The notes under the pieces: model-generated
The model's input: only the letters and a program-made list of their open reading frames with translations
Databases searched by the model: none
What the model was told of the DNA's origin: nothing
DNA from: Acidihalobacter ferrooxydans
GTDB lineage: Bacteria; Pseudomonadota; Gammaproteobacteria; DSM-5130; Acidihalobacteraceae
Direction of reading: 5' to 3'
Length of the DNA: 64,000 nt
Assembly: GCF_001975725.1 (NCBI RefSeq)
Contig: NZ_CP019434.1
Span: forward strand, 3,374,792-3,438,791
Position numbers and translations under genes: made by a program
Part shown: piece after piece, positions 1 to 64,000 of the stretch
Position numbering within the stretch: the stretch's first letter is position 1
Layout of the letters: each line of letters starts with the position of its first letter

Positions 1-387
1 GCCAGCTGGCTGATGGATCAGGAACCGGGTGTTCGGCAGGCAGATACGGCGCTCCTTGGCCGCAGCCAAAAAGATGTGTGCTGCGGCGCTGCCGACCCAG
101 CCGGTGCCGACCACGGTGACCGGTGCACGCACGAAGCGAATCATGTCGTGGATGGCGTCGCCCGACTCCACATGACCGCCCGGGGAGGACACGAAAATAG
201 TGATCGGCGCGTCGGATTCGGTCGATAGGGCCAGCAGGCGCCGACAGACGGCGCTCGCCTGTTTGTCGTTGATTTCACCAAAGATCAGCAGCTTGCGCGC
301 ATTGAAAAGGATGCGGTCGTCATTATTGTTGTTGCCGGCAGCGTGTGGCGGGGTTTCCTCGGGCGTGCTTTCCAGATACTCGAACAT
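1..387 (-). CDS. ClpP-like serine protease, partial (C-terminus outside window)
   Basis: This is the N-terminal 129 residues of a Clp-fold serine peptidase; translation runs off the left edge. The ClpP core is clear: SSPGGHVESGDAI (about residues 67-79) is the oxyanion loop, Ser100 in GTGWVGSAA is the candidate nucleophile and His125 in RFLIHQPAG the general base. The Ser motif (GWVGSAA) departs from the GQAASMG of canonical ClpP, and the N-terminus carries an Asn/Asp-rich leader with four to five Asn in a row near residue 19. It is therefore more likely a ClpP paralogue than the housekeeping clpP, and no clpX neighbour is visible. ATG at 385-387 follows an AGGAG-like site (complement of 391-397). 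Family membership is confident; partner ATPase and substrates are unknown. Confidence 0.85.
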   Translation of the reverse strand, partial: MFEYLESTPEETPPHAAGNNNNDDRILFNARKLLIFGEINDKQASAVCRRLLALSTESDAPITIFVSSPGGHVESGDAIHDMIRFVRAPVTVVGTGWVGSAAAHIFLAAAKERRICLPNTRFLIHQPAG

Positions 388-470
388 TCCTTGTCTCCTG
401 CAGATTGCGCGGCGTGCGCATGGGGTGTGTAGACGCATTCTACGCAAACCGGCCGCTCTTGAGGCATGTC

Positions 471-788
471 TCAGCCGGCCCGTTCCAGGCGCCGTAAAAA
501 CACCTGCATTTCCTTGCTGGCCTGTTTGTCACCGCGCGCCTCGGCCACAGCGATGCCTTCGCGGTAGGCCTGGATGGCGCCGGCCGCGTCGCCGGCCTCG
601 GCCAAGGCACGGCCGAGCAGCTTCCAGGCAGCGGAGTATTGCGGGTCATGGGCCACCGCCGCGCGCAGTTGTTCGGCGGCATCGGCGAAGCGCTGTTTCT
701 TGTAGTAAGCGTTGCCCAGGGAGAAGCGCAGCAGTGCGTTGTCCTGACCTGTGGCGAGCATCTGTTCGAAACGTTCGGTCATGTTCAT
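471..788 (-). CDS. Small TPR-repeat protein
   Basis: A 105-residue protein made almost entirely of tetratricopeptide helices. One unit runs from about residue 17 (LRFSLGNAYYKKQRFADAAEQL) and a second from about residue 51 (YSAAWKLLGRALAEAGDAAGAI), each with the TPR small/large residue pattern. There is no signal peptide and no enzymatic domain, so a cytoplasmic protein-protein adaptor is the reasonable inference. The ATG at 788 overlaps the end of the upstream methyltransferase gene by 4 nt (785-788), which indicates translational coupling at the tail of the trk operon. An ATG two codons inside is an alternative start. Partner unknown. Confidence 0.75.
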   Translation of the reverse strand: MNMTERFEQMLATGQDNALLRFSLGNAYYKKQRFADAAEQLRAAVAHDPQYSAAWKLLGRALAEAGDAAGAIQAYREGIAVAEARGDKQASKEMQVFLRRLERAG

Positions 789-1360
789 GTGGGCGTGTCC
801 TCCCGCTGGAATATCGCATAAGCCTCATCGCGCAGGCCTTGTGTCAGATCGCCCAGGGTGGTTTCTTCGCGATAGGCCACCAGGCGCAGACCGGAGAATA
901 GCGCGAGCAGCTCATTCGGCGCCAAGCGGTACGCCTCGGATCGCGGACCGCGCTGCGGATCCGGCGCCTGGCGAACGAAGGTCTGATAGAACAACAGTCC
1001 GCCCGGGCGCAGGGCGGCGCGCAGTGCCGGTGCGAGCTCACGCGCCAGAAATCGGCTGACCACGATCACGTCGAAGGCATTCGCCGGGGGCGGGGCGCGC
1101 AGTACGTCGCGCACTTCGGCACGTATGCGCAGCCCTTCGCCAGCCGCCGCCGCACGCAGCCGTTCGATCGCCACGGTCGAGCGATCCCAGGCCACGGCGT
1201 CCAGCCCGTGTCGGGCCAGCAGCCGTGCATTGGCGCCGAGCCCGCAGGCAAGATCCAGCGCGACACCGCCGGACGGCAGCAGGTGCGCGAACTCGCGCAG
1301 CACCTGCGCGGGCGTGGCGGCGGGCGATGCGACGGCGTAGCGGGCGTCCCAGTCAGGCAT
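785..1360 (-). CDS. Class I SAM-dependent methyltransferase (TehB-like)
   Basis: A 191-residue Rossmann methyltransferase. Motif I is LDLACGLGANARLLARHG (about residues 38-55), followed by the acidic motif II region (VAWDRS) and a motif IV-like stretch FDVIVVSRFLARE. The later LRPGGLLFYQTF segment is typical of small-molecule methyltransferases of the TehB type. The start ATG (1358-1360) shares one base with the TGA of the upstream trkH (TGATG), so I chose it over the long open frame that continues upstream inside trkH. Its place at the end of a potassium-uptake operon gives no substrate clue. Methyltransferase assignment is strong; tellurite or other substrate is not shown. Confidence 0.82.
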   Translation of the reverse strand: MPDWDARYAVASPAATPAQVLREFAHLLPSGGVALDLACGLGANARLLARHGLDAVAWDRSTVAIERLRAAAAGEGLRIRAEVRDVLRAPPPANAFDVIVVSRFLARELAPALRAALRPGGLLFYQTFVRQAPDPQRGPRSEAYRLAPNELLALFSGLRLVAYREETTLGDLTQGLRDEAYAIFQREDTPT

Positions 1361-2808
1361 CAGGGGCGCCAGTACATCGGGGTGAACAGGACGAGAAAGG
1401 TGAAAATTTCGAGCCGCCCGACCAGCATGGAAATGGAGCAGATCCAGGTTGCCGCCGTGCTGATATGGGCGAAATTTGCGCCGACCTGGCCCAGGCCGGC
1501 ACCCATGTTGTTCAGGCAGGCCGAAACGGCGGCAAAGGCGCTGTACCAATTCATCCCGGCGCCCATCAAGGCCAGCATGAACATCAGATAAACAAGGATG
1601 TAGGCCGCCAGAAACCCCCAAATGGCACTGACCACCCGCTGCGGCAAAACCATGTTGTCGAGTTTGACCGGAATCTCCGCGCGCGGATGCAGGATGCGGC
1701 GGAATTCGCGGAAACTCTGTTTGACCGCCAGATAAACCCGCACCACCTTCATGCCCCCGGCGGTCGAGCCCGCACTGCCGCCGATGATGGCCAGCATCAT
1801 CAGCAGGGTGGGCAGATACAGTGGCCATGTGCCGAAATTGGCGCTGGTGAAACCGGTGCAGGTGATCACGGTGAGCACCTGGAAGGCGCCATAGTTGAGA
1901 GCCGCGCCCAGCGTGGGATAGGTGTGGGTGAACAGCAGGGTCAGGCTGACCACCACGATGCTGCTGGCCACGAAGGCCGTATACCACCGGGCTTCCGCAT
2001 CGGCCCAATAGACGCTCAGCCGCCCCTTGCGCAAGGCCAGATAGTGCAGCGCGAAATTCATTCCCGACAGGAACATGAAGACATCGGCGATGGCGCTGAT
2101 CAGCGGACTGTTCCAATAGGCGAAACTTGAGTTGTGCGTGGAAAAACCACCGGTGGCCATGGTGGCGAACGCCTGACAGACGGCGTCATAGAAGGTCATG
2201 CCTGCCGCCCAGAAGGCGAGCACATTGGCGAGAGTCATGCCCACATAGATCAGCCAGAGGGCGCGCGCGGTATCGGCGATCCGGGGCGTGAGTTTTTCGT
2301 CCTTGAACGGGCCGGGCGTCTCGGCCTTGAACATTTGAGAGCCGCCGACGCGCAACAAGGGCAGGATGGCGATGGCCAGCACGATCAATCCCATACCGCC
2401 GAGCCAGTTGAGTTGCGCCCGATAGTAGAGGATCGACTTGGGCACGGCGTTCACGTTGACGATGGTGGTCGCCCCGGTCGTGGTGAATCCCGAGACGGCC
2501 TCGAAAAAGGCATCGGTGAAATCGAGATGGGGGCTGAAATGAAACGGCAGCGAGCTGACCGCCGAGAGCACGACCCAGTACAGGGTGACCAGAAGAAAGC
2601 CGTCGCGTCCGCGCAATTCACGGGGCGTATTGCGGGCGGGAAACCACATCGCAATGCCGATGGCCAGGGTGACCAGAAACGCTTCGACGAAATGGATGGC
2701 CTGCCCGTCGTGATAAATCAGCGCCACCCCTGCCGGCACCAGCATGGTGATGCTGTACGCGGCCACCAGGATGCCGAGTACCCGTGCCACTGCTGCCAGC
2801 CGGGGCAC
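1360..2808 (-). CDS. trkH: TrkH-family potassium uptake channel, second tandem copy
   Basis: A 482-residue polytopic membrane protein of the Trk/Ktr/HKT superfamily, the potassium-translocating subunit that works with TrkA at the inner membrane. It has four pore repeats whose selectivity loops each keep the key glycine: GFTTTGATT, ATMATGGFST, VITCTGFTSANFG and NNMGAGLGQVG. The strongly conserved block around KSILYYRAQLNWLGGMG is present. Start is GTG at 2806-2808, one base after the TAA of the neighbouring trkH; no better in-frame ATG is seen at the N-terminal helix. It is clearly paralogous to 2810-4261. Its third filter loop has TCTGF where the partner has TTTGF. Confidence 0.93.
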   Translation of the reverse strand: MPRLAAVARVLGILVAAYSITMLVPAGVALIYHDGQAIHFVEAFLVTLAIGIAMWFPARNTPRELRGRDGFLLVTLYWVVLSAVSSLPFHFSPHLDFTDAFFEAVSGFTTTGATTIVNVNAVPKSILYYRAQLNWLGGMGLIVLAIAILPLLRVGGSQMFKAETPGPFKDEKLTPRIADTARALWLIYVGMTLANVLAFWAAGMTFYDAVCQAFATMATGGFSTHNSSFAYWNSPLISAIADVFMFLSGMNFALHYLALRKGRLSVYWADAEARWYTAFVASSIVVVSLTLLFTHTYPTLGAALNYGAFQVLTVITCTGFTSANFGTWPLYLPTLLMMLAIIGGSAGSTAGGMKVVRVYLAVKQSFREFRRILHPRAEIPVKLDNMVLPQRVVSAIWGFLAAYILVYLMFMLALMGAGMNWYSAFAAVSACLNNMGAGLGQVGANFAHISTAATWICSISMLVGRLEIFTFLVLFTPMYWRP

Positions 2809-2809
2809 C

Positions 2810-4261
2810 TTAACGTCTCCAGAAACCCGGCGTGAACAACACCAGAGGCGTGAACACCTCCAAGCGCCCGAAAAGCATGGCGAAACACAGCAGCCACTTG
2901 GCGACTGGATTGATATGCGCGTAGTTGTCGCCCACCGCGCCCAGACCGGGGCCGAGATTGTTCATGCAGGCTGCAACGGCGGAAAATGCCGTGATCTGGT
3001 TCAGCCCCGTGGCCATGAGCGCGAGCATGATCAGGCTGAACGTGGCCACATAGGCGGCAAAGAACCCCCAGACGGCATCGAGAATGCGATCATCCACCGG
3101 CCGACGCCCGATCTTCACCGCGAACTCCGCATTCGGATGGATCAGACGGTGCAACTCGCGCAGGCCCTGCTTGATCAGCAGCAGAAAGCGCACGACCTTG
3201 ATGCCGCCGCCGGTCGAGCCGGCGCAGCCACCGATGAAACTGGCGAAGATCAGCAGCGCCGGCAGGAAGCCCGGCCAGTGGTGATACGACGTGGTGGTAA
3301 AACCGGTGGTGGTGCCGATTGACACGGCCTGGAACAGACCCTGACGGAAATCCTCGCCAAAACTGCCGAAATAACGATTGAGGTAGAGATAGCCGACGAC
3401 GATGACCGCGAGCAAGGCGAGCACGGTGGCGTACGTGCGAAATTCGCTGTCTTCGAGGTAAGGACGCAGGCTCCGGCGGCGAATGGCATAGAAATGCAGA
3501 CCAAAGTTCGCCCCGGCGAGCAGCATGAACACAATCGCCACGGACTCGATCAGCGGGCTGTCGAAATAGCCCATGCTGGCATCATGCGGTGCGAAGCCGC
3601 CGATGGACACCGTGGCGAAGCTGTAGGAAATAGCGTCGAAGGGGTCCATGCCGGACAGCCAGTACGCCACCGCGCAGGCGACGGTCAGGCCGAGGTAGAT
3701 GTACCACAGCGCCTTGGCCGTCTCGGCGATCCGGGGGGTGAGCTTGGCGTCCTTGATCGGGCCCGGGGTCTCGGCGCGGTACAGCTGCATGCCGCCGACG
3801 CCGAGCATCGGCAGCACCGCCACGGCCAGCACGATGATGCCCATGCCGCCCAGCCATTCGAGTTCCTGGCGATAGAACAGGATCGATTTGGGTAGCCGGT
3901 CGAGGCCGACGATGACCGTCGCGCCGGTGGTGGTCAGCCCCGACACGGACTCGAACACTGCATCGGTGATCGACAGATGCGGGTGCACGGCAAGAGCCAG
4001 TGGAATCGCGCCGAACAGGCCCAGCACCACCCAGAACGATACCGCCACGAGGAAGCCGTCGCGCAGTTTCAGCTCGCGCCGGTTGTGGCGCGCCGGCCAC
4101 CACAGCAGCAGGCCGGTGCCGAGCGTGACCAGAAACCCGTTGATGAACGGCCGCACGCCGATATCGCCGTAGAACCAGCCTACGCCTGCCGGCGGGAGCA
4201 TGGTGAAGCTGAACACCATCAGCAGCAGGCCGAGGATGCGTTGGATCACACGCGGTTGCAT
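2810..4261 (-). CDS. trkH: TrkH-family potassium uptake channel, first tandem copy
   Basis: A 483-residue Trk channel subunit with the same architecture as the next gene: an N-terminal helix pair (IQRILGLLLMVFSFTML), the pore loop SGLTTTGATVIVG, the block KSILFYRQELEWLGGMGIIVLAV, then filters ATVSIGGFAPH, GTTTGFTTTSYHHWP and NNLGPGLGAVG. It lies 15 nt downstream of trkA and ends 1 nt before the second trkH, so all three should be one transcript. The two copies are close in sequence but differ at filter flanks, which would be compatible with differing affinity or ion preference (inference). The arrangement ntrYX-trkA-trkH recurs in gammaproteobacteria; the duplication is the distinctive part. 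Confidence 0.94.
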   Translation of the reverse strand: MQPRVIQRILGLLLMVFSFTMLPPAGVGWFYGDIGVRPFINGFLVTLGTGLLLWWPARHNRRELKLRDGFLVAVSFWVVLGLFGAIPLALAVHPHLSITDAVFESVSGLTTTGATVIVGLDRLPKSILFYRQELEWLGGMGIIVLAVAVLPMLGVGGMQLYRAETPGPIKDAKLTPRIAETAKALWYIYLGLTVACAVAYWLSGMDPFDAISYSFATVSIGGFAPHDASMGYFDSPLIESVAIVFMLLAGANFGLHFYAIRRRSLRPYLEDSEFRTYATVLALLAVIVVGYLYLNRYFGSFGEDFRQGLFQAVSIGTTTGFTTTSYHHWPGFLPALLIFASFIGGCAGSTGGGIKVVRFLLLIKQGLRELHRLIHPNAEFAVKIGRRPVDDRILDAVWGFFAAYVATFSLIMLALMATGLNQITAFSAVAACMNNLGPGLGAVGDNYAHINPVAKWLLCFAMLFGRLEVFTPLVLFTPGFWRR

Positions 4262-4276
4262 GGTTCGGCGTCCCGC

Positions 4277-5653
4277 CTAGAGAAATGTGACGTCGACCTG
4301 AAACAGGCGCTCGACATCGCCGATGCGCGCCTTGTCGACAAGGAACAGGATGACATGGTCCTCGGACTCGATCACGGTGTCCCCGCGGGCCATGATCACC
4401 TCGTCGTCACCGCGCACGATGCAGCCGATCGTCGTGCCCTTGGGAAGCTTGATTTCGGCCACCCGCCGCCCGACCACGCGCGAAGTGCGCGAATCGCCAT
4501 GCGCGACGACCTCGATCGCCTCGGCCGCGCCGCGGCGCAGCGAATGGACCGCCACGATGTCGCCACGCCGCACATGGGTCAGCAGCGCGCCGATGGTGAT
4601 CTGCTGGGGCGAAATGGCCACATCGATGATGCCGCTCTCGACCAGATCCACATAGGCCGGCCGATTGATCAGCGACATCACCTTGCGCGCGCCGAGACGC
4701 TTGGCCAGCATCGCCGAGAGGATGTTGGCCTCGTCGTCATTGGTCAGCGCGCAGAACACGTCGGTCGCATCGATGTTTTCTTCGATCATCAGCGCTTCGT
4801 CGGCGGCGTCTCCACGCAACACGATGGCCCGGTCCAGGGTTTCGGACAGTTCGCGCGCCCGCGTCTGATTGTGTTCGATGATCTTGACCTGATAGCGCGA
4901 CTCCAGCTTCTCGGCCACGCGCCGGCCGATGTGGCCGCCGCCGGCGATGACAATGCGTTTGTAGCTCTTGTCGAGCTTGCGCAGCTCGCTGGTGATCGCC
5001 CGAATGTTCTTTTTCGAGGCGATGAAGAACACCTCGTCGTCGGCCTCGATGACCGTGTCGCCCTGCGGCAGGATGGCTTTGCCGCGCCGGAAGATCGCGG
5101 CCACGCGGGTCTGGATGCCGGGCATGTGCTCGGCCAGCGCGCGCAGTTCGCTGCCGACCAGCGAGCCGCCGTAGTACGCCCGCACCGCAACCAGCGACAC
5201 GGCGCCGCCGGCAAAATCCAGCACCTGCAACGCGCCCGGGTGCTCGATCAGCCGGTGCACGTAGTTGGTCACCAGATCCTCGGGGCCGATCAGCACATCG
5301 ACCGGCAGCGCATCCTGCGCGAATATTTCGCGGCGGGTGAGGTATTCCACGTCGCGCACGCGGGCGATCTTGGTCGGCGTGCGAAACAGCGTGTAGGCGA
5401 TCTGGCAGGCCACCATGTTGGTCTCGTCGCTGCTGGTCACGGCGATGATCATGTCCGCATCCGGCGCGCCGGCCGCTTCGAGTACGCCGGGATGCGAGGC
5501 ATGGCCGACCACGGTGCGCAGATCCAGGCGATCCTGCAATTCGCGCAATACGTCGGGGCGCGAATCCACCACGGTGATGTCGTTGGCCTCGCTGGCCAGA
5601 TGCTGCGCCACCGAACTGCCGACGCGACCCGCTCCCAATACAATGATTTTCAT
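4277..5653 (-). CDS. trkA: Trk system potassium uptake regulatory protein TrkA
   Basis: A 458-residue cytoplasmic gating subunit of Trk potassium transporters. It has two RCK (TrkA-N/TrkA-C) units. The first nucleotide-binding loop is [13 protein letters not shown] at residues 7-19 with an acidic residue ending beta-2 (VVDSRPD). The second is [13 protein letters not shown] near residue 240, followed by the acidic end IIEHNQ. Length equals the usual TrkA. It binds NAD(H) and ATP/ADP in characterised homologues and controls TrkH opening. It lies between ntrX (20 nt upstream) and trkH (15 nt downstream), same strand. No anomaly seen. Confidence 0.96.
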
Positions 5654-5673
5654 GATTTTATTGCCGTCAGTAT

Positions 5674-7038
5674 TTATCCGGCCTGAGCCGGTTTGTGGCG
5701 ATCGCGGCGCAGATCGATGCCGAGTGCGCGCAATTTGCGGTACAGATGCGTGCGTTCGATGCCGGCCTGCTCCGCGAGACGCGAAATATTGCCATCGCTC
5801 TCGGCCAGCCAGTGCGTCAAATAGGCACGCTCGAAGCGTTCGCGCGCGTCCTTGAGCGGCAGCGCAAGCAGCGCCTCATAGGCCGGCACACCGAACTGCG
5901 AAGCGTCCGTGGGCAAAGCTTCGAGGGCCGCGTCCGCTTCGTCAATGTCGACTTCGCCGCCATGCCCGACATTGAGCAGGTGCCGCACGAGCCCGACCAG
6001 TTCGCTCACATTGCCCGGCCAGCGATGATGCCGCAGGCGATTCTGCGCCGCCACCGTGAATTGCCGGTAGACCAGGCCTTCTTCCCGGTGCAGGCGCTCG
6101 GCATGGTACTGCAGCAGCTCCGGCACATCCTCGGCATGTTCGTGCAATGTCGGCACGCGGACATAGCCTGCCTCGAAACGCCGCGCGACCGACGGCGCCA
6201 TGCGTCCGGCTTCGACCATGGCCGCGGGAGGCATGTCGCTGGCCGCCAGCGCGGCAATCCGGATGTCCCGCGTTTGCGGATCGACGGTGTCGAGCAAGGC
6301 GAGCAACGCCGCCTGTTCGCTTGGCCGCAAGCGCAGCAGTTCGCCGAGACACAACAGGCCGCCTTGCGCCGCGCGCACCGCCTCTTCGAGCGCCTCGGCC
6401 TGGGCATGCTGCAAGGCGCGTTCGAGCGCGGGCGCCCAGCGCGCCTCGCTCAAATCGACGAACGCACCGGCGCGACGCGGACCGTGCGCATGCAGATAGC
6501 GCAGGAAGGTGTCGCGGCCGGAGCCGGCTTCACCGCCGACCAGCAGCCAGTCGTGGCGCGTCGCCCGCTGTTGGGCTTCTTCACGCAGGCGTCGCATGAC
6601 CATGCCGGTGCCGATCAGCGACACGGTCGCGTCGCGCGCAAATGCCGGAAAAGGTCGGCGCAACGCCTTCGCCGTTTCGATACCGCGGCGCACAGTCAGC
6701 AATAGCCTGGACAGGGACAGGGGTTTTTCGATGTAGTCGAATGCCCCGTGGCGGGTCGCCTCGACCGCGGTTTCGACCGTGCCGTGACCCGACATCATGA
6801 TGACCGTGAAACCGAGCGGACCTTGCGCATTCCAGTGTTTGAGCAGCGTCACGCCGTCCTCGTCGGGCATCCAGATGTCGAGCAGCACGACATCTGGCTG
6901 TTCGCGCTTTACCGCGACACGGGCCTGCGCCGCGTTGGCCGCGATCTCGACCACGTAATCCTCGTCCTGCAGAATCTCCTGTAGCAGACGGCGGATTTCC
7001 GGCTCGTCGTCGACCACGAGAACACGTTCAAAGCTCAT
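5674..7038 (-). CDS. ntrX: NtrX-like response regulator with degenerate AAA+ domain
   Basis: A 454-residue NtrC-family response regulator. The receiver domain is intact: acidic pair D10/D11, phospho-acceptor D54 in [11 protein letters not shown], and K105 in YIEKP. The C-terminal Fis-type helix-turn-helix (about 405-445, [25 protein letters not shown]) is also intact. The central AAA+ domain is not. Walker A reads GGEAGSGRD (168-176) with Arg for the essential Lys. The ELFG...GAFTGA segment is missing. The Walker B region reads GGLLCLGE with Gly for the Asp, and the FREDLYYRL arginine-finger segment is replaced. Family knowledge says such a protein cannot remodel sigma-54 polymerase, so it probably acts as a plain DNA-binding regulator. 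Partner kinase NtrY overlaps it by 4 nt. Confidence 0.9.
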
Positions 7039-9251
7039 TCCACGACTCCATGTGCCGTTGGTAGCGCCGATCCATGCAAGGGTAAGCGAATCACAAACCG
7101 CGCTCCACCCGCAGCGCGGTTTTCGACCCAGATGGTGCCATTGTGTTCTTCTACGATTTTTTTGACCACGGCCAGCCCGAGCCCACTGCCGCCCGGTTTT
7201 TCGCTGACGTAGGGTTCGAAAATCCGGGCCAGCACGGCGTCCGGCACGCCGGGGCCGTCATCGCTGATGCTCAGCTCGATGAACGCCGGTCGGTCATCGG
7301 TTCGCGCCTGTGCATGGGTTGCGAGCACCACGTGTGCGCGCGCGCGTCCGGCGGAGGCTTCGAGCGCATTTTTCAGCAAATTGTGCAGCAACTGCCGCAG
7401 ACGGCCGGGGTCGGCATAGATCATGCCGACTTCGGGGTCGGGCTCGAAGGTGAGCACGACGCCGGGATGTGCGCCATACAGTTCGAGCACGCCTTCGATC
7501 AACGCGTTCAGCGCCACTTCGCTGGGCTGCATGGCGGGTGCGCGGGCGTAGTCGCTGAAGGCCGTGACGAGCTGCTGCATGGCCTCGACCTGCTCGACGA
7601 TCGTGCTGGTGCAGCGCTCAAGCATACGGGCATCGCCAGCGTCGATATGCGGCAGCAACTTCCTGCGCAGGCGTTCCGCCGAGAGTTGGATCGGCGTCAA
7701 CGGATTGCGGATTTCGTGCGCCAGACGCCGCGCCACTTCGCCCCAGGCTGCATTGCGCTGCGCGCGGATCAGCGCGGTCACATCGTCGAACAACAGCACG
7801 TAGCCGCCGCCGGTGCCGGTCTGCAGCGGCAGGCGCGCGCCACGGCAGATCAGCACCTTGGTGCCGGCTTCACCGAACAGCTCCAGCTCCTGTTGCCAGG
7901 TGCGCTCGCCGCCTTCCAGGCGCTGGGCGACGCCCTCATACAACTGGCGCAGCATTTTGCCGCTCGGGCCGATGTCTGCCAGACGCCGGCCGAAGAAGGG
8001 AACCAGCGATTGTTCGAGGATCCGGTCTGCCGCGGGATTGGCGGTGCGCAGAACGGCATTGCGATCCAGCGTCAGCACCCCGGAGGATAAATGCTCCAGC
8101 ACGGTCTGCAGATAGCCACGCTGACGCTCGATCTGACGGCGGCCGCGTTCGGTTTCGTCGCGTGTGTTGGTCAGCCGCGTGGTCATCTCGTTGAACGAGC
8201 GCGCCAGTTGCCCCAGTTCGTCACGCCGGCGCACTTCGAGCTTGGTCTGCAAATCACCGGCGGCCACACGCCGGATCGCGCCGATCAGCTTGCGGATCGG
8301 CCGCAGCACGCCGTGCGCGGACAGCAACGCGGCCCACAGCGCGGACAGGACCGAGAGCAGCAAAACGACGGTCAGCGTCAGGGTGAAACTCTGCTTGAGC
8401 GGCACGTGCAGGAATGACATTTCACGATAGCGGTTGTAGGCATCCTGCACGTTCGCGGCCAGTTCGCTCTGGCGCTTGGGGATCAGAAACAGGGCCTGCA
8501 ACATGTCCGGCGGGGCCGTGATATTCGTACTGCCCGCTGGCGCGGGCACGGGCACCAGCACGCGCACCAGCAACTGGTGTGCGCCCGCCGGTTCGAGGCG
8601 CGCATAGCTATGGGTGCTTGTGTACTGGCGCAGCGCGTCCTGCGGCGGCAGGCTGGGCACGAGCTTGCCCAGCGCTCCGCTACTGCTGGCAATGATCCGC
8701 TCGTTCAGCCCGAACAGCGTCAGCTCGCCGGCGTGCATCTGTGCGCGCAGTTCATCGAGCTTGAGCGGCAGATGGACGCTGTCGAGGCCGCTCAGCGATT
8801 GGGCGGCCTGCCGGGTCTGGCGCAGGTAACCGTGGAGGCGTTCGTCCAGCGACAGGCGGCTCAGTTCGAGCGCCCCGGCGAGCGATTTTTCGATGTTGAC
8901 GTTGAACCAGCTGTCAATGCCGTTATCCAGGAAGCTCAAGGAAAACACATAGACGACAAACACCGGCACGAACGCAAGCAATACGAATATCCCGGACAGG
9001 CGCAGCGTGAGCCGCGCGCCCGGCTCGCGCCGCAAGCCGCGCCGCACGAATTCGAACACGTTGAGCAGGATCAGCACCGCCAGCAGCAGCAGCACGAAGG
9101 CGTTGAACAGCAGCAACCAGAAATAGTGGGCGCTGAAGCGTTGCGAGTTCTGCACCGCGTCGGCCATGGCGAGAACGGCGCCGAGCGTCAGGCCGATCAG
9201 CAGCAGGACCGGCCACACGCGCATGGACAGCCGCTTCAGCGAAATGCGCAT
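7035..9251 (-). CDS. ntrY: NtrY-type membrane sensor histidine kinase
   Basis: A 738-residue kinase. Membrane segments lie near residues 11-30, 44-68, 84-108 and 287-313 and enclose a periplasmic loop of about 180 residues. A HAMP domain follows (about 314-365) and then a PAS-like region (375-495). The H-box is RLAHEIRNPLTP with His512. The N-box LLHNLLKNALEA, G1 DDGPGVPD and G2 GGSGLGLAVVKKI complete an active catalytic domain. The stop overlaps ntrX by ATGA (7035-7038), so kinase and regulator are translationally coupled. It precedes trkA-trkH, which hints that ionic or envelope conditions may be sensed (inference). Confidence 0.94.
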   Translation of the reverse strand: MRISLKRLSMRVWPVLLLIGLTLGAVLAMADAVQNSQRFSAHYFWLLLFNAFVLLLLAVLILLNVFEFVRRGLRREPGARLTLRLSGIFVLLAFVPVFVVYVFSLSFLDNGIDSWFNVNIEKSLAGALELSRLSLDERLHGYLRQTRQAAQSLSGLDSVHLPLKLDELRAQMHAGELTLFGLNERIIASSSGALGKLVPSLPPQDALRQYTSTHSYARLEPAGAHQLLVRVLVPVPAPAGSTNITAPPDMLQALFLIPKRQSELAANVQDAYNRYREMSFLHVPLKQSFTLTLTVVLLLSVLSALWAALLSAHGVLRPIRKLIGAIRRVAAGDLQTKLEVRRRDELGQLARSFNEMTTRLTNTRDETERGRRQIERQRGYLQTVLEHLSSGVLTLDRNAVLRTANPAADRILEQSLVPFFGRRLADIGPSGKMLRQLYEGVAQRLEGGERTWQQELELFGEAGTKVLICRGARLPLQTGTGGGYVLLFDDVTALIRAQRNAAWGEVARRLAHEIRNPLTPIQLSAERLRRKLLPHIDAGDARMLERCTSTIVEQVEAMQQLVTAFSDYARAPAMQPSEVALNALIEGVLELYGAHPGVVLTFEPDPEVGMIYADPGRLRQLLHNLLKNALEASAGRARAHVVLATHAQARTDDRPAFIELSISDDGPGVPDAVLARIFEPYVSEKPGGSGLGLAVVKKIVEEHNGTIWVENRAAGGARFVIRLPLHGSALPTAHGVVE

Positions 9252-9850
9252 TGATACCAGGCGCTCGACGGTCGCCAGGCGCTGTTGAAATAGGCGCGCA
9301 CACGCAGCGGCAGCGGCAGATCGGCGGCATCGACGTGCAGGCGCACCTCGGCCACGACCACCTTGCCTTTTGGCAGCAGGCTTTGATCAAGCACGGGAAA
9401 GCGGCGCAGCCGTTCGATGTGGGCCAAGGCACCGTCGAGCGTGGCGTAGCTCGAACTGATCCCGGTGTTGAGATTGTCCACCTGGTAGCGCTGAGAAAGC
9501 GGCCGGTAACGCAGGCGATAGCGTTGATGGACCGCGGCAACGGTGTTATTGAACCACCACCAGGGGCCAGGATGAACCACGCGTATGTCGTAACTCAGGG
9601 TGAGGCTGACGCCATTGTTGAGCGCATTTTCGAGCTTGCCATCGAGGCGCAGCCGGGCCGTGGCGTCGAGATAGTAGACCCGGTCCCGCGCATACGTGCG
9701 CGCCGACAGAATCCGGATATCCGCCGTGGGAGCGCCGTGCCCGGAATTGGCCTGCGTGGAGGCGGCAGGCCGGGAACTGGCCTGGGCCGCCCCGCCGAGC
9801 AATACGCTCAGCGCGAGCCCCAGCAACAAGCGCCCGGCAGCCATCATCAT
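9236..9850 (-). CDS. DUF4390 exported protein
   Basis: A 204-residue protein with an N-terminal signal-like segment (residues 6-24, hydrophobic, ending AQASS), so probably exported or membrane-tethered. The remainder matches the DUF4390 pattern: DIRILSARTYARDRVYYLDATARLRL, an LSYDIRVVHP...WWWFNN stretch and a C-terminal LRVRAYFNSAWRPSSAWYQCAFR. DUF4390 genes normally sit between rsmB and ntrY, as here: the start overlaps rsmB by 4 nt and the end overlaps ntrY by 16 nt. That suggests a role with the NtrY sensor, but no activity is known for the family. Start could be any of the three consecutive ATGs; the first is taken. Confidence 0.85.
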   Translation of the reverse strand: MMMAAGRLLLGLALSVLLGGAAQASSRPAASTQANSGHGAPTADIRILSARTYARDRVYYLDATARLRLDGKLENALNNGVSLTLSYDIRVVHPGPWWWFNNTVAAVHQRYRLRYRPLSQRYQVDNLNTGISSSYATLDGALAHIERLRRFPVLDQSLLPKGKVVVAEVRLHVDAADLPLPLRVRAYFNSAWRPSSAWYQCAFR

Positions 9851-11157
9851 GCTGGCTGCTTGCTCAGGCAGGCGTAGTAGAACCCATCCATCCCGTCCTC
9901 TCCCGGCAAGATCTGACGCCCATGGCTCTCGGCACGCCCCCAGCGCGCATCGATCAGAGACTCCCGCGCATCCGGCTGGCGGGCCAGGAAGCGCCGGATA
10001 TTCAGCGCGTTTTCAGCGCGCAGGATAGAACAGGTCGCGTAGACAAGCCTACCGCCTGGCGCCAGAACCCGCCAGGCAACGTCGAGCAGTTGCTGTTGCT
10101 GACGACTCAGCGATGCGATATCGGCGTCGCGGCGCAGACTTTTGATATCCGGATGCCTGCGTATGACGCCGGTTGCCGAACAGGGCGCGTCGAGCAGAAT
10201 GCGGTCGAACGGCTGCCCGTTCCACCAGGCGTCGAGCTGCGCCAGATCGGCAGTCACCAGGCACGCGTCGAGGTTTAAACGGCGCAGCGTTTCCGCCACC
10301 CGCTGCATGCGCTGCGCATCTTTCTCGACGGCGCTCAGTTCCAGCGCGTGACCGGCGCGTTCGAGAATGTGTGCGGTCTTGCCCCCGGGCGCGGCGCAGG
10401 CATCCAGCACCCGATGGCCGGGCGCGGCGTCGAGCAGTTCTGCGGCGAGCTGTGCGGCAGCGTCCTGCACGGAGACATCGCCGTCCGCGAAGCCCGGCAG
10501 ATCGGCAACATCGACCGCCTTATCCAGCATCACGGCGGTCGGCACTGTCGGCACCTTCCGCGCCGCGACGCCGGCCGTGGCCAGCCGCTCCAGATACGAC
10601 GCCACAGTGCCGCGACGGGTGTTCACGCGCAGCGTCATGGGCGCGCGGGCATTGTTCGCCGCGCAGATCTGCGGCCAGTCGTCCGGCCAGTCCTCACGCA
10701 GCTGCGCGAGCAGCCACTGCGGATGGGCGTAGCGTGCGATCTCATCGGTCTGTGCCAGCGCCAGCAGTTCGGCTTCGCGGCGCCGGGCATTGCGCAATAC
10801 GGCATTCACGAGCTTCCCCGCCCAGGGTTGCTTGAGGCCGCGTGCCACGCGCACCGTTTCGCTCACCACGGCGTAATCGGGTGTGTGCAGAAAGAACAGC
10901 TCGTACAGCGCCACCAGAATCAGATCACCCACCCACGCGTCGCGCTTGCGCAAGGGATGGGTCAGCAACAGGCCCAGCCAGACATCCAGCCGCGGCGCGT
11001 AACGCAGGCTGCCATAACACAGTTCGCGCAGCAGCGGCCACATGGCCGCGTCGATGGTCCGCTCGGCGCCCGGCAGGGCAGCGCTCAGCGAGCGACCCTG
11101 CCGGCGTACCTCGTGGACGACCTGCGCGGCCAGTTCTCTGACATCGGGTTGCGCCAT
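9847..11157 (-). CDS. rsmB: 16S rRNA (cytosine967-C5)-methyltransferase RsmB
   Basis: A 436-residue RNA m5C methyltransferase (Sun/Fmu family). The N-terminal NusB-like RNA-binding domain covers about residues 1-140 (WVGDLILVALYELFFLHTPDYAVVSETV). The SAM-binding motif I is DACAAPGGKTAHILE. Motif IV DAPCSATGVIRRHPDIK holds the releasing Cys and motif VI YATCSILRAEN the catalytic Cys. Length matches family norms. It lies 33 nt downstream of fmt, as in E. coli fmt-rsmB-trkA, and overlaps the DUF4390 gene by 4 nt. Confidence 0.96.
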   Translation of the reverse strand: MAQPDVRELAAQVVHEVRRQGRSLSAALPGAERTIDAAMWPLLRELCYGSLRYAPRLDVWLGLLLTHPLRKRDAWVGDLILVALYELFFLHTPDYAVVSETVRVARGLKQPWAGKLVNAVLRNARRREAELLALAQTDEIARYAHPQWLLAQLREDWPDDWPQICAANNARAPMTLRVNTRRGTVASYLERLATAGVAARKVPTVPTAVMLDKAVDVADLPGFADGDVSVQDAAAQLAAELLDAAPGHRVLDACAAPGGKTAHILERAGHALELSAVEKDAQRMQRVAETLRRLNLDACLVTADLAQLDAWWNGQPFDRILLDAPCSATGVIRRHPDIKSLRRDADIASLSRQQQQLLDVAWRVLAPGGRLVYATCSILRAENALNIRRFLARQPDARESLIDARWGRAESHGRQILPGEDGMDGFYYACLSKQPA

Positions 11158-11190
11158 TTCAAGCCGGTCCTGTCATGGCGGTGCGAAAGC

Positions 11191-12120
11191 TCAGTTGGGT
11201 AACGGTTCTTGGCCGATGTCGCGCCCGTTGATGAACTCGGCCGCAGTCTGCGCTTTGCGCCCGGCCAGTTGCAGGCGCAACACGCGCAGCACGCCCTCGC
11301 CCGTGGCGATGTCGATGCCTTCGCGCGTCGCCTGTGACGGCGTACCGGGCGACGCCTCGACCGCACCGGGCAAGGCGCGCGCTTCGAGCACCTTGAGCGG
11401 CGCACCGCGCCAGCGCGTTTCAGCAACCGGCCACGGGTTGAACGCCTGCACCTGACGCGCGATCTGCGCGGCGGGTTGCGTCCAGTCGATCATCGCCTCG
11501 TCCTTGGTCAGTTTGCGCGCATAAGTGGCCTGCGCGGCGTCTTGCGGCACGCCGGGCAACGCGCCTGCCGCCAGGCCCGGCAACACGTCCAGCAAGGCCT
11601 GCGCGCCGAGAGCGGCCAGGCGGTCATGCACGGTACCGGCCGTATCCTCGGGGGTGATCGGTGTCGTACGGTGTGCGAGCATGGCGCCGGTATCCAGCCC
11701 CGCATCCATCTGCATGATCGTCACGCCCGTCTCGCGGTCACCCGCGAGCAGCGCGCGTTGAATCGGCGCCGCGCCGCGCCAACGCGGGAGCAAGGATGCA
11801 TGGATGTTGACACAGCCGAGCCGCGGCGTTTCCAGCACCGCCGGCGGCAGGATCAGGCCATAGGCGGCCACCACCATGAGGTCCGGCCCAAGCGCGCGCA
11901 ACGCGGCCTGCGCATCCGCCGTGCGCAGCGAAGCGGGCTGGCGCACCTCGATACCGAGCCCCTGTGCGGCTTCCTTGACGGGACTCGGGCGCAGCTTGCG
12001 GCCACGACCGGCGGGGCGATCGGGTTGCGTGTAAACGGCCACCACAGCATGGCCCGCCTGCGCCAACGCCTGCAGGCCCGGCACGGCGAATTCCGGCGTA
12101 CCGGCATAAACGATCTTCAA
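11191..12120 (-). CDS. fmt: Methionyl-tRNA formyltransferase
   Basis: A 309-residue enzyme that formylates initiator Met-tRNA using 10-formyl-THF. The N-terminal formyltransferase fold starts MKIVYAGTPEFAVPGL. The catalytic segment NIHASLLPRWRGAAPIQRAL carries the Asn and His, and the Asp lies in MQMDAGLDTGAM. The basic loop GRGRKLRPSPVK used to grip the acceptor stem is present. The C-terminal OB-like domain includes RQVQAFNPWPVAE. It lies 35 nt after def and 33 nt before rsmB, the classical def-fmt-rsmB cluster. Confidence 0.97.
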   Translation of the reverse strand: MKIVYAGTPEFAVPGLQALAQAGHAVVAVYTQPDRPAGRGRKLRPSPVKEAAQGLGIEVRQPASLRTADAQAALRALGPDLMVVAAYGLILPPAVLETPRLGCVNIHASLLPRWRGAAPIQRALLAGDRETGVTIMQMDAGLDTGAMLAHRTTPITPEDTAGTVHDRLAALGAQALLDVLPGLAAGALPGVPQDAAQATYARKLTKDEAMIDWTQPAAQIARQVQAFNPWPVAETRWRGAPLKVLEARALPGAVEASPGTPSQATREGIDIATGEGVLRVLRLQLAGRKAQTAAEFINGRDIGQEPLPN

Positions 12121-12155
12121 ATCGGACTCTCCCGCGCAGGCAGCGTCGGCAACGT

Positions 12156-12689
12156 TCAGGTGGCGGGCGTTTTTTCGCGCGCAGCCGCGCTGTCCAGCCG
12201 CGCCTGTTTTTGCAGCTTGCTGCGAATGCGACTCCGCTTGAGCGGCGAGAGATAATCGACAAACAGCTTGCCGTCGAGGTGATCCATCTCGTGCTGGATG
12301 CAGACCGCCAGCAGACCGTCGGTTTCCAGTTCGAACGGATCGCCCTGCTCGTTCAAGGCACGTACACGGATCCGTTCTGCGCGCCGCACGGTCTCGAAAT
12401 ATCCCGGCACCGATAGGCAGCCTTCTTCGGTTTCTTCTTCGCCGTCGCTGGCGATCAGCTCAGGATTGATCAGGCAGAGCGGTTCATCGTGCTCGCCGGA
12501 AACGTCGATGACGATGATGCGCTGGTGAATATTCACCTGTGTCGCCGCCAGCCCGATCCCCGGCGCGGCATACATGGTTTCGAACATATCGCGCACGATG
12601 CGGCGCACATCGTCGTCGACCGCGACCACGGCGGCGGCCTTGGTGCGCAGCCGTGTATCAGGGAAATGAAGTACGTCTAGAATAGCCAT
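12156..12689 (-). CDS. def: Peptide deformylase
   Basis: A 177-residue metalloenzyme that removes the formyl group from nascent chains. All three signature motifs are intact: GIGLAATQV (motif 1), EGCLSVP with the metal-binding Cys (motif 2) and [12 protein letters not shown] (HExxH, motif 3). It is the first gene of the minus-strand operon that continues to the methyltransferase and TPR genes. The promoter should lie in 12690-12833, which is shared divergently with the LysM lipoprotein gene. Confidence 0.97.
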
Positions 12690-12747
12690 GCTTTCGATTC
12701 AGTCAGAATTTTGTGTGCAGTCTCTAATAAATCTCTGCTAAAGTAAT

Positions 12748-12784
12748 GATCACGCTAAGCTTAGTCATCGACAGATGCGTGATC
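12748..12784. promoter_or_regulatory. Inverted repeat in the def / lysM divergent promoter region
   Basis: GATCACGC (12748-12755) and its exact complement GCGTGATC (12777-12784) are separated by 21 nt that also contain the palindrome TAAGCTTA. The gap 12690-12833 must hold promoters for both def (minus) and the LysM gene (plus) and is clearly more AT-rich than the flanks. An operator or RNA hairpin is possible; no regulator is assigned. Confidence 0.3.
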
Positions 12785-12854
12785 GACTAACAGCTAAGAA
12801 CCATAGATTGTCCGTTACCGACACGAACTAAAAATGGCTTCAAGGGGAATCCGA

Positions 12855-14018
12855 ATGCCGGCCCTGCGCACTCGTTCACACGCCATCGTTTCGGCTTCTG
12901 CCGTCATTGTAACGCTTCTTGTCGGCGGTTGCGCCAGTCAGCGCCCGCCCGCCGCGCAGACACCCGTCACGCCTGCGCCGCCCGCGGCCGCCAAGGCGAC
13001 GCCGCTGCCGGCCCCGGTCAAACCGGCTCCGGTCGAGATCAAGCCGACGGCGCCCACGCGCTACGTCGTGCGCAAGGGCGACACGCTTTGGGGCATCGCC
13101 GAGCACTATCTCTACTCGCCCTGGAACTGGCCTGAAATCTGGTATGCGAATCCGCAAATCAAGGACCCGCACTGGATTTATCCGGGTGACGTGCTGACCC
13201 TGTATTACGTCAACGGCAAACCACGGGTTTCGGTGACCGGTGGTCCGCGCGTCAACGGCTTGAAAACCGTGGTTCTGAAGCCGGGCATTCAGTACGAAAA
13301 GCTGCCGACCTCCGAACAGCGGATACCGATTCAGACGATCCGCCCGTTTCTGATCCATGCGCGCGTCGCCTCGGTCGAGGAAATGAAGAACGCGCCGCAT
13401 ATCGTCGGCTCCAGCAGCGGCCAGCTGATTTTCGGCAACGGCGCACACGTCTACGTCCGTGGCTTGCCCGCGCATCCAAAATCGGCGGTCTACGACCTTT
13501 ACCGTCCGGGCAAGGTTCTGCGCTCGCCGAAAACCGGCAAAATCATCGCCCATCAGGTCACCTATCTGGGTGATATTCGCATCATCCGCGATCAGGGGCC
13601 GATCGCAACCGGCGTCATCGAACACGTGACCGAAGCGATCCACGCGGGCGATCGCCTGCTGCCGCACAACAAGCAAGCATCCAACTACACCTTCATGCCC
13701 CAGGCGCCCAGGGTAAAGGTCGACGGACAAGTGATTTCCCTGTTCAACGCGCTGAGCATGGTCGCTCAATACCAGGTCATCGTGCTCGATGTCGGCAGCA
13801 GACAGGGCGTGCGCAAGGGCGATGTGGTCGCGCTGGAGAAAAAAGGCCGGGTCATCGACGACAAGTACGCCTCGCCCGGCGAGTCGCATTCGGTGAAACT
13901 GCCCGACTCGCGCTCCGGCACCGCCATGGTCTTTCGCGTCTTCCATAACATCAGCTACGCCCTGGTGATGTCCTCGACGCGGCCTATCGAGATCGGCGAT
14001 ATCGCCACCAATCCCTGA
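12855..14018 (+). CDS. LysM-domain lipoprotein
   Basis: A 387-residue secreted protein. The N-terminus is a signal peptide ending in a lipobox-like VGGC (Cys near residue 26), so outer-membrane or periplasmic lipidation is likely; a Pro/Ala-rich linker follows. One LysM module comes next (about residues 66-115: RYVVRKGDTLWGIAEHYL ... WIYPGDVLTL), which binds peptidoglycan. The remaining 270 residues resemble the uncharacterised C-terminal part of LysM proteins encoded before dprA in many gammaproteobacteria. I prefer ATG 12855 because AAGGGG lies 8 nt upstream; the in-frame ATG at 12834 lacks a ribosome site. dprA starts 23 nt downstream. Confidence 0.88.
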   Translation: MPALRTRSHAIVSASAVIVTLLVGGCASQRPPAAQTPVTPAPPAAAKATPLPAPVKPAPVEIKPTAPTRYVVRKGDTLWGIAEHYLYSPWNWPEIWYANPQIKDPHWIYPGDVLTLYYVNGKPRVSVTGGPRVNGLKTVVLKPGIQYEKLPTSEQRIPIQTIRPFLIHARVASVEEMKNAPHIVGSSSGQLIFGNGAHVYVRGLPAHPKSAVYDLYRPGKVLRSPKTGKIIAHQVTYLGDIRIIRDQGPIATGVIEHVTEAIHAGDRLLPHNKQASNYTFMPQAPRVKVDGQVISLFNALSMVAQYQVIVLDVGSRQGVRKGDVVALEKKGRVIDDKYASPGESHSVKLPDSRSGTAMVFRVFHNISYALVMSSTRPIEIGDIATNP

Positions 14019-14041
14019 GCCCGGATCGACACGCCCGCCCG

Positions 14042-15157
14042 GTGGTCTCCGACGATGCTCTCGACACCCTGCAAGCCTGGCTGCGCATTCAGCGCACGCC
14101 AGGCTTCGGTATCAGCGGTGCCAAACGCCTGATCGAGGCCTTCGGCTCACTCCCCAACGCGTTCGCGGCCAGCAATGCCGAGCTCGCCGCCGCCGGTTTT
14201 TCAGAGGCCGCCAGACGGGCTTTGCGCACCGGCAGGGAAAGCCCTATCGAGGCGGCGCTCGAATGGGCCGCGCAGCCAAACCATCATCTGATTGCGTTCG
14301 GCACGTCTGCATACCCGCGGCGTCTGGCCGAACTGAACGACGCCCCGGTGCTGCTCTATGCGGCCGGCGACATCGACCTGCTGCATCACGCACAACTGGC
14401 CATCGTCGGCAGCCGTCACCCGACGCCCGCCGGCCGCGACAATGCCTACCATTTCGCAAAGCATCTGGCGCACGCCGGGCTGGGCATCACCAGTGGACTC
14501 GCACTGGGCATTGACGGCGCGGCGCACGAGGGCGCGCTCGACGCGTCCGGCATCACGGTGGCCGTGGCCGCCACCGGACTCGACCGCGTTTATCCCGCCA
14601 GTCACCGGGAACTCGCCAAGCGTATTGTCGCCGAAGGCGTGATGCTCTCGGAGACGCCGCTGAACACACCCGTGAGCCGCGGCGCCTTTCCTCGCCGCAA
14701 TCGCCTGATCAGCGGCCTGAGCATGGGCGTGCTGGTGGTCGAGGCCACGCTGAAAAGCGGTTCGCTCGTGACGGCAAGGCTCGCGTCCGATCAGGGTCGC
14801 GACGTTTTCGCCATTCCGGGCTCCATCCACAATCCCATGGCGCGGGGTTGTCATCGTCTGATCCGGGAGGGCGCCAAACTGGTCGAGACCGCCGATGACA
14901 TTCTTGCCGAACTCGCCGTTCAGGGCATGCTGGACGCAGCGCCCCGGTCAGCCAGTGCCCCGGCAGAAGAAGACGACACATTGGACGCCGAACAACGCAC
15001 GCTACTGGGCGCGATGGGCTACGAACCCACCGCCGTCGACACCCTGGTGGCGCGCACTGGATTGACCCCGGCGGCGGTTTCCTCCATGCTCCTGATCCTT
15101 GAACTGGGGGGGCATGTGGCCGCCGTCGATGGCGGACGCTACATGCGAACACCCTGA
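14042..15157 (+). CDS. dprA: DNA-processing protein DprA (Smf)
   Basis: A 371-residue DprA. It has a helix-hairpin-helix-like N-terminus (TPGFGISGAKRLIEAFG), then the extended Rossmann fold with AIVGSRHPTPAGRDNAYHFA and ITSGLALGIDGAAHEGAL. The conserved FPRRNRLISGLSMGVLVVEA and the C-terminal winged-helix-like domain after about residue 305 are present. It loads RecA on incoming single-stranded DNA in natural transformation. Start is GTG at 14042; no in-frame ATG precedes the fold. A ComF homologue lies at 45.9-46.6 kb, so competence functions are represented twice in the window. Confidence 0.95.
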   Translation: MVSDDALDTLQAWLRIQRTPGFGISGAKRLIEAFGSLPNAFAASNAELAAAGFSEAARRALRTGRESPIEAALEWAAQPNHHLIAFGTSAYPRRLAELNDAPVLLYAAGDIDLLHHAQLAIVGSRHPTPAGRDNAYHFAKHLAHAGLGITSGLALGIDGAAHEGALDASGITVAVAATGLDRVYPASHRELAKRIVAEGVMLSETPLNTPVSRGAFPRRNRLISGLSMGVLVVEATLKSGSLVTARLASDQGRDVFAIPGSIHNPMARGCHRLIREGAKLVETADDILAELAVQGMLDAAPRSASAPAEEDDTLDAEQRTLLGAMGYEPTAVDTLVARTGLTPAAVSSMLLILELGGHVAAVDGGRYMRTP

Positions 15158-15208
15158 ATTTCTAAGTATTTCAGAGCTAAAGCCGCTCTTAAAGAAAATG
15201 GATGATCG

Positions 15209-15685
15209 ATGAAAGAATCCGTGCTTGACGTCCTCATGTATCTGTTCGAGCACGTGGTCGACGAGGACATGGAAGACCTTGACCCGGATCGCGAACAACT
15301 GGAAATGCGCTTGCTTGACGCGGGCTTCCCGACGCGGGAGATCGACCGCGCGTTCGTCTGGCTCGATGGCCTGGCAGAACAAGGCAGCGCGCTCGCCAGC
15401 AGCGGCACGAACGCCTCGCTGCGCCTGTATACAGACGAGGAAATGACCCGTCTGGATCGCGAACTGCGCGGCTTCCTGCTGTTTCTGGAACAAAGCGGCC
15501 TGCTCAACCAGACCACTCGCGAGCTGGTGATCGACCGCATCATGGCCCTGCACGCTGACGACATCGATCTCGATCAGCTCAAGTGGGTCGTGTTGATGGT
15601 GCTGTTCAATCAACCGGATCGCGAACTCGGTTTTACCGAACTCGAAGACCTGGTCTTCGAAGAAAGCTCGCCGTACTTACACTGA
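15209..15685 (+). CDS. smg: Smg family protein (DUF494)
   Basis: A 158-residue, mostly helical, acidic protein beginning MKESVLDVLMYLFEHVVDEDMED, the hallmark of Smg/DUF494. It sits between dprA and topA exactly as in many gammaproteobacteria. No catalytic motif is visible and the biochemical role is unknown; the association with dprA and topA suggests a DNA-related function by context only. ATG 15209 is preceded by a purine-rich AAAGAAAATGGATG stretch rather than a strong ribosome site. Confidence 0.9.
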   Translation: MKESVLDVLMYLFEHVVDEDMEDLDPDREQLEMRLLDAGFPTREIDRAFVWLDGLAEQGSALASSGTNASLRLYTDEEMTRLDRELRGFLLFLEQSGLLNQTTRELVIDRIMALHADDIDLDQLKWVVLMVLFNQPDRELGFTELEDLVFEESSPYLH

Positions 15686-15736
15686 ACCGGGCACTGCGCC
15701 TGCTCGCCAAGACACCCGACTGAACTCTCAGGCCCC

Positions 15737-18202
15737 ATGAAACTGGTTATCGTCGAATCCCCGTCCAAAGCCAAAACGATCAAGAAATACCTGGGCAAGG
15801 ATTTCGAGGTCCTGGCTTCTTACGGCCACGTCCGCGACCTTGTGCCCAAGGAGGGCGCGGTCGACACCGAACACAGCTTTGAAATGCGCTACGCGGTTAT
15901 CCCGCGCAACCAGAAGCACGTCGACGCCATCGCCAAGGCGCTGAAGAAAGCCGACGCGCTCTATCTCGCGACCGACCCCGACCGCGAAGGCGAAGCCATC
16001 TCATGGCATCTGTACGAATTACTCAACGACAAGGGCATGCTCAAGAACAAAGCCGTGCACCGCGTCGTGTTCTACGAAATCACCAAGCAGGCCGTCAACC
16101 AGGCGGTTAGCCACCCGCGCGAACTGTCCACCGCACTGGTCGACGCCCAGCAGGCGCGACGCGCGCTCGACTATCTGGTCGGCTTCAACCTGTCGCCGCT
16201 GCTCTGGCGCAAGATTCGGCGCGGCTTGTCTGCCGGGCGCGTGCAGAGCCCCGCACTGCGCATGATCGTCGAGCGCGAAGAAGAAATCGAACGCTTCGTG
16301 CGCCAGGAATACTGGACCATCGATGCGCAAACCACCAAGGACGAAACCCCGTTCAAGGCCCGCCTGACCCACTATCAGGGCAAGAAGCTGGAACAGTTCG
16401 ATCTCGGCAACGACGGCGCTGCCAACGCCGCGCGGCAGGCTCTGCTCGACGCCGCTACCGGCGCGCTCACCGTGCGCAAGCTCGAAAAGAAACAACGCAA
16501 ACGCAACCCAGCCGCACCGTTCACCACCTCCACGTTGCAACAGGAAGCCGCCCGCAAACTCGGCTTCAGCACGCGCCGCACCATGTCCGTGGCACAGGAA
16601 CTGTACGAAGGCATCGACCTCGGCGCCGGCCCGATCGGCCTGATCACCTATATGCGCACCGACTCGGTCAACCTCGCCAATGAGGCCATCGCCGAGCTGC
16701 GCGAACTGATCGGCCAGCGCTACGGCGCAGACAAGCTGCCGCCGCAGCCGCAGCAGTACAAGACCAAGTCCAAGAACGCGCAGGAAGCGCACGAAGCCAT
16801 CCGCCCGACCTCCGCCATGCGGGCGCCGGACGAACTGCGCGGCCACCTCAGCCACGACCAGGCCCGGCTCTACGACCTGATCTGGAAACGCACCGTGGCC
16901 TGTCAGATGATTCACGCCACCCTGGATACCGTCGCCGCCGATCTCGAAGCCGGCAGCGGCGTCGGCCTGTTTCGCGCCACCGGCTCGGCGCTGCGCGATC
17001 CCGGTTTCATGCAAGTCTACCGCGAAGGCGTCGACGATAGCGTGCTGGAAAGCGACGACCGTCTGCTGCCGCCGCTGGAAGAGGGCGAAACCATCGCGCT
17101 GACCGACCTGCTCGCCGAACAGCACTTCACCGAACCGCCACCGCGCTACAGTGAAGCAAGCCTGGTCAAGGCGCTGGAGGAATACGGCATCGGCCGACCC
17201 TCGACCTACGCTTCAATCATCTCCACTTTGCTGGCCCGCGAATACGTCGAACTCGAAAGCCGCCGCTTCACCCCCACCGACGTCGGGCGCGTGGTCAACC
17301 GCTTTCTGACCCAGCACTTCAGCCGCTATGTCGACTACGACTTCACTGCACGCCTGGAAGACGAACTCGACGAAATCTCGCGTGGCGAAAAAGACTGGGT
17401 GCCCGTCATGCGCCAGTTCTGGGAACCCTTTCACGAACTCGTCGACGAACGCGCGCGCAACGTCAGCCGCGACGAAGCGCTGCAGGCGCGCGAGATCGGC
17501 ACCGACCCGAAAAGCGGCAAGCCGGTCAGCGTGCGCATGGGTCGCTTCGGGCCGTTCGTGCAGATCGGCACGCGTGACGACGAAGACAAACCGCGTTTTG
17601 CCGGTCTGCGCCCCGGCCAGAAAATGGACACCATCGAGCTGGACGAAGCGCTCAAGCTGTTCGATCTGCCTCGCGAGCTCGGCACCACACCGGATGGCGA
17701 CAAGGTCAGCACCAACGTTGGCCGCTTCGGCCCCTACATCAAATACGGCTCCAAATACGTCTCCCTCAAGGACGAAGACGACCCCTACACCGTGACCCTT
17801 GAGCGCGCCCTCGAACTGATCGAGGAAAAACGACGCATCGAAGCCGAGCGCATCATCAAGCAGTTCGAGCGCGCCGACGGCGGCAAGGTCGAAGTTCTGC
17901 GCGGGCGCTACGGCCCCTACATCACTGATGGCGAACGCAACGCGCGCATCCCGAAAGATGTCGAGCCGGAGACCCTCGAACTCGACGCCTGCGAGAAACT
18001 GCTCGCTGAAGCCCCGCCGAAAAAATCGCGGCGTGGCGCAGCAGGAAAGACCAAGGCACCCGCCAAAGCCAAGCCTGCTGCCAAGGCTCCCACCAAAGCC
18101 AAGACATCGACTAAAACCAAAGCTTCAAGCAACACCAAAGCGCCTACTAAAGCCAGGGCTTCAAGCAAAGTCAGAGCAACCGCCAAGCCCAAGGCCCAGT
18201 GA
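15737..18202 (+). CDS. topA: DNA topoisomerase I (type IA)
   Basis: An 821-residue enzyme that relaxes negative supercoils. The TOPRIM domain starts KLVIVESPSKAKTIKKYLG, with the acidic triad in ATDPDREGEAISWHL. The catalytic Tyr lies in GPIGLITYMRTDSV (about residue 308). The central DNA-gate domains are standard. The C-terminal part differs from E. coli TopA: there are no CxxC zinc ribbons, but three Toprim-C repeats of the type RMGRFGPFVQIG, NVGRFGPYIKYG and LRGRYGPYITDG. A Lys/Ala/Thr tail of about 55 residues, with repeated TKAKT/TKTKA-like units and reminiscent of histone H1, closes the protein. Confidence 0.96.
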   Translation: MKLVIVESPSKAKTIKKYLGKDFEVLASYGHVRDLVPKEGAVDTEHSFEMRYAVIPRNQKHVDAIAKALKKADALYLATDPDREGEAISWHLYELLNDKGMLKNKAVHRVVFYEITKQAVNQAVSHPRELSTALVDAQQARRALDYLVGFNLSPLLWRKIRRGLSAGRVQSPALRMIVEREEEIERFVRQEYWTIDAQTTKDETPFKARLTHYQGKKLEQFDLGNDGAANAARQALLDAATGALTVRKLEKKQRKRNPAAPFTTSTLQQEAARKLGFSTRRTMSVAQELYEGIDLGAGPIGLITYMRTDSVNLANEAIAELRELIGQRYGADKLPPQPQQYKTKSKNAQEAHEAIRPTSAMRAPDELRGHLSHDQARLYDLIWKRTVACQMIHATLDTVAADLEAGSGVGLFRATGSALRDPGFMQVYREGVDDSVLESDDRLLPPLEEGETIALTDLLAEQHFTEPPPRYSEASLVKALEEYGIGRPSTYASIISTLLAREYVELESRRFTPTDVGRVVNRFLTQHFSRYVDYDFTARLEDELDEISRGEKDWVPVMRQFWEPFHELVDERARNVSRDEALQAREIGTDPKSGKPVSVRMGRFGPFVQIGTRDDEDKPRFAGLRPGQKMDTIELDEALKLFDLPRELGTTPDGDKVSTNVGRFGPYIKYGSKYVSLKDEDDPYTVTLERALELIEEKRRIEAERIIKQFERADGGKVEVLRGRYGPYITDGERNARIPKDVEPETLELDACEKLLAEAPPKKSRRGAAGKTKAPAKAKPAAKAPTKAKTSTKTKASSNTKAPTKARASSKVRATAKPKAQ

Positions 18203-18713
18203 CGCCCAACGCCGCTCGCAGACCGCCATCGCAGCTCAGCTTCACAATCAGGCAGGCCACGACGCGCAAAACCCGAACTGCTCAGTCTCGCCCTGCTCTT
18301 GTACCTGCCGGCAGCGGGCGGGCTGGCCATTGTGGTACCGCGCGGATCCACGCACTTTCCCGGCGCATTGCGTCACGGACTGGTCGCGATACCGATTGCG
18401 CCGATACGCTTGCTGACGCTGAAGGCGCTCGGCATCGCCATACGCAAGCTGGCTTTTGGAAGCGGCTCTCAAGCCCAGGAGTCTGCTAATGACCGGCGGC
18501 CTCAGCGTACTGTTCTCGTGGCGAGTGCCGGGATTGTTCTGAGCGCCTGTTCGATCGGGAAAGAAACGATCCCAGCGTGGGAAGAAAAGGGCTATCCCGC
18601 CAGCCACGTGGCTATAATATCTCCAGTCAGTCAGCTTACGGCGCCCAGGGTAGCCGTTCGGCATGGCTCATCGGGCTAGTTGCACGCAGACCTCCTGAGT
18701 AGGCCGGAGGGAC
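18203..18713. other. Intergenic stretch topA-nemR, no supported gene
   Basis: About 510 bases between topA and the NemR operator. Short open frames exist on both strands. One plus-strand frame around 18270-18460 is hydrophobic (reading ELLSLALLLYLPAAGGLAIVV) but has no convincing start or ribosome site, so it may be the remains of a membrane-protein gene. A TATAAT lies at 18613-18618 without a recognisable -35 element. CCTCC...GGAGG (18691-18710) could form a small hairpin just before the operator. Nothing else is supported. Confidence 0.4.
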
Positions 18714-18728
18714 TAGACGACCGGTCTA
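18714..18728. promoter_or_regulatory. NemR-type operator, copy 1 (autoregulation)
   Basis: The 15-mer TAGACGACCGGTCTA, with arms TAGAC/GTCTA and a 5-nt spacer, lies 22-36 nt upstream of the nemR start. It recurs exactly at 19386-19400 in front of the enzyme operon. It resembles the NemR box described in E. coli (TAGACC-N4-GGTCTA as I recall it) but is one base shorter. Inferred role: repressor binding and autoregulation. Confidence 0.75.
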
Positions 18729-18749
18729 ATTTAGATTACTCTATCCACT

Positions 18750-19349
18750 ATGCATATGGCTTATGACGACACCCGACAGCGTATTCTTGATAGCGGCCAC
18801 CGCATTATGGCGGCCGAGGGGTTTTCGAGTGTCGGTCTGAATAAAATCCTTCAGGCCGCAGGTGTGCCCAAGGGATCTTTTTACCATTATTTCAAATCGA
18901 AAGAGCAGTTTGGGCAATCCCTGCTGGAAGACTATTTCCGACACTACCTTGCCCTGATGGATCAAAGTTTCAGTGACGCAAATGTACCGGCCCTCCAGCG
19001 CCTGATGGGCTACTGGGAACATTGGCTCAGCAATTATGAAAGCACCTGTCAGGATCAACAATGCCTGGTGGTCAAACTCAGCGCGGAAGTCGCGGATCTG
19101 TCCGAGTCGATGCGTCTCACACTTCGGGATGGCACCGATCGAATTATTGGCCGCCTCGCCAAGTGTATCGCCGACGGCGTGGCGGACAAGTCGCTTCCGG
19201 CGCTGGATCCCTTGCCGGTCGCTACGCTGCTTTATGAATTGTGGTTGGGCGCCAGCCTGCTGACCAAACTGCATCGCAACAGCGAGCCATTGGTAAAGGC
19301 TCTGGAAACGACCCGACAGTTACTGGGCGATCAATTGTCGCAAATCTGA
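18750..19349 (+). CDS. nemR: NemR-type TetR repressor, redox/electrophile sensor
   Basis: A 199-residue TetR-family regulator close to E. coli NemR. The helix-turn-helix is GLNKILQAAGVPKGSFYHYFKSKEQFG (about 29-55). The ligand domain keeps the segment QQCLVVKLSAEVADLSESMR. Cys105 aligns with NemR Cys106, the hypochlorite/electrophile-sensing cysteine, and Lys173 (WLGASLLTKL) with NemR Lys175, which pairs with it. Cys100 and Cys139 are additional. Identical operators precede this gene and the downstream operon, so it should repress itself and yqhD-curA-DJ-1 until modified by reactive carbonyls or HOCl (inference from family). In E. coli NemR controls nemA-gloA instead; neither is present here. 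Confidence 0.88.
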   Translation: MHMAYDDTRQRILDSGHRIMAAEGFSSVGLNKILQAAGVPKGSFYHYFKSKEQFGQSLLEDYFRHYLALMDQSFSDANVPALQRLMGYWEHWLSNYESTCQDQQCLVVKLSAEVADLSESMRLTLRDGTDRIIGRLAKCIADGVADKSLPALDPLPVATLLYELWLGASLLTKLHRNSEPLVKALETTRQLLGDQLSQI

Positions 19350-19371
19350 AACCCGCTCATGGCGGCTATTT

Positions 19372-19404
19372 TTGACGCCAAAGCATAGACGACCGGTCTA
19401 TTAA
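19372..19404 (+). promoter_or_regulatory. Promoter with NemR operator copy 2
   Basis: A -35-like TTGACG (19372-19377) and an AT-rich -10 region (TCTATTAAA, 19397-19405) flank the second exact copy of TAGACGACCGGTCTA (19386-19400). A bound repressor would block polymerase. A further half-related AGACCGGTTC follows at 19414-19423. AAGGAG at 19434-19439 is the ribosome site for yqhD. Confidence 0.65.
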
Positions 19405-19449
19405 ATCCTTTACAGACCGGTTCAATAATCCATAAGGAGTTGATGAAAA

Positions 19450-20607
19450 ATGCAAAATTTCGAATTTTACAACCCAACCCGGATCGTATTCGGTGAAGGC
19501 CGCGTTGCAGAGTTGAATCGACTGGTACTGGCGGATGCGCGCGTGCTGATTCTGTTTGGCGGCGATAGCGCCCGTCGCAACGGCACCCTGGCTGAAGTCG
19601 AAGCGGCGCTGGGCGACCGGTACGTTCAACATTTCGGCGGCATTGAGCCGAATCCCAGCTACGAGACGCTGATGCGTGCCGTCGAGCAGGTGCGCGCTGA
19701 AAAGCTCGATTTTCTGCTGGCGGTCGGCGGAGGTTCCGTCATCGATGGCACCAAGTTCGTGGCGGCCGCCGTGAACTACAGCGGCGATCCCTGGGATATC
19801 CTGGAGACGCACGGTCAGACAATCACCCAGGCGCTGCCTTTCGGCGCGGTTCTGACCCTGCCGGCGACCGGCTCGGAAATGAACAATGGCGGCGTGGTCA
19901 CCCGCAAGGCCACCAAAGCGAAACTCCCGTTCAGGAGCGCGCTGGTATTTCCCCGGTTCTCCATCCTCGACCCGACCAAGACCTACACCTTGCCGCCCCG
20001 CCAGATCGCCAACGGCGTCGTCGACGCATTCGTGCACATCGTCGAGCAATACCTGACCTACCCGGCCAATGCGCCGGTGCAGGATCGTTTCGCCGAAGGC
20101 CTGTTGTTGACCTTGATCGAACTGGGCCCCGTCGCCTTGCAGGATCCGAAGAACTACGACGTGCGAGCCAATCTGATGTGGGTCGCCACCCTGGCGCTGA
20201 ACGGGCTTATCGGCGCCGGCGTTCCGCAGGACTGGGCAACGCATATGATCGGTCATGAGATTACCGCACAGCATGGCCTCGATCATGCACAAACGCTGGC
20301 CATTGTGCTGCCGGCTATGCTTCAGGAGCGCCGCGGCGCCAAACGGGACAAGCTGCTGCAGTACGCAGCGCGCGTCTGGGGAGCAACACAAGGCGACGAG
20401 GAACAACGCATCGATGCCGCCATCGTCCGCACGCGGGACTTTTTTGAATCCCTGGGCGTCAAAACCCGATTGAGCGACTACCAGCTGAACAATGCAGTGA
20501 TCGAACCAATCGTTCAGCAGCTTGAAGCTCACGGCATGACCCGGTTGGGCGAACACCGCGACGTTGATCTGCAAACCAGTCGCCGCGTACTGGAAGCCAG
20601 CCTGTAA
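19450..20607 (+). CDS. yqhD: YqhD-type NADPH-dependent aldehyde reductase
   Basis: A 385-residue iron-containing alcohol dehydrogenase nearly co-linear with E. coli YqhD, which reduces short-chain and lipid-derived aldehydes with NADPH. Diagnostic blocks: FGGIEPNPSYETLM, LLAVGGGSVIDGTKF (nucleotide loop), LTLPATGSEMN, and the metal-binding set GVVDAFVHIVEQ (Asp, His) plus HMIGHEITAQHGLDHAQ (two His). It is the first enzyme gene behind the second NemR operator, with curA 25 nt downstream. It should detoxify aldehydes such as methylglyoxal or acrolein (family knowledge). Confidence 0.95.
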   Translation: MQNFEFYNPTRIVFGEGRVAELNRLVLADARVLILFGGDSARRNGTLAEVEAALGDRYVQHFGGIEPNPSYETLMRAVEQVRAEKLDFLLAVGGGSVIDGTKFVAAAVNYSGDPWDILETHGQTITQALPFGAVLTLPATGSEMNNGGVVTRKATKAKLPFRSALVFPRFSILDPTKTYTLPPRQIANGVVDAFVHIVEQYLTYPANAPVQDRFAEGLLLTLIELGPVALQDPKNYDVRANLMWVATLALNGLIGAGVPQDWATHMIGHEITAQHGLDHAQTLAIVLPAMLQERRGAKRDKLLQYAARVWGATQGDEEQRIDAAIVRTRDFFESLGVKTRLSDYQLNNAVIEPIVQQLEAHGMTRLGEHRDVDLQTSRRVLEASL

Positions 20608-20632
20608 ACCCGCCAACCCAAGGACTGTTCTG

Positions 20633-21667
20633 ATGACACAGAGTAACGAACGAAATCGTCGGATCGTGCTGGCCTCACGGCCCGAAGGCGCACCGACCGA
20701 AACAGACTTTCGGCTTGAGCAGCAGCCGATTCCCACGCCTGGAGACGGTGAAGTTCTGCTACGCAGCGTTTACCTCTCGCTGGATCCGTACATGCGCGGG
20801 CGCATGAGCGACGTGCCCTCCTACGCCCCGCCAATCGAGATCGGCGACGTGATGGTGGGCGGTACGGTCAGTCGGGTCGTGGCTTCGAACCACCCTGACT
20901 ACACCGTGGGCGACTGGGTATTGGCTTACAGCGGTTGGCAGGATTACGCGCTTTCCGACGGTAACGGCCTGATGCCGCTGGGCAAGGCGCCGGAAAACCC
21001 GTCCTACGCCCTGGGCGTTCTCGGTATGCCTGGTTTTACCGCCTATATGGGGCTGCTGGACATCGGCAAACCCAAGGCCGGTGAAACCCTGGTCGTAGCC
21101 GCCGCCACCGGCCCCGTCGGCGCCACGGTCGGCCAGATCGGGAAACTCAAGGGATGTCGCGTGGTCGGCGTCGCCGGCGGCGCGGAAAAATGCCGCTACG
21201 CGGTTGAGGTACAGGGTTTCGATGCCTGTATCGATCACCACGCCGACGACTTTGCCGGGCAACTGGCAAAGGCCTGCCCGCAAGGCATCGACATCTATTA
21301 CGAAAACGTTGGCGGCAAGGTATTCGAAGCCGTGTTGCCGCTGCTCAATACCCGCGCCCGCATCCCCGTCTGCGGTCTGATCGCCTACTACAACGCCAGT
21401 TCGATACCGGACAGCCCGCTCGGAGCCCAGTTGATGCGCGCCATACTCACCAAGCGCCTCACCGTCAAAGGCTTCATCATTTTCGATGATTACGGCCACC
21501 GCTATAGCGAATTCGCCAAAGACATGACCGACTGGGTACGCAGCGGTCAGATCAGCTATCGCGAACAGATCGTCGACGGCCTGGAGAACGCACCCGATGC
21601 GTTTATGGGACTGCTCGAAGGCAAGAATTTCGGCAAGCTGGTCATACGTGTCGGCCCCGATCACTGA
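20633..21667 (+). CDS. curA: CurA-type NADPH-dependent enone/curcumin reductase (MDR)
   Basis: A 344-residue zinc-free medium-chain reductase highly similar to E. coli CurA. It begins with the same NERNRRIVLASRPEGAPTE pattern and shares VYLSLDPYMRGRMSD. The coenzyme motif AAATGPVGATVGQIGKLKG and the block GIDIYYENVGGKVFEAVLPLLN are also shared. The family reduces carbon-carbon double bonds of alpha,beta-unsaturated carbonyls. I take ATG 20633 (AAGGA 8 nt upstream) rather than an in-frame ATG at 20564 inside yqhD. It should share the transcript controlled by NemR. Confidence 0.94.
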   Translation: MTQSNERNRRIVLASRPEGAPTETDFRLEQQPIPTPGDGEVLLRSVYLSLDPYMRGRMSDVPSYAPPIEIGDVMVGGTVSRVVASNHPDYTVGDWVLAYSGWQDYALSDGNGLMPLGKAPENPSYALGVLGMPGFTAYMGLLDIGKPKAGETLVVAAATGPVGATVGQIGKLKGCRVVGVAGGAEKCRYAVEVQGFDACIDHHADDFAGQLAKACPQGIDIYYENVGGKVFEAVLPLLNTRARIPVCGLIAYYNASSIPDSPLGAQLMRAILTKRLTVKGFIIFDDYGHRYSEFAKDMTDWVRSGQISYREQIVDGLENAPDAFMGLLEGKNFGKLVIRVGPDH

Positions 21668-21738
21668 CCCCAAATCCATCCACCCTCCGACCGCGCCCAG
21701 CAGAGCCGGTCGATTCAAATCCACAACAGGAGTACAGC

Positions 21739-22416
21739 ATGAATATCTTGATGGTATTGACCTCTCACGACCAACTCGGCGATACCGGGCACAAAACCGG
21801 CTTCTGGCTGGAAGAGTTCGCCGCCCCCTACTACGTGTTCAAGGATGCCGGTGCGGACATCACTCTGGCCTCACCCAAAGGGGGGCATCCGCCGCTTGAT
21901 CCGAAAAGCGACCAACCCGATGCGCAAACCGCTGCGACCGAGCGTTTTCGCAAGGATCCGGACGCCCAGCAGGCCCTCGCGAACACCCGGGCGCTGGCCA
22001 CTGTCAAGGCCGACGACTACGACGCCGTGTTCTATCCCGGCGGCCATGGCCCGCTGTGGGATCTGGCGGAAGACACCGATTCGATTCGTCTGATCGAAAC
22101 CTTCTATGCCGCCGGCAAAGCCGTTGGCGCCGTCTGTCATGCGCCCGGCGTGTTGCGCCATGCCAAAACCCCGGACGGTCAACCCCTGGTCAAAGGCAAG
22201 CAGGTCGCCGGGTTCACCAACACCGAAGAAGCCGCGGTCGGCCTGACCGACATCGTGCCGTTCCTGGTCGAAGACGCGCTGAAAGCCAACGGTGGCAGCT
22301 ACAGCCAGGCCCCGGACTGGCAAAGCCATGCGGTCGTCGATGGCCATCTGGTGACAGGGCAAAACCCCGCCTCCTCGGAAGCGGCAGCTCATGCAGTGCT
22401 GGAATTGCTGAAATAA
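21739..22416 (+). CDS. DJ-1/PfpI family protein (Hsp31-like glyoxalase/deglycase type)
   Basis: A 225-residue protein of the DJ-1/PfpI superfamily. The nucleophile elbow is AVCHAPGVL (Cys133, His134). The conserved acidic residue lies in GFWLEEFAAPYYVF (Glu25/26), and YDAVFYPGGHGPLWDL forms the oxyanion loop. The long GHKTGFWLEE start is typical of Hsp31-like glutathione-independent glyoxalases. It is the third enzyme of the NemR-controlled set, 71 nt after curA, with ribosome site ACAGGAG. A role in methylglyoxal removal or repair of glycated molecules fits both family and operon. Confidence 0.9.
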   Translation: MNILMVLTSHDQLGDTGHKTGFWLEEFAAPYYVFKDAGADITLASPKGGHPPLDPKSDQPDAQTAATERFRKDPDAQQALANTRALATVKADDYDAVFYPGGHGPLWDLAEDTDSIRLIETFYAAGKAVGAVCHAPGVLRHAKTPDGQPLVKGKQVAGFTNTEEAAVGLTDIVPFLVEDALKANGGSYSQAPDWQSHAVVDGHLVTGQNPASSEAAAHAVLELLK

Positions 22417-22802
22417 GCCCAGCCCCCTGACCCGGATGTTTCGTAACTGCCACTGATAGCGCGCCGGAGCGTGTTTCCACAAGAGGCATTACGCAGAGCG
22501 GCGTAGCGGTGATGACGACCGCTGCGCCGCGACCCGGTGACCCAAAAACCGGCAGCGGGGTAGCGGCCATTTTGCGCTTACCCCTGACTTGCGCGCGCCA
22601 ATACACCCACCCTCTAAAGTCCGCGCGATGCCTGGGCGAAGCCTCATCGCCGCAATCGCCGATAATGAACTTCCCCCGAATCGTTCGGTCTGTTCAGATA
22701 GACCCCTCCCGCTTCTGAGGGCTGCATGAAGACCATGCGCCTTGCCAGAAATCCGGCTTCTGCACATGGCTTCGCATCATCCTTGTTCGGAGGAACCCGT
22801 TC
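22417..22802. other. Intergenic stretch with a partial R-type repeat end
   Basis: About 385 bases without a supported gene. At 22429-22470 the sequence GACCCGGATGTTTCGTA followed by GATAGCGCGCCGGA closely matches 30685-30728, so one end of an R-type repeat appears to lie here. No opposite end was recognised. The last 60 nt precede the secreted-protein gene and contain its ribosome site GGAGGAA (22791-22797). Confidence 0.5.
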
Positions 22803-23429
22803 ATGGAAAAATCGCTCAAGCCAGTCATGGAATGCCTCTTCGCACTTGGCATGCTGGCCGCATGCACCACTGCGATGGCCGCAAATCCCAATCCACTCGT
22901 CGACGGGAACGCGCCGACAACATCCAATTCCAAATCCGTCACGCAAGGCGCGCCCGCGCCTTATAAACAAGCACAGGAACCGCTGGGATACGCCCCCACG
23001 GACACAGGAAAGTCCGCGTCCGCCGCGACGGCCGGGTCGCCCGGCGCCGTCGAGCCGTCGGCGCGCAAACTGAATCCGAATCCGATCGGACAGGGCGCCT
23101 ATCGGCCGCCCCCGCTGCCCGCACACGTGAAAGTCGATCTGCATCGCCTGCTCGAAGCGCTGATGACCGGTAACCAGCGCCTGTGGATTGAACATGCGAC
23201 GCCGCCATTCAGGCAAGCGACGGGCTCGCCGTCCCGGTTCGCCGCGATGGCCCATGCGCTGACGTCCCGGTATGATCTGAAAAGCGGCTGGCACGCCGAT
23301 TTCCTGACGATACTGAACAACCCGCCGATGAAAACGTATGTCTGGCGACTGCGTCTGAACGATGGTCGACAACTACTCGCCACGCTCACGCTTCAGCAAG
23401 GACACGTTGCCGGTTTCTATTTGCTTTAG
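22803..23429 (+). CDS. Exported protein of unknown function
   Basis: A 208-residue protein I do not recognise. The N-terminus is a signal peptide (CLFALGMLAACTTAMA); LAAC could serve as a lipobox, or cleavage could follow TAMA, so lipoprotein versus soluble periplasmic protein is open. Residues 27-95 are Pro/Asn/Ala/Ser-rich and probably unstructured. The C-terminal 100 residues look folded and carry two beta-rich segments (MKTYVWRLRLNDGRQLLATLTL, HVAGFYLL). A strong GGAGGAA site lies 5 nt before ATG 22803. It appears monocistronic. Confidence 0.75.
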   Translation: MEKSLKPVMECLFALGMLAACTTAMAANPNPLVDGNAPTTSNSKSVTQGAPAPYKQAQEPLGYAPTDTGKSASAATAGSPGAVEPSARKLNPNPIGQGAYRPPPLPAHVKVDLHRLLEALMTGNQRLWIEHATPPFRQATGSPSRFAAMAHALTSRYDLKSGWHADFLTILNNPPMKTYVWRLRLNDGRQLLATLTLQQGHVAGFYLL

Positions 23430-23639
23430 GCGCCCGCCGCATCCGGGAGCCGGAAATCCGTGCGCGACCCAGCCAGCATTCAAGTCGGCTGACCTGGATG
23501 AAATCGGCAACAATCCCCTGCGTAGCGGTCACGCCGGGGGCGGAGACTGCATAATAAAGGCGCAACGGTGATGCCTAGGAGCCTGCGTGGTGTATACGTT
23601 GTTGTCCGCGCCTGAAACAACAGGACCCGCTTTATCGGT

Positions 23640-25184
23640 ATGTTTAACAATCCCGAAAAATTACGTTCGCGCCGGACTCGAATCAATGACTCCGACCCTT
23701 CTGGTTTTCTGGCAGCCCGCCGGGATGGGCCAGTCAAGCCCCTGAAACCGCCACCGATGCGCGACCTGTTGCCGGCTGCCCCCCAAACCCCGCTGCTATT
23801 GCGCGATGGCCGCCCCGCTCCGGACAGCAAACCGGCGGGCGAACACGGCACTACGCCCGCCGTCCGGCGCCGCGACGTAGCGTCTCCGCCTCCGGACAAC
23901 GGCCCCTCGACCGGCCTGCGTTACTGGGGCGGCGCGCTCCTCGGCACCCTCATCGTCCGCAGCGCTCAGCTCGCGCTCCGGATCGAGGTGCTGGGCAAGG
24001 AGCATCTGCGGCATGCGCACGGCGCGCTGGTGGTCTCGAATCACCGTCGAGATACCGACGGGCCGATCGTCGGAGGCATCCTGCTGCAACCCAGGGGCTT
24101 GCGGTTTCAGGGCCAGGAGCCGTTCTATGCGGCGCGCGAAGACCTCTTCCGCCCCGGTTTCCTCGGCCAATATCTGCAGGACTACCCCAAGCCCTTGCAT
24201 GTACTGCGACATACTCCGATCGCCCGGGCCCTGCGCGCCATGCAGTTCAGACCCCTGCGGCGGATACCCGAATACAGCCTTGGAGAACTGTTGGAGGATT
24301 TCCTGCTGCAATTCGGTGATCTGCCGCTTGAGGAGGTGCTCCAGCCCGCCTGGGTCGAACGCTTCGCCGCGGCCCTGCGGCGTCCGCCCACCGCACTGCG
24401 CCTTTCCGACGCGCTGCGGGCACCGCCGGAACTTCGTTACCAGACACAGGCGTTTCGCCGTCTGCGGCGCCACGCTCTGCGCCGCATCGCGCCGTACCAG
24501 CGCCAGGTCATCGCCCGGCAACTGCGCGACCTGACCGAAGTGCTGGATCTTGGCCAGAGCCTCTATCTGGCACCCGAAGGCGGCATCTCCATGGACGGCC
24601 ATTTCCACCGTCCGCGCCAGGCCCTGCATTATCTGCTGAACGCCAGCCGGCGAACGCCGCCGGTGTTGCCGCTCGGCATCAGCTACGATCCACTCCATCC
24701 CGGCAGAACCCGCGTGATCGTCCGCATCGGCGAGCCGCTGTGCGAACTGGCCGGCCTCTCGCGGCGGGAAACCGACCTGCGCACAAGCCAGGCCATCCGG
24801 CGGCTGTGGTCCATCAATGCCAGCCATCTGGCGGCCCATTACGCTCTGCGACGACCCGCAGGCCCCGGTAGCCCGAAACTCGCCCGGCGGCTCGACCTGT
24901 GGTTCGCTGCCGTCACCGAATGGGCGCGCGCCCGCGACCTGCCGCTCGATCCGCTGCTGCTCGACGCGCAGCAACGCCGCAAGCGGGCCCGCCAGTGCGC
25001 CCGCTGGCTTCAGCGCCACCCGCATTGCCGCGACCGACTCCTCTATCTGGATCGCGAACTGGCCGCCGTAACCGAGGCCGAACCAGGCCTGCCTGCTCCA
25101 GCACCCGCACCTGCTCACGCAAGGGCGCTCGCACCGGATCCGGAATTTACCCGGCCACCCCAGGAATCAAACGGTTCAGAGTGA
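23640..25184 (+). CDS. PlsC-like acyltransferase with long extensions
   Basis: A 514-residue frame containing a glycerolipid acyltransferase domain (about 115-400). The HX4D motif is SNHRRDTDGPI, followed by a FYAARE-type block. The EG motif is YLAPEGGISMDG, and VLPLGISYDP matches motif IV. It lacks the usual membrane anchor apart from GALLGTLIVRSAQLAL. Residues 1-100 are Pro/Arg-rich, and a basic C-terminal extension of about 110 residues ends Ala/Pro-rich, so it is much longer than standard PlsC. Between the motifs, about 120 extra residues (near 180-300) are unlike family members. The start is uncertain: ATG 23757 is an alternative and neither has a clear ribosome site. Confidence 0.75.
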   Translation: MFNNPEKLRSRRTRINDSDPSGFLAARRDGPVKPLKPPPMRDLLPAAPQTPLLLRDGRPAPDSKPAGEHGTTPAVRRRDVASPPPDNGPSTGLRYWGGALLGTLIVRSAQLALRIEVLGKEHLRHAHGALVVSNHRRDTDGPIVGGILLQPRGLRFQGQEPFYAAREDLFRPGFLGQYLQDYPKPLHVLRHTPIARALRAMQFRPLRRIPEYSLGELLEDFLLQFGDLPLEEVLQPAWVERFAAALRRPPTALRLSDALRAPPELRYQTQAFRRLRRHALRRIAPYQRQVIARQLRDLTEVLDLGQSLYLAPEGGISMDGHFHRPRQALHYLLNASRRTPPVLPLGISYDPLHPGRTRVIVRIGEPLCELAGLSRRETDLRTSQAIRRLWSINASHLAAHYALRRPAGPGSPKLARRLDLWFAAVTEWARARDLPLDPLLLDAQQRRKRARQCARWLQRHPHCRDRLLYLDRELAAVTEAEPGLPAPAPAPAHARALAPDPEFTRPPQESNGSE

Positions 25185-25221
25185 TTGATAGGACGACTCC
25201 AGCACAGTGTGCTTGCGCCGG

Positions 25222-25359
25222 ATTTAACCCGGATAATTCATTAGCAGCAAGGCTGTTGTTGTCGCTCAGGCGAGTGCGAGCGCCGTTTACAGCGCGTAAA
25301 TGAGCACAAGAACCCGATTTTGACGCTCTGGCATGCCGCATGAGCAGACAACAACAGCC
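25222..25359. repeat. R-type repeat, divergent copy R1 with long inverted repeat
   Basis: It begins AACCCGGATAATTCATTAG (25225-25243), as in other R copies. It then forms an inverted repeat whose arms are GGCTGTTGTTGTCGCTCA (25251-25268) and TGAGCAGACAACAACAGCC (25341-25359), separated by about 72 nt. The arms pair with a single bulge. It lies in the 282-nt gap between the acyltransferase (plus) and marC (minus) and could act as a bidirectional stem-loop. Confidence 0.65.
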
Positions 25360-25466
25360 GAGTAAGTCAATGGCTCCTACCTGACAGGCGTATTGCTCCC
25401 ATAGCTCGCTCGCGCCCGGACTGATTCGAAACACTTTTCGCGAGTTTTACGAACCTTCGTTCGGGC

Positions 25467-26108
25467 TCATCCGGCCAGACCGGGTAACAGGCCTTTGAGT
25501 CCCAGACTGATGAATTGTACGGCGATGGCCGCCAGCAGCAGCCCGAGGATGCGTGTGGCGATGCGGATGCCGGATTCGCCCAGACGCGCGGATAAGGGCA
25601 CGGCCACACGCAGCGTGAAATACACGATGACGGCGACAAGGATGATGCCGCCGCCGAGCAGCAGGCGGGAAAGCCAGCCATGGGCGCTCTGCGCGGCAAT
25701 GATGACGGTCGAAAGACTGCCTGGGCCGGCCAGCAGTGGGATCGCCAGCGGGACAACGGCGACATCGTCTTTGCTGACACCCTCCTGGGTCTCGGCTGTT
25801 GTATGGCGTGCCGCATTGGGGTGCCCCTGGAGCATCTGTATCGCCATAAGCATGATGAGCAGGCCTCCGCCGACGCGGAATGCGTCGAGGTCGATGCCGA
25901 ACACGTCGAGGATGTATTGCCCGAGGTAGGCGCCAACGAGCAGGGCGATGCCGACGGCCAGAGCGGTCACCTTGGAGGTGCGCAGGCGTTGGGCGGAGGT
26001 CTGGTCTGCGGTGACGGCGACGAAAATAGGCACCGCGCCGAACGGGTTGACGATTGCCAGCAGCGCGATGAAAACGCGCAGCGTGTCGCTGAATGCAAAA
26101 TCGTGCAT
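25467..26108 (-). CDS. MarC family inner-membrane protein
   Basis: A 213-residue MarC/UPF0056 protein with six predicted membrane segments. Typical blocks are IALLAIVNPFGAVPIFVAVT near the start and VPLAIPLLAGPGSLSTVII in the middle. The family has no confirmed function; the early multidrug-resistance link for E. coli MarC has not held up. I start at ATG 26106-26108, which begins directly before the first membrane helix; the frame stays open upstream to 26204 but that extension is Cys-rich and non-hydrophobic. It lies 40 nt downstream of the thioredoxin-like gene on the same strand. Confidence 0.88.
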   Translation of the reverse strand: MHDFAFSDTLRVFIALLAIVNPFGAVPIFVAVTADQTSAQRLRTSKVTALAVGIALLVGAYLGQYILDVFGIDLDAFRVGGGLLIMLMAIQMLQGHPNAARHTTAETQEGVSKDDVAVVPLAIPLLAGPGSLSTVIIAAQSAHGWLSRLLLGGGIILVAVIVYFTLRVAVPLSARLGESGIRIATRILGLLLAAIAVQFISLGLKGLLPGLAG

Positions 26109-26148
26109 GTCGGTCGCTTCGGTGTCTACTGGCCGGCAGTCTAGCGCG

Positions 26149-26655
26149 CTACAGCCCCGCCCACCACAGGCGTGCACGCAGCCCCCACAGGGAGGTGAGT
26201 CCAACGACTCGAAAGCGGATATCGCCCTTGGGTCCGATCACGAAGCCGGCGGGGACTTCGCTGACGCCCCAGCGCTGCGCGATTCTGCCATCGGGGTCGG
26301 AAATGACGGTGTAGTCGAGGTGATGTTTGTGCATGAAAGCCCGGATATCCGCAGTCGAACCGGATTGCATGGCGACGGTCACGATCTGCCAGTGTTGTGA
26401 CAGCGTTTGCAGGCTGCCCAGTTCCATGCGGCAGATCGGGCACCAGGTACCCCAGAACTGCACCAGCACGGGCTTGCCACGGAACGCGGCAAGGTCGACG
26501 TGCTGCCCGGCGATGTCGGTCGCGCGCAATGGCGGCGCCGCTCCGCCGGCCATGTTGCGCCCCTTCCAGGCGAGCACTGCGACATAGATCAGCAGCAGAA
26601 TCAGCGCATCGCGCGCAAGGCGCAGCACGCCGCGTCGCGTCGGTTTCCAGCGCAT
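26149..26655 (-). CDS. Membrane-anchored thioredoxin-like oxidoreductase (TlpA/ScsD type)
   Basis: A 168-residue protein with a single N-terminal membrane anchor (about 14-30) and a periplasmic thioredoxin fold. The active site is FWGTWCPICRMEL (Cys72, Cys75) and the cis-Pro segment is VSEVPAGFVIG. It resembles ScsD/ResA-type redoxins that reduce or oxidise disulfides in the envelope. Its ATG shares one base with the TGA of the upstream LRV-like gene (TGATG), so the two are co-translated. No DsbD partner is visible in the window. Confidence 0.88.
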   Translation of the reverse strand: MRWKPTRRGVLRLARDALILLLIYVAVLAWKGRNMAGGAAPPLRATDIAGQHVDLAAFRGKPVLVQFWGTWCPICRMELGSLQTLSQHWQIVTVAMQSGSTADIRAFMHKHHLDYTVISDPDGRIAQRWGVSEVPAGFVIGPKGDIRFRVVGLTSLWGLRARLWWAGL

Positions 26656-27083
26656 CAGCGGATCATCTCGGCCTGTCCCGGCCGGCGGGTGCGGCGCCGT
26701 GGTTTTGGCCCCTTGGCGGCAGCCTTGCGTACCAGCGGGTCGCTGTCTTCGAGCAGCAACGCGCGTTGCACGTCCGTCAACCGCACGTTGCGCGCGATGA
26801 AATAGCGCAGATTCGGGTCACGATCCTGCACGCAGGCCTCGACTTGGTCCGGCGTCAAATCCTCGCGGCGCGCGCAGGTAATGCGCACGGTCTGGTCCGG
26901 GTCGGCGATGAGCAGGGCAATTTCCTCGGCATTCAGATCCACGCGGCGCCCGAAATAGATTTTCACCAGGCTCCACTGATCGCGCACGAGCAGTGGGCGG
27001 TAGCCGGGGTCGAGATCTTCGGTCAGCGCCAGAGCCTTGCGTTCCTCTGTGCTGAGCGCTTTGTACTCTGCTGCATAATCCAT
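26655..27083 (-). CDS. LRV/HEAT-like repeat protein
   Basis: A 142-residue helical-repeat protein of unknown function. Repeating units of about 24 residues contain D(P)DxxVRxxxAxRxDLT-like cores: LLIADPDQTVRITCARREDLT, CVQDRDPNLRYFIARNVRLT and LLLEDSDPLVRKAAAKG. This is the pattern of leucine-rich repeat variant (LRV) or HEAT proteins. The C-terminus is Arg/Lys-rich. There is no export signal. I start at MDYAAEYKAL (27081-27083); an ATG 14 codons upstream is less likely. Coupled to the thioredoxin-like gene by a 1-nt overlap, it may be a binding partner for that pathway (inference). Confidence 0.72.
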   Translation of the reverse strand: MDYAAEYKALSTEERKALALTEDLDPGYRPLLVRDQWSLVKIYFGRRVDLNAEEIALLIADPDQTVRITCARREDLTPDQVEACVQDRDPNLRYFIARNVRLTDVQRALLLEDSDPLVRKAAAKGPKPRRRTRRPGQAEMIR

Positions 27084-27263
27084 GCAATGATTCGCTCGTA
27101 GGGGCAACTGAATCGAGAGGCGCATTATTCACGCCTCACCGCGGTAACGGCAAATGCCGGCCATGCGGCCACAGGCTTTCGCCCCGGCATATGGTATAAA
27201 TCAACATTGCAGAAAACCCGGATCGAACAGGTTTCCCCCGCTGCCGCTCGCTCGGAGACGCGT

Positions 27264-28346
27264 ATGAGTTCCGCAGACACACTCCCCGTCACGCCCGTCA
27301 TCGAAGTTCCGCTGACGCGCAACATCGATACCGCACGCCCGCATTACGAACCGCAAGAGCGGGCGGAAGTCATCACCCGCATCAAGGAACTGCTCGTTGC
27401 GCGCGATGCCGTGTTGGTGGCCCATTACTACGTCGATGAAGAGGTGCAGTCCCTGGCCGAGGAAACCGGCGGCTACGTGTCGGATTCGCTGGACATGGCG
27501 CGCTTCGGCCACGATCATCCGGCCAGCACGCTGGTCGTTGCCGGCGTGCGTTTCATGGGCGAGACCGCCAAGATACTGAACCCCGAGAAACGCGTCCGGA
27601 TGCCGACTCTGGAGGCTGAGTGCTCACTCGATCTGGAATGTCCGCCTGACACGTTCATTCCCTTTTGCGACGCGCACCCGGAACGCACGGTCGTGGTTTA
27701 TTCCAACACCAGCGCGGCGGTGAAGGCGCGCGCCGATTACGTCGTCACCTCCAGCATCGCCGTGCGGTTGGTCGAGCATCTGCACCGCGAAGGCAAAAAA
27801 ATCCTGTGGGCGCCAGACAAACACCTGGGTGACTACATCCGTAATCAGACCGGCGCCGACATGCTGCTATGGAACGCATCCTGCGTGGTACATGACGAGT
27901 TCAAGGCGCGCGCGCTGCGCCAGCTCAAGGACGTGCACCCGGATGCGGCCGTGCTGGTGCATCCCGAATCGCCCGCCGACGTGATCGCGCTGGCCGACCG
28001 CGTCGGCTCGACCACGCAGCTTATCGACGCCGTGCGCGAGTTGCCGAACAAGGAATTCATCGTCGCCACCGACAATGGCATCTTCCACAAGATGCGCATG
28101 GCGGCCGGCGGCAAAACGCTGATCGAGGCACCGACCGCCGGCCGCGGCGCAACCTGCCGTAGCTGCGCGCATTGCCCGTGGATGGCCATGAATGGCCTGC
28201 ACAATCTACTGCATGTACTGGAGACCGGAGCCAACGAGATTCATGTCGATGAGGCCGTTCGTCGCAAGGCGCTGCGCTCGACACAGCGCATGCTCGACTT
28301 CGCTGCCGCACTCAAGCGCGATGTACTCGGCACAGGCAATGCCTGA
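27264..28346 (+). CDS. nadA: Quinolinate synthase NadA
   Basis: A 360-residue [4Fe-4S] enzyme that condenses iminoaspartate (from NadB) with dihydroxyacetone phosphate to quinolinate for NAD synthesis. Family blocks: [57 protein letters not shown] and [11 protein letters not shown]. The C-terminal cluster segment is [17 protein letters not shown] take ATG 27264 with GGAGA just upstream; the frame is open back to 27207. It is divergent from the LRV/thioredoxin operon. No nadB or nadC neighbour. Confidence 0.96.
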
Positions 28347-28372
28347 GCACCCACATTCATGAGACAGCGACC

Positions 28373-29557
28373 GTGAGCACGCACAAATTCCGGGAAATAC
28401 CCCATATCAGCCTCGATTTGCTGCGCAAGCTGGTCAGCGAATTGCCGGGCGATGAAATCAAGCGTCTGCCGGTCGAAAAACTGCCCGAATGCATTCCCGA
28501 AGACATCGTCGAGGAAGCCCCGTATTACTCCCGCGCGGCCGTCGAAAACCTGATCATGGCCGCCAATGCCTACCACCTCTCGATGCGCATGCGCCTGCAG
28601 CGCGCGGTGGGTGACGAAGTGATCGCAGCCATCGATCATGCACACCACGCCGGTGCGAGCGCGACGGTTCGCGTCTTCCGGACCAAAGTGCTTGAGCTGA
28701 TCGCCGCGCGACAGCATGCCGCACGCGGTGAAGGGAAAACCGATATGGCGCAGTATGCCGCGCACATCAAACGCCTCAACGACCTGCTGATCGATGTGCG
28801 CACCGAACAGGCGAACACACTGCGCATGCAGCGGTTGCTGGAGGCGAATATGCCCGCCGACCCCGCACTGCGCCCTACGGTGGCCAGGGCCGAGGCACAA
28901 CTCGGTCGCGCGGTGACGGAGGTCGAACAGTTGCTCGGCCAATTCTTCACCGCCCGCCTGCAGCTCGTCCGGCAGGAAATGTCGCGCAAGCGCATGCAGG
29001 TCGAGGCCATGGTCGAAAAGCGCGAGACCCTGCGCCTGCAGTTGCAAATGCTCAACAAGGAGCTGGGAGAAATGTCGGGCGGCCTCTTCAGCCGCGCCTT
29101 GCGCAGCCGCCAGAACAAGGCGCAAAAAGAACAAATCCAGGCACAGATCGTCCGCCTGGTAACGGATCTGAAAACCACCGAGGTGGCAATCTCCGAAACC
29201 GACCTGACGCGCTGGCTGGATGCCGTGGTCGACGCCAGTCTGCACCGTCAGGCGCGTGAATTTTTACGCGAGCTGCTGGTCAAATCCCGCACGCTGCTCT
29301 ACTCGCTGCTCAATCACTACTGCATCGCGCAGGAAGATGCTGCCCGGCAGATCGCCTCCAACCCGTTCATTCAGGTCGAACCCAAGGACGCGATCCGCTA
29401 CATGCTGAAGTCCGAAGAATTCATCCTCAAATACTTCGCCCGCAAACGCGAACAGGCCAGCGCCTGGCTGAGCAATGTGGCGCAAGTGCGCATGGACGAT
29501 CTCGATTCGCTCGAACGTGATCTGATCCACGAACTGCGCCGCAGCCTGAAGCGCTGA
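28373..29557 (+). CDS. Unknown coiled-coil protein
   Basis: A 394-residue cytoplasmic protein I cannot assign. It is almost wholly helical. Residues 1-70 form an acidic domain with LPVEKLPECIPEDIVEEAPYY. Residues 90-280 look like long coiled coils (RLQRAVGDEVIAAIDHAHHAG..., ARLQLVRQEMSRKRMQVEAMVEKRETLRLQLQMLNKEL). The last 100 residues form a compact helical domain ending basic. Start is GTG 28373, 26 nt after nadA, so co-transcription with nadA is possible. No signal peptide, membrane segment or nucleotide-binding motif was seen. Codon use matches the neighbours, which supports a real gene. Confidence 0.75.
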   Translation: MSTHKFREIPHISLDLLRKLVSELPGDEIKRLPVEKLPECIPEDIVEEAPYYSRAAVENLIMAANAYHLSMRMRLQRAVGDEVIAAIDHAHHAGASATVRVFRTKVLELIAARQHAARGEGKTDMAQYAAHIKRLNDLLIDVRTEQANTLRMQRLLEANMPADPALRPTVARAEAQLGRAVTEVEQLLGQFFTARLQLVRQEMSRKRMQVEAMVEKRETLRLQLQMLNKELGEMSGGLFSRALRSRQNKAQKEQIQAQIVRLVTDLKTTEVAISETDLTRWLDAVVDASLHRQAREFLRELLVKSRTLLYSLLNHYCIAQEDAARQIASNPFIQVEPKDAIRYMLKSEEFILKYFARKREQASAWLSNVAQVRMDDLDSLERDLIHELRRSLKR

Positions 29558-29558
29558 G

Positions 29559-29774
29559 CTACAAACCGCGCAATAGCGGCCCACCCAGCCAGGCCGCCCA
29601 CTGCGCGTGCAGCGAGACATCCACGCCTTCGGCAGACGCTTGAGCCTGCAATTCGCGCTGCAAGTCCTCCAGCAACCCTGAATCCATCAGTTCCGGTTGT
29701 TCGGGCAGGGCCGCATGCAGCACCCTGTACACCAGTTTCAATTCATCCAGCGCATAACAGTCCATCAGTTTCAT
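29559..29774 (-). CDS. Small hypothetical protein
   Basis: A 71-residue acidic, helical frame (LDELKLVYRVLHAALPEQPELMDSGLLEDLQRELQAQA) that ends one base after the convergent coiled-coil gene. Residue composition looks protein-like and codon positions follow the GC-rich pattern, but there is no clear ribosome site and I recognise no family. Start may be the first (29774) or the fourth codon (ATG, MDCYALDEL). Moderately likely to be real. Confidence 0.5.
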   Translation of the reverse strand: MKLMDCYALDELKLVYRVLHAALPEQPELMDSGLLEDLQRELQAQASAEGVDVSLHAQWAAWLGGPLLRGL

Positions 29775-29864
29775 CGGCTTATCGTTTGGTCACCACGGGT
29801 GAACACCTTAGCGGGGCTTGGCCGGGGATTGCAAAATCATTTTCCGGCGATATACTTAGCACTC

Positions 29865-29884
29865 TAACTGTTAGCTAACTAACT
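29865..29884. promoter_or_regulatory. Palindromic operator candidate upstream of marR
   Basis: TAACTGTTAGCTAACTAACT contains the perfect palindrome GTTAGCTAAC (29870-29879) and an overlapping AACT/AGTT repetition, 29-48 nt before the marR start. The surrounding sequence (TATACT at 29851-29856) is promoter-like. Such TTAG/CTAA palindromes are typical of MarR-family binding sites; autoregulation is inferred. Confidence 0.55.
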
Positions 29885-29912
29885 TTACGCGCGTGGCCTG
29901 GATTCGACCGCT

Positions 29913-30347
29913 ATGAGCACCCAGACAGGAGAACAGCTTGGCGCATTGCTGGCCGAGACTTCGCGTGTATGGCGTCACCGTCTGGACGTGCGCCTGCGCC
30001 CACTCGGCTTGAGTCAGACTCGCTGGATCCTGATCCTGCAACTCTCGAAAGCCGAAGGCGGGCTTGCGCAGTCCGAACTCGCCACACGCCTGGGCATCAG
30101 TCAGGCCAGTCTCAGTGCGCAGATCGAGCGCATGGTGCGCGACGGCTGGGTCGAACGACATGCCAGCGCAGGCGATCGGCGCTGCAAGACCATCAACCTG
30201 ACCGAGCAGGCCAGATCGCTCTCGCGCAGTATCCGGCAGACCGCCGCCACCTTGCGCGACGAACTGCTCGAAGGACTCGCAGAGGACGATATCGCCGCCT
30301 GCGAACAGGTACTCAAGCATATTCTGCAACGGGCGCAATCGCTTTGA
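29913..30347 (+). CDS. MarR-family transcriptional regulator
   Basis: A 144-residue winged-helix regulator. The DNA-binding core is SELATRLGISQASLSAQIERMVRDGWVERHASAGDRRCKTINLTEQ (about 53-97), including the recognition helix and the DRR wing. It precedes emrAB on the same strand, the usual arrangement for a MarR/EmrR repressor of an efflux pump. The 472-bp gap to emrA is filled with repeats, however, so regulator and pump may no longer share a transcript. A palindrome upstream (29865-29884) suggests autoregulation. Inducers are unknown. Confidence 0.9.
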   Translation: MSTQTGEQLGALLAETSRVWRHRLDVRLRPLGLSQTRWILILQLSKAEGGLAQSELATRLGISQASLSAQIERMVRDGWVERHASAGDRRCKTINLTEQARSLSRSIRQTAATLRDELLEGLAEDDIAACEQVLKHILQRAQSL

Positions 30348-30374
30348 AGCGGATTCGGCGCACGTCAAGCAGGC

Positions 30375-30507
30375 CATTCAACCCGGATCGTTCATCAGGC
30401 GAGGTGATGTTGCACAGAGATTTGGATTGACAGGTTGTTTCTGCGGCGAGCGGCATGGTCGGTCGCCGCCCGAGCGAGGAAACAATCTGTGGATGCAAAG
30501 ATCAGGC
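30375..30507. repeat. R-type repeat, copy R2 (right part lost next to M1)
   Basis: It starts TTCAACCCGGATCGTTCATCAGGCGAGG (shown as two parts: TTCAACCCGGATCG, 30377-30390; TTCATCAGGCGAGG, 30391-30404). It continues through the core with GAGCGGCATGG and GAGCGAGGAAACAATCTGTGGA. The expected right terminus is missing and element M1 starts 3 nt later, consistent with insertion or recombination. Confidence 0.75.
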
Positions 30508-30509
30508 TA

Positions 30510-30670
30510 GGAGCCTGTCGGACTTGGAGGATCGTAGCGAGGCGAGTGGGGAATGGAGACCAGTTTCTCGCTCTTTTGAGGACGAGTGGTTCTATTCGAC
30601 GAAAAAGAGCGGGGAAATGGGCCCATTATCCCATCGCCGCAGCCGATTCTTTCCAAGTCCGACAGGCTCC
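30510..30670. repeat. M-type MITE-like element M1
   Basis: 161 bp bounded by perfect 18-bp inverted termini GGAGCCTGTCGGACTTGG and CCAAGTCCGACAGGCTCC. The interior matches M3 at 40891-41064 almost base for base (segments AGCGAGGCGAGTGGGGAATGG, GCTCTTTTGAGGA, CGCAGCCGATTCTTTC) but lacks a 15-nt segment near the right end. It carries no gene. It lies between marR and emrA. Confidence 0.85.
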
Positions 30671-30684
30671 CAGGGGCCGCTTCT

Positions 30685-30802
30685 GACCCGGATGTTTCAT
30701 ACAGTTGTGCGGATAGCACGCCGGATAGGGTTTGAATCAAGAGACCCGCGAGATCGGTGGACGCTGTGAAACCTTCGGGCTGATGGGTTATCCGGGTTCA
30801 AA
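30685..30802. repeat. R-type repeat, short copy R8
   Basis: 118 bp with inverted termini GACCCGGATGTTTCATACAG and, at the right end, CTGATGGGTTATCCGGGTTC; the right end then reads AAA, as in R5. Its left half resembles 22429-22470. It ends 17 nt before emrA, so it must contain or displace the emrA promoter. Confidence 0.65.
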
Positions 30803-30819
30803 TTCAGCAAGGACATTCC

Positions 30820-31830
30820 ATGAAACGGATCATTCGCTACAGCGTCATCGGTATCATCGCCATCGCCTTGATCATCGGCGGTGCATGGTATTGGTACAAC
30901 GGGAAATACTATCCTTCGACGGACGACGCCTACGTCGGTGCGCATACGGTCGAGGTCGCCCCCCGGATTAACGGCAGGGTCGTTGCCGTGAACGTCAGCG
31001 ATCACGCTTACGTCGCCAAGGGCAAGGTGTTGTACCGCATCGACCCGACCACCGAGCGGCTTGCCGTTGAACAGGCCAAGGTCAAGCTTGCGTTGGCGCA
31101 GCAGCAGGCCGCGCAGCTCGCTGCCGCGGTGACCGCGGCTTCCGCGCAGGTCGCGCAGGCCAAAGTCCAACTCGCCAACGCCACCAGCAAGGCCCAGCGT
31201 CAGGCACGCCTTGTCAAGCGCGGCTTCACCGACACCCAGACCGCGCAGGATGCGCAGGATGCCGAGGCCGCAGCCAGGGCCGCACTCGGCCTGAGCGAAG
31301 CACGTCTGGCCGAGGCCCGCGCCCAGCTCGGGAAAAGCGGCAATGCCAACCATCAGGTTCAGCTCGCGCGGGTCGCCCTGCAGATGGCGCAGGTCAAGCT
31401 CGCGGATACCCAGGTCAAGGCGAGCTGTAACGGCTATCTGTCCGGACTGAAACTGCGCCCCGGCGACTCGGTCACCCAGGGCCAGCCGAATTTCGTGCTG
31501 GTGTGTGACAGCCAGTGGTGGGTCAACGCCAATTACAAGGAAACGGACCTGGCCCGTATCCACCCCGGCCAGTCGGCCACGGTCCACATCGACACCTATG
31601 GCGGCCACACCTTCAAGGGCCGCGTGGTGAGCATCAACCCGGCCAGCGGTACGGCTTTCTCGCTGCTGCCGCCGGAAAACGCCACCGGCAACTGGGTCAA
31701 GGTAACGCAGCGCGTGCCGGTACGGATCGAAATTCTCGACCCATCGCCGAAATACCCGCTGCGCGTGGGCACCTCCGCTGAGGTGAGCGTCGACACCCTG
31801 CACACGCCGGCGCACGCCACCGCGCCATGA
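30820..31830 (+). CDS. emrA: EmrA-type membrane fusion protein
   Basis: A 336-residue HlyD/EmrA family adaptor. One membrane anchor is at about residues 5-27. The N-terminal barrel motif is STDDAYVGAHTVEVAPRINGRVVAV, with the lipoyl-like half VNVSDHAYVAKGKVLYRIDP. A long alpha-hairpin (about 75-180, Ala/Gln-rich) and the second half TQVKASCNGYLSGLKLRPGDSV follow. It bridges the MFS pump EmrB across the periplasm to an outer-membrane channel, none of which is encoded nearby. The ATG of emrB overlaps the TGA by 4 nt. Confidence 0.92.
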   Translation: MKRIIRYSVIGIIAIALIIGGAWYWYNGKYYPSTDDAYVGAHTVEVAPRINGRVVAVNVSDHAYVAKGKVLYRIDPTTERLAVEQAKVKLALAQQQAAQLAAAVTAASAQVAQAKVQLANATSKAQRQARLVKRGFTDTQTAQDAQDAEAAARAALGLSEARLAEARAQLGKSGNANHQVQLARVALQMAQVKLADTQVKASCNGYLSGLKLRPGDSVTQGQPNFVLVCDSQWWVNANYKETDLARIHPGQSATVHIDTYGGHTFKGRVVSINPASGTAFSLLPPENATGNWVKVTQRVPVRIEILDPSPKYPLRVGTSAEVSVDTLHTPAHATAP

Positions 31831-33338
31831 GCGACGCGAAGTTCACGCCGCGTCAGCGCCTGCTGATTACCGTCGCGGTCATGTCCGCGACGGTCATGCA
31901 GGTGCTCGACACGACGATCGTTAATGTCGCCCTGCCGCATATGCAGGGTCAGCTCGGCGCGACGCGCGACCAGATCGCCTGGGTGCTGACCAGCTATCTG
32001 GTGTCCTCCGGCATTTTCATGCCACTGACCGGCTTTTTTACCGACCGCCTCGGCCAGCGCCGTTATCTGATGCTCAGTATCGCCGGGTTCGTGATCAGTT
32101 CCGCGCTGTGCGGCCTATCGACCAACATCGACGAAATCGTATTCTTCCGGCTGGCCCAGGGCGTTTTCGGCGCGGCTCTGGTGCCACTGTCGCAATCGAT
32201 CATGGTGCAGACCTATCCACTGGAAGAGCGCGGCAAGGCCATGGCGATCTGGGGCATGGGGGTCATGGTCGGGCCGATTCTCGGCCCCACGCTGGGCGGT
32301 TTTCTGACGCAGGCGTTCAGCTGGCGCTGGACGTTCTTCATCAACGTGCCGGTCGGCATTTTCGCCCTGGCGCTGGCGCTGCGCGTGGTGCCGGACACCG
32401 CCAAGCGCGCGCGCTCGCTCGACTGGACGGGCTTTGCCCTGATCGCCGCCGCTATCGGTACGCTGCAATACATCCTCGACCGCGGCAACGAAGTCGGCTG
32501 GTTCAGCTCCCGCACCATCGTGTTCCTCAGCGTGTTCTGCGTGCTGGCCTTTGTCGCCTATATCGACCATTCGATTCGCAAAGGCGAAGACGCCCTGTTC
32601 CGCATGCGGCTGTTCCGCGACCGCAACTTCACCACCGCCTCGGCGATGATTGCGATCATGGGGCTGGGCTTGTTCGGCGCCGCCCTGCTGCAGCCGGAAA
32701 TGCTCGAAGACCTGCTCAAGTACCCGGCGCTCACGGCCGGCCTGGTAATGGCGCCGCGTGGCGTGGCGAGCATGCTCAGCATGTTCGCCGTCGGCCGCCT
32801 GATCGGGCGCGTCGATGCCCGCGTGCTGATCGGCATCGGCATATCGTTCGCCACCGTCGGTTCCTGGCTGATGACCTGGTACAGCCTGAACATCGATTTT
32901 TTCTGGGTCATTTTCCCCATTGTCCTGCAAGGTCTGGGGCTGGGGCTGATTTTCGTGCCCATGTCCACCATCGCCTTCTCCACACTCGCGCCCAGCGACT
33001 CGGCCGAAGCGGCGGGCATGTTCAGCCTGATGCGCACCATCGGCTCGTCGATAGGCATTTCCATTGTCACCACCGTGCTCACCCAGCACACCCAGATCGC
33101 CTGGAATCAGCTCGGCGGTCATATCACGGCCATCAATCCGGCGCTACATGCCTATCTTCGACACCTCGGCCTCAGCCTGCACGATCCCGCCACTCCGGCG
33201 GTGCTCGGCCAGGTACTGGCCCAGCAAGCCAACATGATCGCCTTCAACGACAGCTTCATGTTCATCACCTGGGGCTTCATCGTGATGTTCCCGCTGTTGC
33301 TGATACTGCGCGGCGGCGGTCTCAAGAACCGCAAATGA
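31827..33338 (+). CDS. emrB: EmrB-type DHA2 family drug efflux transporter
   Basis: A 503-residue MFS transporter with 14 predicted membrane segments. Signature blocks are VMQVLDTTIVNVALPHMQG (TM1), ITYL-type WVLTSYLVSSGIFMPLTGF, the loop motif DRLGQRRYLMLS and motif C GVMVGPILGPTLGGFL in TM5. It pumps hydrophobic toxicants by proton antiport with EmrA (family knowledge). Translationally coupled to emrA by ATGA. Substrate unknown. Confidence 0.93.
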   Translation: MSDAKFTPRQRLLITVAVMSATVMQVLDTTIVNVALPHMQGQLGATRDQIAWVLTSYLVSSGIFMPLTGFFTDRLGQRRYLMLSIAGFVISSALCGLSTNIDEIVFFRLAQGVFGAALVPLSQSIMVQTYPLEERGKAMAIWGMGVMVGPILGPTLGGFLTQAFSWRWTFFINVPVGIFALALALRVVPDTAKRARSLDWTGFALIAAAIGTLQYILDRGNEVGWFSSRTIVFLSVFCVLAFVAYIDHSIRKGEDALFRMRLFRDRNFTTASAMIAIMGLGLFGAALLQPEMLEDLLKYPALTAGLVMAPRGVASMLSMFAVGRLIGRVDARVLIGIGISFATVGSWLMTWYSLNIDFFWVIFPIVLQGLGLGLIFVPMSTIAFSTLAPSDSAEAAGMFSLMRTIGSSIGISIVTTVLTQHTQIAWNQLGGHITAINPALHAYLRHLGLSLHDPATPAVLGQVLAQQANMIAFNDSFMFITWGFIVMFPLLLILRGGGLKNRK

Positions 33339-33389
33339 CCTGACCGGGTTATGCTTCGCCCAACGGCTCATCATCAGGAACCCTGGCCT

Positions 33390-33848
33390 ATGTACGAAAA
33401 TATCCTGCTTGCCTACGACGGCACCCGTGAATGCCGCTTCGCCCTGCGCGAAGGCGCCTATATTGCCAGCCACTGCAACGCCAAGGTGCATCTGCTCTCG
33501 GTGATGCCGCTGTCGCTCGGCGTATCGGTGGGTGAAGGATTCAACGCCGGCACGATTCTGGAAAACGACATCGAGCAGTACCGCAAAGTGCTCGACGAAG
33601 GTCTCGAACGCATTCGCGGCCTTGGCCTGGACGCCGAAGGGCATCTGGTCTCCGGCGATCCGACCGAGCAGATCGTGCGGGCAGCGCACGAGCATGCCGC
33701 CGACCTTGTCGTACTCGGCCATGTCGCGCGGCGCGGCCTCGCCCGCTGGTGGCGCTCCTCGGTCGGCTCCACCCTGCTCGACGAACTCGGTTGCAGCATT
33801 CTCATTGCCATACGCCGACCTGTCGAAGCCGACAAGACGGCCGGATGA
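33390..33848 (+). CDS. Universal stress protein, ATP-binding type
   Basis: A 152-residue UspA-domain protein beginning MYENILLAYDGTRECRFALREGAYIA. The ATP-binding G-2x-G-9x-G(S/T) signature is near the C-terminus (VLGHVARRGLARWWRSSVGST), so it belongs to the nucleotide-binding branch. ATG 33390 has CAGGA 12 nt upstream; the open frame back to 33351 is not needed for the fold. Follows emrB by 51 nt and may share its transcript. Target process unknown. Confidence 0.88.
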   Translation: MYENILLAYDGTRECRFALREGAYIASHCNAKVHLLSVMPLSLGVSVGEGFNAGTILENDIEQYRKVLDEGLERIRGLGLDAEGHLVSGDPTEQIVRAAHEHAADLVVLGHVARRGLARWWRSSVGSTLLDELGCSILIAIRRPVEADKTAG

Positions 33849-33966
33849 ATAGGCCAATCCGCGTGTTTCAGGAGGGGTCTCTGAAAGCGCGACGCATCGG
33901 TGAGGACGACCGACTGAGGCAATCCCGCTTGTGGCATCAGGAGACCGGCGTGATCGGTGATACTCC

Positions 33967-34281
33967 GTGAACGATTCGGGCTACAAACGGCGCGCCCGCG
34001 TGGTGTTTCTCGGTCCGCCCGAGCGGGTCGCGGCAGCCATGCGCGCCGCGCAGGAACTGGGCGCCGACTGGGTCGAGCCGCGCGCGGCGGAAGCTCCGGC
34101 CTCCGGCTGGGCCGATTTGGTCGTCACGCTCGACGAGGCCAGCCGTGCGGCGCTTCCCGCACTGCCGGCAACCGTGCGCCACACGCATTGGCCGGTGCGC
34201 TCGGAGACGGACGTACGCGACCGCGTAGCGGGCATGCTCGGCGGCATGCGTATGCTCGCGAGGCTGCCGCAGGATGCCTGA
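33967..34281 (+). CDS. Degenerate LMW-phosphatase/ArsC-like small protein
   Basis: A 104-residue frame starting at GTG 33967, directly after an in-frame stop. The second half, SGWADLVVTLDEASRAALPALPATVRHTHWPVRSETDVRDRVAGMLGGM, resembles the ADLVVTM...HWP...RD.I motif of low-molecular-weight tyrosine phosphatases and thioredoxin-coupled ArsC. The first strand, ARVVFLGPPERVAAAMRAAQ, stands where the CX5R phosphate loop (FVCTGNSCRS) should be, and the protein has no Cys at all. If the relationship is right, it is catalytically dead and perhaps a binding protein. The assignment is weak; coding status is supported by composition and by tight spacing. Confidence 0.5.
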   Translation: MNDSGYKRRARVVFLGPPERVAAAMRAAQELGADWVEPRAAEAPASGWADLVVTLDEASRAALPALPATVRHTHWPVRSETDVRDRVAGMLGGMRMLARLPQDA

Positions 34282-34298
34282 GCGAAGAGCGGGTCTGT

Positions 34299-34317
34299 CC
34301 GCGCAGTTGCTGCGCGG
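34299..34317. terminator. Perfect stem-loop between convergent genes
   Basis: CCGCGCAG-TTG-CTGCGCGG forms an 8-bp GC stem with a 3-nt loop between the ArsC-like gene (plus) and the gamma-glutamyl hydrolase gene (minus). There is no U-run on either side, so it may be a weak bidirectional terminator or an mRNA end stabiliser. Confidence 0.35.
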
Positions 34318-34338
34318 CCCTGGATCACGCCGCCGCGG

Positions 34339-35037
34339 TCATTGACCTGCCGCGACCAGCGCGTCGAACAGGGCCTGCTGGGCAGGGTCCTTGTCGGCGG
34401 TCAGCTCGGGATGCCATTGCACCGCCGCCAGCCAGGGGTAGTCGGCCAGCTCCACCGCCTCGATCAGTCCGTCCGGCGCCCAGGCGACCGGCGTGAGGCC
34501 CCGGCCCAGGGTGTCGATGCCCTGATGATGCCAGGAAGACGCGACCGCTGCCTCGCCGCCGAGCAGCGCCGCCAGACGCGAGCCGGGGGCGATGCGCAGC
34601 GCATGCGGCGTCGGCTCGCGCGGTGGCGCGCGGTGCGCCACCTGCTCGCCGTACACATCGGGCAGGTGTTCGTGCAGGGTGCCGCCCAGATGCACGTTCA
34701 GCACCTGCAAGCCGCGGCAGATCGCCAGCAGCGGCATGCGCCGCGCCAGCGCCGCGGCCAGCAGCGCGAACTCGAAGGCGTCGCGCTGCGCGTCGATGGC
34801 GTACAGCGCCTCGTGGGGCGCGCCGCCGTAGCGTGCCGGGTCGATGTCGCCGCCGCCGCTCAGAATCAGGCCGTCCAGCCGTTCCAGCCAGTCCCCGGGC
34901 GGCGGCATGCCCGGCGTCAGCAGCACCGGCACGCCGCCGGCGCGGCGCACCGCGCTCACGTACTCGGCCGGCAGGCTGTAACGCTTGTTGTCGCCGCGCC
35001 CGTAGGTGCTCAGGCCGATCAGCGACGCGCGGCTCAT
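34339..35037 (-). CDS. PuuD-type gamma-glutamyl hydrolase (class I GATase-like)
   Basis: A 232-residue peptidase C26 family enzyme. It carries LDGLILSGGGDIDPARYG, the nucleophile elbow MPLLAICRGLQVLN (Cys107) and the catalytic His/Glu in AVQWHPEL. Characterised PuuD cleaves gamma-glutamyl-GABA to glutamate and GABA. Here it is the last gene of a minus-strand operon with a gamma-glutamyl ligase, an aldehyde dehydrogenase and an alcohol dehydrogenase, so gamma-glutamyl-glycine is the more coherent substrate (inference). The ATG (35035-35037) overlaps the dehydrogenase stop by 4 nt, which decides the start inside a long open frame. Confidence 0.9.
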   Translation of the reverse strand: MSRASLIGLSTYGRGDNKRYSLPAEYVSAVRRAGGVPVLLTPGMPPPGDWLERLDGLILSGGGDIDPARYGGAPHEALYAIDAQRDAFEFALLAAALARRMPLLAICRGLQVLNVHLGGTLHEHLPDVYGEQVAHRAPPREPTPHALRIAPGSRLAALLGGEAAVASSWHHQGIDTLGRGLTPVAWAPDGLIEAVELADYPWLAAVQWHPELTADKDPAQQALFDALVAAGQ

Positions 35038-36203
35038 GCGTCCAGCCGCCCTGCCACGGCGGCAAGGAAGATGCGCTCGAGTTCGGGCGCTTTGACCGGC
35101 ACCGGATTGCCGGCGGCGGACGGATCCTGCTCCGCCTCGGCGGCGATGCGTCCGGCAGCGGCCGCGTCCACGCCGAGCTCGGCCAGGGTATGCGGGATGT
35201 CGAGCTGCTCGCGCAGCGCCATCACCCACTGCAGAAAACCGTCGAAGCCGGGTTGCGGCAGGCCGAGATAACGCGCCGCAGCCTCCAGGCGCGTTTCGAT
35301 GGCGGGGCGGTTGAACACGAGCACATAGGGCATGAACACGGCGTTGGTCAGGCCGTGATGGGTGTCGTAATGCGCGCCCACCGGGTGGCTCAGGGCGTGG
35401 ATCGCGCCCAGCCCTTTCTGGAAGGCCGTCGCGCCCATGCCGGCGGCGGCGAGCATGTCGCCACGCGCGCGCAGGTCGGCGCCGTCGGCGTACGCGCGCG
35501 GCAGGCTGTCGTGGATCAGGCGCATGCCCTCCAGCGCGATGCCGTCGGCCAGCGGATGAAAGCCGGGCGCGCACCAGGCTTCCAGACAATGCGCCAGCGC
35601 GTCCAGCCCGGTCCAGGCGGTGAGCTTGGACGGCAGGCCGACGGTCAGCTCGGGGTCCATGATCACTTCGCCGGGCAGCATGCGCGGATGGAACACGATC
35701 ACCTTGCGCTGTTCGGCTTCGTTGACGATGACCGCGGCGCGCCCCATCTCGGAGCCGGTGCCGGCGGTGGTGGGCACGGCGACGACGGCCGCGATGCCGG
35801 CGGGATCGGCGCGCAGGTAATTGTCGCCGCAGTCCTCGAAGTCCCATAGCGGACGGCGCTGGCCGGCCATCAGGGCCACCGTCTTGCCGACGTCCAGCGC
35901 GCTGCCGCCGCCGAAGGCGATCACGCCGTCGCAGCCGTCGGCACGGTATTGCGCCACGCCCGCCTCGACGTTCGCGCCGACCGGGTTGGGCTTGAGCGCA
36001 CTGAACACGCTTGCCGGCCGCCCGGCGGCGGCGAGGCTGTCGCGCGCGGCGGCCAGCAGCGGCAGGGCGGCGAGGCCCGGATCGGTGACGAGGAGCGGCC
36101 GCGCGATGCCGAGCGCGGCGCAGGCGTCGGGCAGCTCGCGGATGCGGCCGGCGCCGAAGCGGGTGTGGGTGGGGTAGTTCCAGTTGCCGACGGGCAGGGA
36201 CAT
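35034..36203 (-). CDS. Iron-containing (group III) alcohol dehydrogenase
   Basis: A 389-residue Fe-ADH: nucleotide loop VIAFGGGSALDVGKTVA, TTAGTGSEMGRAAVI, and metal-binding residues in WTGLDALAHCLEAW (Asp, His), LGAIHALSHPVGAHYDTHHGLTNA (two His). It lies between the aldehyde dehydrogenase (3-nt gap) and the gamma-glutamyl hydrolase (4-nt overlap). An alcohol dehydrogenase has no place in the Puu putrescine pathway, which uses the oxidase PuuB, so its presence points to an amino-alcohol substrate such as gamma-glutamylethanolamide (inference). It is distinct from YqhD at 19.4 kb. Confidence 0.92.
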   Translation of the reverse strand: MSLPVGNWNYPTHTRFGAGRIRELPDACAALGIARPLLVTDPGLAALPLLAAARDSLAAAGRPASVFSALKPNPVGANVEAGVAQYRADGCDGVIAFGGGSALDVGKTVALMAGQRRPLWDFEDCGDNYLRADPAGIAAVVAVPTTAGTGSEMGRAAVIVNEAEQRKVIVFHPRMLPGEVIMDPELTVGLPSKLTAWTGLDALAHCLEAWCAPGFHPLADGIALEGMRLIHDSLPRAYADGADLRARGDMLAAAGMGATAFQKGLGAIHALSHPVGAHYDTHHGLTNAVFMPYVLVFNRPAIETRLEAAARYLGLPQPGFDGFLQWVMALREQLDIPHTLAELGVDAAAAGRIAAEAEQDPSAAGNPVPVKAPELERIFLAAVAGRLDA

Positions 36204-36206
36204 GGT

Positions 36207-37601
36207 TCAGATCCGGGTCTTGAGGTGATAGGACTTGGGCCGGGTGAGCTGTTCGTAGCCCACCGGCGACAGGGTGCAGCCGCGGCCGCTGTCGCCGACG
36301 CCGGTCCAGGCCAGCGCCGGATCGAGATAGTCGCAGCGGTTCATGAAACAGGTGCCGGTGGCGAGGTTGCCACCTAGCTCCAGCGCGGCGGCTTCGTCAG
36401 CAGTCCAGATCGAGGCGGTCAGCCCGTAGGGGCTGTCGTTCATCAGCGCCACGGCCTGCGCGTCGGAGTCCACCGGCATGATGCCCACCACCGGGCCGAA
36501 GCTCTCCTCCATCATCACGCGCATGCCGTGATCCACGTCCACCAGCACCTGCGGCGCAAGGTAGGGCGTGCCGGCGCCGGAGGCGGGGAATTCGGCTTCG
36601 TCGATCAGGCTGCGCGCGCCCGATGCCACGGCCTCGGCGATCTGCGCGCGCACCGCCTCGGCGGCCCGGGTGCGCACCATCGGCCCCAGCGTGGTGGCCG
36701 GGTCGAGCGGATTGCCGAGCACGTAACGGCGCGCCCGTGCCACGAAACCCTCGACGAAGGCGTCGTAGCGTGGGCGATGCACATAGATGCGTTCGATGCC
36801 GCAGCAGGACTGGCCGGCGTTGAAAAACACGCCGTCCGCCAGATTGTCCAGGCTGTATTCGAGGTCGGCGTCGGCGCGCACGTAAGCCGGGTCCTTGCCG
36901 CCCAGCTCCAGGCCGACGCCGATGAAGCGCTCGGCCGCGGCGCGCTGCACCGCGCGCCCGCCCTCGACCGAGCCGGTGAAGGCGACGAAGTCGATGCGCG
37001 AATCGCGGATCAGGCCGTCGGTGGCCGCATGATCGAGGTAGGCGTACTGGAACAACCCGTCGGGCAGGCCGGCGGCGGCGAAGGCGTCGGCCATGCGCTC
37101 GGCGGTGAGCGGCGTCTGCGAGGAGGGCTTGAGCAGCACCGCGTTGCCCGCCATCAGCGCCGGCACGATGGCGTTCACCGCGGTGAGGTAGGGGTAGTTC
37201 CACGGCGCCACCACCAGCACCGTGCCCAGCGGTTCGCGGCGGATGAAGCGGGTGAAGCCCGGTTTGGGGTCGGGCGCGGGCAGGTCCGCCAGCGCATCGG
37301 CGGCGATGCCGATCATAAAGCGCGCGCGCTCCTCGAAGCCGCCCACCTCGCCGGGGCTGTGGGCGATGGGCCGGCCCATCTGCAGGGTGAGTTCGCGCGC
37401 GATGCGCGGGCGTTCGGCGACGAAGGCATCCACCGCGCGCGAAAGGATGTCGGCGCGTTCGGCCACGGGGCGCGCCCGCCACGCAGCCTGCGCGCGGCGC
37501 GCGCGCTCCAGCAGGGCGTCGAGTTCGGCGGCGGTGGCATAGGGGCGTTCGACGACCACCGCGCCGTCGATGGGGGACACAGTGCGTAACAGTTCGTTCA
37601 T
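36207..37601 (-). CDS. NAD(P)-dependent aldehyde dehydrogenase
   Basis: A 464-residue ALDH. The coenzyme region is VLVVAPWNYPYLTAVNAIVPAL and the Rossmann loop VAFTGSVEGGRAV. The general base Glu232 is in GLELGGKDPAYV and the catalytic Cys266 (with Cys267) in FNAGQSCCGIERIY. The closing motif ESFGPVVGIMPV is present. In context it should oxidise the gamma-glutamyl aldehyde made by the adjacent alcohol dehydrogenase to the acid. It follows the ligase gene by 69 nt and precedes the alcohol dehydrogenase by 3 nt. Confidence 0.93.
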   Translation of the reverse strand: MNELLRTVSPIDGAVVVERPYATAAELDALLERARRAQAAWRARPVAERADILSRAVDAFVAERPRIARELTLQMGRPIAHSPGEVGGFEERARFMIGIAADALADLPAPDPKPGFTRFIRREPLGTVLVVAPWNYPYLTAVNAIVPALMAGNAVLLKPSSQTPLTAERMADAFAAAGLPDGLFQYAYLDHAATDGLIRDSRIDFVAFTGSVEGGRAVQRAAAERFIGVGLELGGKDPAYVRADADLEYSLDNLADGVFFNAGQSCCGIERIYVHRPRYDAFVEGFVARARRYVLGNPLDPATTLGPMVRTRAAEAVRAQIAEAVASGARSLIDEAEFPASGAGTPYLAPQVLVDVDHGMRVMMEESFGPVVGIMPVDSDAQAVALMNDSPYGLTASIWTADEAAALELGGNLATGTCFMNRCDYLDPALAWTGVGDSGRGCTLSPVGYEQLTRPKSYHLKTRI

Positions 37602-37670
37602 GAAGATTCCGGGCAGAGGTTTGGGGCGGATGATAAAGCTTCGGCGGGCGATGTTCGATGGCGACGCGTT

Positions 37671-39029
37671 TCACAGGCGCTCGAAGTTGCGCACCCGCTC
37701 CCAGTCGGTGACCGCCGCATCGAAGGCTTCGATCTCGATGCGCGCCATGTTGGCGTAATGCGTCACCACGTCCTCGCCGAAGGCGGCGCGCGCCGCTGCG
37801 CTGTCGAGAAACAGTTCCCGCGCCTCGCGCAGGGTGCCGGGCACGTGCGGTTTGTCGGAGGCGTAGGCGTTGCCGACGAAGGCCTCTTCCAGCGGCAGCG
37901 CGTGGTCGATGCCATGCAGGCCGGCGGCGATCATCGCGGCCAGCGCGAGATAGGGATTCACGTCGCCGCCGGGGACGCGGTTCTCCACCCGCAGCGAGGC
38001 GCCGTGGCCGATCACGCGCAGCGCGCAGGTGCGGTTGTCGTGCCCCCAGGCGACCGCCGTGGGCGCGAACGAGCCGCGCGCGTAGCGCTTGTAGGCGTTG
38101 ATATTCGGCGCGAAGAGCAGGCTGAACTCGCGCAGGCAGGCGAGCTGGCCGGCGAGAAAATGCTCAAACAGCGCCGACATGCCTTGCCCGCCGTCGCTGA
38201 ACACCGGCGCACCGTCGCGGTCGCGCAGGCTGAGGTGAATGTGGCAGGAGTTGCCTTCGCGTTCGTCGAACTTGGGCATGAAGGTAATCGCGCAACCTTC
38301 CTGGGCGGCGATTTCCTTGGCGCCGTTCTTGTAGATGCTGTGGCCGTCGGCGGTGACCAGCGCCTCGCCGTAATGAAAATTGATCTCGTGCTGGCCGAGA
38401 TTGCACTCGCCCTTGGCGTTCTCCACGGGAATGCCCGCGCCGTCCATGCAGTTGCGGATGCGCCGCAACAGCGGCTCGATGCGCGCCGTGCCGAGCATGG
38501 AATAGTCCACGTTGTAGCGGTTGGCCGGCGTCAGGCCGCGGTAACCCTTGTCCCAGGCGTCTTCGTAACTGTCCTTGAAGACCAGAAATTCCAGCTCAGT
38601 GCCGGCCAGGGCGACCAGCCCGCGCTCGGCCAGGCGTTCGAGCTGCGCGCGCAGGATCTGGCGCGGCGAGGGCAGCACCGGCGTGCCGTCCTCCCATTCC
38701 AGATCGCAGATCACCAACGCCGTGGCCGGCTGCCAGGGTATCAGGCGCAGCGTGGACAGATCGGGCTTGAAAACGAAGTCGCCATAGCCGCGCTCCCAGG
38801 ACGCCATGTCGTAGCCGTCGACGGTGCGCATCTCCACATCCACCGCCAGCAGATAATTGCAGCCTTCGGCCTTGTGCGGCACCACCTCGTCGAGAAAGTG
38901 ATGGACGGTCAGCCGCTTGCCCTGCAGCCTGCCCTGCATGTCGGTCATCGCCAGCAGCACGGTATCCACCTCGCCGGATGCGGCCAGTGTGCGCAGAGTG
39001 TCCAGATCGATGAATCCTGTGTTCTGCAT
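37671..39029 (-). CDS. Glutamine-synthetase-like gamma-glutamyl amine ligase (PuuA/GlnA4 type)
   Basis: A 452-residue member of the glutamine synthetase superfamily. The beta-grasp start is TVLLAMTDMQGRLQGKRL. Metal/glutamate ligands lie in ALAGTELEFLVF, ECNLGQHEINFHYG and EGNSCHIHLSL, and RVPGGDVNPYLALAAMIAAGLHGI is present near the C-terminus. It lacks the Tyr adenylylation region of true GlnA. Such enzymes attach glutamate through its gamma-carboxyl to amines (putrescine in PuuA, ethanolamine in Streptomyces GlnA4, isopropylamine in IpuC). The neighbouring ethanolamine-type permease suggests ethanolamine. The permease gene ends 74 nt upstream. Confidence 0.9.
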   Translation of the reverse strand: MQNTGFIDLDTLRTLAASGEVDTVLLAMTDMQGRLQGKRLTVHHFLDEVVPHKAEGCNYLLAVDVEMRTVDGYDMASWERGYGDFVFKPDLSTLRLIPWQPATALVICDLEWEDGTPVLPSPRQILRAQLERLAERGLVALAGTELEFLVFKDSYEDAWDKGYRGLTPANRYNVDYSMLGTARIEPLLRRIRNCMDGAGIPVENAKGECNLGQHEINFHYGEALVTADGHSIYKNGAKEIAAQEGCAITFMPKFDEREGNSCHIHLSLRDRDGAPVFSDGGQGMSALFEHFLAGQLACLREFSLLFAPNINAYKRYARGSFAPTAVAWGHDNRTCALRVIGHGASLRVENRVPGGDVNPYLALAAMIAAGLHGIDHALPLEEAFVGNAYASDKPHVPGTLREARELFLDSAAARAAFGEDVVTHYANMARIEIEAFDAAVTDWERVRNFERL

Positions 39030-39103
39030 TGAAACGTCCTCAAGTGATGAGCATCGTTGCCGGGGATGGCCGGCCGCTGCGCGACCGGCCTCGCCACATC
39101 GGC

Positions 39104-40624
39104 TTATTTGTCCGAACTCGCTTCACGGTTTTTGACCGCGAACGCTTCTTCCGGCGAGAAAACCAGCGTTTTGCGACCGTATGCGGCGAAATAGATAATC
39201 GCCAGGCCATACCAGATCGCCACGCCGATGATGCCTTGCCGATATAACGGGTCGGTGAGCTGGAAGATGATCGTCACGACCGCGATGATCGCCGTCAGGC
39301 TCGCTCCAAGGATACCGAAGGGACTTTTGTAGGGCCGCTCCAGGCTGGGGAAACTGCGCCGCAACTTCAGGAAAGTCAGCGCCTGCAGCAAATAGGAAAA
39401 CATCGCTCCGAATACCGCCATGTTCAGCAGTGTACCGCCGATGAAGGTGCCCGCGCTCACGCCGCCTTCGGCAAACCAGATCGCCAGCATGACCACGAAC
39501 CCGAGCGTCGCGCCGGCGTACAGCGCCACATTCGGCGTCTTGTGCGTGCCGTGGGTCACGGACAGAAAATGCGGGAAATAACCGGCCCGGCTGAGTGAGT
39601 AAATCTGGCGCCCGAAAGCGAAGATGATCGAATGAAAGCTCGCTACCAGCCCGGCCACTGCGAACAGCGCCAGCAGCTTTGCCCAACCCGAGCCGTAGAT
39701 TGCGGCGAAGCCGTCCAGAATGGGTTGTCCGGAGGTGCCATAGGCGAACGCGCCGCCGGGAATCGACGGGTTGACGATGAGGACCAGAAATCCCAGTCCA
39801 ATCAGCGTAAACATGCCCAGCATGATGCCCTTGGGCATATCGCGTTTGGGATCAACCGATTCCTCAGACGCCAGCGGCAGCTGTTCGATGGCCAGGAACA
39901 GCCACACTGCAAAGGGGAGCGCCGCGAAGATACCCTTGACCCCCATCGGCAGCAGCGGGCCGCCACCCTGGGGCAACTCAACGGCCTGACCTGTAGGACC
40001 AGCCCCGACGTTCAAGGCCCAGCGCGCGAAGTCGAACTGGCCGGAGAACACCGCACTAAGCAGGAAGAACACCAGAATCGACAGGGCGATCAAGGTTACT
40101 GTGACCGTCACTTTGAACGACAGCTCGACGCCGCGCGCGTTGAGACCGACGAACACCAGATACCCGACCAGCCACCACAGCGGTTGCCAGGCATCCGGCG
40201 TGCCGGTGATCTGGGTCATGTAGGTGCCGATGAAGTAGACCACTACCGCCGGCGTAAGCACGTATTCGATGTTTTCCGCAATGCCGGTGATGAATCCGCC
40301 CCAGGGTCCGAAGGCGGTGCGCGCGAACGAATAGGCGCCGCCGGTGTGGGGCAGGGCCGGGCTCATCTCGGCGATCGAATACGTCAGCCCAAGGTACATG
40401 ATGGCGATGATGATAGTGGCGATGAACATGCCGCCCCAGCCCGCGACGGAAAATCCCAGGTTCCAGCCGGAAAAATCGCCGGATATGACCGCGCCGACGC
40501 CGAGCGCCCAGAGCGAAAAGACGCCCGCGTGCCGTTTCAGTCCACGTTTGTCAAAATAGTCCTGCCCGGGGACATGATACGAAACCCCGCCTTCGTGTCG
40601 TTTGTTTTCGTTAGACATTTTCAT
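39104..40624 (-). CDS. Ethanolamine-type APC-family permease
   Basis: A 506-residue transporter with about 12 membrane segments. The start DYFDKRGLKRHAGVFSLWALGVGAVISGDFSGWNLG and the MSPALPHTGGAYSFARTAFGPWGGFITGIAEN block match the ethanolamine permease subgroup of the APC superfamily as I know it. It is the promoter-proximal gene of the minus-strand operon permease-ligase-ALDH-ADH-hydrolase. Start follows TCTCCC(T) (complement AGGGAGA, 40623-40630), partly contributed by the edge of repeat M2 immediately upstream. Substrate assignment rests on subgroup similarity. Confidence 0.88.
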   Translation of the reverse strand: MKMSNENKRHEGGVSYHVPGQDYFDKRGLKRHAGVFSLWALGVGAVISGDFSGWNLGFSVAGWGGMFIATIIIAIMYLGLTYSIAEMSPALPHTGGAYSFARTAFGPWGGFITGIAENIEYVLTPAVVVYFIGTYMTQITGTPDAWQPLWWLVGYLVFVGLNARGVELSFKVTVTVTLIALSILVFFLLSAVFSGQFDFARWALNVGAGPTGQAVELPQGGGPLLPMGVKGIFAALPFAVWLFLAIEQLPLASEESVDPKRDMPKGIMLGMFTLIGLGFLVLIVNPSIPGGAFAYGTSGQPILDGFAAIYGSGWAKLLALFAVAGLVASFHSIIFAFGRQIYSLSRAGYFPHFLSVTHGTHKTPNVALYAGATLGFVVMLAIWFAEGGVSAGTFIGGTLLNMAVFGAMFSYLLQALTFLKLRRSFPSLERPYKSPFGILGASLTAIIAVVTIIFQLTDPLYRQGIIGVAIWYGLAIIYFAAYGRKTLVFSPEEAFAVKNREASSDK

Positions 40625-40631
40625 TCTCCCT

Positions 40632-40743
40632 GGGAGCCTGTCGGACTTGAAAGAAGCAGCTTCGAAAGAATCGGCTGCGGCGACGGGGTAATGGATTCAT
40701 TTCCCATTCGCCTCGCTACGATCCTCCAAGCCCGACAGGCTCC
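40632..40743. repeat. M-type MITE-like element M2
   Basis: 112 bp with inverted termini GGAGCCTGTCGGACTTG and CAAGCCCGACAGGCTCC (one mismatch). It is an internally deleted copy in the orientation opposite to M1 and M3: the left part carries AGAAGCAGCTTCGAAAGAATC, the right part CGCCTCGCTACGATCCTCC. The dinucleotide TG flanks both sides, a possible 2-bp target duplication. It starts 8 nt upstream of the permease ATG. Confidence 0.82.
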
Positions 40744-40890
40744 TGACCCGAGGTTGGTGCACCGAACAACCGACCCGTTCTGCGCGAGCCGTATTGTGCG
40801 ATACGTTACATTTGCTACATTTCTACTAAATTACGTAATATTTGTTATAACAGCTTGAGCCGAATGTCAACTCTGAAATGAATTCACATG
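40744..40890. promoter_or_regulatory. AT-rich divergent promoter region permease / rpiR between two M elements
   Basis: 147 bases left between M2 and M3. It contains the 10-bp palindrome ATTACGTAAT (40830-40839), a direct repeat TACATTT (40807-40813 and 40816-40822) and TTATAA (40845-40850). The AT-richness contrasts with the flanks. It is the natural place for the permease promoter and for an RpiR operator; the palindrome is the best candidate site. No experiment supports this. Confidence 0.5.
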
Positions 40891-41064
40891 GGAGCCTGTC
40901 GGACTTGGAGGATCGAAGCGAGGCGAGTGGGGAATGGAGGCCAGTTTCCCGCTCTTTTGAGGATGAGTGATTCTATTCGGACGAAAAAGACGGGTTGTGG
41001 GCCTATTATCCCATCGTCGCAGCCGATTCTTTCGAAGCTGCTTCTTTCAAGTCCGACAGGCTCA
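40891..41064. repeat. M-type MITE-like element M3 (longest copy)
   Basis: 174 bp beginning GGAGCCTGTCGGACTTGGAG and ending TTCAAGTCCGACAGGCTCA, with the outermost base mismatched. The interior is co-linear with M1 but also contains GAAGCTGCTTCTTTC near the right end. A minus-strand frame through it (40884-41081) is an artefact of the repeat, since similar frames arise in every copy. It lies 45 nt before rpiR. Confidence 0.82.
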
Positions 41065-41108
41065 TAGGCGCGGGCTGGCATGCATAATCGCTATGGAGGG
41101 CGACGTAC

Positions 41109-41984
41109 ATGGATGAAAGCATTGCACAACGGGTTACGGCGAAAATCAGTGCCATGCCTGCAAGCGAACGCAAGGTCGCGCAGACGCTGATCGCGAATTT
41201 CCCGTTGGCGGGCCTCAAGACGGTCGCAGAGTTTTCCAGGGATGCCGGGGTGAGCGCGCCGACCGTCCTGCGTTTCCTGACGCGCATCGGATTCCAGAAC
41301 TACGGTGCGTTTCAGGCGGCCCTGAAGGAAGAGCTGGGCGCACGGCTGCAGTCTCCGCTGGCGCGTTCCGAGCGGTTAGGCCAGCCGATCAACGGCCAGA
41401 CGACCTCGACGTTCGTCCGTGCGGTCGAGGAAAACATCGCCGAAACGCTCGCCCACCTCGGGCAGGCCGAGATCGAAGCCACCGCCGCGCTGCTGGGCGA
41501 TAAAAAACGCACGGTCTACCTCGTCGGCGGTCGCTTCACCGACCCCGTCGCCCGCTATGCGGCCGCCCACCTGCGCATCATCCGCCCGCGTGTCGTGCAT
41601 CTCGATGGACAGGAGAGCAGTTGGCACGACCGGCTGCTGGACATGACGCGCGCCGATGTCCTCGTGCTGTTCGACATCCGGCGCTATCAACCCAGCCTGC
41701 TGCGTTTCGCTGAAGCCGCGGTGGATCGACGAGTGGTCGTGGTCCTGTTCACCGACCAGTGGCTGTCGCCGCTGTCGAAGCTGGCCAGACATGTTTTCGC
41801 CGCGCACACTTCGGTGCCCTCGCCGTGGGATTCCAGCGCAGCGTTGTTCGTCCTCGTAGAGCTTCTGCTGGCCAGAATCACGGAGAAATCGGCACCGGCC
41901 AGCGTGCAGCGCATCCGTAAAATGGAGCGCCTGAAACCGCATGAATCCAGCGCTGCCGCCGGCGGCAAGCCGTCATCCGGATAA
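41109..41984 (+). CDS. MurR/RpiR-family transcriptional regulator
   Basis: A 291-residue regulator with an N-terminal HTH_6 domain ([38 protein letters not shown], about 38-74). A C-terminal SIS domain follows ([21 protein letters not shown] ... [22 protein letters not shown]) that in this family usually binds phosphosugars or other small ligands. GGAGG lies 8 nt before the ATG. It is divergent from the permease-ligase operon and overlaps or abuts sdaA on the same strand, so it is the obvious regulator of both (inference). Confidence 0.9.
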
Positions 41985-42024
41985 ACGCGACCTTCCCCCT
42001 CACGCCCAACCGAGTCTGTCTGCC

Positions 42025-43401
42025 ATGTCGCTGAGCGTATTTGACCTGTTCAAAATCGGCATCGGGCCGTCCAGCTCGCATACGGTCGGCCCGATGAAGG
42101 CCGCCCTGCGTTTCGCCAGCGCCCTGGAGCGCGCCGGCTTGCTCGCCGCCACCACGCGACTGCGGGTGCAGTTGTATGGATCGCTCGGGCATACGGGCCG
42201 CGGTCACGGCAGCGATCGCGCGGTGTTGCTCGGGCTGTCGGGCGAGACGCCCGAGGCGGTCGACCCGGATACGGTTGCGCAGCGGCTCGCCGCCATCGCC
42301 GAGCAGAAGACGCTGCACCTGCTCGGCCGACATCCGGTTGCTCTGCATCCGAGAGAGGATCTCGTATTCCACAAGCGTCAGCGCCTGCCGCTGCACCCCA
42401 ATGGCATGCGCTTCGAGGCTTTCGATGCGACGGGCGGACTGCTGCTGGCGCGTGAGTTTTACTCGGTGGGGGGCGGTTTCGTGCTCACCGCGGACGAAGC
42501 CGGCGAACCTCGTATCGATGCCGACGAAACGCCCTTGCCCAACCCCTTCGCCAGCGCCACAGCCCTGCTCGAACGTTGTCGCGTGCGCGGCTGCTCGATT
42601 GCCGTCCTCATGCGCGAGAATGAGCGCGTATGGCGTAGCGACCGCAAGATCGACCAGGGTTTGATCGAGATCTGGAACGTCATGCAGGCCTGCGCGGCGC
42701 GTGGCATTGCTGCCCGCGGCGAACTGCCCGGCGGCTTGCATGTGCCGCGCCGCGCGCCAGTGCTGCACGCCCGCCTGGCCGCGCAGTCCGGGGCTGCACA
42801 CGATGCGTTGGCCGTGCTGGACTGGGTCAACCTTTATGCTATCGCCATCAACGAAGAAAATGCCGCCGGCGGCCGCGTGGTCACGGCGCCGACCAACGGC
42901 GCGGCAGGCGTGATCCCCGCGGTGCTGCACTACTACACGCGTTTCGTGCCGGGCGCCGACGCGCATGGCGTGATCGACTTCCTGCTCACTGCCGGCGCCA
43001 TCGGCATGCTCTACAAGGAAAACGCCTCGATATCCGGGGCCGATGTGGGCTGCCAGGGCGAGGTCGGGGTGGCCTGCTCGATGTCCGCCGGCGCGCTTGC
43101 AGCGGTGCTCGGCGGCACACCGGAGCAAATCGAGAACGCAGCCGAGATCGGCATGGAACATAACCTCGGCCTGACCTGTGACCCGGTGGCCGGGCTGGTG
43201 CAGATACCCTGTATCGAACGCAACGCGATGGCTGCGGTCAAAGCTATCAACGCCGCCCGCATTGCGCTGCGCGGCGACGGCTCGCACCGCGTGTCGCTGG
43301 ACCGCGTCATCCGTACCATGCTGGATACCGGTCGCGACATGAAGGTCAAATACAAGGAAACTTCGCGCGGCGGACTGGCTGTGAATCTGATCGAATGCTG
43401 A
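42025..43401 (+). CDS. sdaA: L-serine ammonia-lyase, iron-sulfur dependent
   Basis: A 458-residue single-chain L-serine dehydratase (serine to pyruvate plus ammonia). The beta domain starts [25 protein letters not shown]. The alpha domain has [17 protein letters not shown] and [22 protein letters not shown], with cluster cysteines in [18 protein letters not shown] and probably the terminal Cys. I use ATG 42025, which begins the conserved domain; an in-frame ATG at 41941 would overlap rpiR by 44 nt. It sits behind rpiR and opposite the amino-alcohol operon, and could drain glycine-derived serine. Confidence 0.95.
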
Positions 43402-43527
43402 ATTACCGTGCGCAGGCCATGCGGTATGCGCTGCTTCGAGGATCGGGCCGGACCGTGGACCCAGCTCGGGCTGGCTCCGGCCGGCGATACTGAACGACGC
43501 AAGTAACCACCACCCCGGGAGTCCATT

Positions 43528-44214
43528 ATGAAACCCACTGTTCTGATCACGGGTGCCAATCGTGGCATCGGCCTGGAATTCGTGCGCCAATACGTCGACG
43601 AGGGCTGGCGCGTCCACGCCTGCTGCCGTCATCCCGATGCCGCGAATCAGCTTTACGAACTGGCCGGACCCGATGTCCTCGTGCATCGACTCGACGTGGC
43701 CGACGCCGGGCAGATCACCGCGCTTGCCGGCAAGTTGCGCGACGAGCCACTGGATCTTCTGATCAACAACGCCGGCGTCTACGGTCCGCCCGGCGCGCGC
43801 TTCGGCGCACTCGAACCGGAGGGCTGGCTCGATACGCTGCGCATCAACAGCATCGCCCCGCTGCTCATGGCGCAAGCTTTCCGGAATCACATCGAGGCGG
43901 GCGGCGGGCGCACCATTGCCACGCTGACCAGCAAGATGGGCAGCATCGGCGATAACGCCTCCGGCGGCAGCTACATTTACCGTTCGTCGAAGGCGGCGTT
44001 GAATGCTGCGCTCTACAGCCTGTCGCTCGACCTCGCGCCGCACATCAAGGTGCTGATTCTGCATCCCGGCTGGGTGCGCACGGACATGGGCGGCCCGAGC
44101 GGCGAGATCGACGCCGTGGAGAGCGCGCGCCGGTTGCGCGGCCTGATCGCCGACGCGGGCCCGGCCGACAGCGGGCGCTTCACCGATATCGACGGCTCGA
44201 CGATTCCCTGGTGA
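43528..44214 (+). CDS. Short-chain dehydrogenase/reductase (C-factor-like SDR)
   Basis: A 228-residue SDR: coenzyme motif TVLITGANRGIGLEFVRQY, NNAGVYGPP, and active-site Ser/Tyr/Lys with SYIYRSSKAALNAAL (YxxxK reads YRSSK). The PGWVRTDMGG motif resembles CsgA-type SDRs. GGGAG upstream of ATG 43528 is a good ribosome site. It is convergent with the frameshifted nitroreductase. Substrate unknown. Confidence 0.9.
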   Translation: MKPTVLITGANRGIGLEFVRQYVDEGWRVHACCRHPDAANQLYELAGPDVLVHRLDVADAGQITALAGKLRDEPLDLLINNAGVYGPPGARFGALEPEGWLDTLRINSIAPLLMAQAFRNHIEAGGGRTIATLTSKMGSIGDNASGGSYIYRSSKAALNAALYSLSLDLAPHIKVLILHPGWVRTDMGGPSGEIDAVESARRLRGLIADAGPADSGRFTDIDGSTIPW

Positions 44215-44227
44215 GAAAACCCCGCAC

Positions 44228-44852
44228 TCAGAGGATGCGGCAGGCTTCTTCGAAGCTCAGGCGGGGATTGCGCGGATAGCGTCTGGACACGTCGCCGTAA
44301 CCGAGGTTGAGCAGGAAATTCGACTTCCAGCGGCCATCGGGGAAGAACTCCGCATCCACCTTGGCATTGTCGAAACCGGACATCGGGCCGCAGTCCAGCC
44401 CCAACGCGCGGGCGGCAAGAATCAGATAGCCCGCCTTGCAGGCTGGCGTTGAGCACCATGGTGCGCGTGCGCAACGCCTCGTTGCCGGCGAACATGTCGC
44501 GCGCGTTCGGATTGTTCGGAAACAGCGTCGGCAGATGCTCGTGGAACTTTGTGTCGTAGCTGACGATGACCGTCACCGGGGCACTGCGCGTCTTGTCCAC
44601 GTTGCCGGGCGAGAGCGCCGGCACCAGCCGTTCCTTGGCTTCCTGACCGGTGACGAAGACCAACCGCGCCGGGCTGACGTTCATGCTCGTCGGCGCCCAT
44701 TTCATCAGTTCGTAAAGCTCATGCAGCAGGGCTTCGTTGACCGGTTTCGGTAGCCAGTGCACATGCGTATGCGCGTCGCGAAACAGCTTCGCAAGCGCGG
44801 TGTCGTCAAGGCGCATACCGCTGGCTGCGGCGCTGATTTGCTCATGTCCCAT
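44228..44852 (-). pseudogene. RutE-like nitroreductase/malonic semialdehyde reductase, frameshifted
   Basis: Residues 1-137 read as a RutE/HadB-type NAD(P)H flavin reductase ([59 protein letters not shown]). At NASLQ the frame breaks. Removing one base of the TT at about 44436-44437 restores [22 protein letters not shown], then [16 protein letters not shown], and a normal C-terminus SFEEACRIL with stop at 44228. A single-base insertion has therefore split the gene, unless it is a sequencing error. Function if intact: reduction of malonic semialdehyde to 3-hydroxypropionate or of nitro compounds. Confidence 0.85.
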
Positions 44853-44881
44853 TACAAAATTTCTCCATCAACAGGGGGGGA

Positions 44882-44920
44882 TTCAACCCAGATCATTCAT
44901 TCGGCAAGGCGAAGATTGCG
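44882..44920. repeat. R-type repeat, truncated copy R3
   Basis: TTCAACCCAGATCATTCATT followed by CGGCAAGGCGAAGATTGCG matches the left terminus and beginning of the core of R copies. The remainder is absent and the pirin stop codon lies 11 nt further on. With R4 it frames the pirin gene. Confidence 0.65.
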
Positions 44921-44930
44921 CCTGACAGAC

Positions 44931-45635
44931 TCAAACTTTCGGCAGATCAAACAACAGAACCTCGGCATCGAATCCGTCGCGCAGATGCAGCAAGGGCTGC
45001 CCGCTCACGCTGGCCGCATCGCCTGCCTTTAGAGGGGTGCCGTCGAGCGTCAGTTCCCCTCGCGCGACGTGCACGTAGGCAATCCGGGAGTCGTGCAGGC
45101 TGTAGGTGACGGCTTCGTCGCCGGTGAGCAGCGCGCCGTACACGCGCACATCCTGATGCAGGCGCACCGATTCTTGCGCGGCATCCGGCGAGGCCAGCAG
45201 GCGCAAGCGTCCGCGACGCTCGTCCACGGGAAATGCGCGCTGCTCGTAACCCGGTGCAATACCCCGTTCGGCAGGCTGAATCCAGATTTGCAGCAGATGC
45301 AGCAGCTCCGTGGACGAGTGATTCATTTCGCTATGGCGAATGCCGGTGCCGGCGCTCATGCGCTGCACCTCGCCGGGGCGGATCACGCCATGCGTGCCGG
45401 TGCTGTCGCGGTGTTCGACCGCGCCTTCGAGTACATAGGTGAGGATCTCCATGTCCTGATGCGGATGCGTGGGAAAACCGGCGCCGGGCGCGATGCGATC
45501 CTCATTGAGGACGCGCAGCGCGGACACGCCCATGTGGCGCGGGTCGTAATAATCGGCGAAGGAAAAGCTGTGCCAGCTGTCAAGCCAGCCATGCACGGCG
45601 TGGCCGCGGTCGGCGGCCTTGCGCAGAGTCAGCAT
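44931..45635 (-). CDS. Pirin family protein (YhhW-like)
   Basis: A 234-residue bicupin. The N-terminal pirin motif is HSFSFADYYDPRHMGVSALRVLNED. The metal-binding set includes PHQDMEILTYVLEGAVEHRDS (two His, one Glu). QRMSAGTGIRHSEMNHS supplies a further His. Characterised relatives have quercetin dioxygenase activity or act as redox-sensitive regulators; the substrate here is unknown. ATG 45633-45635 has AGGAG 7 nt upstream, which decides the start inside a frame open to 45776. The gene is flanked by repeat R3 on one side and R4 on the other. Confidence 0.92.
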   Translation of the reverse strand: MLTLRKAADRGHAVHGWLDSWHSFSFADYYDPRHMGVSALRVLNEDRIAPGAGFPTHPHQDMEILTYVLEGAVEHRDSTGTHGVIRPGEVQRMSAGTGIRHSEMNHSSTELLHLLQIWIQPAERGIAPGYEQRAFPVDERRGRLRLLASPDAAQESVRLHQDVRVYGALLTGDEAVTYSLHDSRIAYVHVARGELTLDGTPLKAGDAASVSGQPLLHLRDGFDAEVLLFDLPKV

Positions 45636-45731
45636 GGGATACTCCTGTCTGTGAGGTGTCATGGAGGACACTATCCCACCCCATGCGGCACAGGCGGGCG
45701 AAATGTTTCGAGCAGGCCGTTCAAATCGACT

Positions 45732-45891
45732 GAACCCTGATAACCCATCAGGCGAGGCGCCAATTACACAACCCATTGTGTTAGAAGTATTTTAATTCAG
45801 CGTACAGCATCGTTGCCCATGCCCGTGCGAAGAAGCATTCTGTGTGTTCAACGATCAAGCAAGGGCGCCTCGCCTGATGAATGATCCGGGT
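45732..45891. repeat. R-type repeat, full-length copy R4
   Basis: About 160 bp with matched termini: left TGAACCCTGATAACCCATCA then GGCGAGGCGCC; right GGGCGCCTCGCC then TGATGAATGATCCGGGT, complementary at about 24 of 28 positions. The centre carries the hairpin-like GCATCGTTGCCCATGC and GCGAAGAAGCATTCTGTGTG. It is the best-preserved copy for defining the family. It fills most of the gap between pirin and comF, which are both on the minus strand. Confidence 0.82.
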
Positions 45892-45910
45892 CGCACAAGA
45901 CCGGGCCGGG

Positions 45911-46639
45911 TCAGCGTGCCTCGCCGGCGCGCGCCAGCGCCCAGATCTCGACCCGTTTCACACCCGCACGGCGCAGCACGCGCGCCAACTCGGCTGCGGT
46001 GGCGCCGGTGGTCATGACATCGTCGACAATCGCGACCGCTGCCGGCAGGCGGGCGCGCGAACTGACGGCAAAGGCACCGCGCAGGTTGCGCAGCCGCTGC
46101 CTGGCCGGGAGTTGCATCTGCGCCCGGGTCGCGCGCACCCGGCGCAGCGCGAAAGCGTCAACCCGCACGCCCCAGTGCCGCGCCAGCGGACGGGCCATTT
46201 CCAGTGCCTGATTGTAGCCACGCTCGCGCAGGCGGGCCCGATGCAACGGCACTGGCAGCAAGAGTGCCGGCGGGCGTCGTCCGGCCCGCTCGGCAGCGTC
46301 GATCAGCAGCGCGGCGCACAAGGTCGCATGCGCGAGACGACCACGGAATTTGAACTCGGCGATCAGCCGGTCGACCGGCTCGGCGTAACGCAGCGGCGCG
46401 AACACCGCGTCGTACGGCGGCGGTCGGCGCAAACAACGCCCGCACACCGTGCCCGCAATCGGCGCCAGCGGTCGCCCGCAACACGCGCAGGCATGCTCGA
46501 CCTGTGGCAACCCGCCCGCGCAGGCCGCGCACAACGCGCGTCCGGCGGATCCCGGCGCGCCACACAGCACGCACACCGGCGGATAGATAACATCCAGCCC
46601 TTTACGCAACAAACCGATTCCGCGCATGCTCATCCCCAC
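45911..46639 (-). CDS. ComF family phosphoribosyltransferase-like protein
   Basis: A 242-residue ComF/GntX protein. Zinc-finger cysteines are grouped at the N-terminus (CVLCGAPG, ALCAACAGG, HACACCGRP, VCGRCLRRP). The phosphoribosyltransferase fold ends with AVAIVDDVMTTGATAAELARVL, the PRPP loop. Homologues take part in DNA uptake for transformation or carbon/phosphonate use. Start may be 46639, 46633 or 46627 (ATGs at M1, M3, M5). DprA at 14 kb is the other competence protein here. Confidence 0.9.
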   Translation of the reverse strand: MGMSMRGIGLLRKGLDVIYPPVCVLCGAPGSAGRALCAACAGGLPQVEHACACCGRPLAPIAGTVCGRCLRRPPPYDAVFAPLRYAEPVDRLIAEFKFRGRLAHATLCAALLIDAAERAGRRPPALLLPVPLHRARLRERGYNQALEMARPLARHWGVRVDAFALRRVRATRAQMQLPARQRLRNLRGAFAVSSRARLPAAVAIVDDVMTTGATAAELARVLRRAGVKRVEIWALARAGEAR

Positions 46640-46722
46640 TCACCCCAAGGGTCGTCTATGCTGACGCTTTATCCTCCGGCCGCCAAGCGACGGCACGCCA
46701 CGACACACATCCCAGGCCACCG

Positions 46723-47904
46723 ATGAAGACCGTTCCCGACTTCCGCTCTCCCGCGTTTCTGCGCGAGCACATCCGCCGCACAATGGCTTTCTATCACCCA
46801 CGCTGTATCGACCCGGCGGGCGGCTTCTTTCACTATTTCCGCGACGATGGCGCGATTTACGACACTGCGCACCGGCATCTGGTCAGCAGCACCCGTTTCG
46901 TATTCAACTACGCCAAGGCTGCTGTCGCATTCGGCGAGCCCGCCTATCTCGACGCCGCGCGTCACGGCCTGGCCTATCTGCGCGACGTGCACCGCGACCC
47001 CGCCACCGGCGGCTATGTCTGGACGCTGCGCGCCGGCCAGCCCGAGGACCGCACCAACCACGCCTATGGCCTGGCCTTCGTGCTGCTGGCCTACGCCAGC
47101 GCCCTGCGCGCCGGCATCGCCGAGGCCCGGCCCTGGCTGAACGAAACCCGCGACTTGCTCGAAACCCATTACTGGGACGCCGCCGCCGGGCTCTACCGCG
47201 ACGAGGCCGATGCGCAGTGGCACTTCACAACCTACCGCGGGCAGAACGCCAACATGCACCTGTGCGAGGCGCTGCTCGCCGCCTACGAGGCCACCGCCGA
47301 GACCTTCTACCTCGACCGCGCGCTCACCGTCGCCGACCACATGACGCGCCGTCAGGCGGCCAAGACCGGCGGAATCATCTGGGAACACTACGACGTTCAC
47401 TGGGAACCGGACTGGGATTACAACCGCGACCATCCCAGGCACCTGTTCCGCCCCTGGGGTTTCCAGGCCGGTCATCAGACCGAATGGGCCAAGCTGCTGT
47501 TGATCCTGGAGCGCCACGCACCGCGCGACTGGCAGCTGCCGACCGCCCGCCACCTGTTCGACACCGCCCTGGAGCGCGCCTGGGACGCGGACTGCGGCGG
47601 CCTCTGCTACGGCTTCGCGCCGGACGGCACGATCTGCGACGACGACAAATACTTCTGGGTGCAGGCCGAATCGCTGGCCGCCGCCGCAGTGCTCGCCACG
47701 CGCACCGGCGACGCGCGATACTGGAGCGGGTACGCGCGCATCTGGCGCTACGCCTGGGCGCATTTCGTCGACCACGAGTACGGCGCCTGGTACCGTATCC
47801 TACACCGCGACAATCGCAAGTACAGCGACGAGAAAAGCCCCGCCGGCAAAGTCGATTATCACACCATGGGCGCCTGCTACACGGTGCTCGAACTGCAACC
47901 GTAA
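46723..47904 (+). CDS. AGE-family aldose-ketose isomerase/epimerase
   Basis: A 393-residue (alpha/alpha)6-barrel protein of the N-acylglucosamine 2-epimerase superfamily. Family landmarks: DPAGGFFHYFRDDG, HLVSSTRFVFNYAKA, RTNHAYGLAFVLLAYA, QNANMHLCEALLAAYEAT, FRPWGFQAGHQTEWAKLLL and KYFWVQAESLAAAAVL. The catalytic His residues of characterised mannose isomerase/YihS enzymes lie in the HxTEW and late histidine segments, both present. D-mannose to D-fructose isomerisation is the likeliest reaction. A methyltransferase gene follows 53 nt later. Confidence 0.88.
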   Translation: MKTVPDFRSPAFLREHIRRTMAFYHPRCIDPAGGFFHYFRDDGAIYDTAHRHLVSSTRFVFNYAKAAVAFGEPAYLDAARHGLAYLRDVHRDPATGGYVWTLRAGQPEDRTNHAYGLAFVLLAYASALRAGIAEARPWLNETRDLLETHYWDAAAGLYRDEADAQWHFTTYRGQNANMHLCEALLAAYEATAETFYLDRALTVADHMTRRQAAKTGGIIWEHYDVHWEPDWDYNRDHPRHLFRPWGFQAGHQTEWAKLLLILERHAPRDWQLPTARHLFDTALERAWDADCGGLCYGFAPDGTICDDDKYFWVQAESLAAAAVLATRTGDARYWSGYARIWRYAWAHFVDHEYGAWYRILHRDNRKYSDEKSPAGKVDYHTMGACYTVLELQP

Positions 47905-47957
47905 GCGGTTGCGATACCGTGACACCGCGGCGCCGCAACCCAATCTGGAGGATCCGC

Positions 47958-48602
47958 ATGACGCAACAACACGACACGCGCGTACCGGCCAGCCCGGAGC
48001 GCGATCATTGGAACGAACGCTACGCCGCGAAGGAGTTTATCTGGTCGGTGCAGGCCAACGCTTTCCTCGTCGCCGAAACGACGGATCTGCCGGCCGGCCG
48101 CGCGCTGGACCTCGCCGCTGGCGAGGGGCGCAATGCCATCTGGCTCGCCGAACGCGGCTGGCAGGTGCGGGCCGTGGATTTCTCCGAAATCGCCGCAGAA
48201 AAGGGTCAGCGCCTGGCCGAAAGCCGCGGCGTCGGCGAGCGCGTCGAGTTCGAGGTCGCCGACCTGCGCGTCTACACCCCGCCTGCGGCCAGCTTCGATC
48301 TGGTCATCCTGATGTATCTGCATCTGCCGCATGACGCGCTGTTCCCCGTGCTCGCCCGCGCAGCGGATGCCGTCGCTCCCGGCGGCACCTTCCTGCTGCT
48401 CGGCCACGACGCCTCCAATCTCGAACATGGCCATGGCGGTCCGCAGAATCCGGCCGTGCTGTACACCCCGGAGCAGATCGTCGGCACGCTGGGCGACCGG
48501 CTCGAAATCGAACAGGCCGGCGTGTTCGACCGCCCGGTAGACACACCCGCAGGCACGCGCATCGCCAAGGACTGTCTCGTACGCGCCCGGCGAGCGGATT
48601 GA
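47958..48602 (+). CDS. Class I SAM-dependent methyltransferase
   Basis: A 214-residue methyltransferase: RDHWNERYAAKEFIWSVQANAFLVAETTDL, motif I ALDLAAGEGRNAIWLAERG, post-I AVDFSEIAAEKG and the APGGTFLLLGHDA strand. The WNERYA/E..W start is common in TehB-like and thiopurine-type methyltransferases. GGAGGA 5 nt before ATG 47958 fixes the start within a longer frame. Substrate unknown; likely co-transcribed with the AGE isomerase. Confidence 0.88.
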   Translation: MTQQHDTRVPASPERDHWNERYAAKEFIWSVQANAFLVAETTDLPAGRALDLAAGEGRNAIWLAERGWQVRAVDFSEIAAEKGQRLAESRGVGERVEFEVADLRVYTPPAASFDLVILMYLHLPHDALFPVLARAADAVAPGGTFLLLGHDASNLEHGHGGPQNPAVLYTPEQIVGTLGDRLEIEQAGVFDRPVDTPAGTRIAKDCLVRARRAD

Positions 48603-48658
48603 AACACCACCGTGCGGCGCCGGTCAGGCTTTCTCGCCCTGCCGTCGCCGCGGCCGCG

Positions 48659-49060
48659 TCAATCCGGATAATTTTCCTCGTCTTCCTGCGCCAGAGCGTC
48701 GTCCAGCGACACCCAGGCCAGCCGGCTGCCGACCCAGATGTGCCGGTTCGGCGGATAGTGGTCGGCGTGGTCCAGCGTGGTCACGCTGATATCGAGCGTT
48801 CCCGGCGACAACACCGTCCACAGCGCCATCTGCGCGCCGCAGTCGGGGCAGAAATGCCGCTCGCTGCCGGCGACCGCGCTATAGCGACGCGGCTCGCCCT
48901 CGGTCCACCGAAAACTCGCGATCGGCACCGTCGCCCACGTCACGTGCGTGCCGCCGGTGGTGCGCCGGCAGATGGAACAATGACACACCGCCACGTCGTC
49001 CAGCGCATTCGTCTCGACCGCGTAGCGACAGGCACCGCAATGACATCCACCCTCAATCAA
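48659..49060 (-). CDS. GFA family zinc protein (CENP-V/GFA domain)
   Basis: About 133 residues of a GFA-type fold with the zinc-binding sets GGCHCGACRYAVE, VCHCSICRRTTG and HFCPDCGAQMAL. The family contains glutathione-dependent formaldehyde-activating enzyme but most members are uncharacterised. I propose TTG 49058-49060 (LIEGGCHCG), because GGGAG lies 6 nt before it and GFA proteins usually begin a few residues before the first CHC. ATG codons at 49099, 49150 and 49225 give longer versions with unlikely N-termini. Confidence 0.8.
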   Translation of the reverse strand: MIEGGCHCGACRYAVETNALDDVAVCHCSICRRTTGGTHVTWATVPIASFRWTEGEPRRYSAVAGSERHFCPDCGAQMALWTVLSPGTLDISVTTLDHADHYPPNRHIWVGSRLAWVSLDDALAQEDEENYPD

Positions 49061-49225
49061 CGCCTTCTCCCAGAATGCCCCCTGACAGCTTGGCAGCATC
49101 GCCGCAGCCCGGCAACGGGCCGGGGCGCCTGCGCATACCCCGATTCCCATTCGTACCCGCTTTTGGCAAAGTAACGAAGTGCGTCGAAGCGCACCAACCG
49201 GCATCATCACGACGAAGGAAAACAT

Positions 49226-49597
49226 ATGAACTGGTACCTCGACGTTCTCAGAAAATACGCCGTGTTCAGCGGTCGCGCGCGCAGAAAGGAATATTGGTTT
49301 TTCATCCTGTTCAACCTCATCGCCTCATTCATTTTCGGCGTCATCGACGGCATCGTCGGTGTTGCCATGCACAACGACAATTTCTCGCTGTTCGGCACGC
49401 TCTACGCGCTCGCCGTACTGATTCCAGCCATTGCGGTAGGCGTCCGCCGCCTGCACGACACCGGCCGTACCGGCTGGTGGATTCTCATTGGCCTCATCCC
49501 GCTCATCGGCTGGATCGTGCTGCTGATCTTCATGGTTCAAGACAGTCAGCCGGGCGCAAACGTCTACGGCTCCTCACCGAAGGAAGCGGCCGCCTGA
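49226..49597 (+). CDS. DUF805 inner-membrane protein
   Basis: A 123-residue DUF805 protein with the family start KYAVFSGRARRKEYWFFILFN and VGVRRLHDTGRTGWW, three to four membrane helices and a short polar C-terminus (QPGANVYGSSP). AAGGAAAA precedes ATG 49226. The family has no proven function; E. coli YhaH/YhaI are relatives. Apparently monocistronic. Confidence 0.92.
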   Translation: MNWYLDVLRKYAVFSGRARRKEYWFFILFNLIASFIFGVIDGIVGVAMHNDNFSLFGTLYALAVLIPAIAVGVRRLHDTGRTGWWILIGLIPLIGWIVLLIFMVQDSQPGANVYGSSPKEAAA

Positions 49598-49710
49598 CCG
49601 CTCGAGCGGGCCGCAGGGTCGCGAGTTGATGCACACGGCAACCCGTACACTGCCCGCCGCAGGGCGCGCGACTTGCCAGCATCGCCCTGCGCCCCTACGC
49701 TAGCGACCGC

Positions 49711-50451
49711 ATGAACGCCGTCGTCCCACCCAAATCGCTGACCCGCCTGACCGGTCGCGCCATCGCCGATTACCGCATGATCCGCGCCGGCGACCGCATC
49801 CTGCTCGGCTTGTCCGGCGGCAAGGACTCGCTCAGCCTGCTGATGCTCTTGCTGCATTTTCAGCGCCGCGCGCCGGTTCGCTTCGAGATCGGCGCGATCA
49901 CTGTCGACCCGCAGTCGCCCGAGTTCGATCCGAGCCCGCTGATTCCGTATATGAACGAACTCGGCGTACCGTATTTCTACCAACGCGAGCGCATCCTGGA
50001 CCTGGCCGGCGAGCACATGGACAACGATTCCTACTGCGCCTTCTGCGCGCGCATGAAGCGTGGCGTGATGTACAGCACGGCACGGCGCGAGGGCTACAAC
50101 GTCATCGCTCTGGCGCAACATCTGGACGACCTGGCCGAGAGCTTCCTGATGTCCGCCTTCCATGGCGGGCGCCTTAACACCATGAAGGCCCATTACGTGA
50201 CCGATGCCGGCGACCTGCGCGTGATCCGCCCGCTGGTCTACGCGCGCGAACGCCAGACGCGCGATTTCGCCCAAGCGGCGGCGCTGCCGATCATCACCGA
50301 GAACTGCCCCGCCTGCTGCGGCAGGCCAACCCAGCGCGAGCACATGAAACAACTGCTCGCGCGCGAGGAAGCCGAGCAACCGCGCCTGTTTCGCAACCTG
50401 CTCTCGACCCTGCGCCCACTGATGGCCGCGGGGCAGCCCGAAGAAGCCTAA
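49711..50451 (+). CDS. ttcA: tRNA 2-thiocytidine biosynthesis protein TtcA
   Basis: A 246-residue enzyme that thiolates C32 of some tRNAs using ATP and a [4Fe-4S] cluster. The PP-loop is LLGLSGGKDSLSLLMLL. The cluster/persulfide cysteines appear in SYCAFCARMKRGVMY (CxxC) and ENCPACCGRP, and AQHLDDLAESFLMSAFHGGRL is conserved. Somewhat shorter than E. coli TtcA (about 310) because the C-terminal tail is reduced. The stop TAA shares its last base with the ATG of the next gene (TAATG). Confidence 0.92.
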   Translation: MNAVVPPKSLTRLTGRAIADYRMIRAGDRILLGLSGGKDSLSLLMLLLHFQRRAPVRFEIGAITVDPQSPEFDPSPLIPYMNELGVPYFYQRERILDLAGEHMDNDSYCAFCARMKRGVMYSTARREGYNVIALAQHLDDLAESFLMSAFHGGRLNTMKAHYVTDAGDLRVIRPLVYARERQTRDFAQAAALPIITENCPACCGRPTQREHMKQLLAREEAEQPRLFRNLLSTLRPLMAAGQPEEA

Positions 50452-51338
50452 TGGCTGCTCTGCTCGCGCGTCTGCTGCTGCGGCTGTTCGGCCTGCTCCC
50501 GCTGCGCATCAACCAGGCCGTGGGCGGCGCGCTCGGCGCCTCGATCTGGCTGTTGTCGCCCAAGCTGCGCCGTATCACCCTCACCAATCTTGCGCTCTGT
50601 TTCCCTGAATCCGACCCCGCCTGGCGTCGGCGCACCGGGCGCCGCAGCCTCATCGAAAGCACCCGCGCGCTCACCGAAGCGCCCTGGCTGTGGCGCCAGA
50701 CGCCCGAGACGCTGCGCGGCCTGCTCCATCCCAGCGATGATTTGAAGCTGTTGCACAGTGCGGGTCAGCACGGCGAAGCCATCCTCGCCACCCCGCACCT
50801 CGGCAGTTGGGAATTCGCCGGGCTCTACCTGGCGACACTCCGCCCGACCACCGCGCTCTACCGTCCGCCGCGCATGCAGGCTCTGGACGGCCTGATCCGT
50901 GCCGCCCGTGCTCACACCGGTTCGCGCCTGGTGCCGACCACGCCGACCGGCCTGCGCGCCCTGCGCCAGGCACTGGCGCGCGGTGAAGCCGTCGGTCTAC
51001 TGCCGGACCAGACCCCCAAGGGCGGCGGGGGCGTGTTCGCGCCGTTCTTCGGCCACCCCGCCTACACCATGCGGCTGCTGTCTACGCTGGCGCGGCGCGC
51101 GTGCACGCCCGTCGTACTCGCGTACTTCGAACGGCTGCCTCGCGGGCAGGGTTTTCGCCTGCACAGCACCGCCGCTACCGACGCCATCTATAACGCTGAC
51201 ACGGCCCGTGCCGCAGCGGAACTCAACCGCTGTGTCGAAAGCCTCGTACGCCAGTGCCCGGAGCAATACCTGTGGAGCTACCGGCGCTTCAACCGCTACC
51301 CACCGGGCGCGCCTGATCCTTACGCCACACCAAACTGA
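50451..51338 (+). CDS. LpxL/HtrB-like lipid A acyltransferase
   Basis: A 295-residue lysophospholipid acyltransferase of the LpxL/LpxM family. It has an N-terminal membrane segment (LLLRLFGLLPL) and LRRITLTNLALCFPE. The catalytic HX4E motif is ILATPHLGSWEFAGLYLA. LLPDQTPKGGGGVFAPFFGHPAYT and the late LWSYRRFNRYPPG follow. It adds secondary acyl chains to lipid A or acts on other lipids. Translationally coupled to ttcA by TAATG. Confidence 0.9.
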   Translation: MAALLARLLLRLFGLLPLRINQAVGGALGASIWLLSPKLRRITLTNLALCFPESDPAWRRRTGRRSLIESTRALTEAPWLWRQTPETLRGLLHPSDDLKLLHSAGQHGEAILATPHLGSWEFAGLYLATLRPTTALYRPPRMQALDGLIRAARAHTGSRLVPTTPTGLRALRQALARGEAVGLLPDQTPKGGGGVFAPFFGHPAYTMRLLSTLARRACTPVVLAYFERLPRGQGFRLHSTAATDAIYNADTARAAAELNRCVESLVRQCPEQYLWSYRRFNRYPPGAPDPYATPN

Positions 51339-51602
51339 ATGCGTGAGCGCATCGCACACGCACACGTCACCGCTTCGGCATGCCCCTAAATGAAGGTGAA
51401 TTGGACATTCGCGGCAGATGTGGCATCACGATAAATTCCTGCGCGTAAATCGACGCGTCAGCACCGAGTGCGCCACACTCGATCACCAGTGGCAGACCGA
51501 TGGTACCGTCCGATACTGTGAGCTGATACCGACTTGGCCCGATGCTGCAACACGTCCAGGACACATTTCGTTTATGCGGAACTGGCAAGATTCAACTGCC
51601 GA
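51339..51602. other. Intergenic stretch, no supported gene
   Basis: About 260 bases after the acyltransferase. A minus-strand frame (51367-51588, 73 codons) reads QLTVSDGTIGLPLVIECGAL and has protein-like composition, but it lacks a ribosome site and I recognise no family; it could be a remnant. GC content begins to fall here towards the AT-richer region 51.6-54.5 kb. Confidence 0.3.
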
Positions 51603-51770
51603 ATTCAGTGATCCAATAATCCATTAGACACGACGATAATTGCGCAGGGTTGAAATTACAAAGCGTTCTTCAATGAGCCGCATCGTTGCGCGATGCACGA
51701 GCGAAGCAGTCATCCGTGAATTCAAAGGTATGGCAAGGCCCGTTATTTAACGGGTTAGCTGGGTTCAAAA
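51603..51770. repeat. R-type repeat, copy R5 downstream of cytochrome b561
   Basis: Left end ATTCAGTGATCCAATAATCC then ATTAGACACGACGATAATTGCGCA; centre GCCGCATCGTTGCGCGATGC then ACGAGCGAAGCAGTCATCC; right end GGGTTAGCTGGGTTCAAA. The central GCATCG-TTGCG-CGATGC is a perfect hairpin. The terminal TTCAAA supplies the TGA stop codon (51765-51767, minus) of the cytochrome b561 gene. Confidence 0.75.
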
Positions 51771-52304
51771 CTTGTCCGAAGAATTCACCGGCGACATACG
51801 ACGAAGAACATCATCGTGCAGAACAAAATGATGATACAAAGCGGCCACCGTATGCAGCATGATGATGCCCGCCAGGCTCTCCGCAATCGCCGCATGTATC
51901 GGCAATACTTCTCTGAAAACAAGCACGGGGTTGGGGTGAATGGGCAAAGCGACGTGCCATGCGAAAAACCAAAGGCCTTTGCCCAGCAGACCCATCATCC
52001 AGATTCCCACCGCCGATTGAATGAAAATCAGGCCGTACAGCAACACATGCACCGCTTCCGCCAGGCGTGCGTTTAAAGCATTCAAACCATTTCCGGAACG
52101 AGCCTTTTTGAATAAACGGATCGAAAGCATCCATAGGCTTAACCCAAAAATGAGCAATCCCATTTGCTGATGAATCAGGATTTCGGTAGTCAGGTGTTCG
52201 CGAAACCAACCAACATGCAGCATGGAATAACCCAGAAGTCCTTGAAAAAGGACCAGCAGAGCGATGAACCAATGCAAAATACGTCCAACCCGACTCGTAT
52301 GCAT
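51765..52304 (-). CDS. Cytochrome b561 family membrane protein
   Basis: A 179-residue four-helix di-haem protein of the bacterial b561 (YceJ/CybB) family. Haem-ligand histidines are placed as expected: RILHWFIALLVLFQG (helix 1), ILIHQQMGLLIFGLS (helix 2), AEAVHVLLYGLIFIQS (helix 3) and IIMLHTVAALYHHFV (helix 4). It transfers electrons from ubiquinol or handles superoxide/nickel-linked redox in relatives. I start at ATG 52302-52304; the frame is open to 52394, but those extra codons run into repeat R6. Its stop codon lies in repeat R5, so the gene is exactly framed by two R copies. Confidence 0.88.
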   Translation of the reverse strand: MHTSRVGRILHWFIALLVLFQGLLGYSMLHVGWFREHLTTEILIHQQMGLLIFGLSLWMLSIRLFKKARSGNGLNALNARLAEAVHVLLYGLIFIQSAVGIWMMGLLGKGLWFFAWHVALPIHPNPVLVFREVLPIHAAIAESLAGIIMLHTVAALYHHFVLHDDVLRRMSPVNSSDKF

Positions 52305-52345
52305 AATGGCGTTTTTCCTCGATGTAAAATTGTGCCTATTTCTCC

Positions 52346-52503
52346 AAAATATTCCATTAATAGAGACAATAATTGCGCAAGAATTAGAATTCACAGGGAA
52401 GACTCTTCAAGCGATGGGCATTGTAGCGCTATGCCAATCGATGAAGCCATGGATTCAAAAATCAAGTCAGATGACTCTTCTAATGGATGATCTGCGTTGA
52501 ATA
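52346..52503. repeat. R-type repeat, copy R6 upstream of cytochrome b561
   Basis: Left end ATATTCCATTAATAGAG and AATAATTGCGCAAGAATTAG; centre GGCATTGTAGCGCTATGCC; right end TCTTCTAATGGATGATCTGCG then TTGAATATT. The palindromic layout and length match R5 and R7, though sequence drift is stronger. It covers the region where the b561 promoter would be expected. Confidence 0.6.
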
Positions 52504-52927
52504 TTTTTCACCGGAATAATTCCAGTTTTCCACAAAAACATGAAATCGGCCTCCATTGTCTAATCGCCTCGCCGTATTTCACCATTCAAGGCTCGAAAAA
52601 CGCAGCGCGTAATTTACAGTCTGCTTCCTAACTGAAAATTCGCAGGAACCCGCTGAATGGATTCAAACCAGCAGAAGAGCGCACGCTTGAAGGAACAGTT
52701 TTTGAGATGCAGCATGACATCACCAAAGCAATCCTATCCTTATGGCGAAGTACAGCCCGGCGTAGGTGTCGGTAAGCTTTGGGCGCTATTGCAACTTTTA
52801 CGCTATTCTGTTTTATCACTGTCTCAATCGGGTTCTGTTTTTGGAGTGTGTTAGCAGTCCTTAGCATGATCCACTGCTTTGAGAGCGGGTACTCAAGAGC
52901 CACATCTAGTGCACTTCGGGGCAAAAC
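52504..52927. other. AT-rich stretch before the LuxR pseudogene, no supported gene
   Basis: Roughly 420 bases of visibly lower GC. Short plus-strand frames (52657-52854, 52779-53021) have no ribosome site or family match, and the second overlaps the regulator in another frame. Promoter elements for the downstream regulator may be here, for example TATTCTGTTTTATCAC around 52803. Nothing stronger can be said. Confidence 0.35.
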
Positions 52928-53707
52928 ATGCCGGGTATCGACGCGGACATTCAGCAACTCTGGGATGAACTTGCTGATTTCGATGCGGCGCATAGCGATC
53001 AAACTATGCACCACTTATTGAATTTTCTTAACGAAGATCTGCATGCCATCAACGTGCTCTGGTTCGTAGCGATTCACCTACATTCCTTAAAGCCGGACGA
53101 TCCGGTTTTCGGTTGGCGACCCCGCGTTCACGGGTATTTGTATCCCGATGCTGCGTTGGAAAAACGCTCGCGAGATGCAAAACAAAGCATTGAATGTGGG
53201 AAAATCAATCCTTCCATGATACGAAGCGCGGCATTAGCAGGGCAGTGGCGAGCCAATCGACTGGTCGACCTGGTGGAACCTGAATGGTTCGAATCAGAAT
53301 TTTATCGCGACTACCATCTCGCCCATAATCACGGCGATGCAATCTGGCTCGCCTGCCCAATCAATGAAGACTCTGAGGTATATTTCGGAATTTTTCGCAG
53401 CAACGACGCACCACGCTTCAGCCCAGAAGACAGAGATCGGCCGCTGCGGATAGTGTGTGGTTTGTAATGGATGCTACGCCAATTATTGCTCAGCTATGGG
53501 GTTGGGATCGGCAATAAATCACTGACGCCAGCCGAGCGCAACGTGCTCCACGGTCTACTCACCGATCGCCCAGAACCCCTCATTGCCGAAGATCTTGCAC
53601 AGAACCCGGCCACTATGCATGAACATGTAAAATCGATCTATCGAAAATTCGGCATCAGCAGCCGAGCCATGCTCATGGCGCTATGGCTTGGCCGCAAGCT
53701 TCAATAA
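52928..53707 (+). pseudogene. LuxR-family regulator interrupted by an in-frame TAA
   Basis: Two adjacent frames in the same phase are separated only by TAA-TGG (53465-53470). Part one (179 residues) is a sensory-like N-terminal domain (VFGWRPRVHGYLYPDAAL ... NEDSEVYFGIFRSNDAPRFSPEDRDRPLRIV). Part two (from ATG 53471, 78 residues) is a complete LuxR helix-turn-helix: SLTPAERNVLHGLLTDR, LIAEDLAQNPATMHEHVKSIYRKFGISSRAMLMAL. Together they give the about 260-residue length of solo LuxR regulators, so a nonsense mutation is the simplest reading. Translation of the second part from its own ATG cannot be excluded. Codon use is less GC-rich than the core genome, suggesting acquisition. Confidence 0.8.
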
Positions 53708-53963
53708 ACCCGCCGATCTCAAATCCCCTCTCGATACCTTGCCCCCTGAATAGGGTATTTCCATGCAAGCTGCCAAACATCTATTTTCAGTTTAACGCAT
53801 GGAAAATTATTGGCGCCCTAATGTCAATAATGGCCGCCCCGATCTTGCGAGTGATTTTCTAAAGCGCGCAAGCCTAAATGGTCAGATACGTATTTTGTCT
53901 CAGTTCAATGCATGGATGCGGTTTTACTGCATGACAACAATGGAAACTCCAGGGAGGTGCCAC

Positions 53964-54485
53964 ATGAAATCCCGTCGCCTCAATATTTTTGCCGCTCTTC
54001 CGCTGGCAATATCATTTATAGCCATTGCTAGCGCCACCGCTACACCAGCCCCGACCAACTGGAATGAATATGTCAGGCCCGCCAGCAAACACATACCCGC
54101 TCAAGCCTATGCCTATCTCATCGCCAGGCATGTGCTTCGGGATGCTCATGGTCAACAGGTGCTCCCCGTTCTGGTGTTTTCTTGTGTGAATCACCACAGG
54201 CAGGCCGAATTGTCATTAAATGACGTTTCAATCAAAACGATAGCCCGTACTATGTTCCAGCTCGATGGCATCCAAACTCGTTACAGGCCATGGCATGTGC
54301 TGAGTAACGATAGCCTTATCATCTATGCCGGCAGTGTCATTGGAATGATTCGCTCACTTGAGGGACACAGGCGACTGAACATGCGTTTTACTGGGCAATC
54401 CGGACAGGTGATTGAGGCAAGCATCGCTGTGTTTAACGCCCACGCTGGGTTAATGACGGTGCGAACGATGTGTCGTAGCGACTGA
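53964..54485 (+). CDS. Exported VasI-like protein (type VI secretion-associated family), orphan
   Basis: A 173-residue protein with a signal peptide (residues 1-26: [19 protein letters not shown]). The mature part resembles the VasI/type VI-associated family: [21 protein letters not shown], a basic T(R)[36 protein letters not shown] core, and a last segment [17 protein letters not shown] with the second Cys that would pair with the first. No type VI secretion genes are nearby, so its role is open. GGGAGG 7 nt before ATG 53964 decides the start over the upstream frame at 53799. AT-rich relative to the core. Confidence 0.6.
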
Positions 54486-54645
54486 ATGCCTTACGCAGTC
54501 GGGGTTGCCGTGCCAGTCTTCCTGCATGACAAGGGCTTCTCTCAACGCTTCCGAATTTCTGCGCAATCATCACCTTGCCCAATTGATCTCTCGATTGAAA
54601 TGACATAGACGCGGAGAACGCAAAACGGTATTCTTCGCCACCTGT

Positions 54646-54722
54646 GCGCCCGTAGCTCAGCTGGATAGAGTACTGCCCTCCGAAGGCAGGGGTCGTGGGT
54701 TCGAATCCCGCCGGGCGCACCA
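54646..54722 (+). tRNA. tRNA-Arg (anticodon CCG)
   Basis: 77 nt with encoded CCA. Acceptor stem GCGCCCG/CGGGCGC, D arm GCTCAGCTGGATAGAGT, anticodon stem CTGCC/GGCAG with loop CTCCGAA (anticodon CCG, reading CGG), and T arm GTGGG-TTCGAAT-CCCGC. The D stem closes with one G-T pair. Arg identity is also supported by close likeness to E. coli tRNA-Arg(CCG). No partner tRNA follows; the 275 nt to glmS hold nothing I can name. Confidence 0.97.
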
Positions 54723-54997
54723 ATTCTCATCAGTCATAGGATTCAGAACCCATACCGCTGCGATCCATGAGTGCCGATAACCATCGGCATGAAGGCGGCT
54801 GCACGGTTGATGACTCGAGCCCGCGTTGCGCAGACACCCCAGAGCACAACTTGCTTCCAGGTTGAGGCCTGATCGGTGCCTCCAAATGCCCCCCGGCCTA
54901 AAACGCAGATCACGCCACCGACCTACAACAAGAGGTCGCCGCTTGCCCGCCGCGTACCCGCTTTGACAAGCGCCACAGGCCGCAGCTTGATTCGCGT

Positions 54998-56833
54998 CTA
55001 CTCGACGGTCACGGATTTCGCCAGGTTGCGCGGCTGATCCACATCAGTCCCCTTCAGGACGGCGGTGTGATAAGCCAGCAACTGGAGGGGCACCGTAAAT
55101 ACCACCGGCGCCGACATACCCGCGCCGCTCGGCATCTCGATGATGTTCATCCCCGGCCCTTCACACAACCCAGCGCCTGGTTCGGCAAATACAAATAACT
55201 CGCCACCGCGCGCGCGCACTTCCTCAAGATTGGACTTGAGCTTTTCAAGCATCGCATTGTTCGGCGCCACTGCAATCACCGGCATGTCGGCATCGACCAG
55301 CGCAAGCGGACCGTGCTTGAGTTCTCCGGCAGGATAGGCCTCGGCATGGATGTAGGAAATTTCCTTGAGCTTCAACGCGCCTTCCATCGCCACGGGGTAG
55401 TAGGCCCCTCGCCCAAGAAACAGCGCATGCCCGCGATCAACAAATCTCTCCGCCAGCCGCTCGATCAGCGGATCAAGTTCCAAGGCTCGCTCAATTATTT
55501 GTGGAAGGTGGAGCAGTTCCCCACGCAGGTTCTTCAGAACCGACTCATCGGCGCCCCGCTTTTGCGCCACTAGCAACACAACCTGCATCAACGCAACGAG
55601 CTGCGTGGTGAATGCCTTGGTCGAGGCAACCCCGATCTCGGGACCCGCGTGCGTCAGCAGCACCAGTTCGGACTCACGCACCAGTGAACTTTCGGGGACA
55701 TTGCAAATTGCCAGGCGGGCGATGTATGCATCCTCACGCGAGGCCTGAACGGCCGCAAGGGTATCGGCCGTTTCCCCAGACTGTGACAGAGTCAGAAACA
55801 GGGAATCCGGCAGCACGACGTGATGGCGGTAGCGATACTCGCTCGCCACTTCGACCTGGCAGGGTATTCCCGCCAGCTCTTCCAACCAGTAACGGGCGAT
55901 CAGCCCGGCATGATAGCTCGTACCACAGGCAACGATTTGCACGGCCCGCGTACTCGCAAGCACGGCTGCGGCATCACTGCCGAGGATTTCGGCCGCCAGA
56001 GGCCGATCTGCCACCACGCGGCCTTCAAGCGTTTCACTGACCGCATAAGGCTGTTCGAAAATTTCTTTCTGCATGAAATGCCGATAAGCACCACGATCAA
56101 CCGCTCCGGCGCTCAGCGCAGATGTTTTTATCTCGCGTTCAACGATTTCGCCACCGCGGTCATAGATGGTTACACGGTCGCGTCGAACATCGACGATCTC
56201 ACCATTTTCAATAAATGCGAAGCGCTGCGTCACCGGCAGCAGTGCCTGCACGTCTGATGCGATGAAATGTTCGCCGATACCATAGCCCACAACCAGCGGT
56301 GGTCCGTTACGACACGCAATCACGCGGTCAGGGTCGTCCTGCGCGATAACCGCGAGCGCATATGCCCCTTCCAATTCTGCCGTTGCTTGCTGCACCGCCT
56401 TGAGTAAATCCCCTGTATGATCCAGATGGCGGGCAATCAAGTGTGCGGCGACTTCGGTGTCGGTATCCGATTCGAACGCATAGCCCTGTCGGATCAGTTC
56501 TTCGCGTAACGGTGCGTGATTTTCGATGATGCCGTTATGTACGATGGCTATTCGCCGCGTCGAAAAGTGCGGATGCGCATTACCCTGCGTCGGCGAGCCA
56601 TGCGTCGCCCAGCGTGTATGCGCAATGCCGATCCTACCGACCAACGGCGATTGTATGGCCGCATTGGATAGTTCGACGACCTTGCCGACCCGGCGATGGC
56701 GGTGAATCACGCCATGATCGTCCAGCACCGCAATGCCCGCCGAATCATATCCGCGGTATTCAAGTCGGCGCAGCCCTTCGAGCAGAATGTCCTGCACATT
56801 GCGTTCAGCTACGCCGCCGACAATACCGCACAT
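54998..56833 (-). CDS. glmS: Glucosamine-fructose-6-phosphate aminotransferase (isomerizing)
   Basis: A 611-residue enzyme that makes glucosamine-6-phosphate from fructose-6-phosphate and glutamine. The N-terminal nucleophile is Cys2 (MCGIVGGV) in the glutaminase domain with RLEYRGYDSAGIAV and HTRWATHGSP. Two SIS domains follow (VACGTSYHAGLIARYWLEEL; LTLSQSGETADTL; ALFLGRGAYYPVAMEGALKLKEISYIHAEAYPAGELKHGP), and the C-terminus ends DQPRNLAKSVTVE as usual. It starts 6 nt after glmU, so the two steps of UDP-GlcNAc synthesis are co-transcribed. Confidence 0.98.
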   Translation of the reverse strand: MCGIVGGVAERNVQDILLEGLRRLEYRGYDSAGIAVLDDHGVIHRHRRVGKVVELSNAAIQSPLVGRIGIAHTRWATHGSPTQGNAHPHFSTRRIAIVHNGIIENHAPLREELIRQGYAFESDTDTEVAAHLIARHLDHTGDLLKAVQQATAELEGAYALAVIAQDDPDRVIACRNGPPLVVGYGIGEHFIASDVQALLPVTQRFAFIENGEIVDVRRDRVTIYDRGGEIVEREIKTSALSAGAVDRGAYRHFMQKEIFEQPYAVSETLEGRVVADRPLAAEILGSDAAAVLASTRAVQIVACGTSYHAGLIARYWLEELAGIPCQVEVASEYRYRHHVVLPDSLFLTLSQSGETADTLAAVQASREDAYIARLAICNVPESSLVRESELVLLTHAGPEIGVASTKAFTTQLVALMQVVLLVAQKRGADESVLKNLRGELLHLPQIIERALELDPLIERLAERFVDRGHALFLGRGAYYPVAMEGALKLKEISYIHAEAYPAGELKHGPLALVDADMPVIAVAPNNAMLEKLKSNLEEVRARGGELFVFAEPGAGLCEGPGMNIIEMPSGAGMSAPVVFTVPLQLLAYHTAVLKGTDVDQPRNLAKSVTVE

Positions 56834-56839
56834 ATTGGC

Positions 56840-58225
56840 TTACTCCTTTAGTGGCTTCTCAGGTCGCTTCCAACCATCGAGCGTAGCCTGTCTGGCTCGC
56901 GCCAGGGTCAATTTACCGGCCGGTGCATCACGCGTGATGACCGATCCTGCGCCGATGGTCGCGTTCTGCCCGACTTCCACCGGTGCGACCATCGCCGTAT
57001 TCGAACCAATAAATGCCTGATCGCCAATGCGCGTATGGTGCTTGTTCGCACCGTCATAATTGCAGGTAATAGTCCCCGCACCGACGTTTACATCCGCACC
57101 CAACGTGGCGTCGCCAATATAACTGAGATGGTTTATTTTGCTGCCTGGACCAACCTTTGCATTTTTTACTTCCACGAAGTTGCCAACGTGCGCCTGCTCG
57201 GCCAACTTGGTGCCCGGGCGCAAGCGGGCAAACGGGCCGACTCTGCACCCGGCACCAATCTGTGCCTGTTCAATCACGCTGTGCGCTTCTATTCGTGCCC
57301 CCTCGGCAACATCGCAGTCCGTCAATATCGAATAAGGCCCGATATAACAACCGGAACCCAGGCTGATATGGCCTTGCAGAATAACGCCGACATCTATTTC
57401 GACGTCCTGACCGACCACCAGTTCACCCCGGATATCGAGTCGCGCCGGGTCGCGTACCGTCACACCGTGTGACATCAGTGCGGCAACGCGTTGTCGATTC
57501 AACGTCCGCTCCGCCTCTGCCAGTTGCCGACGGTCATTAATACCGATCACCTCGTCCGGATCCATGCTTTGTTGCATATGCACCGGCACTCCCTCGGCCA
57601 CGGCCAGTGCCAGGCAGTCCGTCAGATAGTATTCGCCTTGCGCATTATCACAACCCAGTGCCGCGATCCATCGCTTGAGATGCGAACTACGCACCGCAAG
57701 GATGCCGGTGTTCACTTCACATATCCCGCGCTGATCTGGCGTTGCATCACGTTCTTCGACGATGGCGGTCACCGCACCGGTATCGTCGCGCAGCACACGG
57801 CCAAATCCACTGGGATCATCAACATGCACAGACAGCCACGCCAAGGCCCCCTCACTCGCTAGAGCCACCAGACTCGCCATCGTACCGGATGTGACCAGGG
57901 GCACATCGCCATAAAGCACCAGAACTACAGCCTCGTCAGGAATAAGCGTCAATGCCTGCGCAACCGCATGCCCTGTACCCAACTGCTCATGCTGATAAAC
58001 GATACGCACCGCACGCCCGCGCAGATGCTCCTCAAGCCGATCGGCGCCATGGCCGATCACAACGGCCGGGTCAGTTATGCCAAGTTCTCCAACCGCGCTG
58101 AGCACATGATCAATTAATGGTTTTTCCGCGAGCGGGTGCAGAACTTTGGGATAGGTCGAACGCATACGCTTGCCCTGACCGGCAGCGAGGATGACCGGAA
58201 CGACTTCGATTTTGCTGCTTATCAT
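56840..58225 (-). CDS. glmU: Bifunctional GlmU: GlcN-1-P acetyltransferase / GlcNAc-1-P uridylyltransferase
   Basis: A 461-residue enzyme producing UDP-GlcNAc. The uridylyltransferase part has VILAAGQGKRMRSTYPKVLHPLAEKPL and LYGDVPLV. The left-handed beta-helix acetyltransferase part begins after about residue 230 with hexapeptide repeats (IDVGVILQGHISLGSG, VGNFVEVKNAKVGPGSKINHLSYIGDA, GAGTITCNYDGANKHHT). I start at ATG 58223-58225 (MISSKIEVVPVILAAG); the frame is open to 58318. A 339-nt gap containing repeat R7 separates it from atpC on the same strand. Confidence 0.97.
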   Translation of the reverse strand: MISSKIEVVPVILAAGQGKRMRSTYPKVLHPLAEKPLIDHVLSAVGELGITDPAVVIGHGADRLEEHLRGRAVRIVYQHEQLGTGHAVAQALTLIPDEAVVLVLYGDVPLVTSGTMASLVALASEGALAWLSVHVDDPSGFGRVLRDDTGAVTAIVEERDATPDQRGICEVNTGILAVRSSHLKRWIAALGCDNAQGEYYLTDCLALAVAEGVPVHMQQSMDPDEVIGINDRRQLAEAERTLNRQRVAALMSHGVTVRDPARLDIRGELVVGQDVEIDVGVILQGHISLGSGCYIGPYSILTDCDVAEGARIEAHSVIEQAQIGAGCRVGPFARLRPGTKLAEQAHVGNFVEVKNAKVGPGSKINHLSYIGDATLGADVNVGAGTITCNYDGANKHHTRIGDQAFIGSNTAMVAPVEVGQNATIGAGSVITRDAPAGKLTLARARQATLDGWKRPEKPLKE

Positions 58226-58341
58226 GGCTTCACTGACCACATCGTTTTGCAGTGCCGAGCGTCCCGCTAGCCTGTGCGAGGGCACCGCATGTGGTGTTTG
58301 GACCGATGGCGGTACCACGTCGGCAAGGCCATCGTGCCATT

Positions 58342-58508
58342 TTCAAGCCAGATGGTCCATTAGGCGAGGAAATGATTGCGCAGAGCGCTGGCTTCACAGG
58401 CTGTTTCTTCAGTAAGCGGCATAGCTGCGCGATGCCGGAACCAAGACGCAATCTGTAAATTCATAAAATCAAGCAACGCCGCCTCTCCTAATGGATCAGC
58501 TGGGTTTA
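58342..58508. repeat. R-type repeat, full-length copy R7 between atpC and glmU
   Basis: About 167 bp. Left TTCAAGCCAGATGGTCCATT then AGGCGAGGAAATGATTGCGCA; centre AAGCGGCATAGCTGCGCGATGCC; right CGCCTCTCCTAATGGATCAG then CTGGGTTTAA. The termini are complementary over about 28 bp. It occupies half of the 339-nt gap between the atp operon and glmUS, and could separate the two transcription units as a terminator or attenuator. The rest of the gap shows no gene. Confidence 0.78.
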
Positions 58509-58564
58509 AATATTACCGCTCTGCAGCAGCGCCTGACTACTCACTGTGACGCACGCGACTCGTA

Positions 58565-58993
58565 TCAACCTCGAGTGATGCTGCGGATATTTTTGATCAT
58601 ACGAAGCTGCGCTTCTGCCTGGATCAATTCAGCCTGGGCGCGTGCATAGTCCGCCTCGGCTTCGCGATTGCCCATTGCTTCTTCGGCTCTCTGCTTGGCT
58701 TCCAGCGCTTGGGCCTCATCCAGATCTTTTGCACGAATCGCTGTATCGGCGAGCACAGTCACCACATGCGGCTGCACTTCGAGCATTCCCCCACTGACAA
58801 AAAAATGCAGCATCTCGCTGTGACCTTCGGCCTTGACACGTACTTCACCAGGAACCAACTGACTCAACAACTGTGCGTGCCGAGGAAAGATCCCAAGCTC
58901 GCCCGATTTCGAAGGTGCATATACCTCGTGAACAGTCCCAGAAAAAATCCCTTCTTCTGCGCTGACGATATCCAGATGCATAGTCATGGCCAT
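58565..58993 (-). CDS. atpC: ATP synthase epsilon subunit
   Basis: A 142-residue epsilon subunit of F1. The beta-sandwich domain (MHLDIVSAEEGIFSGTVHEVYAPSKSGELGIFPRHAQLLS) and the two-helix inhibitory tail (AEEAMGNREAEADYARAQAELIQAEAQLRMIKNIR) are present. MAMT start as in E. coli is taken; ATG two codons inside (58987) has better spacing to AGGGA. Last gene of the operon, 21 nt after atpD. Confidence 0.96.
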   Translation of the reverse strand: MAMTMHLDIVSAEEGIFSGTVHEVYAPSKSGELGIFPRHAQLLSQLVPGEVRVKAEGHSEMLHFFVSGGMLEVQPHVVTVLADTAIRAKDLDEAQALEAKQRAEEAMGNREAEADYARAQAELIQAEAQLRMIKNIRSITRG

Positions 58994-59014
58994 TCCCTGC
59001 GTGTCCTCGGTCGC

Positions 59015-60427
<1,413 letters not shown>

Positions 60428-60464
60428 TTAAATACGCATAATTCTGTATAGCTGCCCGGTCGGA

Positions 60465-61328
60465 TCAAACTGCCGCCGCACCACTAACGATTTCTGAAAT
60501 TTCCTGTGTGATCGCAGCCTGTCGCGCCTTGTTATAGGCGAGATTCAACTCCTTGATCAGCGAACCCGCATTATCGGATGCGCTCTTCATCGCCACCATG
60601 CGTGCGGCCATCTCGCAAGCGACGTTTTCGACCACACCCTGGTAGACCTGTGCCTCGATATAGCGTGTAAGCAAGTCGCTCAGCACGTCTCTGGCTTCCG
60701 GTTCGTAGATATAGTCCCAGTGATGCCTGAGCGACTCATCCTCGACTTTTTCTACTGGCAACAGTTGGCTAACCCTGGGACGCTGCGTCATCGTGTTTAC
60801 AAAGGTATTCTCGACCAGATACAACCGGTCAAGCGTCCCGTCCTCGAAGTTGCGCAGCATCACGCCGACAGTACCGATTATATCGGCCACGCGCGGGCGG
60901 TCGCCCAAATGGGTGACCTGCGCGGCGATGTTTGCGCCGAAGCGGCGGAAAAACGCCGAAGCCTTCGCACCGATGATGCACAGATCAATTTCCGCGCCCT
61001 GTTCCTGCCATTCCCGGATTGAAGTAAGCGCCTTTTTGAACAAGTTAATATTCAAGCCACCGCACAGGCCACGATCCGTCGAAACGAGCACGAAGCCGAC
61101 CCGGCGTACCGTTGCCCGCTCTTCCAGATACGGGTGGCGATACTCAGGGTGAGACATCGATAAGTGAGCGATTACGCTGCGTATTTTTTCCGCATACGGA
61201 CGCGTGGCTTCCATGCGCTCTTGTGCCTTGCGCATTTTACTGGCGGCGACCATTTCCATGGCCTTCGTGATCTTCTGAGTATTCTTGATACTCTTGATCT
61301 TAGCGCGGATTTCTTTCGCAGCAGCCAT
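60465..61328 (-). CDS. atpG: ATP synthase gamma subunit
   Basis: A 287-residue central-stalk subunit. N-terminal helix [38 protein letters not shown], middle [15 protein letters not shown], and C-terminal helix [48 protein letters not shown]. Length is normal. It starts 6 nt after atpA and ends 49 nt before atpD. Confidence 0.98.
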
Positions 61329-61334
61329 CTCGGA

Positions 61335-62876
61335 TTACCAGACGTTGTTGGCTTTAAAGTGCTCGATAGCCTGCTTCATGGAGGCGGCGATTTCATCATT
61401 GAAATCCCCCTTCTCATTGATTTTGTTCAGCAGGTCGGCGTGCTCCGATTTCAGATAACTGTGCAGCGCGGCCTCGAAGTCCACCACCTTTTTCACATCC
61501 ACGTCGTCAAGGAAACCTTCATTGGCGGCGAACAGCGAGAACGCCATTTCAGCAATCGATAGCGGCGCATACTGACCCTGCTTCATCAACTCTGTTACGC
61601 GCTGGCCGCGTTCGAGTTGTTTGCGGGTGAACTCATCGAGGTCAGAGGCGAACTGCGAGAATGCCGCGAGTTCACGATACTGGGCCAGAGCCAGACGCGT
61701 ACCGCCGCCGAGTTTCTTGATGATCTTGGTCTGTGCCGCGCCGCCAACGCGCGACACCGACAGACCCGCATTGATGGCCGGGCGTATACCGGCGTTGAAA
61801 AGATCGGTTTCGAGGAAGATCTGACCGTCCGTAATCGAAATCACGTTGGTCGGCACAAAGGCGGACACATCGCCGGCCTGTGTCTCGATGATCGGCAGAG
61901 CCGTCAGCGAGCCAGTTTGCCCCTTCACCTTGCCATCGGTGCGTTTTTCAACGTAATCCGCATTGACACGCGCTGCGCGCTCAAGCAGGCGGGAGTGCAG
62001 ATAGAACACGTCACCCGGATAGGCCTCTCGGCCCGGTGGCCGGCGTAGCAGCAGTGATACCTGACGGTAGGCCCAGGCCTGCTTGGTCAAATCATCATAA
62101 ATGATCAGCGCATCTTCACCACGATCTCGGAAATATTCACCCATCGCGCAGCCGGCATAGGGCGCTATGTACTGCATCGCAGCAGAATCGGACGCAGGTG
62201 CGGCAACAATGATCGTGTGCTCCAGCGCACCGTGTTCTTCCAATCGGCGCACGACGTTGGCGATGGAAGAGGCCTTTTGCCCAATCGCCACATAAACACA
62301 CTTAACCCCGGTGTGTCGCTGGTTAATGATCGTGTCGATAGCGACGGCGGTCTTACCGGTCTGCCGGTCACCAATGATCAGTTCGCGTTGCCCGCGACCA
62401 ATTGGCACCATTGAGTCAATGGACTTAATACCGGTCTGCACCGGCTGATCAACGGATTGGCGATCAATCACGCCAGGTGCGATTTTTTCGATCGGCGAGG
62501 TCAGATCGGACTGGATCGCGCCCTTACCGTCGAGCGCGTTACCTAGCGAATCAACTACCCGCCCAAGCAGTTGCGGGCCAACCGGTACTTCGAGAATTCG
62601 ACCGGTGCACTTGGCTGTTTCACCTTCGGAGAGATGCTTGTAGTCACCCAGCACCACCGCGCCTACAGAATCACGCTCAAGGTTGAGCGCCAGTGCGTAG
62701 GTTTCCCCCGGCAGTTCAATCATCTCGCCGGCCATCACGTCGGACAGCCCGTGAATACGCACAATCCCGTCGGTCAAACTGACAATGGTGCCTTCGGTGC
62801 GCGCTTCGGCGACTGCATCGAAGTCCTTGATACGCTGCTTGATCAGATCGCTGATTTCAGTCGGATTGAGTTGCAT
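61335..62876 (-). CDS. atpA: ATP synthase alpha subunit
   Basis: A 513-residue F1 alpha subunit with the non-catalytic P-loop [65 protein letters not shown] and the Arg-finger block SISVTR-type [19 protein letters not shown] take ATG 62874-62876 ([16 protein letters not shown]), preceded at 8 nt by AGAGG; an adjacent GTG codon (62877-62879) would add one residue. Confidence 0.98.
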
Positions 62877-62888
62877 CACTAATTCCTC

Positions 62889-63425
62889 TTAACAGCTCAT
62901 GGCCCGGGACAACTGCCCGAGGCGGCCCTTGTACGAGCCATCGATTACTAAATCGCCTGCGCGGACGAGCACACCTGCCAGCAGGGTTTCGTCCAACGTT
63001 GTATGGAGCGTCACTTCACGACCAAGCCGCTTCTTTAGCGCACCTGCGAGTTCACCCTGCTGTCGGTCGCTCAACGGTTTGGCGCTAATCACTTCGGCTT
63101 CGATCACACCCTCGCCCTGCGCACGCAGATGCTCGAAAAGTGCCGCCAAGTCGGTCGCACAGGACAGTCGGCGGTTTTCGACCAACAGCCGCACCAGATT
63201 TCGACCCTCAGAATTGAGCGCATCAGCACATACATCAATAATGACTTGCGCCAACAGGTCATCGGAGACCCTGGGGTCGCCCACCAGCGTCGCGACCTGC
63301 TCCTGCGCGGCAACTTCAGCGATCACGTTGAGCATGCCACCCCATTGCTCGACACTCCCTTCCGCCAACGCAAGGTCGTAGATCGCTCTCGCGTAAGGAC
63401 GGGCAAAGGTAATGTACTCGGACAT
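62889..63425 (-). CDS. atpH: ATP synthase delta subunit
   Basis: A 178-residue OSCP/delta subunit that links F1 to the peripheral stalk. Start MSEYITFARPYARAIYDLALAEG and late LKKRLGREVTLHTTLDETLLAGVLVRAGDLVIDGSYKGRLGQLSRAM match the family. It lies 14 nt downstream of atpF and 12 nt before atpA. Confidence 0.96.
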   Translation of the reverse strand: MSEYITFARPYARAIYDLALAEGSVEQWGGMLNVIAEVAAQEQVATLVGDPRVSDDLLAQVIIDVCADALNSEGRNLVRLLVENRRLSCATDLAALFEHLRAQGEGVIEAEVISAKPLSDRQQGELAGALKKRLGREVTLHTTLDETLLAGVLVRAGDLVIDGSYKGRLGQLSRAMSC

Positions 63426-63439
63426 ATACGACCCTTCGG

Positions 63440-63910
63440 TTATATCTGTGCGACCAGATCGGCCAGCGCTTTATCGTGCGCAGAAGCGTCGACTTCACGC
63501 TCAAGCACACGCCCCGCGCCGACAATCGCAAGCTGTACGACCTGCCCACGCAGCTGCTCGCGCGCACGATTCGCTTCCTGTTCGATCTCCGCCTCGGCGG
63601 CCGCCTTTAAGCGGTTACCTTCGGCTACGGCATCATTTTTGGCTTCCTCGACGATCTCCGAAGCGCGTTTCTGCGCCTGGGCGATAATCTCGGCAGCCTG
63701 TTGCTTAGCTTCGCGCAAGTGCTCTTCGGCGCGCTTTTCCGCCAACTCCTGTTCGTGGCGGCCGCGTTCAGCGGCTGCCAGACCCTCGGCGATGCGCGTC
63801 TTGCGATCCTCCAGCATCTTCGTCATCGGGCCCCATAGCTTGGCATTGACGAACCAAACCAGAAACACGAACGTGATAATTTGCGCGACAAGCGTAAGTG
63901 TTAAGTTCAC
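63440..63910 (-). CDS. atpF: ATP synthase b subunit
   Basis: A 156-residue peripheral-stalk subunit: MNLTLTLVAQIITFVFLVWFVNAKLWGPMTKMLEDRKTRIAEGL with one membrane helix, then a long charged helix (AERGRHEQELAEKRAEEHLREAKQQAAEIIAQAQKRASEIVEEAKNDA). Length equals E. coli AtpF. Located directly upstream of atpH. Confidence 0.97.
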   Translation of the reverse strand: MNLTLTLVAQIITFVFLVWFVNAKLWGPMTKMLEDRKTRIAEGLAAAERGRHEQELAEKRAEEHLREAKQQAAEIIAQAQKRASEIVEEAKNDAVAEGNRLKAAAEAEIEQEANRAREQLRGQVVQLAIVGAGRVLEREVDASAHDKALADLVAQI

Positions 63911-63956
63911 GGTTTTACCTCGGCTGGACGTAACACGTCATTGAACTCGCGACTGT

Positions 63957-64000
63957 TCAGCCGCCAACCACAGCCTTGATGGCCGTGCCCGCCGCACCCA
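63957..64000 (-). CDS. atpE: Probable ATP synthase c subunit, C-terminal fragment
   Basis: Only the last 14 codons are in the window (minus strand), reading GAAGTAIKAVVGG before TGA at 63957-63959. The fragment is too short to recognise by sequence. The assignment to atpE rests on position immediately upstream of atpF, 46 nt away, in the standard atpBEFHAGDC order. Confidence 0.5.
   Translation of the reverse strand, partial: GAAGTAIKAVVGG

Follow-up and report, generated by a model that had tools for sequence, protein, structure and literature searches.

An NtrX-like response regulator with a degenerate AAA+ domain in Acidihalobacter ferrooxydans and its gammaproteobacterial orthologs

The ntrX locus

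On the reverse strand of the window, by which we mean the whole 64,000-nucleotide stretch of Acidihalobacter ferrooxydans DNA analysed here, lies a gene for an NtrX-like response regulator in the order rsmB-DUF4390(plrP)-ntrY-ntrX-trkA-trkH, with rsmB, fmt and def placed by synteny upstream of the DUF4390 gene (Table 1). Its product, the window NtrX, has the domain order receiver (REC), AAA+ and Fis-type helix-turn-helix (HTH), with Pfam matches to Response_reg (residues 6-116), Sigma54_activat (142-280), AAA_lid_14 (300-373) and HTH_8 (399-438), each above its cut-off. The best NCBIfam model was NF051870, the NtrX equivalog, at 279.5 bits, below its cut-off of 600. Four gammaproteobacterial orthologs outside the Acidihalobacteraceae scored 398-478 bits against this model and one Acidihalobacter protein 300.7, so that all six gammaproteobacterial NtrX proteins scored (279.5 to 477.6 bits) missed the cut-off. 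Since the whole group scored falls under it, the cut-off is without discriminating value here, and such proteins go unnamed or are given sigma-54 names.

In the NtrY-like kinase encoded next to ntrX the H, N, G1, F and G2 boxes are preserved, and the intact NtrY partner supposed in an earlier note on this DNA is thus borne out as far as the catalytic boxes go; the match to PF19312 (NtrY_N) reached 21.3 bits, under the cut-off of 23.2. Within the H-box (kinase residues 512-518) the five Acidihalobacteraceae read HE[IV]RNPL, whereas the 14 other kinases covering this stretch read HEIKNPL.

The arrangement is well kept. Among the loci compared, trkA comes next after ntrX in 17 of 19, and where ntrX encodes an AAA+ domain, DUF4390, ntrY, ntrX, trkA and trkH were present at 14 of 14 loci and rsmB at 13 (no match in L240). 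Because trkA starts 20 bp past the end of ntrX, there is no intergenic trk promoter of any length to test. A scan of the window for CAAN5TTG, which we take to be the NtrX box, gave 9 matches against 13.2 expected by chance, and thus no signal. A pair of trkH genes was seen in the window, in L232 and at the loci of the four other Acidihalobacteraceae; paired trkH genes in Acidihalobacter have already been reported (PMC9062700), and were called unpublished elsewhere.

Table 1. Features of the ntrX locus, with positions in the window
Feature	Position	Strand	Basis
ntrX-like response regulator, 454 aa, REC - pseudo-AAA+ - lid - Fis HTH	5674..7038	-	single ORF, Pfam domains
Receiver domain, residues 5-118; D54 at 6877-6879	6685..7026	-	Pfam Response_reg, 101.8 bits
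Degenerate AAA+ core, residues 140-298	6145..6621	-	Sigma54_activat, 37.3 bits (weak); core lengths; AlphaFold fold
Altered Walker A GEAGSGRD, residues 169-176, Lys→Arg at 175	6511..6534	-	alignment
Place of the missing L1/GAFTGA loop, residues 213-215	6394..6402	-	alignment with GAFTGA-bearing bEBPs of the same genome
Altered Walker B LCLGEL, residues 229-234, Asp→Gly at 232	6337..6354	-	alignment
Rewritten arginine-finger segment MAPSVARRF, residues 280-288, first Arg lost	6175..6201	-	alignment
AAA+ lid, residues 299-375	5914..6144	-	Pfam AAA_lid_14, 46.5 bits
Sensor II segment GNVSELVG, residues 342-349, Arg→Ser at 345	5992..6015	-	alignment
Fis-type HTH region, residues 390-445	5704..5871	-	Pfam HTH_8
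HTH recognition segment ERTHLYRK	5734-5757	-	near-invariant in the 173 orthologs reaching the HTH
ntrY-like sensor histidine kinase, 4-bp overlap with ntrX	7035..9251	-	HisKA, HATPase_c, HAMP, PAS
DUF4390 protein, PlrP-like candidate periplasmic third component	9236..9850	-	Pfam DUF4390, 144.6 bits
trkA, start 20 bp downstream of ntrX end	4277..5653	-	ORF; named by synteny and PMC9062700
Two adjacent trkH genes after trkA	1360-2808, 2810-4261	-	

Catalytic residues and fold of the central domain

Both ends of the window NtrX are intact. Pfam and the alignment confirm the receiver, with D10, D11, D54, S83 and K105 in place, and the Fis-type HTH with its recognition segment ERTHLYRK, as the earlier note had claimed. 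In the central domain, alignment with the canonical activators of the same genome revealed that four catalytic residues are replaced, namely the Walker A Lys by Arg175, the Walker B Asp by Gly232, the first finger Arg by Ala281 and the sensor II Arg by Ser345. The finger and sensor II positions were assigned on what we take to be their places in PspF and NtrC1. The sensor II segment reads GNVSELVG where canonical activators have GNVRELxN, and the AAA+ core covers 159 aligned positions compared with 173-174 in seven canonical bEBPs of this genome. Hence GAFTGA and the two Walker residues are absent, as are the first finger Arg and the sensor II Arg, all of them hallmarks of a sigma-54 activator. 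The two Walker substitutions and the missing GAFTGA agree with the earlier reading, whose list had not included the sensor II loss. Two other points required adjustment. The arginine-finger segment, previously held to be missing, has lost its first Arg but is present in rewritten form, MAPSVARRF against the canonical FREDLYYRL, with R287 aligned to the second finger position (W, D, H and L in the four Acidihalobacteraceae relatives). Likewise, the claimed loss of both nucleotide-binding motifs does go beyond the loss of GAFTGA alone, since Caulobacter NtrC, according to PMC10274813, is without GAFTGA yet requires both its Walker A Lys and its Walker B Asp; it is too strong for Walker A, however, where the glycines of GxxGxG are still in place and Arg for Lys is a conservative exchange.

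The source genome encodes rpoN and 12 strong sigma-54 activator proteins, 10 of which carry the GAFTGA string in their extracted sequences, and the window NtrX could on these grounds be an inactive subunit mixed with another bEBP in sigma-54 activation. We regard this as very unlikely, as the core and the first arginine finger, which make up the subunit interfaces, are the very parts that have diverged, no partner gene lies adjacent and relatives have deleted the whole core.

An AlphaFold model of the window NtrX, built from 45 aligned sequences, had a mean pLDDT of 83.7 (mostly about 90 in the core) and a pTM of 0.58. Its best full-length structural match was Brucella NtrX (Z 26.7, rmsd 20.4, the domain arrangement not being reproduced), and the central domain superposed on the FleQ AAA+ domain with ATP-gamma-S (5exs) with Z 22.0 and rmsd 2.8 over 227 residues. 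Judged by the model, the AAA+ fold is kept, and a shared fold says nothing of activity. Brucella abortus NtrX, crystallised with ATP and ADP (PDB 5m7n, 5m7o, 5m7p), was also the top full-length match in sequence among solved structures (216.6 bits); it has the same REC-AAA+-Fis HTH order and no GAFTGA in the aligned L1 region. Unlike the window NtrX, which has lost the Lys, the Asp, the first finger Arg and the sensor II Arg, it keeps GPSGAGKE, LYLDEV, FREDLFHRL and GNLRQL.

Decay of the AAA+ core among orthologs

To the window NtrX we added sets of 29, 52 and 100 orthologs, giving 182 sequences, or 174 rows from GTDB Gammaproteobacteria after removal of 8 duplicates (L047 is a duplicate of L018). 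From the second source set 28 of 80 loci were dropped (26 distant, mostly planctomycete, and two contig-cut fragments, L090 and L093), and the third consisted of 100 of 173 matching genomes; with the window NtrX as query throughout, the census leans to window-like proteins. GAFTGA is absent in the alignment from 174 of 174 orthologs, and none of the 174 contains the string G[AGSY][FY][TSP]G. The earlier remark that NtrX proteins often lack this loop was therefore right about the absence and too weak about its extent, and the loss of sigma-54 contact is ancestral. The Walker A Lys is lost in 34 of the 174, the Walker B Asp in 100, and the first finger Arg and the sensor II Arg in 44 each, while 52 proteins have lost no catalytic residue and 13 have lost all four. 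By source set, four-residue loss was seen in 6/30, 6/51 and 1/93 and Walker B Asp loss in 24/30, 23/51 and 53/93; full catalytic loss is rare outside a few lineages, and Walker B loss is common everywhere. On the tree, the fewest changes of state, which are not the same as losses, numbered 14 for the Walker A Lys, 29 for the Walker B Asp, 15 for the finger and 19 for sensor II. The loss of the Walker A Lys together with the Walker B Asp or sensor II was also examined for correlation, and the 6 supported independent pairs were too few for significance. The receiver residues D10, D11, D54, S83 and K105 are present in 174 of 174 orthologs, and the recognition-segment residues are kept in 159 to 173 of the 173 rows reaching them.

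All five Acidihalobacteraceae orthologs (the window, L018, L019, L020 and L021) have lost all four residues. The losses are thus lineage-wide at family level for the four residues, and at class level for GAFTGA. The four other family members are 57-58% identical to the window NtrX and form with it a clade with support 100. Chance, sequencing error or a frameshift is ruled out by the shared losses in 5/5, by this clade support and by the core dN/dS given below. A grouping of the family with L043, L081, L082 and L083 (support 56) was set aside as possible long-branch attraction. The earlier note had pictured a switch made by this protein, away from an ATP-driven activator, and this does not hold: with GAFTGA gone from every ortholog and Walker loss recurring in the NtrX family, a switch newly arisen in the Acidihalobacteraceae lineage is ruled out. 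Instead, decay has proceeded across the lineage, with AAA+-less NtrX of the betaproteobacterial PlrR type as its end point, and the window NtrX stands far along this course.

Outright deletion is seen in some relatives. When 274 genomes of the class were searched with a profile of the conserved C-terminal tail, 196 had matches with E ≤ 1e-7, weak matches to other proteins included, and re-inspection of 15 genomes yielded five relatives without the core, each with a strong match in a short frame that does not come from a contig end. L236 (240 aa), L237 (234 aa), L238 (199 aa) and L239 (195 aa) are REC-HTH only, with core and lid gone, and L241 (298 aa) matches residues 4-122 of the window NtrX followed by 293-445, so that the core is gone and the lid kept. 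L238, L239 and L241 adjoin trkA-trkH; L236 and L237 come after rsmB. L241:7903-8796 is a candidate clean core deletion with a continuous frame, from one draft genome that is 84% complete. The REC-HTH proteins at L238:7869-8465 and L239:8023-8607, beside trkA-trkH, belong to two small genomes of one genus, and no match to the DUF4390 protein or RsmB of the window was found in the stretches of these two that were examined.

The rate at which the core evolves follows the residues lost. With the topology fixed and terminal branches summed, the core-to-receiver ratio was 1.16, 1.53, 2.39, 2.47 and 3.47 for proteins with zero to four residues lost (n = 51, 64, 29, 16 and 13; L217, a contig-cut row without the HTH, was excluded), with a Spearman correlation of 0.45 (p 5e-10), or 0.43 without the Acidihalobacteraceae. 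Between proteins with 3-4 residues lost and those with none, the core ratio differs 2.37-fold, a difference that none of 5000 label shuffles reached; of the four counted residues, two lie within the core alignment (162 columns) and two within the lid, which makes the circularity small, if not nil. No trend was found for the HTH-to-receiver ratio (Spearman -0.08, p 0.28), nor overall for the lid (0.09, p 0.24), although the lid ratio of 2.86 in proteins with four residues lost indicates that the relaxation is not confined to the core. Among three congeners the core had a dN/dS of 0.10-0.20, compared with 0.02-0.09 in the receiver and 0 to 0.03 in the HTH, rough figures given that several dS values exceed 1. 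By these ratios the core is relaxed but not neutral, and still does something. Lost catalytic motifs and a fast core are what a decaying pseudogene might display, and we consider this extremely improbable for ntrX: the open reading frame is full-length in 5/5 family members, receiver and recognition helix are intact, synteny is kept, and dN/dS lies well under 1 in every domain, that of the core being the mark of a constrained domain.

The conservation of the P-loop speaks against simple decay. Of the 29 proteins that have lost three or four catalytic residues, 29, 26 and 27 keep its three glycines (ranks 2, 9 and 6 in conservation among 159 core positions), and 28 have Lys or Arg at the Walker A Lys position, so that nucleotide or anion binding by the P-loop of the window NtrX may persist. 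Arg accounts for 29 of the 34 replacements of this Lys among all orthologs, but since the tree shows changes between Lys, Arg and other residues there only about 15 times and Lys→Arg is a common exchange, this figure is not taken as a sign that a basic residue is selectively retained. One could go further and suppose that hydrolysis is lost while ATP or ADP binding is kept and needed for oligomerisation and activity, as for Rhodobacter capsulatus NtrC, which according to PMC10274813 needs ATP binding and not hydrolysis. The kept GxxGxG with its conservative Lys→Arg, the conserved P-loop of degenerate relatives, the Arg that is invariant in the five Acidihalobacteraceae though core identity falls to 0.38, and the nucleotide-bound Brucella crystals are all consistent with this. 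We hold it to be possible rather than probable, as the window NtrX also lacks the Walker B Asp and the sensor II Arg, and the core has been deleted outright in five relatives. Furthermore, the three glycines are equally kept where the Lys has become Leu, Ile, Met or Gln (L039, L088, L140, L169 and L170), and may thus be structural, serving the fold.

Alternatively, a different ligand, for example c-di-GMP, could now bind in the old nucleotide pocket, after the manner of VpsR, which lacks GAFTGA, or of FleQ. VpsR (described with c-di-GMP binding) and FleQ are among the Foldseek structural neighbours, the core is folded in the model and constrained with an altered pocket, and the Acidihalobacteraceae share 15 invariant positions in core, lid or linker that are rare elsewhere. 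However, VpsR and FleQ are no closer than Brucella NtrX or NtrC1, and the divergence of the core within the family (identity 0.38-0.77) is above that expected for a new binding site, which makes this reading unlikely.

Predicted mode of action and known systems

We favour, with a probability of roughly 0.7, the reading that the window NtrX is a hydrolysis-dead, NtrY-phosphorylated DNA-binding regulator that acts at non-sigma-54 promoters and represents a late stage of AAA+ dismantling. Intact receiver, HTH and NtrY, together with the motif losses, suggest that the earlier note was right to see a phosphorylation-controlled DNA binder rather than a sigma-54 activator. In such a system NtrY, whose kinase boxes are intact, would phosphorylate D54 of NtrX, and the DUF4390/PlrP protein may tune NtrY, much as is proposed for Bordetella PlrP (PMC13001219). 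Phosphorylation of D54 would then shift the oligomeric state or the DNA affinity of NtrX, the Fis-type HTH would bind target promoters, and bound NtrX would raise or repress transcription by a non-sigma-54 RNA polymerase; action at sigma-70 promoters is what we infer. The AAA+ domain, by its sequence without GAFTGA, cannot make sigma-54 contact, and with four catalytic residues replaced it is predicted to be unable to hydrolyse ATP efficiently. Domain and lid would persist as a folded spacer or scaffold, which places the window NtrX among the most decayed of the AAA+-bearing stages, beyond which core, or core plus lid, appear to have been deleted.

Such a regulator would have known counterparts. 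PMC13001219 describes betaproteobacterial NtrX without an AAA+ domain, PlrR, which acts in a phosphorylation-dependent way and is encoded in the same order, rsmB-plrP(DUF4390)-plrS-plrR-trkA-trkH. The recognition segment ERTHLYRK is near-identical between the window NtrX and the REC-HTH proteins of this PlrR type; in the latter the AAA+ domain is wholly absent, whereas the window NtrX retains a folded, degenerate one. The NtrC proteins of Caulobacter and R. capsulatus are likewise without the sigma-54 contact loop and act at sigma-70 promoters, but unlike the window NtrX they keep the Walker A Lys and Walker B Asp, and Caulobacter NtrX is GAFTGA-less as well (PMC10274813). TyrR, DhaR, HupR and VpsR, sigma-70 relatives with a bEBP fold and no working GAFTGA, are not orthologous to the window NtrX (PMC3162934). 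For the Gammaproteobacteria, Thioalkalivibrio NtrX (G372_RS0109755) is listed without GAFTGA in Table 2 of PMC5744179.

GAFTGA-less NtrX and AAA+-less betaproteobacterial NtrX are therefore already known. In the open-licence literature searched, to the extent that its texts were available, no description of Walker-motif decay in gammaproteobacterial NtrX was found; apparently undescribed there is the intermediate series of recurrent Walker B loss, full catalytic loss in the Acidihalobacteraceae, and core deletion with the lid kept. A bolder and rather doubtful proposal is that the gammaproteobacterial NtrX family forms a series in which the ATP motor is dismantled in a preferred order, GAFTGA going first, the Walker B Asp next, and finger and sensor II after that. 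The P-loop would last longest, binding a ligand or anion without hydrolysis, and deletion of the core would precede that of the lid. The Acidihalobacteraceae would then be a late stage in which the Arg P-loop senses nucleotide and couples it to the phospho-switch. Whatever its order, the family ranges, at related loci, from orthologs with a full ATPase through partial and full catalytic loss to core deletion and REC-HTH only, and through this graded series the role of an AAA+ domain after the loss of sigma-54 contact is directly testable.

By its sequence the window NtrX has no capacity for sigma-54 activation, and we read it as a candidate regulator of the envelope or of ion homeostasis. In Caulobacter and Brucella, phosphorylation of NtrX is triggered by acidic pH (PMC5892882), which makes pH a reasonable candidate signal, and no more than that, in an acidophile. 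The gene adjoins the potassium uptake genes to which the reversed membrane potential of this acidophile is ascribed.
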